Below are positions 1 to 36,345 of a DNA stretch of 36,345 bases, in pieces (positions within the stretch are counted from its first letter, which is position 1; every line of letters starts with the position of its first letter). The DNA comes from a virus. The DNA lies in IMG/VR virus record IMGVR_UViG_3300008116_000158, positions 1 through 36,345 of that record, one strand, 5' to 3'. The position numbers were made by a program, and so were the translations under genes. The notes under the pieces were generated by a model that ran no database searches, was not told the origin of the DNA, and saw only the letters and a list, made by a program, of their open reading frames with translations.

Positions 1-402
1 AATCTACAGATATGGGATTGTTTATCATATGACATGGCGGTAATTGAAAAATCCAATTTGCGTGGACTCAAAGTAAAATATTTTGGCAAAGACAGGCAGT
101 TTCACTTTGGTAAATATCTTTTTACAATTGATTTTGCTGCACCAGATTTCAATCGTATCGACACCAGTTTTTCAGAAGGTGTGCAAGAACATAAATCATA
201 TAACTTTATTCAACTCGACAATGGCCAGTTCGCCTGTCAACCAAATAATCGGTGTCTGTGGTATGATGTATCACTGGTACCACCTGTAGTAAAAACACCT
301 GATTTTAAAATACCAACAGAGGTTTATTCGGTAGAAAATGTATCGAAGTGGAGTGTTGGCACTCCTGATTCATGGTTCTACCAATTTGATAAAAAAGAAT
401 GA
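1..402 (+). CDS. Conserved T4-like phage protein of unknown function, probably 5'-truncated by the window edge
   Basis: The reading frame is open from base 1. The first ATG is at 34, but the residues upstream of it (IWDCLSYDMAVIEKSN) run smoothly into the protein, and no ribosome binding site precedes base 34, so the true start probably lies outside the window. From 34 the product is 122 residues. It has no transmembrane segment and no recognisable catalytic motif. Visible features are an early basic stretch, a YFGKD segment and a central LDNGQF-CQPNNR stretch. From memory, similar proteins occur in T4-like cyanophages without an assigned role. Its stop overlaps the uvsW start by 4 bases, so the two are probably translated together. 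Function unknown. Confidence 0.7.
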   Translation, partial: NLQIWDCLSYDMAVIEKSNLRGLKVKYFGKDRQFHFGKYLFTIDFAAPDFNRIDTSFSEGVQEHKSYNFIQLDNGQFACQPNNRCLWYDVSLVPPVVKTPDFKIPTEVYSVENVSKWSVGTPDSWFYQFDKKE

Positions 403-1886
403 ATGAATTAGTTATAACTAAAAAAGATGAGGTGTATGCCAAGATAACTTGTGAAAAACATATCGCAAAAGAGTTATCGGAGTTTTTTACATTCTTTGTT
501 CCAGGTTACCAATTTGTTCCTGCCTATCGCAATCGTGTGTGGGACGGAAAAATTCGTATGTTTAACCTACAATCAAATCAAATTTATCTTGGTTTGTTAC
601 CATACATTGAAGAATTTTGTAGAGAACGTGAGTATCAATTTGAATATGGTGATCCACGACCTGATATTGACGATGAATATTCGGTATATCATGCGAAGAA
701 ATTCATAGGAGAGTTGAACATTCACGCTCGAGGTGAACCAATTGATGTGAGAGAACATCAAATCAATGCTTACATTCATGCCATGCAAAAACGCCGAGCG
801 TTGTTACTTTCACCAACGGCATCTGGTAAATCTCTCATCATCTATCTTCTCTTTCGTCAACTTCACCAGTATCAAAATCTCAAAGGTCTTGTAATTGTTC
901 CAACCACTTCTTTGGTTGAGCAATTATACTCAGACTTTGGTGATTATAATAATGGTGAAATGGTAAATGTGCATCGTATTTACCAAGGCAAAGAAAAAGA
1001 CACCGATAAACCACTCACCATTTCTACATGGCAATCCTTATATAAAATGCCAAAAGAATACTTTCATCAGTTTGATTATATTATCGGTGATGAAGCACAT
1101 CTATTCAAGGCACAATCATTAACAACCATTTTAACTTCTTGCATTAATGCCAAATATAGAATTGGTCTAACAGGCACATTAGATGGCACCAAAACTCACA
1201 AATTAGTATTAGAAGGTTTGTTTGGTGCTGTTAAAAAAGTTATTAGTACCAAAGAGTTAATTGATAAGCAGCAACTCTCAAATTTTGAAATTAAATGTTT
1301 AGTTCTAAAACATACCGATGAAGAATGTTTGATGGTAAAAGACTACACTTATCCAGAAGAAATTCAATATCTAATATCACACGAAAACAGAAACAAATTC
1401 ATTAAAAATCTTGCAGTTAGCTTAGGTAAAAATACTCTTGTATTGTTTCAAATGGTTGACAAGCATGGTAAAATATTGTATGATATGATAAGACAAACAG
1501 AGAAGATTGGCAATAGAAAAGTATTCTTTGTTTATGGCGGTACTGATACAACAGACCGTGAAGAAATAAGAAAAATTATGGAGATAGAACAAGATGCGAT
1601 TGTTGTTGCTAGTTTTGGCACTTTTTCTACTGGTATCAATATTAGAAACTTGCATAATATCATATTTGGAATGCCAACTAAGTCCAGTATTAGAACGTTG
1701 CAGAGCATAGGCCGTGGACTAAGACAAAACGAAGGTAAAGAAATGGCTACATTATATGATATAGCCGATGATTTAAGATATAAGAAACATATGAATTATA
1801 CACTAAAACATTTCGTGGAAAGAACAAAGATATATAATGAGGAGAAGTTCCCATTCAAAATATACAAAATAGGACTAAAGAAATGA
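399..1886 (+). CDS. uvsW: UvsW-like RNA-DNA / recombination helicase
   Basis: A superfamily 2 helicase of 495 residues, close to the roughly 500 of T4 UvsW. In T4 the enzyme unwinds R-loops and branched DNA, helping the switch from origin-dependent to recombination-dependent replication. Motifs in order: Walker A SPTASGKS (about residues 138-145), DEAH box (231-234), motif III-like GLTGT (256-260), and motif VI QSIGRGLRQ near 440 in the C-terminal RecA-like domain. The first 110 residues correspond to the small N-terminal nucleic-acid-binding domain of UvsW. It overlaps both neighbours by 4 bases (ATGA junctions), so it sits within a polycistronic unit. An intragenic promoter-like sequence lies at 1456-1484. 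Confidence 0.95.
   Translation: MNELVITKKDEVYAKITCEKHIAKELSEFFTFFVPGYQFVPAYRNRVWDGKIRMFNLQSNQIYLGLLPYIEEFCREREYQFEYGDPRPDIDDEYSVYHAKKFIGELNIHARGEPIDVREHQINAYIHAMQKRRALLLSPTASGKSLIIYLLFRQLHQYQNLKGLVIVPTTSLVEQLYSDFGDYNNGEMVNVHRIYQGKEKDTDKPLTISTWQSLYKMPKEYFHQFDYIIGDEAHLFKAQSLTTILTSCINAKYRIGLTGTLDGTKTHKLVLEGLFGAVKKVISTKELIDKQQLSNFEIKCLVLKHTDEECLMVKDYTYPEEIQYLISHENRNKFIKNLAVSLGKNTLVLFQMVDKHGKILYDMIRQTEKIGNRKVFFVYGGTDTTDREEIRKIMEIEQDAIVVASFGTFSTGINIRNLHNIIFGMPTKSSIRTLQSIGRGLRQNEGKEMATLYDIADDLRYKKHMNYTLKHFVERTKIYNEEKFPFKIYKIGLKK
1456..1484 (+). promoter_or_regulatory. Intragenic sigma70-like promoter candidate inside uvsW
   Basis: TTGACA (1456-1461), a 17-base spacer and TATGAT (1479-1484), one mismatch from the two consensus hexamers. 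It lies in the last third of uvsW and could supply extra transcript for the LSm-like gene and gp55 downstream. Because it overlaps coding sequence it may be fortuitous. Confidence 0.35.
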
Positions 1887-2263
1887 ACACAATAAAAATA
1901 GTTCGATTAAAGAATGGTGAAGATATTATTGGTGACGTAACTGCCAATGGTATTCAATACTACGACATTGAAGAACCAATGGCGTTTGAAGTTGATTATC
2001 GTGGTGATCATTCAGGATTGGTAATGCGTCATTGGCTGCCAGTTCAATTGCTTAAAAAGAATCACATACAATTAAATGTTCACGATGTTCTTTGTGTTTT
2101 GGAACCAGACGAAGAATTCTCCGAATATTATGTGAATACTGTGGAAAAAATCAAACGTTTGTTAGAAGCAAAAAACTCAGTAAACAATATGTCTGAGGAA
2201 GAAATTCAACAGATAGTTGATGAATATAATATTATGAACCAAGGTAATGATACATTACATTAA
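1883..2263 (+). CDS. LSm-like small beta-barrel protein of T4-like phages
   Basis: 126 residues. The N-terminal pattern (VRLKNGEDIIGDV, then an EEPM-F segment) resembles the short five-stranded Sm/LSm-like fold reported for small proteins of T4-like cyanophages (family recalled from memory). The product at 23141-23455 begins in the same way (LKLVTGEEVLGEI), so the two are probably diverged paralogues. The last 40 residues are acidic and helical, a likely interaction tail. It starts 4 bases before the uvsW stop. A role in binding RNA or as an oligomeric ring is inferred from the fold family only. Confidence 0.6.
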   Translation: MNTIKIVRLKNGEDIIGDVTANGIQYYDIEEPMAFEVDYRGDHSGLVMRHWLPVQLLKKNHIQLNVHDVLCVLEPDEEFSEYYVNTVEKIKRLLEAKNSVNNMSEEEIQQIVDEYNIMNQGNDTLH

Positions 2264-2337
2264 TCTTTTCTTCAAACCAGGACATACTCGACTTTACACA
2301 CTTGTCAAGCGGATGTCAATAACATTATGTGGTAAAC

Positions 2338-2874
2338 ATGGCGACTAAACAAAAACATTATATAAACAATGCTGATTTTTTACAGGCATTAATTGATTAC
2401 AAGAAGGCACAGAAAGACGCCAAGAAGGCCAAACTGCCTCCACCACCAATTCCAAACTACATTGGTGAGTGTTTTATGAAGATAGCAGAAGGTCTATCAC
2501 ACAAACCAAACTTCATTAATTACACCTATCGTGATGAAATGATGGCAGATGGTATTGAAAACTGTTTGATGTATTTTGATAACTTTGATCCTAGCAAATC
2601 TAAAAATCCTTTTGCCTACTTTACACAGATTATTTACTATGCCTTTTTACGAAGAATTGGTAAAGAAAAGAAACAATTATATGTGAAATATAAAGCCACA
2701 GAACAAATGGGTATTTTGGATGAATTTGAAATGATGGAATTTGAAGATGGAACTTCACGGCAGTTTGAGTTGTATGATAATATTGCCGAGTTTATTGAAA
2801 ACTATGAAGAAGCCAAAACAAATAAAAAAGCGGTAAAGAAGCCAAAGGGTATTGAAAAGTTTTTAGGAGAGTGA
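2338..2874 (+). CDS. gp55: Late-transcription sigma factor gp55
   Basis: T4 gp55 is the phage sigma subunit that directs host RNA polymerase to late promoters (TATAAATA) with gp33 and the gp45 clamp. This protein has 178 residues (T4 gp55: 185). It shows the conserved centre of the family: YRDEMMADGIENC, then FDPSKSKNPFAYFTQIIYYAFLRRI, which corresponds to sigma region 2. The frame also has a GTG at 2329, but the ATG at 2338 begins a family-like MATKQKHYINNADFL start, so I chose it. Exact TATAAATA octamers elsewhere in the window (13964, 17454, 23119, 31011) fit with this gene being functional. A 64-base gap separates it from the upstream gene. Confidence 0.93.
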   Translation: MATKQKHYINNADFLQALIDYKKAQKDAKKAKLPPPPIPNYIGECFMKIAEGLSHKPNFINYTYRDEMMADGIENCLMYFDNFDPSKSKNPFAYFTQIIYYAFLRRIGKEKKQLYVKYKATEQMGILDEFEMMEFEDGTSRQFELYDNIAEFIENYEEAKTNKKAVKKPKGIEKFLGE

Positions 2875-2878
2875 TATA

Positions 2879-3037
2879 ATGTATAAAGTGACTTACTTGC
2901 TGGAAGATTACGTTCTAACAAAAGAATTTGAAAAATTTGACTACGCTGCTTTGTTTTCTATCAAACAGCCTGTAGATTCTATATTGGAAATTAAATATTA
3001 TGATGACAACATCCAAAGAAAACCAGATCGCAACTAA
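2879..3037 (+). CDS. Small acidic hypothetical protein (52 aa)
   Basis: A 52-residue frame beginning MYKVTYLLEDYVLTKEFEKF, starting 4 bases after the gp55 stop with GGAGAG upstream as ribosome binding site. Composition is mixed with alternating hydrophobic and charged residues in the first half, suggesting a small beta-rich fold. Its last 38 bases overlap the start of the next gene. I see no known motif. Position between gp55 and a recombination operon and the good spacing make it a likely real gene. Confidence 0.6.
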   Translation: MYKVTYLLEDYVLTKEFEKFDYAALFSIKQPVDSILEIKYYDDNIQRKPDRN

Positions 3038-3779
3038 AGTAATTGTGGTTTCTGGTGGATTTGATCCACTACATTCAGGACACATTTCTTATCTAAATCA
3101 AGCCAAATCATTAGGTGACATTCTTGTTGTTGGTATTAATAGTGATGAATGGTTGATTCGTAAAAAAGGTCGAGCATTTATGAGTTGGTTCGAAAGATCC
3201 AAAATTATTAAAGACCTTAAACCAGTTGATTATGTTGTAAGTTTTGACGATTCAGACAATAGTGCCATCAAACTAATTGATACTGTAAAGAAAACTTGGC
3301 CAAGTAGTACCATTGTATTTGCAAATGGCGGCGACAGAACAATTGAAAACATACCTGAGATGTCAGTTGAAGGAATCGAATTCGTTTTTGGTGTTGGTGG
3401 AGAAACAAAATTAAATTCTTCATCATCTTTACTCGAAGAATGGAAATCACCTAAAACACAAAGGCCTTGGGGTTTTTATCGTGTGTTATATGAAACACCA
3501 AATACCAAAGTTAAAGAATTGGTTGTTGAACCTGGCAAGTCTTTAACAATGCAAAGACACCAATATAGAAATGAACATTGGCATATTGTAGAAGGTGTGG
3601 CAACTGTGATTGAAGAAAGACGAACTTCAAATTCAAAAAATACTTATTACAAACACAATACAGTAAACATACCAACTGATGTGTGGCATCAATTAAAAAA
3701 TAATGAAACCGAACCATTGAAGATTATAGAAATCCAATATGGTGAAAAATGCGAAGAAGATGACATTGAAAGAAAATAA
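3000..3779 (+). CDS. Fused cytidylyltransferase-like nucleotidyltransferase and mannose-6-phosphate isomerase-type cupin
   Basis: 259 residues with two domains. Residues 13-145 form a nucleotidyltransferase of the TagD/HldE C-terminal type: GGFDPLHSGH (19-28) is the HxGH nucleotide-binding motif, and VVGINSDEW (43-51) follows as in this family. Residues 155-250 form a cupin resembling type II mannose-6-phosphate isomerase: RPWGFY opens it, and QRHQYRNEHWHIVEG (185-199) gives the metal-binding histidines. The linked activities suggest making a nucleotide-activated sugar or sugar-like precursor, fitting the glycosyltransferases elsewhere in the window (inference). Two adjacent ATGs (3000, 3003) compete as starts. 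It overlaps the upstream small gene by 38 bases and the downstream frameshifted gene by 20. Confidence 0.85.
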   Translation: MMTTSKENQIATKVIVVSGGFDPLHSGHISYLNQAKSLGDILVVGINSDEWLIRKKGRAFMSWFERSKIIKDLKPVDYVVSFDDSDNSAIKLIDTVKKTWPSSTIVFANGGDRTIENIPEMSVEGIEFVFGVGGETKLNSSSSLLEEWKSPKTQRPWGFYRVLYETPNTKVKELVVEPGKSLTMQRHQYRNEHWHIVEGVATVIEERRTSNSKNTYYKHNTVNIPTDVWHQLKNNETEPLKIIEIQYGEKCEEDDIERK

Positions 3780-4124
3780 ATATAAAATTATTAATATCAA
3801 TTTAACATCAATTGATAGTTCTGATCCCATATCTGATGTTCCTTGTGGCACTTGTACCAAGTGTTGTGAGGTACTAACTCCATTTTTAACTCCCGAAGAA
3901 GTTTCATCTGGACTTTATCCGTTAAGTCTTATACAACCAGATAAAAAGATGCTTTTGGAAAATCCAAACGTTGGTCCTTTGGTAGCAATGTTTAAGAAAT
4001 CACATGTTCAATCTATGATATTCGACCAAAATCTTGCCGACAATTTGATTGCCGTAAACACCATCATCCAGTGACTAATGAAGTAGCTAAAGAAAAATTT
4101 GGTATAGAAAGTGTTCAACAATGA
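3760..4124 (+). pseudogene. YkgJ-like Cys-cluster (zinc/iron-chelating) protein, frameshifted
   Basis: The frame from ATG 3760 contains the CGTCTKCCEVL cluster typical of YkgJ/UPF0153 proteins, then continues to a stop at 4074 with a tail unlike the family. From base 3996 the -1 frame reads TCSIYDIRPKSCRQFDCRKH, the exact second half of the family (C-IY--RP--CR-F-C). It stops at 4122-4124, overlapping the gp47 ATG as ATGA. Two halves of one protein are therefore split by a shift between about 3991 and 4005. The usual GGC-x-DGK stretch between the halves is also missing, so a deletion of roughly 30-40 bases, not one lost base, is likely. No canonical slippery heptamer is visible. It may be a real mutation or an assembly error. 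Confidence 0.75.
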
Positions 4125-5191
4125 AAGTAACAGTTATAACTGATCAGCACTTTGGTGCTCGTAATGATTCAATACATTTTTTAGATTACTATGAACGATT
4201 CTATCGTGATACTTTTTTTCCAACTCTTGAAGAACACGGCATTAATACTGTTCTTATATTGGGTGATACTTTTGATCGTAGAAAGTATGTAAACTTTTTC
4301 ACATTAAAACGCTCAAGAGAAATGTTTTTTGATAAGTTATATGCCAAAGGCATTCAAGTGTATATGTTGGCAGGCAACCATGATACTTATTTTAAAAACA
4401 CAAATGATGTCAATTCAGTAGACCTGTTGTTACAAGAATATACAAATATACAGGTAATTTCAAAACCCACCACAATCATGGTTGGTGAAACAGAAGTTTG
4501 TATGATGCCTTGGATTTGTCCAGAAAATTATACAGACAGTTTAAATGAACTCAATAATACCAAAGCAGATATATGTATGGGACATTTTGAGATTCAAGGC
4601 TTTGCGATGCATCGTGGCATGCCAAGCCAGGAAGGATTAAGTCGTGAATTATTCAGAAAGTTTGATCTTACTTTTAGCGGTCACTATCATCATAGGAGCT
4701 CAGCTGACGGTATACATTATCTCGGAAACCCCTATGAACTTACTTGGCAAGATTATAATGACCCTAGAGGTTTTCATCTTTTTGATCTTGTCAGCCGTGA
4801 CCTTACTTTCATAAAAAATCCAAACGTGATGTTTCACAAAATAGTTTATGATGATAAAGAGGAAACAATTACAGAAGTTATTAATAAAGATTTAACAAAA
4901 TATACCAACACATATGTAAAAGTGGTGGTGGTCAACAAAACGAATCCACATCTGTTTGATAAGTTTATGGCCAAATTATATGATGTGAACCCAATCGATA
5001 TTACCATTGCTGAGGACTTTACTGACTTGACAGAAGGTCTTGAAGATGATATGATTGATCAAGCAGAAGATACTTTAACTATTTTGAACAAGTATGTTGA
5101 TACCATTCAAGAAGAAAGTATCGACAATGACAAATTAAAAAATGTTCTGCGTGAACTTTATGTGGAAGCCTTGAATACTGAACAAGCATGA
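4121..5191 (+). CDS. gp47: gp47 recombination endonuclease subunit (SbcD/Mre11-like)
   Basis: 356 residues (T4 gp47: 339). Metallophosphoesterase motifs are all present: DQH (8-10), GDTFDRR (48-54), GNHD (85-88), GHFEIQG and GHYHHR in the mid region. With gp46 it forms the Mre11-Rad50-type complex that resects double-strand ends for UvsX-driven recombination replication and is needed for host DNA degradation in T4. The start overlaps the stop of the restored YkgJ frame. Its stop overlaps gp46 by 4 bases, so the two subunits are translationally coupled. A promoter-like sequence (5027-5055) lies near its 3' end. Confidence 0.95.
   Translation: MKVTVITDQHFGARNDSIHFLDYYERFYRDTFFPTLEEHGINTVLILGDTFDRRKYVNFFTLKRSREMFFDKLYAKGIQVYMLAGNHDTYFKNTNDVNSVDLLLQEYTNIQVISKPTTIMVGETEVCMMPWICPENYTDSLNELNNTKADICMGHFEIQGFAMHRGMPSQEGLSRELFRKFDLTFSGHYHHRSSADGIHYLGNPYELTWQDYNDPRGFHLFDLVSRDLTFIKNPNVMFHKIVYDDKEETITEVINKDLTKYTNTYVKVVVVNKTNPHLFDKFMAKLYDVNPIDITIAEDFTDLTEGLEDDMIDQAEDTLTILNKYVDTIQEESIDNDKLKNVLRELYVEALNTEQA
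5027..5055 (+). promoter_or_regulatory. Intragenic sigma70-like promoter candidate inside gp47
   Basis: TTGACA (5027-5032), a 17-base spacer and TATGAT (5050-5055). It would start transcription about 125 bases ahead of gp46. Same spacing and hexamers as the candidate in uvsW at 1456. Coding constraint makes chance occurrence possible. Confidence 0.35.
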
Positions 5192-6906
5192 TTCTATTTG
5201 AAAAGATAAGATATAAAAATATACTATCAACTGGTAATTCTTTTACAGAAATACAACTAAACAAATCACCCAATACGCTTATCATTGGCCAAAACGGTGC
5301 TGGTAAATCAACGATTCTTGATGCGTTGTGTTTTGGTTTATTTGGCAAACCATTTCGTAAAATCAATAAACCAAATCTGTTGAACTCGATCAACCAACAA
5401 CAATGTGTGGTTGAAATTGAATTTACCATTGGCAAAAAGATGTATAAGATTGTTCGTGGTATTAAACCTAATGTGTTTGAAATCTATTGTAATGGTCAGT
5501 TACTCAATCAAGATGCCGCTTCCCGTGATCACCACGAAATACTAGAGAAACAAATTCTCAAACTCAATTTTAAATCATTTACACAAATCGTTATTCTTGG
5601 ATCAGCATCATTCGTGCCGTTCATGCAACTTTCGGCATCAGACCGAAGATTGATTATTGAAGATTTATTAGACATTCAAATCTTTTCTTCAATGAATTCG
5701 ATTGTCAAAGAACGCTTGGCTGCCATTAAAGACAGTAGCCAAAAACTAAAATATCAAATGGACCTAACTGCTGAGAAGATTAAGATGCAGAGAGAATCAA
5801 TTGAAGAACATAAGAAACACAATGATGATGAGATTCAAAAGAAACAAAAAGAGATAGAAGATTCTGAAGCTCAATGCCAAAAACTTGGTGGTGAAATTGT
5901 TCTTATTCAAAAACATATTGATGTATTGAATAGTAAAGTTTCGGATCAAATGGCGATACAGAAACGAAGTACCAAATTGGTACACTACGAATCTAAGTTA
6001 GAATCTCGCCTAAAGAAAATTGAAAAAGATGTTTGTTTTTACCATGACCATAGTGATTGCCCAACTTGTAAACAAGATATTGATGAAGAATTCAGGCAAC
6101 AACAAATTTCTAATTTACAACAAACCAAAGTTGAAGTTGATGCAGCACTAACTGATATTGAAAAACAAATTGAAGATACCAGTAATAGAATGTCCGAAAT
6201 ACAAAAGATATTAACACACATACAGGCACACAATAATGAAATCATCAAACACAATTCTACCGTATCAACGATACATGCTTACATTGATAAACTCCGCAAA
6301 GAGGTTGGTGATTTATCAACCAAGAAAGATTCGTTAGAAGAAGAAAATATCAAATTAAAAGAATTGAAAACTGAATTGGCAGAGTATTTAAAACAACAAG
6401 AAGGATACTCAATCGAAAAACACTACTTTGATTATTCTTCCGTGTTGTTAAAAGATACAGGCATCAAAACAAAGATCATCAAACAATACTTGCCAATCAT
6501 GAACAAATTGATCAATAAGTATTTGACTGCTATGGACTTCTTTGTAAACTTCAATATCAACGAAAACTTTGAAGAAACCATTAAGTCAAGGCATCGTGAT
6601 GAATTCTCATATGCCAATTTCTCTGAAGGTGAAAAGATGCGTATTGATTTGGCACTACTGTTTACTTGGCGTCAAATCGCTAAATTAAAAAATAGTACCA
6701 ACACCAATCTATTAATACTTGATGAAGTGTTTGATTCTAGTCTTGATACGGTTGGTACCGAAGAATTCTTAAAACTGATTCATGAGATGGGAACAGATAC
6801 AAATGTGTTTGTTATATCCCATAAAGGTGACCAGTTGTTTGATAAGTTTAGAAGTGTAATTAAGTTCGAAAAGAAAAACAATTTTAGTCAGGTGGTGAAC
6901 AAATGA
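5188..6906 (+). CDS. gp46: gp46 recombination endonuclease subunit (SbcC/Rad50-like ATPase)
   Basis: 572 residues (T4 gp46: 560). An SMC-type ATPase: Walker A GQNGAGKS (34-41), long coiled coil from about 170 to 400 broken by the zinc hook CPTC (C291 and C294), ABC signature SEGEK (479-483), Walker B LLILDE (D512, E513) and an ISHK H-loop near the end. It powers end resection by gp47. Its ends overlap both neighbours by 4 bases. The protein is complete with no insertion. Confidence 0.95.
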   Translation: MILFEKIRYKNILSTGNSFTEIQLNKSPNTLIIGQNGAGKSTILDALCFGLFGKPFRKINKPNLLNSINQQQCVVEIEFTIGKKMYKIVRGIKPNVFEIYCNGQLLNQDAASRDHHEILEKQILKLNFKSFTQIVILGSASFVPFMQLSASDRRLIIEDLLDIQIFSSMNSIVKERLAAIKDSSQKLKYQMDLTAEKIKMQRESIEEHKKHNDDEIQKKQKEIEDSEAQCQKLGGEIVLIQKHIDVLNSKVSDQMAIQKRSTKLVHYESKLESRLKKIEKDVCFYHDHSDCPTCKQDIDEEFRQQQISNLQQTKVEVDAALTDIEKQIEDTSNRMSEIQKILTHIQAHNNEIIKHNSTVSTIHAYIDKLRKEVGDLSTKKDSLEEENIKLKELKTELAEYLKQQEGYSIEKHYFDYSSVLLKDTGIKTKIIKQYLPIMNKLINKYLTAMDFFVNFNINENFEETIKSRHRDEFSYANFSEGEKMRIDLALLFTWRQIAKLKNSTNTNLLILDEVFDSSLDTVGTEEFLKLIHEMGTDTNVFVISHKGDQLFDKFRSVIKFEKKNNFSQVVNK

Positions 6907-7475
6907 GTGAAATATTTAAATACGATACAGAAACAGCCTCAAAGGTTGAAGTAAAAAAACAGCAAGCAAAATACTTTAAATTGGTTCATGAGACCGATCC
7001 AATTTTAAGGCAAGTATTGCCTGAGTTTGATTTTAAAAATCCACCAGTAAATCCAGAAGAATTTGCTGAATCATTGGCTGAAACCTGTAGACTACATCGT
7101 GGTATTGGCCTTTCGGCAAATCAATGTGGATTTCCTCATCGTGTATTTGTTATGGGTGCTGACGATCAATATGTGGCATATTTTAATCCTAAAATAACAG
7201 GACAATCCGAAGAACAGGTACATATGGTAGAAGGATGTTTATCTTTCCCATTTTTAGGATTAAGAATTACCAGACCACAAGAAATTATGGTTGAATACCA
7301 AAATTACCATGGCGAAGTAAAACACGCAAGATTTAATGGCATATCTGCTCGTTGTTTCCAACATGAGCTTGACCACATGAATGGTATCGTGTATACTAGT
7401 CTAACAAAGCCAATGGCTTTACAGTCAGGCATGAATAAAAGAAATAAAATTATGAGAAAGTTGAAACTCAAATAA
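6903..7475 (+). CDS. def: Peptide deformylase
   Basis: 190 residues. Removes the N-formyl group from nascent proteins. All three metal-site motifs are present: GIGLSANQ (67-74), EGCLS (110-114) and QHELDHMNG (153-161), the last giving the HExxH zinc ligands. The family is a known auxiliary gene in marine phages, where in cyanophages it is thought to support turnover of phage-made photosystem proteins; no such substrates appear here, so the role is open. An N-terminal extension of about 25 charged residues precedes the usual start of the fold. It overlaps gp46 by 4 bases and ends on the first base of the next gene. Confidence 0.93.
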   Translation: MSEIFKYDTETASKVEVKKQQAKYFKLVHETDPILRQVLPEFDFKNPPVNPEEFAESLAETCRLHRGIGLSANQCGFPHRVFVMGADDQYVAYFNPKITGQSEEQVHMVEGCLSFPFLGLRITRPQEIMVEYQNYHGEVKHARFNGISARCFQHELDHMNGIVYTSLTKPMALQSGMNKRNKIMRKLKLK

Positions 7476-8740
7476 TGGCAAGAATTGAACCTGTAGAAAC
7501 ACAATGGAAACGGTGGACAGAAGCTAATCCGCCAGATCGATGTCCACATATCGATGAAGAACAGTTAATAAAAACTGTTACACAAGATTTAGAATATGCT
7601 TCACAGATGGATGTTCGTGAATATACTTTATATCAAAAATGGTGTGAAGTAAAAGAACGATATCCAGGTAAAGCCAGAATGAATATGTTTGGCGAACCAG
7701 ATGTTGCTTGGGAAGATGATAGACAAGCGGCAATCATCAATAAAGTTAAAAACAATATTTGGATTCCTAAAGATCCAGATGACTTTCAAAATTTAGAACC
7801 ACAAATGTATTTGGCAAATACGAATCGTGTTGATGAGTGGAATGCCATAAGAACATTTTCTTCCACAATGAAAAACAATTCTAATATTGGAAGAAATTTA
7901 TATTACATTGTTAAAGATAGAAAAACGGACAAATACCTAGGTGTTATCTGTATCTCCTCAGACTTTTTAGATTTAACTCCTAGAGATAAAGCAATTGGCT
8001 GGGACAGAGATGTAAAAACTTCTCAGAACATGATCAATCACACGGCAATCGGATCGACAATTGTGCCATTACAACCACTTGGTTTTAATTATATGGGCGG
8101 TAAATTACTTGCATTACTGTGTCTATCCGATAAAGTTCAAAATGATTGGAAAGCAAAATATGGTGATGTCTTGGTAGGAGTTACAACTACCTCATTGTAT
8201 GGAAAGACTAAAGCGGGAGGGCTTTCTCAATATGACAACCTTGAACATTGGAATGCTATGGGTTTCTCCTCAGGTTCTGTTGCCTTTGAACCAACAAAAC
8301 AAACCAAACAATTAATTTTTGATTGGATAAAAGAAAAACATCCTCGTAAATATTTTGAATGGTGGGAAGCAAAGAATCCACAAGGACTACCACTCAAACG
8401 AGATCATAAAAACCGTTCATTACATTTTGCTTATCCAAAACTTGGCATTTCAAAAGATAAAACGAGAACGGAACATCAACGTGGTATCTATTTCAGTTAT
8501 CTTTATACCAATACTTGTGAATTCTTACGAAAAGAAATTACGGAAGATAAATTGGTAAAGGCTTTCGATACCAGTGAAGAAGCATTGACAAACATCTGGA
8601 AAACAAAATATGCCAAAGGTCGTATTCGGCAATTACAAAAGAAAAACAATGTTTCATATGAAACACTTTTCTATGATGATTTAATCGCATTAACTTGGGA
8701 AGAAACCAAGGCAAAGTATTTGCCACAGGTTGGCAGATAA
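7475..8740 (+). CDS. DruA-like (DUF4338-like) protein, copy 1
   Basis: 421 residues of unproven function. The central part (about 154-270) resembles DruA/DUF4338 (PF14236), a family named from the Druantia defence system: LGVICISS, then PRDKAIGWD (169-177), QPLGFNYMGGKLLALLC (200-216), NDWKAKYG (223-230) and TTTSLYGKTK (237-246). These follow the order recalled for DruA (ARD--IGWD, DW--RYG, ETF, an N-W---G block). The product at 29995-31104 shares the GFNY-GGKLL and TTSLYG-TK--SQYD blocks, so the two are paralogues. From memory, T4-like cyanophages also carry relatives. The C-terminal 130 residues are basic and may bind nucleic acid (inference). It closes the gp47-gp46-deformylase run. Confidence 0.65.
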   Translation: MARIEPVETQWKRWTEANPPDRCPHIDEEQLIKTVTQDLEYASQMDVREYTLYQKWCEVKERYPGKARMNMFGEPDVAWEDDRQAAIINKVKNNIWIPKDPDDFQNLEPQMYLANTNRVDEWNAIRTFSSTMKNNSNIGRNLYYIVKDRKTDKYLGVICISSDFLDLTPRDKAIGWDRDVKTSQNMINHTAIGSTIVPLQPLGFNYMGGKLLALLCLSDKVQNDWKAKYGDVLVGVTTTSLYGKTKAGGLSQYDNLEHWNAMGFSSGSVAFEPTKQTKQLIFDWIKEKHPRKYFEWWEAKNPQGLPLKRDHKNRSLHFAYPKLGISKDKTRTEHQRGIYFSYLYTNTCEFLRKEITEDKLVKAFDTSEEALTNIWKTKYAKGRIRQLQKKNNVSYETLFYDDLIALTWEETKAKYLPQVGR

Positions 8741-8752
8741 CCAAGTATGCCA

Positions 8753-8764
8753 CAAGTATACTTG
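8753..8764. repeat. Perfect 12-base palindrome overlapping a -35 element
   Basis: CAAGTATACTTG is self-complementary. Its last three bases are the first three of the TTGACA hexamer at 8762. A further CAAGTAT copy at 8742-8748 can pair with its right half. It could be an operator for a dimeric DNA-binding protein, and the winged-helix gene just downstream is an obvious candidate (inference). Confidence 0.45.
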
Positions 8765-8791
8765 ACATACACACATATATAATGTTATGAT
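8762..8791 (+). promoter_or_regulatory. Sigma70-like promoter for the winged-helix gene
   Basis: TTGACA (8762-8767) with TATGAT (8786-8791) at an 18-base spacing, or TTATGA at 17. A start site near 8798 gives a leader of about 50 bases before the ATG at 8847. It follows the end of the uvsW-to-DruA-like gene run. Confidence 0.7.
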
Positions 8792-8846
8792 GTGAGAACT
8801 TGCAATACGCAAGGATTTATTTTTAACTATGATTGGAGTTTATATA

Positions 8847-9116
8847 ATGGCTAAATTATCAGCTAAAGAGCGTATGCTCAACGCATTAAAGAAGCAAGAC
8901 GGTTACAACACTTTTACAACTGCTCAAGCACAACGCCGTTTCGGCATCAGTAATGTTTCTGCTCGTATTGACGAACTACGTCAAGAAGGACATTGCATCT
9001 ATACCAACACTCGTAAAACTAGCGATGGACGTAAAGTTCATTACTATCGTTTAGGCACACCATCTAAAGCATTGGTTCAAGCTGCCTTACGTGCTGGATA
9101 TTCTTTCACAGCCTAA
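8847..9116 (+). CDS. Small winged-helix DNA-binding protein
   Basis: 89 residues, basic. The sequence reads as a helix-turn-helix/winged helix: an N-terminal helix (SAKERMLNALKK), then TTAQAQRRFGISNVSARIDELR as helices 2 and 3, and a beta wing (HCIYTNTRKTSDGRKVHYYRL). I chose ATG 8847 because GGAG (8835-8838) is placed correctly for it; an in-frame ATG at 8829 lacks such a site. It has its own promoter (8762) and terminator (9127), so it is a single-gene unit, as expected for a small regulator. Its targets are unknown; the palindrome at 8753 may be an autoregulatory site (inference). Confidence 0.8.
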   Translation: MAKLSAKERMLNALKKQDGYNTFTTAQAQRRFGISNVSARIDELRQEGHCIYTNTRKTSDGRKVHYYRLGTPSKALVQAALRAGYSFTA

Positions 9117-9126
9117 TTGAAGGTTT

Positions 9127-9156
9127 AGGGGAGGCCATTCGGCATCCCCTTTTTTT
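9127..9156 (+). terminator. Rho-independent terminator
   Basis: Stem AGGGGA (9127-9132) with TCCCCT (9145-9150), an inner GCC/GGC pairing around an ATTC loop, and seven T (9150-9156). It ends the winged-helix gene unit. Confidence 0.9.
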
Positions 9157-9171
9157 ATTCTCGGAGAACAA

Positions 9172-9990
9172 ATGGAAATTTCAATAAAAAAAGAGGACTT
9201 ACAAAAGAAAAGCCTGTTCGTGGCCACTCCAATGTATGGTGGTATGAATCATGGACTATACATGAAAGCGTGTTTAGATTTACAAGGCATGTGTGTTCAG
9301 TATGGTATTAATATTAAATTTTCATTTCTTTTCAATGAATCGTTAATCACACGTGCACGAAATTATTTGGTTGATGAATTCATTCATCGTTCTGATTGCA
9401 CTCATATGTTGTTTATTGATTCCGATATTCACTTTAATCCACAAGACGTGATTGCCTTGTTGGCCATGGATAAAGATGTTTCTGGTGGTCCATATCCTAA
9501 GAAAGCAATTAAGTGGAAATCTGTAAAGACCGCTATTACGAAAAATCCTGAAATCGATCCTTCTATTTTAGAAAAAGTTACTGGTGATTATGTTTTTAAT
9601 CCAGTCAAAGGCACAGCACAGTTTAATGTTACAGAGCCATTAGAAGTTTTAGAGATTGGTACTGGCTTCATGATGATTAAACGTGATGTGTTCAAAAGAA
9701 TGGAAGAAGCGTATCCAATGATTCGTTATAAACCTGACCATGTAGGCCAGGCACACTTTGATGGTACTCGTTACATTCATGCTTTCTTTGATACCGTTAT
9801 TGATACAAAAGATAGTATCGTTGGTGGTGGATCAGATCGTTATCTATCAGAAGATTATATGTTCTGTCAGATGTGGCGTAAGATTGGTGGCAAGATTCAT
9901 TTATGTCCTTGGATGAGAACATCTCATATTGGCACATATCACTTCCAAGGAGATATGCCTGCTGTGGCCAATTTCGTTGGAGAGATGTAA
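9172..9990 (+). CDS. GT-A fold glycosyltransferase-like protein
   Basis: 272 residues. The start of the fold (LFVATPMYGG) is followed by the metal/nucleotide-sugar site FIDSDIHF (DSD, about residues 80-82) and a later GTGFMMIKR stretch and ED-MFCQMWRKIGG, the pattern of GT-A enzymes that use a DxD motif. Donor and acceptor cannot be told. Likely targets are host surface glycans, a phage structural protein or phage DNA (inference). Preceded by CGGAGA at good distance. Its stop overlaps the ATG of the next gene by one base. Confidence 0.8.
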   Translation: MEISIKKEDLQKKSLFVATPMYGGMNHGLYMKACLDLQGMCVQYGINIKFSFLFNESLITRARNYLVDEFIHRSDCTHMLFIDSDIHFNPQDVIALLAMDKDVSGGPYPKKAIKWKSVKTAITKNPEIDPSILEKVTGDYVFNPVKGTAQFNVTEPLEVLEIGTGFMMIKRDVFKRMEEAYPMIRYKPDHVGQAHFDGTRYIHAFFDTVIDTKDSIVGGGSDRYLSEDYMFCQMWRKIGGKIHLCPWMRTSHIGTYHFQGDMPAVANFVGEM

Positions 9991-10283
9991 TGTCTGATGG
10001 TCGTAAGTTTGATAATGGTAAACTAGAATATGGTTTATTACCACCACACGCATTAAAAGAAACAGTAAAAGTATTAACATTCGGTGCTCAAAAATACGAA
10101 AGAGATAATTGGCAAAAAGTACCAGATTCTAAACGTAGATATTTTGATGCACTACAACGGCATCTATGGGCATGGAAAGAAGGAGAAGAAGTTGATCCTG
10201 AATCTGGTATACATCACTTGGCACACGCAATGTGCTGCTTGATGTTTCTGTATGAACATGATACAATATATTCGAAGCAGTAA
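9990..10283 (+). CDS. DUF5664-type dATP/dGTP diphosphohydrolase-like protein
   Basis: 97 residues from ATG 9990, which shares its A with the preceding TAA. The sequence fits the phage DUF5664 family (annotated as dATP/dGTP diphosphohydrolase N-terminal): RKFDNGKLEYGLLPPHAL, then FGAQKYERDNWQKV, and a helical HLWAWKEGEEVDPESGIHHLAHA block with the EE and D/H residues expected for an all-alpha NTP pyrophosphohydrolase metal site. Such enzymes trim nucleotide pools; some relatives act in making modified DNA, but no base-modification synthase is visible here. Sits just ahead of the sliding clamp. Confidence 0.7.
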   Translation: MSDGRKFDNGKLEYGLLPPHALKETVKVLTFGAQKYERDNWQKVPDSKRRYFDALQRHLWAWKEGEEVDPESGIHHLAHAMCCLMFLYEHDTIYSKQ

Positions 10284-10303
10284 TTTTTATAATGGAGAAA
10301 ACA

Positions 10304-10975
10304 ATGAAGTTATCAAATGAAACACTGGCAGTATTGAAGAATTTTTCTACAATCAATCAAGGCATTCAATTTAAGAAAGGCACAAAACTTACCACAGTAT
10401 CCGCTGGTAAAACTGTTTTGGCACAAGCCACTCTTAAAGATGAATTTCCACAAGACTTTTGTGTATATGATTTGAATCAATTCTTATCGGTACATTCACT
10501 ACACAAAGATTCCGAATTACAATTTGATGATTCGAATGTTATTTTCAAATCTGGTCGTTCTAGTACCAAGTATCGTAAGACAGCAAAAGAAATGATTGTT
10601 GTACCACCAGAAAAAGAATTGACTCTGCCTTCTAAAGATGTTGCCTTTACTCTAACAGAAGAAGATTATGCCAACATTATGAAAACGGCTAGCGTTCTGA
10701 GTTCACCTCATATTGCTGTTGAATCTGATGGTGAATCGGTTCAATTGAGTGCTTTCGATGCGTTTGATGATTCTGCTCATACAAACTATATTCAAGTTGC
10801 TGAAGGTGATGGTAAAAAATATAAGGTTGTGTTCAAAACAGAAAACATCAAATTGATTCCTGGAAGTTATGCTGTTGAAATTTCATTCAAAGGCATCAGT
10901 CACTTTAAAAACACCAAAGATGAAATTGAATATTGGATCGCCATTGAACCAAAAGAATCGAAAGTCGGAGAATAA
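10304..10975 (+). CDS. gp45: gp45 sliding clamp
   Basis: 223 residues (T4 gp45: 228). Forms the trimeric ring that tethers gp43 and also activates late transcription through gp55. Recognised by overall length, the KLSNETLAVLKNFSTINQGI start and the position ahead of gp44/gp62. ATG 10304 is preceded by GGAG (10294-10297); the in-frame ATG at 10292 overlaps that ribosome site and is unlikely. No catalytic residues are expected. Confidence 0.92.
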   Translation: MKLSNETLAVLKNFSTINQGIQFKKGTKLTTVSAGKTVLAQATLKDEFPQDFCVYDLNQFLSVHSLHKDSELQFDDSNVIFKSGRSSTKYRKTAKEMIVVPPEKELTLPSKDVAFTLTEEDYANIMKTASVLSSPHIAVESDGESVQLSAFDAFDDSAHTNYIQVAEGDGKKYKVVFKTENIKLIPGSYAVEISFKGISHFKNTKDEIEYWIAIEPKESKVGE

Positions 10976-10976
10976 T

Positions 10977-11165
10977 ATGTTAGTCAATTTTGTTGATAGT
11001 GTTACTAATGAATCTGTTGCTGTTAATTTGGCCAATCTTGTTTGTGTCTTTACAGTAAAAGAAGAAGGCGTTGAGAAAACTATTCTCAACATGATTAACG
11101 GCAACCTTGCTGTAAAAGAAAATTACTTAGAAGTAGTTGGCAGAATTAATGCCGAAATGAAATGA
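10977..11165 (+). CDS. Small conserved hypothetical protein between clamp and clamp loader (62 aa)
   Basis: 62 residues starting MLVNFVDSVTNESVAVNLAN, with GTCGGAG upstream at good spacing. The alternating pattern (SVAVNLANLVCVF) predicts a small beta-sheet protein. I recognise no family. It lies one base past the gp45 stop and about 55 bases ahead of gp44. Confidence 0.65.
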   Translation: MLVNFVDSVTNESVAVNLANLVCVFTVKEEGVEKTILNMINGNLAVKENYLEVVGRINAEMK

Positions 11166-11219
11166 TTTTATTGAATGTAGTGGAAGTTTTGAGAGTTAAT
11201 TATATTATGGGAGTATCAA

Positions 11220-12155
11220 ATGGAACATTTATTGTGGGTAGAAAAGTATCGTCCAAAGACGATTGAAGATTGTATTCTTCCAGATGCGATCAAGGAAACT
11301 TTTCAGGAGTTCGTCAAGAGAAAGGAGATACCAAATCTTCTTTTATCTGGTACGGCAGGTGTCGGAAAAACAACTGTTGCTAAAGCATTATGCAACGAGG
11401 TTGGTTGCGATTTCATTGTCATCAATGGCTCTGATGAGTCTGGCATTGATGTCTTGCGTAACAAAATTAAAAACTACGCTTCTTCAATGTCGCTCATGGG
11501 TGGCAGAAAAGTTGTCATCATTGATGAGGCTGATTATCTCAATCCTAATTCAACTCAACCTGCTTTACGAGGAGCCATTGAAGAATTTGCCTCAAACTGC
11601 TCATTCATTTTCACATGCAATTTCAAAAATCGTATCATCGATCCGATCCATTCCCGTTGCTCTGTTATCGATTTTAAAATCAACGGTTCTAAACCAAAGT
11701 TGGCGGCACAGTTTTTTAAGCGGGTTGAAAACATCCTTTCACAAGAGGGAATCAAATACTCCAAAGACGTTGTTGCCGCAGTCATCACCAAACACTTTCC
11801 TGATAATCGAAGAATTCTTAATGAGCTTCAGCGATACTCGGTTTCTGGCTCCATTGATTCTGGTATTCTTTCTAATGTTGCTGATATTCAACTTGAAGCC
11901 CTAATCAAAGCTCTCAAAGAAAAAGACTTTGCATCCGCTCGTAAGTGGGTTACAAATAATCTAGACAATGATCCTGTAAAAATCTATCGTAAGTTATACG
12001 ATGGTCTTTATGACGTTCTTGATGCTAGTGCTGTACCACAACTAGTTCTTATCCTTGCCAAATATCAATATCAATCTGCCTTTGTGGCAGATCACGAAAT
12101 TAATATGACGGCTTGTTTAACTGAAATTATGGTAGACTGTGAGTTTAAAAAATGA
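11220..12155 (+). CDS. gp44: gp44 clamp-loader ATPase subunit
   Basis: 311 residues (T4 gp44: 319). An AAA+ protein that, as a tetramer with one gp62, opens the gp45 ring and loads it at primer ends. Motifs: Walker A GTAGVGKT (44-51), Walker B VVIIDEAD (98-105), and SRC (145-147), which senses ATP in the adjoining subunit. GGGAG lies 7 bases ahead of the ATG. Its stop overlaps the GIY-YIG gene start (ATGA). Confidence 0.95.
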   Translation: MEHLLWVEKYRPKTIEDCILPDAIKETFQEFVKRKEIPNLLLSGTAGVGKTTVAKALCNEVGCDFIVINGSDESGIDVLRNKIKNYASSMSLMGGRKVVIIDEADYLNPNSTQPALRGAIEEFASNCSFIFTCNFKNRIIDPIHSRCSVIDFKINGSKPKLAAQFFKRVENILSQEGIKYSKDVVAAVITKHFPDNRRILNELQRYSVSGSIDSGILSNVADIQLEALIKALKEKDFASARKWVTNNLDNDPVKIYRKLYDGLYDVLDASAVPQLVLILAKYQYQSAFVADHEINMTACLTEIMVDCEFKK

Positions 12156-12697
12156 TAAAGACATTATATAGTTATGAATTTACAAAAAGTGATTATACAG
12201 AGCCTTACATAAAATTCTTGTCAGAAGAATCTGTGTATTTACCTAAACACAAAATTACTGTAAATGAAAAAACCGACCATGGATTTTCAACTAAAGAAAA
12301 AATTGGTTCAATTTCTGGTATATATTTAATTTATAAAGAATTTGAAGAAAGTGACATTCTTGTTTACATTGGTCACTCAGGTCACTGCATAAGGCAGAGA
12401 ATTGGTCGTTGGCTTTCTGGCATAAGAGGTACGGAAAGGTTTGATGAAAATCATTCTGCTGCATACAAATATGTTGAATATTTTGGACGTGATACAAGTG
12501 GATTAAGTTTTAAATATCTTCCATTAAAGCTAGAAGATTTACAACATGGTGTTGAAATCGAAGATATTGAAAATGGCATGATTGAAAAACTGAAACCACT
12601 TTTCAATAATGAAATTTATAAAGAATATCGTTTTCAAAAAATATTAAAAATTACTGATGTTCTTGGTGAAAATAATGAGAGGATAGTTCCATTATGA
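12152..12697 (+). CDS. GIY-YIG nuclease domain protein inserted between clamp-loader genes
   Basis: 181 residues. GIY (56-58) and YIG (72-74) are followed by IRQRIGRWLSG with the conserved Arg, and the C-terminal E-x3-IE-LKP-FN (140-152) gives the catalytic Glu and closing motif, so the nuclease looks intact. In T4 relatives GIY-YIG proteins are often free-standing homing endonucleases. Here both junctions are 4-base ATGA overlaps with gp44 and the next gene, and there is no separate promoter or hairpin, so it is fully wired into the operon. A homing role is possible; a domesticated DNA-processing role is the alternative. Confidence 0.85.
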   Translation: MIKTLYSYEFTKSDYTEPYIKFLSEESVYLPKHKITVNEKTDHGFSTKEKIGSISGIYLIYKEFEESDILVYIGHSGHCIRQRIGRWLSGIRGTERFDENHSAAYKYVEYFGRDTSGLSFKYLPLKLEDLQHGVEIEDIENGMIEKLKPLFNNEIYKEYRFQKILKITDVLGENNERIVPL

Positions 12698-13146
12698 ACA
12701 GAGAACAGATGATGGATATTCTTGGTCGTATGGGTGAAAAATATGTCAGCAACTATTTGGCCAAACAAGGTGTCGTTGTTGAACAAGCACTCAATCATTT
12801 TGACAGTAAAAAAGATTTGACAGGAGATGGTAAAACCATTGAAGTCAAAACACAAGTGCCTTTTATCAAAGAAAGAGCAATTACGATTAAACCCAACCAA
12901 CTACGTAAATGTCGTGGTGTAGATGAATTATATTTTGTCACCGTACCAGCAGCTCGACACAATTATAAGTATGCTGGCTGGTTGTTTAAAGTTGATCCAG
13001 AAACATTCAAAACAAGAAAGTATTTCACCAAAGATGGTCGTGATATGATTTTGATTGACATTGAACAAGAAGCCGTAAAACCAATTCAAAAAATTGATGA
13101 CCAGACAATATCAGAAATGATGAAGTATACAGTATCAGGATATTAA
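12694..13146 (+). CDS. Possible PD-(D/E)XK nuclease-fold protein
   Basis: 150 residues. The N-terminal helix contains GEKYV (conserved-type Glu15), then D41 and E50-V-K52 (KKDLTGDGKTIEVKTQ), which fit the D-x(n)-E-x-K active site of the PD-(D/E)XK fold, as in Mrr-like and Holliday-junction-type nucleases. The remainder holds several beta strands. The nuclease call rests on this motif and spacing only. It overlaps the GIY-YIG gene by 4 bases and lies one base ahead of gp62. From memory, T4-like marine phages often have one unknown protein in this slot. Confidence 0.5.
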   Translation: MNREQMMDILGRMGEKYVSNYLAKQGVVVEQALNHFDSKKDLTGDGKTIEVKTQVPFIKERAITIKPNQLRKCRGVDELYFVTVPAARHNYKYAGWLFKVDPETFKTRKYFTKDGRDMILIDIEQEAVKPIQKIDDQTISEMMKYTVSGY

Positions 13147-13147
13147 G

Positions 13148-13537
13148 ATGCCAGATTTATTTAAAGAAATTCTTCCATCTATTCTGGAGAAAAAGAAAAG
13201 TGTATTTCAAGATGAATATGATTATAAAGACTATAATCCATATATCATCAACCGAGCTTTGTCGTACCACATGGATTGTATTCTCTATGTCAACGAATTA
13301 AATAAGAATCCTAGTCTTGATAAGGACTTACAATATTCATATCTTCTAAATACCATAAGACCAATGAAACGGAAATTTCAACCGTGGCAGAAATCAGAGG
13401 TCAACAAAGATATAGAATGTGTCAAACAATATTTTGGTTACTCCAATGAGAAGGCCAAAGAAGCTTTGCGTATTCTTAATGATGAACAAATCGCTGAAAT
13501 AAAAGCAAGAACAAACAAAGGCGGAGTGACAAAGTAA
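13148..13537 (+). CDS. gp62: gp62 clamp-loader small subunit
   Basis: 129 residues, shorter than T4 gp62 (187) but similar to the short versions in T4-like marine phages. Recognised by the motif NRALSYHMDCILYVNELN and by its place between gp44 and regA. It is the structural subunit of the gp44/62 clamp loader and has no ATPase motif, as expected. Its stop shares one base with the regA ATG. Confidence 0.85.
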   Translation: MPDLFKEILPSILEKKKSVFQDEYDYKDYNPYIINRALSYHMDCILYVNELNKNPSLDKDLQYSYLLNTIRPMKRKFQPWQKSEVNKDIECVKQYFGYSNEKAKEALRILNDEQIAEIKARTNKGGVTK

Positions 13538-13944
13538 TGATTTCAATTATAGATTTAGTTGAAGTTACATTAGGTGAAAAAGACGATTTCCTAAAGGTCC
13601 GTGAAACATTAACACGCATCGGCGTAGCTTCCAAAAAAGAAAAGATTCTCTACCAGTCCTGTCATATATTACACAAACAGAGCAGGTATTACATAGTGCA
13701 TTTCAAAGAACTATTTGCTTTGGATGGTAAACCAACAGATATTACTGAGAATGATTTATCTCGTAGGAATGCCATAGCAAAACTATTGGAAGACTGGGGA
13801 TTGGTAAAAATATTGGATAAAAGTAAGGTGGAAAACCCACCTCCAATATTCCTATCACAAATTAAGATCATCTCCCACAAGGAAAAAGATGATTGGAATT
13901 TGGTACCCAAGTATAATATTGGTAAAAAACCAGGAGCCTATTGA
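13537..13944 (+). CDS. regA: RegA translational repressor
   Basis: 135 residues (T4 RegA: 122). Strong match to T4 RegA in the segments FLKVRETLTRIGVASKK, ILYQSCHILHKQ, YYIVHFKELF, AKLLEDWGLVKI and WNLVPKYNIG. RegA binds the initiation regions of early mRNAs, including gp44 and gp45, and blocks translation. An N-terminal extension of about 7 residues and a short proline-rich insert (KVENPPPIFL) distinguish it from T4. The stop codon (13942-13944) lies inside both the terminator stem and a TTGACA hexamer. Confidence 0.95.
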   Translation: MISIIDLVEVTLGEKDDFLKVRETLTRIGVASKKEKILYQSCHILHKQSRYYIVHFKELFALDGKPTDITENDLSRRNAIAKLLEDWGLVKILDKSKVENPPPIFLSQIKIISHKEKDDWNLVPKYNIGKKPGAY

Positions 13945-13959
13945 CAAAATAGGCTTTTT
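13935..13959 (+). terminator. Rho-independent terminator after regA, overlapping a promoter
   Basis: Stem AGCCTATT (13935-13942) with AATAGGCT (13948-13955), loop GACAA, T run 13955-13959. The left arm and loop contain the end of regA and the -35 hexamer of the promoter at 13941. Confidence 0.88.
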
Positions 13960-13969
13960 GTGTTATAAA
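13941..13969 (+). promoter_or_regulatory. Sigma70-like promoter upstream of hsp20
   Basis: TTGACA (13941-13946), 17-base spacer, TATAAA (13964-13969). The -35 sits in the terminator hairpin of regA. The -10 also forms a perfect late-promoter octamer (13964-13971), so the same site could serve both early and late polymerase. Confidence 0.7.
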
Positions 13970-13971
13970 TA
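13964..13971 (+). promoter_or_regulatory. T4-type late promoter octamer upstream of hsp20
   Basis: Exact TATAAATA, the T4 late promoter consensus recognised with gp55. Expected start near 13977, about 60 bases ahead of the hsp20 ATG. Confidence 0.65.
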
Positions 13972-14035
13972 TGGATGTAGGTGCCTTAGGGGCCTATAAT
14001 TTTGATTAACTCGCTTAACTAAGGAGCACATAAAC

Positions 14036-14500
14036 ATGACTACAAGTCTATTACCAAGTCTATTTGACTTTCACAAAACGCTGGATCCATTCACAGTTGG
14101 TTACGATAAATTCTTCAAAGACATTGAAGAAGTTACTAAAAATGTTGCCAAGAATGTACCATCGTATCCTCCATACAATATCAAACAAGTAAGCAAGAAC
14201 AAGTATGTCATTGAAATGGCAGTCGCTGGTTTTGCCAAGTCTGATATTGAAATCACACTTGAAGGTAATAAATTGGTCATCAAAGGTGCTGCAAAAGATG
14301 AAGAACTTAAAGAGAATGAAAATTTCTTATTTAAGGGAATCGCTAACCGTAACTTCACACGTTCATTCACTATCGCTGACAAGATTGAAATTGGTCAAGC
14401 CGAAATGGTAAATGGTATGTTACGTGTATGGTTGGAGAATCTTGTGCAGGCTCAAGATACCATTAAAAAGATTGCCATCAAGGAAAAGAAAGATGACTAA
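14036..14500 (+). CDS. hsp20: Small heat shock protein (Hsp20/IbpA-like)
   Basis: 154 residues with an alpha-crystallin domain at about 46-145: YPPYNIKQVSKNKYVIEMAV, FAKSDIEITLEGNKLVIKG, and the closing FTIADKIEIGQAEMVNGML-V region. Small heat shock proteins hold unfolding proteins for refolding; Hsp20 is a common gene of T4-like marine phages, perhaps for virion assembly. AAGGAG (14021-14026) gives a strong ribosome site. Transcribed from the dual early/late promoter at 13941-13971. Confidence 0.93.
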   Translation: MTTSLLPSLFDFHKTLDPFTVGYDKFFKDIEEVTKNVAKNVPSYPPYNIKQVSKNKYVIEMAVAGFAKSDIEITLEGNKLVIKGAAKDEELKENENFLFKGIANRNFTRSFTIADKIEIGQAEMVNGMLRVWLENLVQAQDTIKKIAIKEKKDD

Positions 14501-14558
14501 CTGGTGGCCCGTATCCGATGAGGAATGGGAACAGTTGAATTATCCAAAAAGTCGGTAA
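14493..14558 (+). CDS. Possible 21-residue peptide overlapping the hsp20 end
   Basis: ATG 14493 opens a frame of 21 codons (MTNWWPVSDEEWEQLNYPKS, then R) that overlaps the hsp20 stop by 8 bases, with AAGGAAAAG upstream. Three tryptophans and an acidic centre make an unlikely random peptide. Too short to classify; it may be coupled to hsp20. Confidence 0.35.
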   Translation: MTNWWPVSDEEWEQLNYPKSR

Positions 14559-14563
14559 AAATA

Positions 14564-14586
14564 TAGGGGGTCTTGACAACCCCCTA
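14564..14586. repeat. Perfect inverted repeat carrying a -35 hexamer in its loop
   Basis: TAGGGGGT (14564-14571) and ACCCCCTA (14579-14586) form an 8-base-pair stem; the loop CTTGACA contains the complete TTGACA of the promoter at 14573. No T run follows (TTCCTG), so it is not a good terminator. It could be an operator or a cruciform affecting -35 access. Confidence 0.65.
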
Positions 14587-14601
14587 TTCCTGTGATACAA
14601 T
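14573..14601 (+). promoter_or_regulatory. Sigma70-like promoter with -35 in a hairpin loop
   Basis: TTGACA (14573-14578), 17-base spacer, TACAAT (14596-14601). The predicted start near 14608 is only about 4 bases ahead of the ATG at 14612, so the mRNA would be nearly leaderless. Confidence 0.75.
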
Positions 14602-14611
14602 ATATTATATT

Positions 14612-14806
14612 ATGAAAAAAGTGAAACCTATTCTCAAAAAAGTTCGTGCCAAAAATGGTACGGATATCTTCTACACATATTCTAATTGGCCTATCGAAGA
14701 AATCGATGGCGAGAAGTTTATTCCCGTTGTAAAACAAATGCCTGATCCTAAGAAAAATCAGGTTGTTCACTACATGAAAAAAGATAGCATGGAGTATGTG
14801 AAATGA
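14612..14806 (+). CDS. Small basic hypothetical protein (64 aa)
   Basis: Starts MKKVKPILKKVRAKNGTDIF; about 64 residues, lysine-rich, probably a compact alpha/beta fold with no known motif. ATG 14612 is the first ATG after the promoter at 14573 and no ribosome site fits between them, so translation may start from the mRNA 5' end. It overlaps the next gene by 4 bases (ATGA). Confidence 0.65.
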   Translation: MKKVKPILKKVRAKNGTDIFYTYSNWPIEEIDGEKFIPVVKQMPDPKKNQVVHYMKKDSMEYVK

Positions 14807-15033
14807 GTGTATTGAATCAATATCAATTACTGAACAATCAAAAACGTATTTTTGATCCTAAAAATAAAAAAGATGTTGAGTTGTTAAAAACATTTTTGGC
14901 TGAGAATAAATGGGGTGGTCCTTGCCCATTCTTTTTAGAAGAACCATATTTAAATATTCCTGATATGTTAAAAGATCGATATATCAGAAGCCAGTTGAAT
15001 ATTCCACAACCAACTGTTGAGATGTTAAGATGA
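14803..15033 (+). CDS. Small hypothetical protein (76 aa)
   Basis: 76 residues: MSVLNQYQLLNNQKRIFDP, then a helical KKDVELLKTFLAENKW and GGPCPFFLEEPYLNIPDML. Resembles a small soluble interaction protein. No family recognised. Coupled on both sides by 4-base ATGA overlaps. Confidence 0.65.
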   Translation: MSVLNQYQLLNNQKRIFDPKNKKDVELLKTFLAENKWGGPCPFFLEEPYLNIPDMLKDRYIRSQLNIPQPTVEMLR

Positions 15034-15203
15034 ATTGGTTAAAATATTCAGGATGTAATATTACATTGAAATTGAATCCATTTCATTGGAGATTGAATTT
15101 CAGTAAAGGCAGTGAGAATGATGCTTGGGAAATTTCAACATCATACATTATTGAATTATTACCTATCACAATTCGAATATGGATTGATGACGGTAGTTGG
15201 TAG
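15030..15203 (+). CDS. Small hypothetical protein (57 aa)
   Basis: A 57-residue frame: MNWLKYSGCNITLKLNPFHW onward, ending in ELLPITIRIWIDDGSW. Pattern of beta strands rich in aromatic residues. Its start overlaps the stop of the preceding gene (ATGA), and it ends 7 bases before the tRNA at 15211, so tRNA and small genes probably share a transcript. Function unknown. Confidence 0.55.
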   Translation: MNWLKYSGCNITLKLNPFHWRLNFSKGSENDAWEISTSYIIELLPITIRIWIDDGSW

Positions 15204-15210
15204 ACCAAAG

Positions 15211-15287
15211 GGGCCTTTAGCTCAGTTGGTTAGAGCAGAGGACTCATAATCCTTTGGTCGTAGGTTCGAGTCCTACAAGGCCCACCA
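15211..15287 (+). tRNA. tRNA with CAU anticodon (Met, or Ile2 reading AUA)
   Basis: Clover-leaf: acceptor GGGCCTT/AAGGCCC, D arm AGCTC...GAGC, anticodon arm GAGGA-CTCATAA-TCCTT, T arm GTAGG-TTCGAGT-CCTAC, discriminator A, encoded CCA. The CAU anticodon is Met unless C34 is changed to lysidine. The GGGCCTTTAGCTCAG start and TTTGGTCG variable region look more like bacterial tRNA-Ile2 than elongator Met (memory comparison). A second CAU tRNA at 18264 makes an Ile2 role for this one attractive. Confidence 0.93.
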
Positions 15288-15292
15288 AAACT

Positions 15293-15739
15293 ATGAAACA
15301 AAAATTTATAAACGCTTACATGGATGTGGCAGAAAGATTTGCCAAGTTATCATCCGCCAAACGATTACAGGTTGGTGCTATCATTGTCAAAGATGATAGA
15401 ATCATATCCATTGGTTATAATGGTATGCCTGCCGGATGGACCAATGAGTGTGAAGAAGTGGTAGAAATACATGAGGATGGTGGAGTTGTCACCAAAACGA
15501 AGGACGAAGTGATCCACGCAGAGGCCAATGCCATCGCCAAACTGGCTAGAGGTAGTGAATCTGGAGATGGATCCACCATGTTCCTGACCCATGCTCCTTG
15601 TATTCATTGTGCTAAACAAGTCTATACCGCTGGTATTAGAAAGGTATATTACCGAAACTCCTATCGAGATACCATCGGCCTAGACTTCTTAAACAAATGT
15701 GGTGTTGAAATAGAACAAATTTCACCTGGTGAAATCTAG
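15293..15739 (+). CDS. dCMP deaminase
   Basis: 148 residues from ATG 15293. Converts dCMP to dUMP for dTTP synthesis. Zinc-site motifs HAE (75-77, H ligand plus catalytic Glu) and PCIHC (102-106) are intact; GAIIVKDDRIISIGYNGMP is the typical N-terminal segment. The ATG is only 5 bases past the tRNA CCA and no ribosome site is visible in the tRNA 3' end, so translation initiation here is unusual. The frame continues upstream into the tRNA (ATG-like start at 15254), which I reject. Confidence 0.93.
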   Translation: MKQKFINAYMDVAERFAKLSSAKRLQVGAIIVKDDRIISIGYNGMPAGWTNECEEVVEIHEDGGVVTKTKDEVIHAEANAIAKLARGSESGDGSTMFLTHAPCIHCAKQVYTAGIRKVYYRNSYRDTIGLDFLNKCGVEIEQISPGEI

Positions 15740-15789
15740 AGAGCACCTAAATATTTGAGAAGTGTCGGTTTTCACAGGAGAAACCTCAG

Positions 15790-16329
15790 ATGCAACTCAG
15801 TATAATCGGATGTCCCGATAAGAAACGCTTTCGTCCTTACGTCAAGCGTGCGGCTATGTTTTATGCTGAACAATTAATGACACCAAAGATGTTAGAAAAC
15901 ATTTTTGTTCGTATTAAATTTGATCCTAAAATAGATGCTTTAGGATATGCTGAAGTTGTTAATTATAATGAAAGTAATAAACCTAGAGAATTTCAGATTG
16001 AATTAAATCCTTTGGCTGGGTCACATGACATATTAGAAACGTTAGCACACGAAATGGTGCATATTAAACAATATGCCTATGGTGAAACGAATGAATATGG
16101 TACCCGTTGGAGAGGACAAAGAATTAACACCGAAAATTTAGATTATTATAATGAACCATGGGAAGTAGAAGCTTACGGTGTGTCGGTTGGATTGTTTAGT
16201 AAATTTGCTATCAAAGAAAAATTGTGGGAAGTATTTTCAGATATTCGTAATCCAGATGCAGCTTTGATACCAGAGCCAATTGCTTGGCGAAATATACCAC
16301 AAATAAGTATTGACAATCAACCTATATAA
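15790..16329 (+). CDS. SprT-like zinc metallopeptidase
   Basis: 179 residues. HEMVHIKQ (87-94) supplies the HExxH zinc site, and a downstream E in WEVEAYG (about 143-149) fits the third ligand. The SprT/Spartan-type fold includes proteases acting on DNA-protein crosslinks, but phage relatives are untested. CAGGAG lies 7 bases ahead of the ATG. Follows dCMP deaminase with a 50-base gap. Confidence 0.8.
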   Translation: MQLSIIGCPDKKRFRPYVKRAAMFYAEQLMTPKMLENIFVRIKFDPKIDALGYAEVVNYNESNKPREFQIELNPLAGSHDILETLAHEMVHIKQYAYGETNEYGTRWRGQRINTENLDYYNEPWEVEAYGVSVGLFSKFAIKEKLWEVFSDIRNPDAALIPEPIAWRNIPQISIDNQPI

Positions 16330-16338
16330 TGTTACAAT
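16310..16338 (+). promoter_or_regulatory. Sigma70-like promoter at the tRNA cluster
   Basis: TTGACA (16310-16315), 17-base spacer, TACAAT (16333-16338); same hexamers as at 14573. It overlaps the end of the SprT-like gene. The expected start (16344-16347) falls on the first base of the tRNA-Gly-like gene. Confidence 0.8.
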
Positions 16339-16346
16339 TATTTCAT

Positions 16347-16416
16347 GCGGTCGGGGTATAGAACCAGAGTAGGTGTCCAACTTACTCACTTAGTGCGAAT
16401 CTAAGCCACCGCTCCA
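16347..16416 (+). tRNA. Divergent tRNA-Gly(UCC)-like gene with shortened D arm
   Basis: Only 70 bases. Acceptor GCGGTCG/CCACCGC (six of seven pairs; C-C mismatch at pair 6), discriminator T and encoded CCA, as in bacterial tRNA-Gly. Anticodon arm GTAGG-TGTCCAA-CTTAC gives anticodon UCC. T arm CTTAG-TGCGAAT-CTAAG. Departures: D arm reduced to GGT-ATAGA-ACC with no G18G19, base 33 is G in place of the near-universal U, base 55 is G in place of U, and the variable loop has 3 bases. It may be a decaying tRNA or one not used in ordinary translation. Confidence 0.6.
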
Positions 16417-16434
16417 CTTTCTAAGGACTATATC

Positions 16435-16599
16435 ATGGCAGTTTCAAAAACTAAAAAGAAAAATCCAATGCTGACCAAAAATGGTAAACCACGATTAGGT
16501 CCACTAAATATTGCTCAACTAACAAAAATGTTAGAAGAAACAAGCAAGCCCAAAATCAAAGCAAAAATTAGAAACGCACTCGCAAGAAAAACAGCATAA
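16435..16599 (+). CDS. Small basic protein (54 aa) between tRNAs
   Basis: 54 residues, very lysine-rich: MAVSKTKKKNPMLTKNGKPR, then LGPLNIAQLTKMLEETSKP and KIKAKIRNALARKTA. Basic N-terminus and two predicted helices suggest nucleic-acid or ribosome binding. AAGGAC precedes the ATG. From memory, similar small proteins (GKPRLGPLN) occur in T4-like marine phages; function unknown. It lies inside the tRNA transcription unit. Confidence 0.7.
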   Translation: MAVSKTKKKNPMLTKNGKPRLGPLNIAQLTKMLEETSKPKIKAKIRNALARKTA

Positions 16600-16607
16600 G
16601 TTATAAT

Positions 16608-16683
16608 GCCCTAATAGCTCAGTTGGTAGAGCAACTGATTTGTAATCAGTAGGTCCCGTGTTCGAGTCATGGTTGGGGCACCA
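16608..16683 (+). tRNA. tRNA-Thr(UGU)
   Basis: Acceptor GCCCTAA/TTGGGGC, D arm AGCTC...GAGC, anticodon arm CTGAT-TTGTAAT-CAG with anticodon TGT, T arm CCGTG-TTCGAGT-CATGG, discriminator A and encoded CCA. Eight bases after the small basic protein. Confidence 0.95.
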
Positions 16684-16687
16684 ATAT

Positions 16688-16763
16688 TGTCTTGTAGCTC
16701 AGTCGGTAGAGCAAATGACTGTTAATCATTGGGTCGCTGGTTCGAGCCCAGCCAAGACAGCCA
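16688..16763 (+). tRNA. tRNA-Asn(GUU)
   Basis: Acceptor TGTCTTG/CAAGACA, anticodon arm ATGAC-TGTTAAT-CAT with anticodon GTT, T arm GCTGG-TTCGAGC-CCAGC, discriminator G and encoded CCA. Four bases after tRNA-Thr. Confidence 0.95.
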
Positions 16764-16764
16764 T

Positions 16765-16841
16765 CCGAGTGTAGCGCAGCTTGGTAGCGCATCTGCTTTG
16801 GGAGCAGAGGGTCGTAGGTTCGAATCCTACCACTCGGACCA
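16765..16841 (+). tRNA. tRNA-Pro(UGG)
   Basis: Acceptor CCGAGTG/CACTCGG, D arm GCGC...GCGC, anticodon arm TCTGC-TTTGGGA-GCAGA with anticodon TGG, T arm GTAGG-TTCGAAT-CCTAC, discriminator A and encoded CCA. One base after tRNA-Asn. Confidence 0.95.
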
Positions 16842-16842
16842 A

Positions 16843-17448
16843 TTATACTTGTTCAGGAGAAGGATTCATAAAGTTTTCAATTAAAGTTGCAACGTCACCA
16901 TATTGGTAATCTTCAAGCATTTCAATTACCATATCAACTATTTGAATTTGACGTATGAAATTTTCTAATTCATTTTCATGGTTCTTTAATTGATTCTCAG
17001 CAAACATCTTTAATAGATTTTCACCTTGATCGTTCTTCTTTTTGATTTTTTTAATTATCTTCTTTAAACGAAATATATAACCATTACACATATTGATATT
17101 ATTGTTTATGTTTAGTTTTTCTCGTCTGCTTTCATTTTTCATGATGAGTATTAAATCATCAAGATCAGGATTAATATTTGGAAGTAAATTGAAGAATAGA
17201 CGGCTGAGTTGTTCTAGAGCTTGATCACGGAGACTTGTACCAGATTCGTAATGACCCGTTGTATCATATTTTTTTCTATTAACAGGATCACTCAAAACTT
17301 CATAGGCGTTTTTTATTTCCTTAAATAATTCAGGATCGCCGCCTTTATCTGGATGATGTTGCTGAGCAAGAGATTTGTATTTGGCTTTAATTTCTTCAAA
17401 TGTTGCATTTTTAGAAAGGCCTAAGATATCATATAGATTTTTATTCAT
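16843..17448 (-). CDS. J-domain (DnaJ-like) co-chaperone
   Basis: About 201 residues from the ATG at 17448. J domain in the first 65: NLYDILGLSKNATFEEIKAKY, HPD (32-34) and YEVLSDPVNRKKYD. No G/F-rich region or zinc-finger domain follows; the rest is charged and helical (KKIIKKIKKKNDQG), so this is a type III J-protein that could target host DnaK to a phage substrate (inference). An upstream in-frame ATG at 17472 would add MEFIINTF. A late promoter octamer lies at 17454-17461. It ends one base from tRNA-Pro on the other strand. Confidence 0.88.
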   Translation of the reverse strand: MNKNLYDILGLSKNATFEEIKAKYKSLAQQHHPDKGGDPELFKEIKNAYEVLSDPVNRKKYDTTGHYESGTSLRDQALEQLSRLFFNLLPNINPDLDDLILIMKNESRREKLNINNNINMCNGYIFRLKKIIKKIKKKNDQGENLLKMFAENQLKNHENELENFIRQIQIVDMVIEMLEDYQYGDVATLIENFMNPSPEQV

Positions 17449-17453
17449 AAATG

Positions 17454-17461
17454 TATTTATA
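17454..17461 (-). promoter_or_regulatory. Late promoter octamer for the J-domain gene
   Basis: TATAAATA on the minus strand. With T4 spacing the start would fall at about 17448, the A of the J-domain ATG, predicting a leaderless transcript. The same 13 bases separate it from the divergent glycosyltransferase start at 17462. Confidence 0.45.
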
Positions 17462-18175
17462 ATGAACTCCATACCAAAGATTGCACACGTTGCCTGGAAG
17501 ACTAAAGATGTGGTGAATAGTCAATCACCACTCATTCTCAATGGTCTACGTAATCTGATAGATATGAATCCAGACTGGAAGGTCACAGTATATGATGATA
17601 ATGAAATCGATGAATATCTTAGAACCACTTTAAACAAAAGAGATTACAATTTAATTAAAGATATACATATAGTTGAGAAAAGTGACCTCTGGAGGTTGTT
17701 TAAATTGTATGATGAAGGCGGTCTTTATATGGACATTGACCGATTTTACAATGTGCCTTTATCAGAAATTACAACCGATGGTATAAAATGTGTGCTACCA
17801 ACCTGTTTAGATTGGGATTTTTCACAAGACTTTATGTTGACCGAACCAAAAAATCCTATTCAAGCACAGACAATTGAACTAATCTTAAAAAGACGATATG
17901 AAGGACATACGAATGTTTTCTTTTTAGGACCACAAACATATATGCATGCAGTAACTATGGTATTATTTGGTGAAATGATTAATACAAATCCTGGTGTCGA
18001 AAAATTTAATGAGATGCGAAACTATATAGAGAAAATACCTTTTATTAAAACATACAGAGAAAGTCCTCCAAATGATACTGTAGTTTATAAAGGTGAAAAG
18101 ATTATAGATTGGGAAAACTTAAAAAGGCAGTTTTACGCTGAATCAAATATTAAACATTGGTCCGGAGAATGGTAA
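17462..18175 (+). CDS. OCH1-like glycosyltransferase (DXD sugar-binding family)
   Basis: 237 residues. IPKIAHVAWKTKD opens the fold, and EKSDLWRLFKLYDEGGLYMDIDRFY (73-96, key residues D91, D93) is the hallmark of the Gly_transf_sug family (PF04488), which includes OCH1-type mannosyltransferases and capsule enzymes. ATG 17462 is chosen because the homologous sequence begins there; the frame extends further upstream antisense to the J-domain gene. No clear ribosome site. Likely acts on a cell-surface or virion glycan. Confidence 0.88.
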   Translation: MNSIPKIAHVAWKTKDVVNSQSPLILNGLRNLIDMNPDWKVTVYDDNEIDEYLRTTLNKRDYNLIKDIHIVEKSDLWRLFKLYDEGGLYMDIDRFYNVPLSEITTDGIKCVLPTCLDWDFSQDFMLTEPKNPIQAQTIELILKRRYEGHTNVFFLGPQTYMHAVTMVLFGEMINTNPGVEKFNEMRNYIEKIPFIKTYRESPPNDTVVYKGEKIIDWENLKRQFYAESNIKHWSGEW

Positions 18176-18189
18176 AAAGGTTGGAAGTG

Positions 18190-18208
18190 TCGGAGCCTCC
18201 GAAAATTT
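18190..18208 (+). terminator. Weak hairpin terminator candidate
   Basis: TCGGA (18190-18194) and TCCGA (18198-18202) around GCC, followed by AAAATTTT. The stem is short and the T run brief, so efficiency would be low. It lies between the glycosyltransferase and the promoter at 18232. Confidence 0.35.
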
Positions 18209-18231
18209 TCCGGCGTTTTCAAGGTTTCAAA

Positions 18232-18260
18232 TTTTGATTTTTGATTTTGAGATATATAAT
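18232..18260 (+). promoter_or_regulatory. Promoter immediately ahead of the second CAU tRNA
   Basis: TTTTGA (18232-18237), 17-base spacer, perfect TATAAT (18255-18260). The start would fall at or within a base or two of the tRNA 5' end (18264/18265), as at 16310. Confidence 0.55.
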
Positions 18261-18263
18261 TAC

Positions 18264-18338
18264 AGCGGGGTAGCTCAGAGGTAGAGCATTGGACTCATAA
18301 TCCAGGGGCCGTAGGTTCGATTCCTTCCCCCGCAACCA
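18264..18338 (+). tRNA. tRNA-Met(CAU)-type
   Basis: GCGGGG (18265-18270) pairs with CCCCGC before A72, A73 and encoded CCA; position 1 is A, so 1:72 is an A-A mismatch under this alignment. Anticodon arm TTGGA-CTCATAA-TCCAG gives CAU. D arm GCTC-AGAGGTA-GAGC is short. T arm GTAGG-TTCGATT-CCTTC has one T-T mismatch. The unpaired 1:72 and CCCCGCAACCA end recall initiator tRNA, but the anticodon stem lacks the three G-C pairs of initiators. Confidence 0.85.
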
Positions 18339-18351
18339 CTAAGGAGATATT

Positions 18352-18474
18352 ATGACTGAACCAAAAAAGCCAGCAGTTGTTTTACCTAAACCAAAAGTGC
18401 CGTCAGCACCAAAACCAAAACAAACATTTGTTCCTAAAATGACAATGATGCGAAAGGCAGGTCGAGGCAGATGA
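18352..18474 (+). CDS. Small Pro/Lys-rich protein (40 aa)
   Basis: 40 residues: MTEPKKPAVVLPKPKVPSAP, then KPKQTFVPKMTMMRKAGRGR. Disordered, proline- and lysine-rich, with a basic C-terminus. AAGGAG (18341-18346) is an excellent ribosome site, 3 bases after the tRNA. The stop overlaps the next ATG. Could be a small RNA- or DNA-binding peptide; no family recognised. Confidence 0.65.
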   Translation: MTEPKKPAVVLPKPKVPSAPKPKQTFVPKMTMMRKAGRGR

Positions 18475-18629
18475 CATCCGATTTAGAAAAGTATCGTAGG
18501 CAGGCTATGGAGTTATGGTTTAATAATGGTGGTAGTTGCACAGGTGCCATGCCACCAGAACCTAAAGATATTGACGATGCTATTGCTGAAGATGAAGAAT
18601 TTAAACGTATAGAGCAACAACAAAAATAA
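18471..18629 (+). CDS. Small acidic protein (52 aa)
   Basis: 52 residues: MTSDLEKYRRQAMELWFNNG, then GSCTGAMPPEPKDIDDAIAE and DEEFKRIEQQQK. Helical, acidic C-terminus. Starts in the stop of the Pro/Lys-rich gene (ATGA) and ends one base from the convergent desaturase stop. Basic and acidic small partners encoded back to back could interact (inference). Confidence 0.65.
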   Translation: MTSDLEKYRRQAMELWFNNGGSCTGAMPPEPKDIDDAIAEDEEFKRIEQQQK

Positions 18630-19331
18630 TTATTTGAGTTTTGCTAATTTAAGTTTTTCTAATACTTTGATATAGAACCAACCTATATCTAGCTCAAACC
18701 ATTTCCTACTAAGCTTGGCAGAACTAGCATCGCTATGGTGATTATTATGAAGCTCTTCGCCACCAATAATAATACCAAGAGGGAAAATATTTCTAGATGA
18801 TTCTCTCGTTTCGACATTTCTATACCCCCAAAAATGACCTATACCATTAACAACACCTGCGGCCCAAAACGGAATCCACAACATCTGTATTAACCAAATC
18901 AACATACCCCAATAACCAAATAAAGCAAAGCATATTAAAAAGTAAATTGAAACACCCAAGTAATTTAAAGGTGTGTATAAATTCTTTTCGATAAAATCAT
19001 CTGGTGTGCCTTTGCCAAAAGAATTGACCATCAACTTATCTTTGGCTGCCGTATTATATAAAAGTGCTCCACCAAATAAAACTTTCCATATACCAAATAA
19101 TTGTGGTGAATGTGGATCACCTTTTTGGTCTGTCATACTGTGGTGTTTACGATGAATTGCTACCCATTCTTTTGTAACCATACCTGTGGTTAACCATAAC
19201 CAAAAACGAAAGAAATGATTTACTGCCGGATGAAATGTTACAGCAAGATGAGTTTGACTACGATGGAGATACAGAGTTACGGCGATGATTGTAAGATGTG
19301 TTGTTATCAGGACATAAATTAGTTCGTTCAT
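18630..19331 (-). CDS. Fatty acid desaturase
   Basis: 233 residues, an integral-membrane di-iron desaturase of the delta-9 acyl type. Histidine boxes: HRSQTH (23-28), HRKHH (60-64) and HNNHH (195-199), with membrane segments around 5-20, 40-52, 122-142 and 145-165. It inserts a double bond into acyl chains of membrane lipids. It is shorter than most relatives and begins about 20 residues before the first box, so one N-terminal helix pair is missing. The frame upstream has an early stop, so no extension is possible. No ribosome site seen. Likely a host-derived auxiliary gene. Confidence 0.9.
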   Translation of the reverse strand: MNELIYVLITTHLTIIAVTLYLHRSQTHLAVTFHPAVNHFFRFWLWLTTGMVTKEWVAIHRKHHSMTDQKGDPHSPQLFGIWKVLFGGALLYNTAAKDKLMVNSFGKGTPDDFIEKNLYTPLNYLGVSIYFLICFALFGYWGMLIWLIQMLWIPFWAAGVVNGIGHFWGYRNVETRESSRNIFPLGIIIGGEELHNNHHSDASSAKLSRKWFELDIGWFYIKVLEKLKLAKLK

Positions 19332-19415
19332 TTGTGTGTTTTAGTAGTGTGTGTGGAAGAAACCAAAGATTGAGCATAACATATACCCACAAATCTATTG
19401 GATTGATTATTACCA

Positions 19416-19589
19416 TTACTTATTTAGGTCTTTGTAACTATGACGACCACAAGTTTTCAAATACTCATTTTTTCCTTTATTATTCATATTTTTTGCTGAA
19501 TAAATTTGAGCAAAATTATTACATCTTTTTACCATACATGGTGGAGGTATATCCAAAACAGAAGTATTTGCTGTGTTATTTGTTGGCAT
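19416..19589 (-). CDS. Small Cys-rich protein, possible zinc binder (57 aa)
   Basis: 57 residues: MPTNNTANTSVLDIPPPCMV, then KRCNNFAQIYSAKNMNNKGK and NEYLKTCGRHSYKDLNK. C18-x4-C23 and C47-x2-H50 could bind one zinc. Starts inside the preceding 26-residue frame with a 14-base overlap and ends 84 bases before the desaturase start. Cys/His spacing and dense charge favour a real gene, but it is below usual size cut-offs. Confidence 0.5.
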   Translation of the reverse strand: MPTNNTANTSVLDIPPPCMVKRCNNFAQIYSAKNMNNKGKNEYLKTCGRHSYKDLNK

Positions 19590-19656
19590 GTTCAGCCCAC
19601 ATTAAAAACATTATTAAAAGAATCGTTATAATAAAAATTAAAGGTTGATCTTTCAT
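19576..19656 (-). CDS. Membrane micropeptide (26 aa)
   Basis: MKDQPLIFIITILLIMFLMW, then AEHANK: one hydrophobic helix of about 16 residues with charged ends. The ATG overlaps the stop of the upstream 146-residue gene as ATGA, indicating translational coupling. Could be a small subunit of the membrane proteins encoded upstream, or a lysis-related peptide (inference). Confidence 0.45.
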   Translation of the reverse strand: MKDQPLIFIITILLIMFLMWAEHANK

Positions 19657-20093
19657 TTGTATAATTTAAAAAAATAAGTTACTAATGCAGCCACAGTTAG
19701 ACACCACCAAAAAACTCTAGTCATTTTATATCTATCACTATCCATAAACTTCATTTCTTCATCATGTTCCTTTTTCAACCTCGCTTTGACTGATTCGATT
19801 TCAGACCAAGCATTTTTACCATATTTTTGAATTGCTTCTATTTTTAATTTTTCAATTTCTCTTTGGTGTTTTCTTTCTGATTCATATTTTTCATATGCTT
19901 TAAAATCTTGTGAAGCACGCATCAACTCTTGTTGAGCTTTAGTTTGCATTCTTTTTCGGTGTTGTTCTTGAACAGCTCTTTCCATATCGGCTTGTTGGTC
20001 AGTAACAACACTGCCTAATTGTTTGCCAATATTTTGTGCTTCTTTTAGAGTATTGACCGCAGTTTTACCTGCGGATAAATCAACATTTGCCAT
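19653..20093 (-). CDS. Coiled-coil protein with C-terminal membrane anchor
   Basis: 146 residues. A long charged helix (about 30-115, e.g. KAYEKYESERKHQREIEKLK) followed by one transmembrane helix near 128-143 (VFWWCLTVAALVTYFF) and a short KLYK tail. Orientation would leave most of the protein in the cytoplasm. No known family. It overlaps the upstream gene (TAATG) and the downstream micropeptide. Part of the minus-strand island. Confidence 0.75.
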   Translation of the reverse strand: MANVDLSAGKTAVNTLKEAQNIGKQLGSVVTDQQADMERAVQEQHRKRMQTKAQQELMRASQDFKAYEKYESERKHQREIEKLKIEAIQKYGKNAWSEIESVKARLKKEHDEEMKFMDSDRYKMTRVFWWCLTVAALVTYFFKLYK

Positions 20094-20557
20094 TATTTTG
20101 CCAATGGATTATCCATTGCTTTTTGGATTTTACTATCAATTTCTTTACGTAAAACACGTATGTCTTGATCAATCTCACGGGATAACTGTTTGTTATCACG
20201 TTCAACTTGTTCAACAATCTTTTCTAGTTTACGGATATCATTCTTGATATCGTTCTTAATATCACGGGTATAGTCATTCGTTTTGGCAGATGTTTCTTCT
20301 ACCACAATTAATCGTTTATCAAACTCAGATAAATCTGGAGCTACATATTTCTCAATTTTCATTTTCATATCTTGGTATGATTTATAAACTTCAAATGCAC
20401 CATATAGAGCACCAAGTGTAGATGAAACGATTGTAAATGCTACCATAAGTTTGGCAGGAGTAAATTCGTAACCACCGATACTGATAACAGTATCTTTGCT
20501 GGCATACTTCTTTACTGCTGCTTCCGCTTCGTCTATTTTTTTATTAATGTCTGTCAT
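20093..20557 (-). CDS. Membrane-anchored coiled-coil protein
   Basis: 154 residues. A short charged N-terminus, one transmembrane helix at about 33-52 (KLMVAFTIVSSTLGALYGAF), and a long coiled coil to the end with a repeated IKNDIKNDIRKLEKIVEQ segment. Geometry suggests a membrane-tethered rod. GGAAAA precedes the ATG. It follows the repeat protein directly and overlaps the next gene, so both coiled-coil proteins are probably made together and may pair. Confidence 0.75.
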   Translation of the reverse strand: MTDINKKIDEAEAAVKKYASKDTVISIGGYEFTPAKLMVAFTIVSSTLGALYGAFEVYKSYQDMKMKIEKYVAPDLSEFDKRLIVVEETSAKTNDYTRDIKNDIKNDIRKLEKIVEQVERDNKQLSREIDQDIRVLRKEIDSKIQKAMDNPLAK

Positions 20558-20558
20558 T

Positions 20559-22514
20559 TTATTTTCCTAATTCGAATTGTGATTGAACCATTTGATTATG
20601 CGTTTGGTCGGTCGCACCAAATAATCTGCGGCCTGCTCTAGCATTATCTACATTTTTTTGGCCACCGTAAATGGTAAACGGTTTATAAAAAGAGGCATCT
20701 TTTATAATAACATTATTATAAGCATCAAATGCAGGACTAAATCCCATTGCGGCAATTACTAAACCTTGTGTTGCAACTTGAGCATTCATTGATTTTGCTT
20801 CACCACTTTCTTTAACTGCTTCGGATCCTTTTGCTACCGCTTCTCTCTTTGCAGCTTCAACCCTTGCCTGTTGTAAAGTCTGGCGTGGTGATTGTGTTGT
20901 GGTAGAAGAACCAGAACTAGATGGACTTGTTGAAGTAGAGCTGGAACTACTAGATGAACTGGAACTGGAAGATGAACTCTGTACCGATTCGACAACTAAA
21001 GCAGTCGTTGTTTGTTGGGAAGAAGATGGAGATGTTAATTGTACCGGTGCTGCTGGTGTTGTTGGTGCAGTAGATGTTGATGTTGTTGTCACTACTTTAT
21101 TAATCACAGGATCAGAAACAACAGCAGGTGTTGTGCTAACTGTACCTGAAGAAGAAACTACAGCAACAGGTTCTGTTGTTGTATTGTTATTATTTGTATT
21201 TGTGGAAGAATTTGCCACAGGTACCACATAACCAGGACAAGTTGGACTTGATTGTGCATTTGCTCGGCAAGCTTGTGCTGTTAAGTATGCTTGATAGGCT
21301 GCTGCATAACCAGGACATTGGGGGCTATACAATGTGTTTAATGAACATTGTTGGTTAAAATATGCTTGCTGATAACCAGGACATTCGGAATTGTATAGAG
21401 GATTAGCTGTGCATTGTTGAGTGAAATATGCTTGCTGATAACCAGGACATCCAGAATTATACAAAGGATCTTGTGTGCATCTAAAACTAAAATATGCTTG
21501 TTGGTAACCAGGACAGTTTGGACTATACAACGCACTCAATGAACATTGTTGGTTAAAATATGCTTGCTGATAACCAGGACAAGATGAATTATATAAAGAA
21601 TTGTTGCTACATTGTTGAGCAAAGTAGGCTTGTTGGTAACCAGGACACGATTCGTTATAAAGTGAATTTAAACTACATTGTTGATCGAAATAAGCTTGTT
21701 GGTAACCAGGACAAGTCGGATCATACAATGAACTAATGGTACATTGTTGTGCTTGATAAGCGGCTGCATAACCAGGACAAGATGGTGAATATAGTGGATT
21801 AAGTGTGCATTGGTCAATACCTTGACCTGTTCCACCTAATGCTTGCCAACTAAAAATAGCGGAACTACCTGGTGTAATGTTTAATCCTTGGCCATGATAA
21901 TATTGATAATACTCACCTTTAGATAAATCACCTGCAAATCCTGAAGTGACTGCATTGTAACTAATCATAGCACCAGCAATGCGAGTATCTATTAAACCAG
22001 ATGAGTCAATTTTAATTTCAAAACTATTACCACCTTGTGAACCACAACATTGACTGATATTATACCAGCCATAAGTCATTGAGTTGCCATCACGGAGATA
22101 ATATTGATTTTGACCATTCCAAGAATACAAGTCGGTATGTAATCCATAAATTGTGTAATTATATGCTGGATTCGTTGTGTTCCTTAAATCAACACCAGAA
22201 CAACATCCACCTGATAATCCAGAAGTTTGTGGATTTTGAAATGTTACGAAACCATTTGTTGCAGCCCATGATGTCGTAAAGTTTTGGCCAAACATTGGAA
22301 ATGTAAATCCAAGCGGCACTTCACTATACCAATCATCACCAGTTGAAATATTGACTGCATTTGGATTGTTGTTGATGTTTTGTAAAGGTAAAGCATTAAC
22401 ACCTGTGCCAACAGTTACGGAAAGACCTGGAGCTCCTGGTATTGGTACAGTAACGATTTGAGCGAAAGAACAAGCGGACACCACAAAAAGTAGTGCTGCT
22501 AAAAACTTTTTCAT
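20559..22514 (-). CDS. Large exported protein: nidogen-like domain, Cys repeats, Ser-rich linker
   Basis: 651 residues. An N-terminal export signal ends in a lipobox-like VSAC (12-15) or a signal peptidase site after SFA. Residues 45-230 resemble a nidogen-like (NIDO) beta domain: DDWYSEVPLGFTFPMFGQNF, SWAATNGFVTFQNP. Then eight 22-residue repeats of pattern QC-x4-LY-x3-CPGYQQAYF plus a degenerate ninth, each with two cysteines; a Thr/Ser-rich linker including a long Ser run; and a C-terminal helical domain (RQTLQQARVEAAKREAVAKG). Disulfide-linked repeats point to the periplasm or outside. It may be a surface adhesin, a virion-associated fibre or a secreted factor; no function is shown. Confidence 0.85.
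   Translation of the reverse strand: MKKFLAALLFVVSACSFAQIVTVPIPGAPGLSVTVGTGVNALPLQNINNNPNAVNISTGDDWYSEVPLGFTFPMFGQNFTTSWAATNGFVTFQNPQTSGLSGGCCSGVDLRNTTNPAYNYTIYGLHTDLYSWNGQNQYYLRDGNSMTYGWYNISQCCGSQGGNSFEIKIDSSGLIDTRIAGAMISYNAVTSGFAGDLSKGEYYQYYHGQGLNITPGSSAIFSWQALGGTGQGIDQCTLNPLYSPSCPGYAAAYQAQQCTISSLYDPTCPGYQQAYFDQQCSLNSLYNESCPGYQQAYFAQQCSNNSLYNSSCPGYQQAYFNQQCSLSALYSPNCPGYQQAYFSFRCTQDPLYNSGCPGYQQAYFTQQCTANPLYNSECPGYQQAYFNQQCSLNTLYSPQCPGYAAAYQAYLTAQACRANAQSSPTCPGYVVPVANSSTNTNNNNTTTEPVAVVSSSGTVSTTPAVVSDPVINKVVTTTSTSTAPTTPAAPVQLTSPSSSQQTTTALVVESVQSSSSSSSSSSSSSSTSTSPSSSGSSTTTQSPRQTLQQARVEAAKREAVAKGSEAVKESGEAKSMNAQVATQGLVIAAMGFSPAFDAYNNVIIKDASFYKPFTIYGGQKNVDNARAGRRLFGATDQTHNQMVQSQFELGK
20899..20985 (-). 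repeat. Serine-coding low-complexity tract
   Basis: Encodes a long run of serines followed by Ser/Thr/Pro residues in the large exported protein, a flexible linker between the Cys repeats and the C-terminal domain. The antisense strand shows an acidic open frame that is only a shadow of this tract. Confidence 0.85.
21228..21812 (-). repeat. Tandem 66-base coding repeats (about nine units)
   Basis: Eight units of 66 bases and a degenerate ninth, each coding QC-x4-LY-x3-CPGY-x3-Y. The DNA segment ataaccaggaca recurs at close to 66-base spacing. Copies differ mostly at codon position 3 and at the x residues, so they are old enough to be under protein-level selection. Confidence 0.92.
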
Positions 22515-22990
22515 TAATCTTTACTCTTGATTTTTTGTGGCTTACGATTTGGATCTGCTTCCCAAACCACTTTAGCTTCGTTACCAATTTTACCATCAAC
22601 TGGACATGGAGTACCAGCATTCATCATAGCTGTAAACACACGTTCATCTTGGCAAAGAGTAGCGACAGCAGCTACTTTCATACCCATGTCATAAAGAGTT
22701 TTGGATAATTTTAAGCGCTCACAATTTTTATCGACAAAAGTGGAACCAATTGCGATACCAAGAATTTGAGTTTGAGCTGCACCAGAAACACCAACAGCAC
22801 AAAGGTCATTATTAATGGATGTGATATTTGGTGCCACTGCTGTTGGGGGTGGTGATTTTATGGTTGTGGTACTGTTAGAAGTGGAATCACTGGTACTTCT
22901 AGTTGTAGAATCGGTTACGATAGGGTCAGCAAATACGTTGCCAACAAATAACATTACTGTTATAATTGGTAATATCTTACTTTTTAACAT
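22514..22990 (-). CDS. Exported small protein with signal peptide
   Basis: 158 residues. MLKSKILPIITVMLFVGNVFA is a classic signal peptide with cleavage before DP. A Ser/Thr-rich stretch (25-45) leads into a globular part with four cysteines: DLCAVGVSGAAQTQILGIAI, FVDKNCERLKLSKTLYDMG, ATLCQDERVF, AGTPCPVDG. I recall similar proteins in T4-like marine phages without a known role. First gene of the minus-strand island, transcribed from the late promoter at 23119. Its stop overlaps the ATG of the large exported protein. Confidence 0.75.
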   Translation of the reverse strand: MLKSKILPIITVMLFVGNVFADPIVTDSTTRSTSDSTSNSTTTIKSPPPTAVAPNITSINNDLCAVGVSGAAQTQILGIAIGSTFVDKNCERLKLSKTLYDMGMKVAAVATLCQDERVFTAMMNAGTPCPVDGKIGNEAKVVWEADPNRKPQKIKSKD

Positions 22991-23070
22991 TTATTTTTGA
23001 TAAAGGTTGTCCTCTACCATCCTCTGTTAGTTTTGTTATTGGGGGATAATAAAGAATACCGAATGTCAGA

Positions 23071-23099
23071 TTGACACGGAAGAATAAAACAGATATAAT
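23071..23099 (+). promoter_or_regulatory. Perfect-consensus sigma70 promoter for the polymerase block
   Basis: TTGACA (23071-23076), 17-base spacer, TATAAT (23094-23099), exact consensus in both hexamers. Start expected near 23106, about 35 bases ahead of the LSm-like gene and then gp43. Confidence 0.88.
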
Positions 23100-23118
23100 T
23101 TCATTTCAACTACATACT

Positions 23119-23126
23119 TATTTATA
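23119..23126 (-). promoter_or_regulatory. Late promoter octamer for the minus-strand island
   Basis: TATAAATA on the minus strand, start expected near 23113, about 120 bases ahead of the ATG at 22990. It faces the early-type promoter at 23071 and the two start sites are only a few bases apart. Confidence 0.7.
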
Positions 23127-23140
23127 CCATGGAGAAATAA

Positions 23141-23455
23141 ATGAAGATTTTGACGTTAAAATTAGTAACCGGTGAAGAAGTTTTGGGTGAAATTGAATCT
23201 GAATCGGAGACAGAATTCGTATTGGTCAATCCTGTTGGTATTGCCATTGTTCGTGATCCAAAGACTGGTCAACCCAATGTTGGTTTTGCACCATTTCCCA
23301 TTCATGCCGAACAAAAGACTGGTGCCACGGTTGCCTTGAACAAGAAGAATGTAGTATACTCCTATGTTCCAGCCGAAGATTTTATCAATAATTACAATCA
23401 AATTTTTGGATCTGGAATTGTTCTTCCTCCAACCAAAACACTAATTACAGGTTAA
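23141..23455 (+). CDS. LSm-like small protein upstream of DNA polymerase
   Basis: 104 residues. MKILTLKLVTGEEVLGEIES matches the start of the product at 1883, with a following beta-rich region (FVLVNPVGIAIV) and a conserved-type FAPFPIHA segment, consistent with the Sm/LSm-like family found in T4-like phages. ATGGAG before the ATG gives the ribosome site. Its stop shares the A of the gp43 ATG, so polymerase translation is coupled to it. Possible RNA-binding or regulatory role (inference). Confidence 0.65.
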   Translation: MKILTLKLVTGEEVLGEIESESETEFVLVNPVGIAIVRDPKTGQPNVGFAPFPIHAEQKTGATVALNKKNVVYSYVPAEDFINNYNQIFGSGIVLPPTKTLITG

Positions 23456-25989
23456 TGAGTTCTTTTTATACTAATGTTCAGAGTATCGGTGGTAACATAC
23501 TCTATCGTGGCATTCAAAACGGCAAGAAAGTAAAAGCAAAGGTAGATTATACACCTTCTCTTTTCTTGCCATCCAAAAAAATCACCAACTTTACAAATCT
23601 AGAAGGTGATTATCTAGACGAAAAGAAGTTTCAAAATATCAAGGCTGCCAGAGATTACATCAAGCAATTTGAGGGTGTTTCTGGTGCATCCAAGATTTAT
23701 GGCCAAACTCGGTTCGAATATGCCTTTATTGCCGATCAACATCATGGTATGGTTGACTATGACTTTGATAAAATCGCAATCGCTGTAATCGATATCGAGG
23801 TTGGCTCAGAGAATGGCTTTCCTGATCCATACGAAGCAAACGAACCCATCACAGCAATTTGTATAAAATTTCTTAATGGTCAACCAATCGTTTTTGGTTG
23901 TGGTGCTTATGAAGTTCAAGAAGGTGAAATCTATATTCGATGTAAAGATGAATATAATCTTTGCAAGAAATTTCTTGAATTCTGGAAAGACAAATATCCT
24001 GATATCGTTACTGGTTGGAATACAAAGTTCTTTGATATACCATATCTTATCAATCGATTCAAAAAAATTCTTGGTGAAGATGAATCCAAGAAATTATCAC
24101 CATGGAATTACATCACAGAACGTAAGGCATATGTAAACAACCGACAATTGACTGATTATACACTTGTTGGTTTATCATCACTCGATTATATTGAACTATA
24201 CAAATGGTACGCACCTGGTGGTAAATCACAAGAATCATATCGTTTGGATAATATTGCTCAAGTAGAACTTGGTGAAGGCAAACTAGACTATGATGAGTAT
24301 GATAATCTTCATGCTCTATATCGTTTGAACTTCCAAAAATTCATTGAGTATAACATTCGAGATGTGGATTTGATTCTCAAATTAGAAGATAAATTGAAAC
24401 TGCTTGAATTGGCAGTTACTCTTGCATACGACACCAAATCAAACTTTGAAGATGTATTTGCACAGACAAGAATGTGGGACGCACTTACATATTCTTATTT
24501 GCGTGAGAAGTCTATCATTGTTCCACCAAGAGTTGTTAAAGACAAAGATTCAGCATTTGAAGGTGCCTATGTTAAAACACCACAAGTTGGTCTACATGAT
24601 TGGGTTGCCTCGTTTGACTTGAATAGTTTGTATCCACATTTGATGATGCAATATAACATTTCACCAGAAACTCTCATAGAACCCGAAAACTATACAGACG
24701 CCATGCGTGATATACTTTCACAAGGTGTTTCTGTTGATAGAATGTTGAAGAAAGAAATAGACACATCGAAACTAGAAGGTGCAACAATCACACCAAATGG
24801 TCAATTCTTCCGTACCGACTTTCAAGGCTTTCTACCTAAGATGATGGAAGAAATGTATGAAGATAGAAAGAAGTTTAAGAAGTTGATGCTTCAAGCAAAA
24901 CAGGAGTATGAAAATGAAACGGATAGCTCGAAGAAGTATGAAATTGAAAAACGAATTGCCAAATATAACAACATACAGTTGGCTAAGAAAGTATCACTTA
25001 ATAGTGCTTACGGTGCTCTCGGTTCTCAATACTTTCGCTTTTATGACCTGCGCATGGCTCTTGGCGTCACTACTGCGGGGCAATTAAGTATTCGGTGGAT
25101 AGAAAACAAAATCAATGAATGGATGAATAAATTATTAAAAACGGAGAAAGATTATGTTATTGCGAGTGATACTGATTCCATTTATCTTAATCTTGGTCCT
25201 CTTGTTGAGAATGTCGTTAAAACACCGATGGAAACTATTAAAGTTATCTCCATCATGGATAGAATCTGTGAAGATAAAATTCAACCATACATTGATAGAA
25301 GTTACAAAGAGTTGGCTGACTACGTTAACGCATATCAGCAGAAGATGGAAATGAAACGAGAAGGCCTGTCCAACAAAGGTATCTGGACTGCCAAGAAACG
25401 ATACATTCTAAATGTGTATAATAATGAAGGTGTGCAATATAAAGAACCACAGATGAAAGTCATGGGTCTTGAGATGATTAAATCATCTACACCATCAGCC
25501 ATTCGTGAGAAGATGAAAGAAGCAATTCAATTGATGGTGAACGGCACACAAGATGATATTCACAAGTTTATTGATAACTTTAGAAAAGAATTTAAAACAT
25601 TACCCGTGGAAGAGATTTCTTTTCCACGTGGGCTCAACGGTCTAAATACCTATTCCGATTCATTGACATTGTATAAAAAGGGAACACCGATCCACGTCAA
25701 AGGTGCTATTCTTTATAACCACAATCTAAAACAAAAAAATCTAACTAAAAAATATCCACTCATTCAAGAAGGTGAAAAAGTTAAATTCACCTATCTAAAG
25801 ATGCCTAATCCATTTAAAGATACTGTGATTTCGTATCCATCTCGATTACCAAAAGAGTTTGAACTACAACAGTATATCGATTACGATATGCAATTCGAAA
25901 AAGCATTCTTAGAACCAATTAAAGTAATTCTCGATTGTATGGGTTGGAAAACAGAGAAAACTAATTCAATAGAGGACTTCTTCTCATGA
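23455..25989 (+). CDS. gp43: gp43 family B DNA polymerase
   Basis: 844 residues, complete (T4 gp43: 898), with no intein, intron or split. Exonuclease: DIE (113-115), N-x3-FD with D194, and Y299-x3-D303. Polymerase: DLNSLYP (388-394), KVSLNSAYG with N516, and DTDS (572-575). Replicates the genome with clamp gp45. Overlaps both neighbours by 1 and 4 bases. Driven by the consensus promoter at 23071. Confidence 0.97.
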   Translation: MSSFYTNVQSIGGNILYRGIQNGKKVKAKVDYTPSLFLPSKKITNFTNLEGDYLDEKKFQNIKAARDYIKQFEGVSGASKIYGQTRFEYAFIADQHHGMVDYDFDKIAIAVIDIEVGSENGFPDPYEANEPITAICIKFLNGQPIVFGCGAYEVQEGEIYIRCKDEYNLCKKFLEFWKDKYPDIVTGWNTKFFDIPYLINRFKKILGEDESKKLSPWNYITERKAYVNNRQLTDYTLVGLSSLDYIELYKWYAPGGKSQESYRLDNIAQVELGEGKLDYDEYDNLHALYRLNFQKFIEYNIRDVDLILKLEDKLKLLELAVTLAYDTKSNFEDVFAQTRMWDALTYSYLREKSIIVPPRVVKDKDSAFEGAYVKTPQVGLHDWVASFDLNSLYPHLMMQYNISPETLIEPENYTDAMRDILSQGVSVDRMLKKEIDTSKLEGATITPNGQFFRTDFQGFLPKMMEEMYEDRKKFKKLMLQAKQEYENETDSSKKYEIEKRIAKYNNIQLAKKVSLNSAYGALGSQYFRFYDLRMALGVTTAGQLSIRWIENKINEWMNKLLKTEKDYVIASDTDSIYLNLGPLVENVVKTPMETIKVISIMDRICEDKIQPYIDRSYKELADYVNAYQQKMEMKREGLSNKGIWTAKKRYILNVYNNEGVQYKEPQMKVMGLEMIKSSTPSAIREKMKEAIQLMVNGTQDDIHKFIDNFRKEFKTLPVEEISFPRGLNGLNTYSDSLTLYKKGTPIHVKGAILYNHNLKQKNLTKKYPLIQEGEKVKFTYLKMPNPFKDTVISYPSRLPKEFELQQYIDYDMQFEKAFLEPIKVILDCMGWKTEKTNSIEDFFS

Positions 25990-27002
25990 TATTAATTATA
26001 TTAACATTACTATCAGCATTATTACTATCTGGTATTGCAGCCTATTATTCTATCATTGGTTTGGCAGCAATTTTTACTGGTGCATTCTGGCCAATCGTTT
26101 TTATGGGTTCTGTTCTTGAAGCCAGTAAGTTGGTCACCGCATCATGGTTATATCGAAATTGGAAAACTTGTCCAAGATTATTAAAATATTACTTAACATC
26201 TTCTGTGGTAATATTAATGATAATCACAAGTATGGGTATTTTTGGATTTTTATCTAAAGCACACATTGATTCCACTTTAGAAGCCGGTGCAAATTCTGTT
26301 GAAATACGAACACTCAATCAACAAGAAAAGATTGTTAAAGAACGATTAGATTATTTACTGAAACGTGCTGGTAATCCAGAAACAGCATCAGCCAATGTTG
26401 ACCGACAAATTCAACAAACACAAAAAGAACTGGCAGAAATCAATAAGAAAAAACTACCACTTCTTAAAGAAGAAAACAAATTAATTGCCGAAGTAGGACC
26501 CATCAAATATATTGGTGATATGATATATGGCACCGAAGATGCCAATGCCATTGATAAGGCAGTTCGTTTGGTAATATTGTTAATAATGGTTGTATTTGAC
26601 CCGCTAGCTGTGTTATTATTAATAGCAGCAAATATGTCTTTACAACAAAGAAATGGTATTGTAGTAAAAAAAGATGAAATTGTTGGTATAGTACCAGATA
26701 TTCCAGTCTTTACTGAAAAGAAAGAAGTTGAAGAAGAAAAGGTTGAAATACCCAAAGACAATATAGTTCAAATCGAGGAAAAGCAGGAAGAAAAAATTGT
26801 AATTGATGAAGCTTCAGGTGAAACTATACCTCCTTTAGTTGTTCATCAAGCACCAGGCATCTATACAGAACACCATCAGATTGATGAACCAGCTAAAAAG
26901 TTAGAGCCTAAGTATGATTATGAAGAAGAATTTGCCTTCAAAGAAAAAGAAGAAAAGGCAAAGAAAGACAAGCAAATTAAATTAGATGGTGGTGACTTTT
27001 AA
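25986..27002 (+). CDS. Multi-pass membrane protein with coiled coil and acidic tail
   Basis: 338 residues. Three hydrophobic helices in the first 92 residues, a coiled coil from about 108 to 165, a fourth hydrophobic helix near 192-215, and a long Glu/Lys-rich C-terminal tail. From memory, a protein of this type lies between gp43 and uvsX in other T4-like marine phages, often with no role assigned. It could anchor replication to the membrane (inference). Coupled to gp43 by a 4-base overlap, which is striking for a membrane protein. Confidence 0.75.
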   Translation: MILIILTLLSALLLSGIAAYYSIIGLAAIFTGAFWPIVFMGSVLEASKLVTASWLYRNWKTCPRLLKYYLTSSVVILMIITSMGIFGFLSKAHIDSTLEAGANSVEIRTLNQQEKIVKERLDYLLKRAGNPETASANVDRQIQQTQKELAEINKKKLPLLKEENKLIAEVGPIKYIGDMIYGTEDANAIDKAVRLVILLIMVVFDPLAVLLLIAANMSLQQRNGIVVKKDEIVGIVPDIPVFTEKKEVEEEKVEIPKDNIVQIEEKQEEKIVIDEASGETIPPLVVHQAPGIYTEHHQIDEPAKKLEPKYDYEEEFAFKEKEEKAKKDKQIKLDGGDF

Positions 27003-27013
27003 AAAGGAAAATT

Positions 27014-28090
27014 ATGAGTATACTTGATAAGATTAAGAAGAACAGTAGCATTAAAGAATCAGCAATTCTTTCAAAGTCTAAGTTCTTTACTGACAAAGAT
27101 ATGATACCAACGGCAATTCCCATTATCAATGTGGCCTTGTCTGGTCGTTTGGATGGTGGTTTAACACCAGGTCTTACAATGTGGGCCGGTCCATCTAAAC
27201 ATTTTAAAACAGCCTTTAGTTTACTGATGGCAAAATCTTATTTGGACAAATATGAAGATGCGGCTCTTTTATTCTACGATAGTGAGTTTGGTACTCCTCA
27301 AAGCTATTTTGACAGTTTCGGCATCGATACTGAGCGTGTATTGCACACTCCCCTTACAGATATCGAACAGCTCAAATTCGACATTATGCAGCAGCTTACG
27401 AACCTTGATAGGGGTGACCGATTAATTATTGTAATCGATTCTATCGGTAATCTGGCTTCTAAGAAAGAAGTTGAAGATGCACTTGAAGGTAAATCGGTTG
27501 CTGATATGTCCCGTGCTAAACAAGTTAAAAGTTTGTTTCGTATGGTGACACCACATCTCACGATGAAAGATGTGCCAATGATTGTTGTGAATCATACTTA
27601 TAAAGAAATTGGTATGTTCCCTAAAGATATCGTTGGTGGTGGTACAGGTTCATATTACTCTGCCGATAATATTTTCATTATTGGTCGCCAACAAGAAAAA
27701 GAAGGCACAGAAGTTGTTGGTTACAATTTTATAATTAATGTTGAAAAATCCCGTTATGTTAAAGAAAAATCTAAAATTCCCGTTACTGTATCTTTTGATG
27801 GTGGTATTAGTAGGTGGAGCGGCCTACTTGATATTGCACTTGAGTCCGGACATGTTGTTAAACCATCCAATGGTTGGTATTCGTCCGTAGATGCTGATGG
27901 TGTAGTATCAGATAAAAAATATCGTATCAAAGAAGTTGACACTAAAGAATTCTGGTTACCAATTTTAAAGCAGAAATCATTTCAAGATTTCATTAAGAAC
28001 AAATATCAAATTGCTGCTGGTAGTATTATGCAAGAAGATGTTGAAGAAGCTTTTGAAGTTGAAACTATGAATGGAACTGAAGATGAGTAA
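27014..28090 (+). CDS. uvsX: UvsX RecA-like recombinase
   Basis: 358 residues (T4: 391). Catalyses strand invasion for recombination-dependent replication. Walker A GPSKHFKT (59-66) matches the T4 form; LLFYDSEFGTP and LIIVIDSIGNLASKKE supply the catalytic Glu and Walker B Asp. An acidic C-terminus (EDVEEAFEVETMNGTEDE) fits the family. AAGGAAA precedes the ATG. Overlaps the next small gene by 8 bases. Confidence 0.96.
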   Translation: MSILDKIKKNSSIKESAILSKSKFFTDKDMIPTAIPIINVALSGRLDGGLTPGLTMWAGPSKHFKTAFSLLMAKSYLDKYEDAALLFYDSEFGTPQSYFDSFGIDTERVLHTPLTDIEQLKFDIMQQLTNLDRGDRLIIVIDSIGNLASKKEVEDALEGKSVADMSRAKQVKSLFRMVTPHLTMKDVPMIVVNHTYKEIGMFPKDIVGGGTGSYYSADNIFIIGRQQEKEGTEVVGYNFIINVEKSRYVKEKSKIPVTVSFDGGISRWSGLLDIALESGHVVKPSNGWYSSVDADGVVSDKKYRIKEVDTKEFWLPILKQKSFQDFIKNKYQIAAGSIMQEDVEEAFEVETMNGTEDE

Positions 28091-28334
28091 TGAAGAAGCT
28101 AAAGTAAAACATAGCAAACGAATTTACCAAAAAAAGAATACAGTAGAAAAAAAAGTTAAGTTGGCCAAAGCTTACAAATGGACTGACGCACTAAAGCAAC
28201 CACATAGGTATCTAAAGTGTTCTTTGTTTAGTTGTGGTAATAAACATTGTATTTTCTGTGGCAATCCAAGAAAAATTTGGAAAGAAGATACGATACAAGA
28301 GAAACGTCAAAAACAAAAGGTGAATGATGATTGA
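28083..28334 (+). CDS. Small zinc-ribbon-like protein between uvsX and gp41
   Basis: 83 residues from ATG 28083. Basic helical first half, then four cysteines, CSLFSCGNKHCIFCGNPRKI, in a C-x4-C-x4-C-x2-C arrangement likely to bind zinc. A similar NPRK-W Cys-rich protein is common in this slot in T4-like marine phages (memory). Function unknown; neighbours suggest a replication or recombination helper. An in-frame ATG 12 bases upstream cannot be excluded. Confidence 0.7.
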   Translation: MSNEEAKVKHSKRIYQKKNTVEKKVKLAKAYKWTDALKQPHRYLKCSLFSCGNKHCIFCGNPRKIWKEDTIQEKRQKQKVNDD

Positions 28335-28650
28335 AGGAATAGATTACTGTTTCATTTATCCGAAGAATGATGAAACTGCGGTACATATTAAATTCTTAGA
28401 GGGACCATATAAGAATACCGTATTCAAATATGGTAAGGTAAAATTTAAAGAAGAAGATCAGCAAGTGTATTTACTTTTTGCCTATGATGTGATAGAATCT
28501 CCAGTAGAAAAGCCAAAGAAGTTGGAAAAAGATACCGACTTTAAAAACTATATTGGCAATTTATTAGTAGAAATTATGGGTAGTAACATTGAACAGGAAA
28601 TAGTGGATGAAGCTGGAACAAACGATATTAAAGAATCTAATTTACAATGA
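28327..28650 (+). CDS. Conserved hypothetical protein ahead of gp41
   Basis: 107 residues: MIEGIDYCFIYPKNDETAVH, an LEGPYKNTVFKYGKVKFKEE beta region, then an acidic helical C-terminus (NLLVEIMGSNIEQEIVDEAG). ATG 28327 is 6 bases after AGG; ATG 28324 is the alternative. It overlaps gp41 by 44 bases, so the two are coupled. No known motif. Confidence 0.7.
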   Translation: MIEGIDYCFIYPKNDETAVHIKFLEGPYKNTVFKYGKVKFKEEDQQVYLLFAYDVIESPVEKPKKLEKDTDFKNYIGNLLVEIMGSNIEQEIVDEAGTNDIKESNLQ

Positions 28651-29998
28651 AGATTACTTACGAAAAGTATTACCATTTCTAAAGACTGAGTATTTTTCGG
28701 ATAGTGTTGAAAGAACTTTATTTAATGAGATTACATCCTTCACAGAATCTTACAATAGCACACCAACTATTGAAGCGCTCTCGATTGCCATCAAAGACAA
28801 AAGAAATCTTACAGCTGACGAAGTTCAGAAAGCAGAAGAATATCTGGAAGAAATTGCAAAACATAAAGAAGAAACTTCCGAGATACAATGGCTTGTTGAT
28901 AAATCAGAAAAATTCTGCCAAGAAAAAGCCATTTACAACGCTGTATTGGGGAGTATCTCCATTCTGGACGGGAAAGATAAAAATCACGACAAAGGACAAA
29001 TTCCCAAGATTTTGTCCGATGCTCTTGCAGTAAGTTTCGATAACTCAGTAGGTCACGATTATTTACAGGACTCAGATGCTCGATATGAATTCTATCACAG
29101 AAAAGAGGAAAGAATACCTTTCGACTTGGACTACTTTAACAAAATCACAAAAGGCGGCCTACCTGCTAAGACACTCAATGTCGCTCTTGCTGGCACTGGT
29201 GTTGGCAAATCTCTTTTTATGTGTCATGTGGCTGCTGGCTGTATGGTTCAAGGCAAGAATGTTCTTTACATCACTTTGGAAATGAGTGAAGAAAAGATTG
29301 CAGAACGAATTGACGCTAATCTATTGAATGTAACCATTGATGATTTGATGGACTTGCCAAAAGATATGTATGATAAGAAAGTGGCAAGAGTTCGTGAAAA
29401 GACTACAGGCAAATTAATCATCAAAGAATATCCAACGGCATCAGCATCAACTATTCATTTTCGGACATTATTGAATGAACTCAATCTCAAAAGGTCTTTT
29501 GTACCTGATATTATCTTTGTGGATTATCTTAATATCTGTTGTTCTGCTCGTATTAAGGCTGGTGCAAATATTAATTCCTACACCTACGTTAAAGCAATTG
29601 CAGAAGAATTACGTGGCCTTGCTGTTGAGTATAATGTTCCTATTGTATCTGCTACGCAGACTACCCGTTCAGGATTTACATCGAGTGATCCAGGACTTGA
29701 AGATACGTCTGAATCGTTCGGACTTCCCGCCACCGCAGACTTGATGTTTGCATTAATTTCATCCGAAGAACTGGAAGACCTTGGTCAAATCATGGTCAAA
29801 CAATTGAAGAATCGATATAATGATCCAACATTTCACAAACGATTCACTCTTGGTGTTGATCGTGCCAAAATGAAACTGTATGATGTTGAACAGGCTGCAC
29901 AGATGGGTATCGCTGATGCTGGTCACGATAAACCATTGAACACATTTGGCACCAGAGAAGAACGACCAAAGAAATCATTTAGTGGATTTAAAGTATGA
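28607..29998 (+). CDS. gp41: gp41 replicative DNA helicase (DnaB-like)
   Basis: 463 residues (T4 gp41: 475). Hexameric 5'-3' helicase of the replisome. Walker A AGTGVGKS (195-202), LYITLEMSEEKIAERID with the catalytic Glu, Walker B IIFVDYLNI, and the Q-T-T-R switch (SATQTTRSG) identify the DnaB/gp41 family. The start overlaps the upstream gene by 44 bases; no clear ribosome site, so it may rely on coupling. Its stop overlaps the second DruA-like gene. Confidence 0.95.
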   Translation: MKLEQTILKNLIYNEDYLRKVLPFLKTEYFSDSVERTLFNEITSFTESYNSTPTIEALSIAIKDKRNLTADEVQKAEEYLEEIAKHKEETSEIQWLVDKSEKFCQEKAIYNAVLGSISILDGKDKNHDKGQIPKILSDALAVSFDNSVGHDYLQDSDARYEFYHRKEERIPFDLDYFNKITKGGLPAKTLNVALAGTGVGKSLFMCHVAAGCMVQGKNVLYITLEMSEEKIAERIDANLLNVTIDDLMDLPKDMYDKKVARVREKTTGKLIIKEYPTASASTIHFRTLLNELNLKRSFVPDIIFVDYLNICCSARIKAGANINSYTYVKAIAEELRGLAVEYNVPIVSATQTTRSGFTSSDPGLEDTSESFGLPATADLMFALISSEELEDLGQIMVKQLKNRYNDPTFHKRFTLGVDRAKMKLYDVEQAAQMGIADAGHDKPLNTFGTREERPKKSFSGFKV

Positions 29999-31104
29999 TG
30001 TTGACTAGAGACCAAGCACTTTATTGTGCTGGTGTATTTAAAGACTACTTCAGTAATCTTGGAAGTACCGAAGAATACATGCGTGATGAGAAATTGAAAG
30101 ATATTGATAATCGACCATTTTCATTATTTCCAATTGAAGATGATTTGTTTTCTGATTTCTCGATGCACCCTAAAGATATGGATATTGAAGTATGTGAAAT
30201 ACCAAATGAAACATGGGAATCACTACTTGCCATTACCTCATCACACATCAATAAAGCACCAGTTGGTAAGAATATACAATTGGCAGTTAGAGAACGGAAC
30301 TCAGGAAAGATTCTAGGTTTCATTCGTTTAGGTTCACCAGTCATCTATATGAAACCTAGAAACGAACTCTTGGGGCAAGTTTGGATTCAAAACGAGAATA
30401 CTGCCAAGCGGTTTAATACTGCTTGTGTGATGGGATTCGTAATTGTACCATCTCAACCTTTTGGTTTTAATTATTTGGGTGGTAAGTTATTATCTGCCAT
30501 TTGTACCAGTCATACCGTAAGAGAAATGTGTAATAAAAAATATGACATGAATGTGTGTCTATTTGAAACTACCAGTTTATATGGTTCAACAAAAACGGTA
30601 TCTCAATACGATGGTATGAAACCATACATTCGATTTAGAGGCTTGACCGAGTCGGATATTGTGCCTATGATGCACGGTCAGAGATATCAAGATTTAAAAA
30701 ACTATGTTGAAAATATCACTGGTGATTTACTTGGTGGTGATACTTCAACAACTAGTAGAAAATTGAGAACATTCACCAAAATTATTGCTTTAACCAAAGC
30801 AGCACTAAAAGGTAGTCCTGCAGGTAAAGAATTTGTGGAGACCATTGATAATGCTAAGAAACTAACTGAGAAGAAAAGGTATTATACGTCTGATTATGGT
30901 TTTAAAAATTCAATTGATTACATGAATTGTAAGACCGATAAACTTTTACCTGGTGAAAATTACGAGAAACACGAACTACAAAACGTGGTTGAATGGTGGC
31001 GTGGAAAAGCTATAAATAGATATGAAACTCTCAAGGCTGAGGGTAGATTACGAACAGAACTTGAAGTATGGACTTCAGGAAAAGACATTCAAATCATCAG
31101 GTAA
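29995..31104 (+). CDS. DruA-like (DUF4338-like) protein, copy 2
   Basis: 369 residues. Paralogue of the product at 7475: ILGFIRLGS (106-114), QPFGFNYLGGKLLSAIC (154-170), ETTSLYGSTK (191-200) and SQYDGMKPYIRFRGLT (203-218) align with copy 1 in order and spacing. The region after the ARD--IGWD block is more diverged than in copy 1 (here PRNELLGQVW), so this copy resembles DruA less. C-terminal basic region as in copy 1. Coupled to gp41 by a 4-base overlap, placing it with the replicative helicase. Function unknown; a DNA-acting or anti-defence role is inference. Confidence 0.6.
   Translation: MMLTRDQALYCAGVFKDYFSNLGSTEEYMRDEKLKDIDNRPFSLFPIEDDLFSDFSMHPKDMDIEVCEIPNETWESLLAITSSHINKAPVGKNIQLAVRERNSGKILGFIRLGSPVIYMKPRNELLGQVWIQNENTAKRFNTACVMGFVIVPSQPFGFNYLGGKLLSAICTSHTVREMCNKKYDMNVCLFETTSLYGSTKTVSQYDGMKPYIRFRGLTESDIVPMMHGQRYQDLKNYVENITGDLLGGDTSTTSRKLRTFTKIIALTKAALKGSPAGKEFVETIDNAKKLTEKKRYYTSDYGFKNSIDYMNCKTDKLLPGENYEKHELQNVVEWWRGKAINRYETLKAEGRLRTELEVWTSGKDIQIIR
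31011..31018 (+). promoter_or_regulatory. Late promoter octamer inside DruA-like copy 2
   Basis: Exact TATAAATA; start expected near 31024, about 80 bases ahead of the ATG at 31106. It could separate late expression of the following genes from the early replication block. Confidence 0.45.
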
Positions 31105-31105
31105 A

Positions 31106-32389
31106 ATGGCAAGCAAAGATACAGATTTAGCAGAATCCGCTCAAGCACTTTTTTGTGCGCTTGTAGACCATGTTGGAATTTCCAATATGGATAAAGTATT
31201 AGATGAAAATTCTAATTATATAATGTTTAAGGAAAATTGGGAAAAAAATAAATTAACAAAAGGAGTTTCAATCAAAAGTATTTTTGACAAACACGTTGTA
31301 GCAGGAAAAACAACTTTTGATGAAATAGAAAAGTTTCTGACTTACGGTAAAAGTTCAAAATTAGCAGATTCTTGGTATAAATCGTCCGTATTAATTGCTA
31401 AAGAACTGCTCCGAGAAATTGACAAAATTAGTAGAAAATTTTCATATGTGAAAACTTCTTCATGGCGAAAAATCATTTATGCACACCAAGATAATATTAT
31501 CATGGATAATATACAAAAATTATTTTCTGAAGCTAATAAGAATCAAAAAAGCATAAAATCAGAAGGTTCAAAAGGACAAATTCCTTTTGGTGATATTAAT
31601 AAATGGTCTCCTGCCGACATATATTTAGCTTCAGATAAAGGTCAAAAAGAAATTCAAGATAGAGTTGATAACAGAAAAGGTTTAACTTTTGTTGGATTGA
31701 ATGGATTAAATGGTATCATTTCAGGTCTAATAACGAGCGGAGACTTGTTGCCAATATCATTAAAGAAAACCGATGGTCAAGTTCGAATAGTACCAGTAAA
31801 TTTTAATAGGTTGATAGAAGAAAAAACAATTAATAATGTAATTTATGGTGGAGTTAAACCAGAAAAATTTCAAAAGTGGATAGATCCTAAAATTTCAAAA
31901 CAAAGACCTGCCGCAAGAGATATTAAAATATTTTTAGGTGAGGACAAGAAAGACTTTGTATTTCTTAGATATGACCCATCAGGAGATTATGCAGGAGGAT
32001 TCCGAGGTGAAATTCAAATAAAAGGTATGTCGGCTAGAGCTGGTGGTTTAGGAGAAGGACAAATAATACAAATTTTAAAGTTGTGTGAACCAGCTGGAAA
32101 TTTTGGAGCAAAATTTGAAGCTGAACTAAAAAAAGCCAAAATAAAACTTGCAAAAGAAAAAAAACCACTTCGAGAAAAATTCATTAAAAGGGGTAAAACT
32201 GACAAAGATAGAAAAGAATGGTATGAACCGGAGATAACAAAACTTAGTGCTGAATTAACAAATACAATTTTTCCTTTATTGTATAAATTTCTATCCGATA
32301 AAGATAAAGCGGACGCATTTACACGGTGGGTATTTCAATATGCATCTTCTCGTCAAATAAACTCTTCCAAATATGTTATAGCAAAATAA
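31106..32389 (+). CDS. Large conserved phage protein of unknown function
   Basis: 427 residues from ATG 31106, one base past the preceding stop. Notable parts: MASKDTDLAESAQALFCALV, NKWSPADIYLASDKGQKEIQ (near 176-195), LNGIISGLITSGDLLPISLK, RYDPSGDYAGGFRGEIQIKG and a lysine-rich helix near 340-370. The W-PADI-LAS and LN...GDLLPISLKK pattern recurs, from memory, in unannotated proteins of T4-like phages; an enzymatic role is possible because of the conserved Lys-Lys pair, but I cannot name a fold. An alternative upstream start would overlap the previous gene. Possibly late, via 31011. Confidence 0.65.
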   Translation: MASKDTDLAESAQALFCALVDHVGISNMDKVLDENSNYIMFKENWEKNKLTKGVSIKSIFDKHVVAGKTTFDEIEKFLTYGKSSKLADSWYKSSVLIAKELLREIDKISRKFSYVKTSSWRKIIYAHQDNIIMDNIQKLFSEANKNQKSIKSEGSKGQIPFGDINKWSPADIYLASDKGQKEIQDRVDNRKGLTFVGLNGLNGIISGLITSGDLLPISLKKTDGQVRIVPVNFNRLIEEKTINNVIYGGVKPEKFQKWIDPKISKQRPAARDIKIFLGEDKKDFVFLRYDPSGDYAGGFRGEIQIKGMSARAGGLGEGQIIQILKLCEPAGNFGAKFEAELKKAKIKLAKEKKPLREKFIKRGKTDKDRKEWYEPEITKLSAELTNTIFPLLYKFLSDKDKADAFTRWVFQYASSRQINSSKYVIAK

Positions 32390-32390
32390 A

Positions 32391-32864
32391 ATGACACTAG
32401 ACGATATAGAAAACGCAATCTTTCAAGGCCATAAAGGTTTCGACCAAGCATTGGATCTTATTGAAAGATACAAAACAAACAAGAAACATTACCTCAATGA
32501 TGGTAAGATGATTGCTATCAATCAAAGAATCAATGGTATAAAAAGAAAATTAGAAACTATACCAATACAGTTTCTAAACAAAATATCTGTAACACTCAAA
32601 TACAGAAATTATATTAAGTCTGTTGTACCATTAGGTAAAATAGATAGTGTTACGGCTGCAGCAACAAAAGTGGTTGAGATAGCAACAGAAGATGCCAACA
32701 AGAAAATAATAAGTGCAAAAGAACCAGCTACTAAGAGAAATAGGCAATACGAGAAAACGGAAATAACAAAATTCTTTTATCAGAATCACAGTTCAATTGT
32801 TGCTTTGTTTGAATTGTATAATATGTTGCATGATATGAAAGAAGTAATTAATAGTAAGGAATAA
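32391..32864 (+). CDS. Hypothetical helical protein
   Basis: 157 residues, predominantly helical and basic: MTLDDIENAIFQGHKGFDQA, ALDLIERYKTNKKHYLNDGK, RNRQYEKTEITKFFYQNHSS, ending in a MLHDMKEVINSKE helix. No motif recognised. It starts one base after the previous stop with little ribosome site, and precedes the next gene by one base. Confidence 0.6.
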   Translation: MTLDDIENAIFQGHKGFDQALDLIERYKTNKKHYLNDGKMIAINQRINGIKRKLETIPIQFLNKISVTLKYRNYIKSVVPLGKIDSVTAAATKVVEIATEDANKKIISAKEPATKRNRQYEKTEITKFFYQNHSSIVALFELYNMLHDMKEVINSKE

Positions 32865-32865
32865 T

Positions 32866-33147
32866 ATGGCTCTCGTTGATTTTGATAAGATATTACAAGA
32901 ATATACCGAAGATGATGATGACTTTGGTTTTTCTGCTGTATCCGAAGAAGAATACAATTCTGTTATAAACAAAACAGCTGAAACAGCTGATGATTATAAA
33001 CTAAGATTGGCTGAAGTAGAAAAGATGATTATCCCTTTTCTTAAAAAATTACATTCGACCGGAGATAAAGAATACATATATTGGCCAAATCGTAAACCTG
33101 TTATAGAGAAACAAATAGAGAAAATACTGAAACTAACAAGAGATTAA
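32866..33147 (+). CDS. Small conserved hypothetical protein
   Basis: 93 residues. Acidic N-terminus (EYTEDDDDFGFSAV) followed by helices ending EKMIIPFLKKLHSTGDKEYI and YWPNRKPVIEKQIEKILKLT. From memory, this C-terminal YIYWPNR-x(n)-IEKQIEKILKLTR pattern is widespread in T4-like phages. Function unknown. AAGGAA precedes the ATG. Confidence 0.7.
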   Translation: MALVDFDKILQEYTEDDDDFGFSAVSEEEYNSVINKTAETADDYKLRLAEVEKMIIPFLKKLHSTGDKEYIYWPNRKPVIEKQIEKILKLTRD

Positions 33148-33149
33148 TT

Positions 33150-33863
33150 ATGTCTGCTACTGTGATTATACCAACTACTGGTTCGCCAGAGGTGAAAACT
33201 GCCGTTGAATCTGTTCTAAATCAAAGTCATCCAACACAATGTTATGTTGTGATTGATGGTGACGAATACATGGATAAAACCCTTGAGGTGTTGGATTCAA
33301 CTCTTAGTGATGAACGAGTTCACATCTGTCCTTTACCCATCAATGTCGGTGCCAAAGGATTTTACGGTCACCGTGTCTATGCCGCTTTCACACATCTAAT
33401 CAATACAGAATATGTTGGTTATCTCGATCAAGATAATTGGTTATATCGGTCTCATGTAGAACAATGTATTAAAACAATCAACACAAGGTCGTTAGATTGG
33501 TGTTATTCATTACGTCAAGTATATAATAAAGAAGGTAAGTTTGTTTGTTTCGATGACTGTGAATCACTTGGTATTTGGCCAACATATCACGGAGTGCATC
33601 ACATAGATACTAATTGTTACTTCATCAAAACAGAAGTAGCAAATAAGATTGCAAGTGTTTGGCATGGTGGTTGGGGACAAGATAGAGTATTTCTACAGGC
33701 TATCACACATCATTTTCCTAAGTTTCACTGCACAAGTGAATATACAACATGTTATCGAGTAGATGGGGGTAAAGGTTCTGTTACAGCAGAATTCTTTGAA
33801 AATGGTAATAAAATAATGAATGAAAAATATAATGGAGAATACCCATGGCGGAAAAAAGCTTAG
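33150..33863 (+). CDS. Family 2-type glycosyltransferase
   Basis: 237 residues. ATVIIPTTGSPEVKTAVESV is a GT2 N-terminus, NVGAKGFYGHRVYAAF and LDQDNWLY (DQD, about 92-95) give the nucleotide-sugar and metal site, and GGWGQDRVFLQA is the acceptor/base region. First of four co-directional sugar genes. Likely attaches a sugar to a glycan or phage component. Overlaps the next gene by 19 bases. Confidence 0.88.
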   Translation: MSATVIIPTTGSPEVKTAVESVLNQSHPTQCYVVIDGDEYMDKTLEVLDSTLSDERVHICPLPINVGAKGFYGHRVYAAFTHLINTEYVGYLDQDNWLYRSHVEQCIKTINTRSLDWCYSLRQVYNKEGKFVCFDDCESLGIWPTYHGVHHIDTNCYFIKTEVANKIASVWHGGWGQDRVFLQAITHHFPKFHCTSEYTTCYRVDGGKGSVTAEFFENGNKIMNEKYNGEYPWRKKA

Positions 33864-34696
33864 TAATTGGTGCTATAACCAACTATGATTTCGATAAGGT
33901 TGCACCTTGGGTAAAATCAATTAACGAAACTGGTTTTGTAGGTGATAAGATAATGATCGTTTTTAATTCTACATTAGAAACGGTAGAAAAATTAGTTCAA
34001 CATGATTTTAAAGTTGTTGTCGTTGGCCAAGAAGATAAAGAAAACAAACGATTTGTTCACCAATCTCATTTGCCAATTCATGTTGAAAGATTTTTTCACA
34101 TCTATAACATTCTAAAAGATAATTGGGAATTTTATGACTATGTTATTACAACAGATGTCAAAGACATTATCTTTCAAAGTAATCCCGTAGATTGGTTAAA
34201 AGAAAATCTGAATGGTAAAAAGTTGGTTGCCGGTTCAGAAGCAATTCAATATATGCACGAACCTTGGGGCAACGAGAACTTGATGCAGACCTATGGTCAA
34301 TATTTTCATAACGAATTTAAAGACTGTGAAATTTATAATGTTGGTACCTTGGGCGGTGAATCTGAATACATGAAAGATTTATGTTTGAACATATTCTTAT
34401 CTGCCGTCAATCGTCCTATTCCCATAGTTGACCAGGCAGTTTTCAATGTGTTGATACAAACTTTACCTTTCAGAGATGTTATTCAATTTGCAAGACAACG
34501 AGATGGTTGGGCTTGTCAAGCAGGAACAACAGTTGATCCTTCTAAGATTGAATCCTTTAGGCCACATTTGTTAGAAGAAGAACCAGATTTTATCGATGGT
34601 TATGTTTACACATCCACAGGAAAAAAATTCTGTATTGTTCATCAATACGATAGAGTTCCTGAATGGAGAAAAATTATAGAAGCGAGATACAAATGA
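33845..34696 (+). CDS. Glycosyltransferase-like protein
   Basis: 283 residues. LVIGAITNYDFDKVAPWVKS start, then DYVITTDVKDIIFQSN with an aspartate pair in the DxD position, and later VDQAVFNVLIQTLPF and KKFCIVHQYDR, patterns of GT-A-type transferases that act after sugar loading. I see no exact family. It overlaps both neighbours, so the four sugar genes form one unit. Confidence 0.7.
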   Translation: MAEKSLVIGAITNYDFDKVAPWVKSINETGFVGDKIMIVFNSTLETVEKLVQHDFKVVVVGQEDKENKRFVHQSHLPIHVERFFHIYNILKDNWEFYDYVITTDVKDIIFQSNPVDWLKENLNGKKLVAGSEAIQYMHEPWGNENLMQTYGQYFHNEFKDCEIYNVGTLGGESEYMKDLCLNIFLSAVNRPIPIVDQAVFNVLIQTLPFRDVIQFARQRDGWACQAGTTVDPSKIESFRPHLLEEEPDFIDGYVYTSTGKKFCIVHQYDRVPEWRKIIEARYK

Positions 34697-35694
34697 AAAT
34701 TTTTATAACAGGATTAGCAGGATTCTTAGGTAGTCATTTGGCTGATCGAATGATTGAACTTGGCCATGAAGTTGTTGGTAACGATACCTTGATTGGTGGT
34801 TATGTTGATAATGTGCCACTCAAAGCAAAGTTATATGTCGTTGATTGTTGTGATGTTGACCATATGACACAAATCATGAAAGGATGTGATGTTGTAATTC
34901 ACACAGCCGCCACAGCACATGAAGGCCTTTCTGTTTTCAGTCCAAGTTTCATCACACGAAACATATTTGAGGCTTCTGTAGCTACCATTTCTGCTGCCAT
35001 TCAAAACAAAGTAAAACGATTTGTATACTGCACATCAATGGCAAGATATGGTGAACAACAAACACCATTTACGGAAGATATGAGACCGCAACCAGTTGAT
35101 CCGTATGGTATTGCAAAGGTTGCTGGCGAAGAAGTATTAAAAGTATTATGTGATACACATCATATGCAGTGGAATATTGCAGTGCCACACAACATTGTAG
35201 GACCAAGACAACGGTATGATGATCCTTTCCGTAACGTGATGAGTATTATGATTAATCGCAATCTACAAGGCAAACCTGCCATCATTTATGGTGACGGATT
35301 ACAAACAAGGTGTTTCTCTTATGTTGATGATTGCATTTCTTGTTTAGAAAAGATGGCACTTGATCCTAATCTGGTGCATCAAATTATCAACATTGGTCCT
35401 GATGAAGGAACAATTACAGTAAAAGATATGTCGAAGATGGTTGCAGAAGAATGTGGTTTTGAAGGCGAACCAATTCACATGCCTGATCGGCCAAGAGAAG
35501 TTAAACACGCTTCTTGCTCGGCCGATAAAGCAAGACGTTTATTGAACTATGAAACAAAGACTGATTTGAGAACAGCAATAAAAGAAACGGTACAATACAT
35601 TAGAGAAAAAGGACCAAAACAATTTGATTATTCTTATCCTTTAGAGATCATTTCAGATAAAACTCCTGCAACATGGAAAGATAGGTTAATGTAA
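34693..35694 (+). CDS. NAD-dependent sugar epimerase/dehydratase
   Basis: 333 residues from ATG 34693. Extended SDR fold: GLAGFLGSHL near residue 6 for NAD, CTSMARYG with the catalytic Ser, and YGIAKVAGEE (Y-x3-K). NIVGPRQRYDD and a RCFSYVDDCI segment match GalE/UDP-sugar epimerase relatives. It would make a nucleotide-sugar donor for the adjacent transferases. Overlaps the upstream gene by 4 bases and shares one base with the downstream ATG. Confidence 0.93.
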   Translation: MKIFITGLAGFLGSHLADRMIELGHEVVGNDTLIGGYVDNVPLKAKLYVVDCCDVDHMTQIMKGCDVVIHTAATAHEGLSVFSPSFITRNIFEASVATISAAIQNKVKRFVYCTSMARYGEQQTPFTEDMRPQPVDPYGIAKVAGEEVLKVLCDTHHMQWNIAVPHNIVGPRQRYDDPFRNVMSIMINRNLQGKPAIIYGDGLQTRCFSYVDDCISCLEKMALDPNLVHQIINIGPDEGTITVKDMSKMVAEECGFEGEPIHMPDRPREVKHASCSADKARRLLNYETKTDLRTAIKETVQYIREKGPKQFDYSYPLEIISDKTPATWKDRLM

Positions 35695-36345
35695 TGGCCA
35701 CGATTGGTTTCTTTAACTGTGTTTCCACACAACCAAAAGCTACAGAACATTCGGTTCAATCAATTCGTAAGTTTCATCCAAATAGTTTTTTCATGATTGC
35801 TTGTGATGGTGGTCCAGATTATTATACATTATGCAAACAGTATAATATTGAATACTACCACTCACAAAAGAATTTGAGTTATCCTGTTCAACCTTTTGGT
35901 TATAGAAAAGAAAAGATACTAGAATGGTTGAGTAGATTTTATATTGCCTGCATTAAGACTAATACGACACATTTAATGATGGTTGAAGATGATGTGGTGT
36001 TGGTCAAACCAGTAACAGTTGAAGATGATTGGGAAGTTGCTGGACATCCAACAACACACGCAAACCTATTTCATCCAGAATTTACGAAGATGATACATGA
36101 ATTTTCTGGAGTTTATCCTGATGTTCAAGGTTATGGTGCAGGCGGAGGTTCAATTTTTAAAGTGAAAACATTCATAGACAATTACTTTAAGATTGTAGAA
36201 TTCATCGATAAAAATGCTGACTACATACAAGATAACTTCTATCCTACGATGGGTTGGATGGACTGTTATATGACATACTACTATTTGTTATGTGGCAAAA
36301 AATATACAAACAATCCTTATTTGTTTAATATTTGGCCAACTGATA
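35694..36345 (+). CDS. Glycosyltransferase-like protein, truncated by window end
   Basis: An open frame from ATG 35694 (in the stop of the epimerase) for 217 codons to the window edge. MATIGFFNCVSTQPKATEHS start, HLMMVEDDVVLVKP (VEDD, about 96-99) as the acidic sugar-site motif, and GAGGGSIFKV and TMGWMDCYMTYYYLLCGKKY later. Consistent with a GT-A-like transferase. The C-terminus lies outside the window, so length and final family cannot be judged. Confidence 0.75.
   Translation, partial: MATIGFFNCVSTQPKATEHSVQSIRKFHPNSFFMIACDGGPDYYTLCKQYNIEYYHSQKNLSYPVQPFGYRKEKILEWLSRFYIACIKTNTTHLMMVEDDVVLVKPVTVEDDWEVAGHPTTHANLFHPEFTKMIHEFSGVYPDVQGYGAGGGSIFKVKTFIDNYFKIVEFIDKNADYIQDNFYPTMGWMDCYMTYYYLLCGKKYTNNPYLFNIWPTD

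Follow-up and report, generated by a model that had tools for sequence, protein, structure and literature searches.

The DNA analysed here (the window) comes from an uncultivated T4-like phage. The 36-kb fragment comprises positions 1–36,345 of the record IMGVR_UViG_3300008116_000158, and its DNA polymerase shares ~51% identity with cyanophage gp43. Between a protein-coding gene and a small open reading frame (ORF) that is followed by canonical tRNA genes lies a tRNA-Gly-like element with an adjoining promoter (Table 1). Searches of Pfam and PHROGs gave no match for the small ORF, which in many relatives sits between the element and the tRNAs and at one locus (L034) is present only as a fragment. 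Further genes near the tRNA cluster, at 15254–15739, 16843–17472, 17375–18175 and 18630–19331, encode a dCMP deaminase, a DnaJ-domain protein, a glycosyltransferase and a fatty acid desaturase, and are of metabolic or host type.

Table 1. Features at the tRNA-Gly-like locus (window coordinates; fractions of 51 refer to distinct class-A sequences).
Feature	Position	Strand	Remarks
Upstream gene	15790..16329	+	Weak SprT-like match (E 0.0015), below the curated cut-off
Sigma-70 type promoter	16310..16338	+	TTGACA 16310-16315, 17-nt spacer, TACAAT 16333-16338, TG before the -10 box
Predicted AU leader	16345..16346	+	Predicted start ~16345 (the A); ~2 nt; U(-1) and A(-2) conserved
tRNA-Gly-like RNA gene, class A, whole element	16347..16416	+	70 nt; model match 101 bits, the window sequence itself being part of that model
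Acceptor stem, 5' strand	16347..16353	+	GCGGUCG; pairs 1-5 kept in 51/51, pairs 1-3 invariant
D arm	16355..16365	+	GGU-AUAGA-ACC; 3 bp, without G18G19
Anticodon arm	16367..16387	+	7-bp stem; 7-nt loop UGUCCAA with G33
T arm	16389..16405	+	5-bp stem; loop UGCGAAU with G55; paired in 51/51, with compensatory changes
Acceptor stem, 3' strand, and tail	16406..16416	+	U73 at 16413; encoded CCA at 16414-16416
Small basic ORF, 54 aa	16435..16599	+	3' of the element; frequent but not constant partner
Canonical tRNA-Thr, tRNA-Asn, tRNA-Pro	16608..16841	+	Downstream of the element

The sequence-only reading of this locus had described a truncated tRNA-Gly with a CCA end, U73, anticodon UCC, a three-pair D arm without G18G19, G33 and G55, and all of these are in the sequence, with the loop UGUCCAA at 16374–16380 and UCC at 16376–16378. 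The cloverleaf and CCA of a canonical tRNA are thus present, the former with covariation support, while the U33, G18G19 and U55 of such a tRNA are not, class A having G33, no GG and G55 instead. In addition, the anticodon stem is 7 bp rather than the usual 5, the variable region is a single nucleotide, and the acceptor stem carries a C6-C mismatch. The cloverleaf is the unconstrained minimum-energy RNA fold (-24.8 kcal/mol, z -2.7), and 2 of 200 shuffled sequences folded as well. ARAGORN made no tRNA call at 16347–16416, and a covariance-model search with Rfam cmscan, including RF00005, gave no match there even at E 10, whereas five other tRNAs in the window were called by both. As a tRNA finder and an Rfam search both miss the element, it is probably absent from most annotations.

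The same reading had placed a TTGACA-N17-TACAAT promoter directly at base 1, leaving perhaps no leader for RNase P. The promoter holds up, matching the consensus at 11 of 12 positions, and it adjoins the element, ending 8 nt before base 1; the predicted start, however, is at the A two bases upstream, so that the leader would be short rather than missing. Spacing and position of the promoter in relatives are as in the window. Among distinct sequence contexts, a correctly spaced promoter scoring ≥9 of 12 was seen in 34/71 of class A, 25/33 of classes B/C/E and 20/47 of class D (the classes are described below), compared with 4–6% of shuffled upstream sequences. The two bases before the element are conserved with or without a promoter: of 151 distinct copies, 150 have T at -1 and 134 have A at -2. 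This fits a start at the A and/or cleavage by RNase P after U(-1), a base that is favourable for this enzyme. Some element copies, as in the phage genome G005, lack a separate promoter and lie within a tRNA cluster or at its end; such copies must therefore be released by a cut at the 5' end.

Using only the upstream protein as bait, we searched IMG/VR and thereby obtained loci that were not selected on the element itself. At ~50 of these loci the element lies at the equivalent place with TTGACA-N17-TATAxT or a near variant, and with the same unusual bases as in the window. Related phages carry this element at the site, and a normal tRNA-Gly, where there is one, is found next to it and does not replace it. 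By their anticodon and T loops the bait-found loci split into class A (UGUCCAA / UGCRAAU) and class B/C (ANNCCCU / WGCAWAG). Pattern scans extended this to three sequence classes (A, B/C and D), each present in >100 viral contigs, and the carriers overall are hundreds of uncultivated T4-like phage sequences, a recurrence far above what chance would give. Class D, which belongs to a second group of T4-like phages, has a GUCCGAGAC D arm, mostly a 4-nt anticodon loop and a UUUAACU T loop; its loci (L310, L325, L374 and others) have two constant flanking gene families, a 425-aa protein of no assigned function upstream and a ~770-aa protein with a GHEVGHALY motif downstream. More distant relatives have the element at other places, often within a tRNA cluster or directly adjoining a canonical tRNA-Gly(UCC).

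Classes also occur in tandem, a few bases apart (L209, L213, L250, L257, L258 and L314), in the orders D then A, A then C, and an E-like class then A, and look as if each had its own job. A covariance model built on class A (R2) did not detect class D at E 0.1, so that shared anatomy and the tandem pairs are the grounds for deriving A and D from a common ancestor. In class B/C, T-loop positions 54/58 read U-A, A-A or A-U, so that the bases of the usual reverse-Hoogsteen pair may have been exchanged. A different structure was seen on the minus strand of L166 (~9018–9167), where a long hairpin, GCGGAGUGCUUACAGG...CCUGUAAGUGCUCCGCUCCA, follows a tRNA-Gly and has tRNA-Gly-like acceptor ends and CCA with no cloverleaf.

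Among INPHARED isolates there was no match for class A, C or D, and model R2 gave only weak, tRNA-length matches in four cyanophages, the one inspected being an annotated tRNA-Trp. A bacterial origin was likewise discarded, as a scan of ~85,000 genomes returned eight pattern matches, all by chance and none with an acceptor stem. A literature search, with subscription journals mostly outside its coverage, found no description of the element family.

The stems of the element are maintained by selection. In 51 distinct class-A sequences, aligned without fitting to the structure, acceptor pairs 1–5, the T stem and the anticodon stem at each of its seven positions are paired in 50–51 of the 51, and many of the changes in these stems are compensatory. 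In relatives, D-arm pairs also switch, for example from GG/CC to UU/AA. The class-A search pattern included two loop cores, on which the ~50 bait-found loci had not been selected. In a further alignment of 51 model matches, which was fitted to the structure and comprises 47 class-A and four diverged copies, 97.4% of cells are paired; the covariation score is 0.559 and drops to ≤0.108 when the pairing partners are slid. All cells are paired in both class D (18 sequences) and class C (12 sequences), with covariation scores of 0.266 (slid control ≤0.084) and 0.388 (slid control ≤0.068), respectively. Across classes, 97–100% of pairs are kept, against 33–56% in slid controls. Kinship to tRNA-Gly is evident, since a second model (R1) also detects the phages' canonical tRNA-Gly(UCC), mostly at 28–35 bits, and this would suit a decaying tRNA-Gly or a sequencing artefact. 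However, the oddities are fixed in >100 contigs per class, the pairs are compensated and the promoter is kept, and the covariation in classes A, C and D excludes decay. The suggestion of a tRNA losing its function is accordingly refuted by the 51 distinct class-A sequences, which keep the oddities together with compensating stems, and decay or artefact can be given a negligible probability.

We then examined which single letters are conserved, using repeat scans in which the acceptor stem and discriminator were left free. For class A, 134 matches end in CCGCUCCA, and two more are true elements with GCGA, a compensating U and U73; the remaining matches have no acceptor stem. All 136 complete class-A copies therefore have G1-C72, C2-G71, G3-C70 and U73. 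In class B/C, 69 of 69 complete copies start with GCGG and have six acceptor pairs and U73, while in class D 69 of 69 start with GCGGU or GCGGA and have five pairs and U73, pair 5 covarying. The anticodon region was also free in the D scan, and CC was present in the loop of 69/69, although numbering within 4-nt loops is ambiguous. Common to all classes are hence G1-C72, C2-G71, G3-C70, U73-CCA and CC in the anticodon loop; the search pattern prescribed this CC for A and B/C and left it free only for D. Positions 33 and 34 are not constant, either across the classes or inside one class; the T-loop sequence is class-dependent, and GG is never present in the D loop of any class.

The identity set of glycyl-tRNA synthetase (GlyRS) consists of N73, pairs 1–3, C35 and C36 (PMC3990555), and the element carries the G1-C72, C2-G71, G3-C70 and U73 expected of a substrate for a bacterial GlyRS of the U73 type. 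Agreement with these determinants may be explained in part by descent from tRNA-Gly, but the letters read by GlyRS appear to have stayed while comparable letters did not. We infer that a GlyRS of this type would charge the RNA with glycine, which is the best supported of the functional steps, although the 4-nt anticodon loops of most class-D copies may not be read by the enzyme. The toxSAS toxin FaRel2 also selects tRNA-Gly, by G1-C72, C2-G71, G4-C69 and Pu5-Py68, and does not read pair 3 (PMC11559606); class A has pairs 1, 2 and mostly 4 of this set, but at pair 5 U-A is present in 34 of the 51 sequences. On sequence grounds, the GlyRS set is the better fit to the conservation of the element.

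Translation is a poor fit to the same data. U55 is absent in A and B/C, where the anticodon stem is 7 bp, and decoding is hard to imagine, judging from the lack of a consistent U33 (G33 in A, variable positions 33 and 34 in B/C), the lack of G18G19 and the 4-nt loops of most class-D copies. With its intact cloverleaf and, in class A, a UCC anticodon, the element could be a minimal but working tRNA-Gly comparable to the reduced tRNAs of animal mitochondria, but the same anticodon-arm features argue against this, as does the normal tRNA-Gly(UCC) that is often next door, and we consider it highly improbable. Two genomes (G001 and G005) have two or three normal tRNA-Gly genes besides the element; it is also kept in records of 146 kb (G006) and 124 kb (G007) with one and no ARAGORN tRNA, respectively, both of which may be incomplete.

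Taken together, we think it somewhat probable that the element is a selected, glycine-charged, non-translating RNA, and the non-translational role raised by the sequence-only reading is to this extent supported by inference. If decoding is lost and identity kept, the RNA should act solely through its charged acceptor end. In the mechanism we propose, a truncated tRNA-Gly mimic, retained by phages under selection, would be expressed either as part of a tRNA operon or from a strong promoter of its own; its short AU leader would possibly be trimmed by RNase P, and its CCA is encoded. Host GlyRS would charge the mimic with glycine through the kept identity set, and the charged RNA would fail on the ribosome, giving a pool of glycyl-RNA outside translation. 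This pool may act as a decoy for factors that recognise the acceptor end of Gly-tRNA, for instance GNAT toxins specific for it. Gly-tRNA is the target of most GNAT toxins characterised so far, and TacT recognises the glycyl group as well as the acceptor stem (PMC9177977). A charged RNA of no use in translation could serve as such a decoy at little cost to the phage. The decoy role, which the sequence-only reading had listed, is our leading guess, but it is a conjecture that we hold only tentatively.

Alternatively, the charged RNA could be a glycine donor, feeding a phage or host transferase that glycylates a non-ribosomal target, as happens for cell wall bridges in Staphylococcus, where charging is likewise kept and translation lost and where the isoacceptors also replace G18G19 (PMC4052509). 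No constant partner enzyme was found near the element, however, and 12 large phage contigs contained no FemAB (PF02388), Acetyltransf_6 (PF13480), Leu/Phe-transferase (LFTR) or D-aminoacyl-tRNA deacylase (DTD) domain, with a GNAT domain in only two of the 12; a phage-encoded glycine transferase of known type is therefore unlikely, and we regard the donor role in general as having a low probability. The apparent conservation of all GlyRS contacts and the frequent strong promoter would also suit an RNA that occupies host GlyRS and so reduces or adjusts the charging of tRNA with glycine. Against such titration, the phage itself needs glycine and often encodes normal tRNA-Gly genes, and a CCA that is encoded in every case speaks for a substrate more than for a mere binder, which makes this a rather unlikely role.

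The intergenic position and U(-1), which suits RNase P, are in keeping with a tRNA-like fold that only marks cuts by RNase P and 3' enzymes in polycistronic transcripts, comparable to the t-elements of plant mitochondria, which have a processing role and are likewise tRNA-like cloverleaves that are not tRNAs. Unlike t-elements, the phage element keeps a synthetase identity set and an encoded CCA; a processing tag has no need of GlyRS letters or an anticodon arm, and a promoter adjoining base 1 leaves a 5' cut nearly pointless, all of which renders this reading improbable. Three further candidates were rejected. No covariation links the loop GUCC to its possible pairing partner, the ribosome-binding site GGAC downstream, since the B-class loops change while the site is constant. 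Regulation of the small ORF from its 5'-UTR does not account for elements that directly precede tRNAs or end a tRNA cluster, and a small ORF from the ATG before GCGG would meet a TGA at codon three in most of the B/C and D copies and is not a conserved gene.

Of known systems, the nearest functional precedent for a glycine-charged RNA of this kind is the non-proteinogenic tRNA-Gly of Staphylococcus aureus, in which charging is kept, G18G19 is replaced and the RNA is considered to stay outside translation (PMC4052509). The phage element shares the replacement of G18G19, with no GG in any class, but is shorter, without U33/U55 and with a 7-bp anticodon stem or a mini-loop, and while the staphylococcal isoacceptors feed the FemXAB cell wall enzymes, no partner enzyme was found for the phage element. 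The canonical tRNA-Gly(UCC) of phages has the same acceptor (GCGG...CCGC-UCCA), C35C36 where the element has CC in the anticodon loop, a detectable similarity and often an adjacent gene; in contrast to the element it has a full D arm, U33, a TUC T loop and a length of ~74 nt, and is recognised by ARAGORN. Phage tRNAs that evade tRNA-targeting defences (PMC10264068) are likewise phage-encoded and offer a possible link to counter-defence, but these are working, insensitive tRNAs, whereas the element is apparently unable to decode.

Whether phage tRNAs are codon helpers or instruments of counter-defence is debated, and in this element decoding is seemingly lost while synthetase identity is kept in three divergent classes. 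The family may represent a widespread and as yet undescribed class of phage RNA, glycine-charged and barred from the ribosome, that provides glycylated decoys or donors for enzymes directed at Gly-tRNA, a suggestion we make with some reserve; counter-defence against toxins that disable Gly-tRNA would be its most attractive form, as a conjecture. The family thus offers a testable case of phages using aminoacyl-RNA for purposes other than translation, and suggests that Gly-tRNA is a molecule over which phage and host compete.
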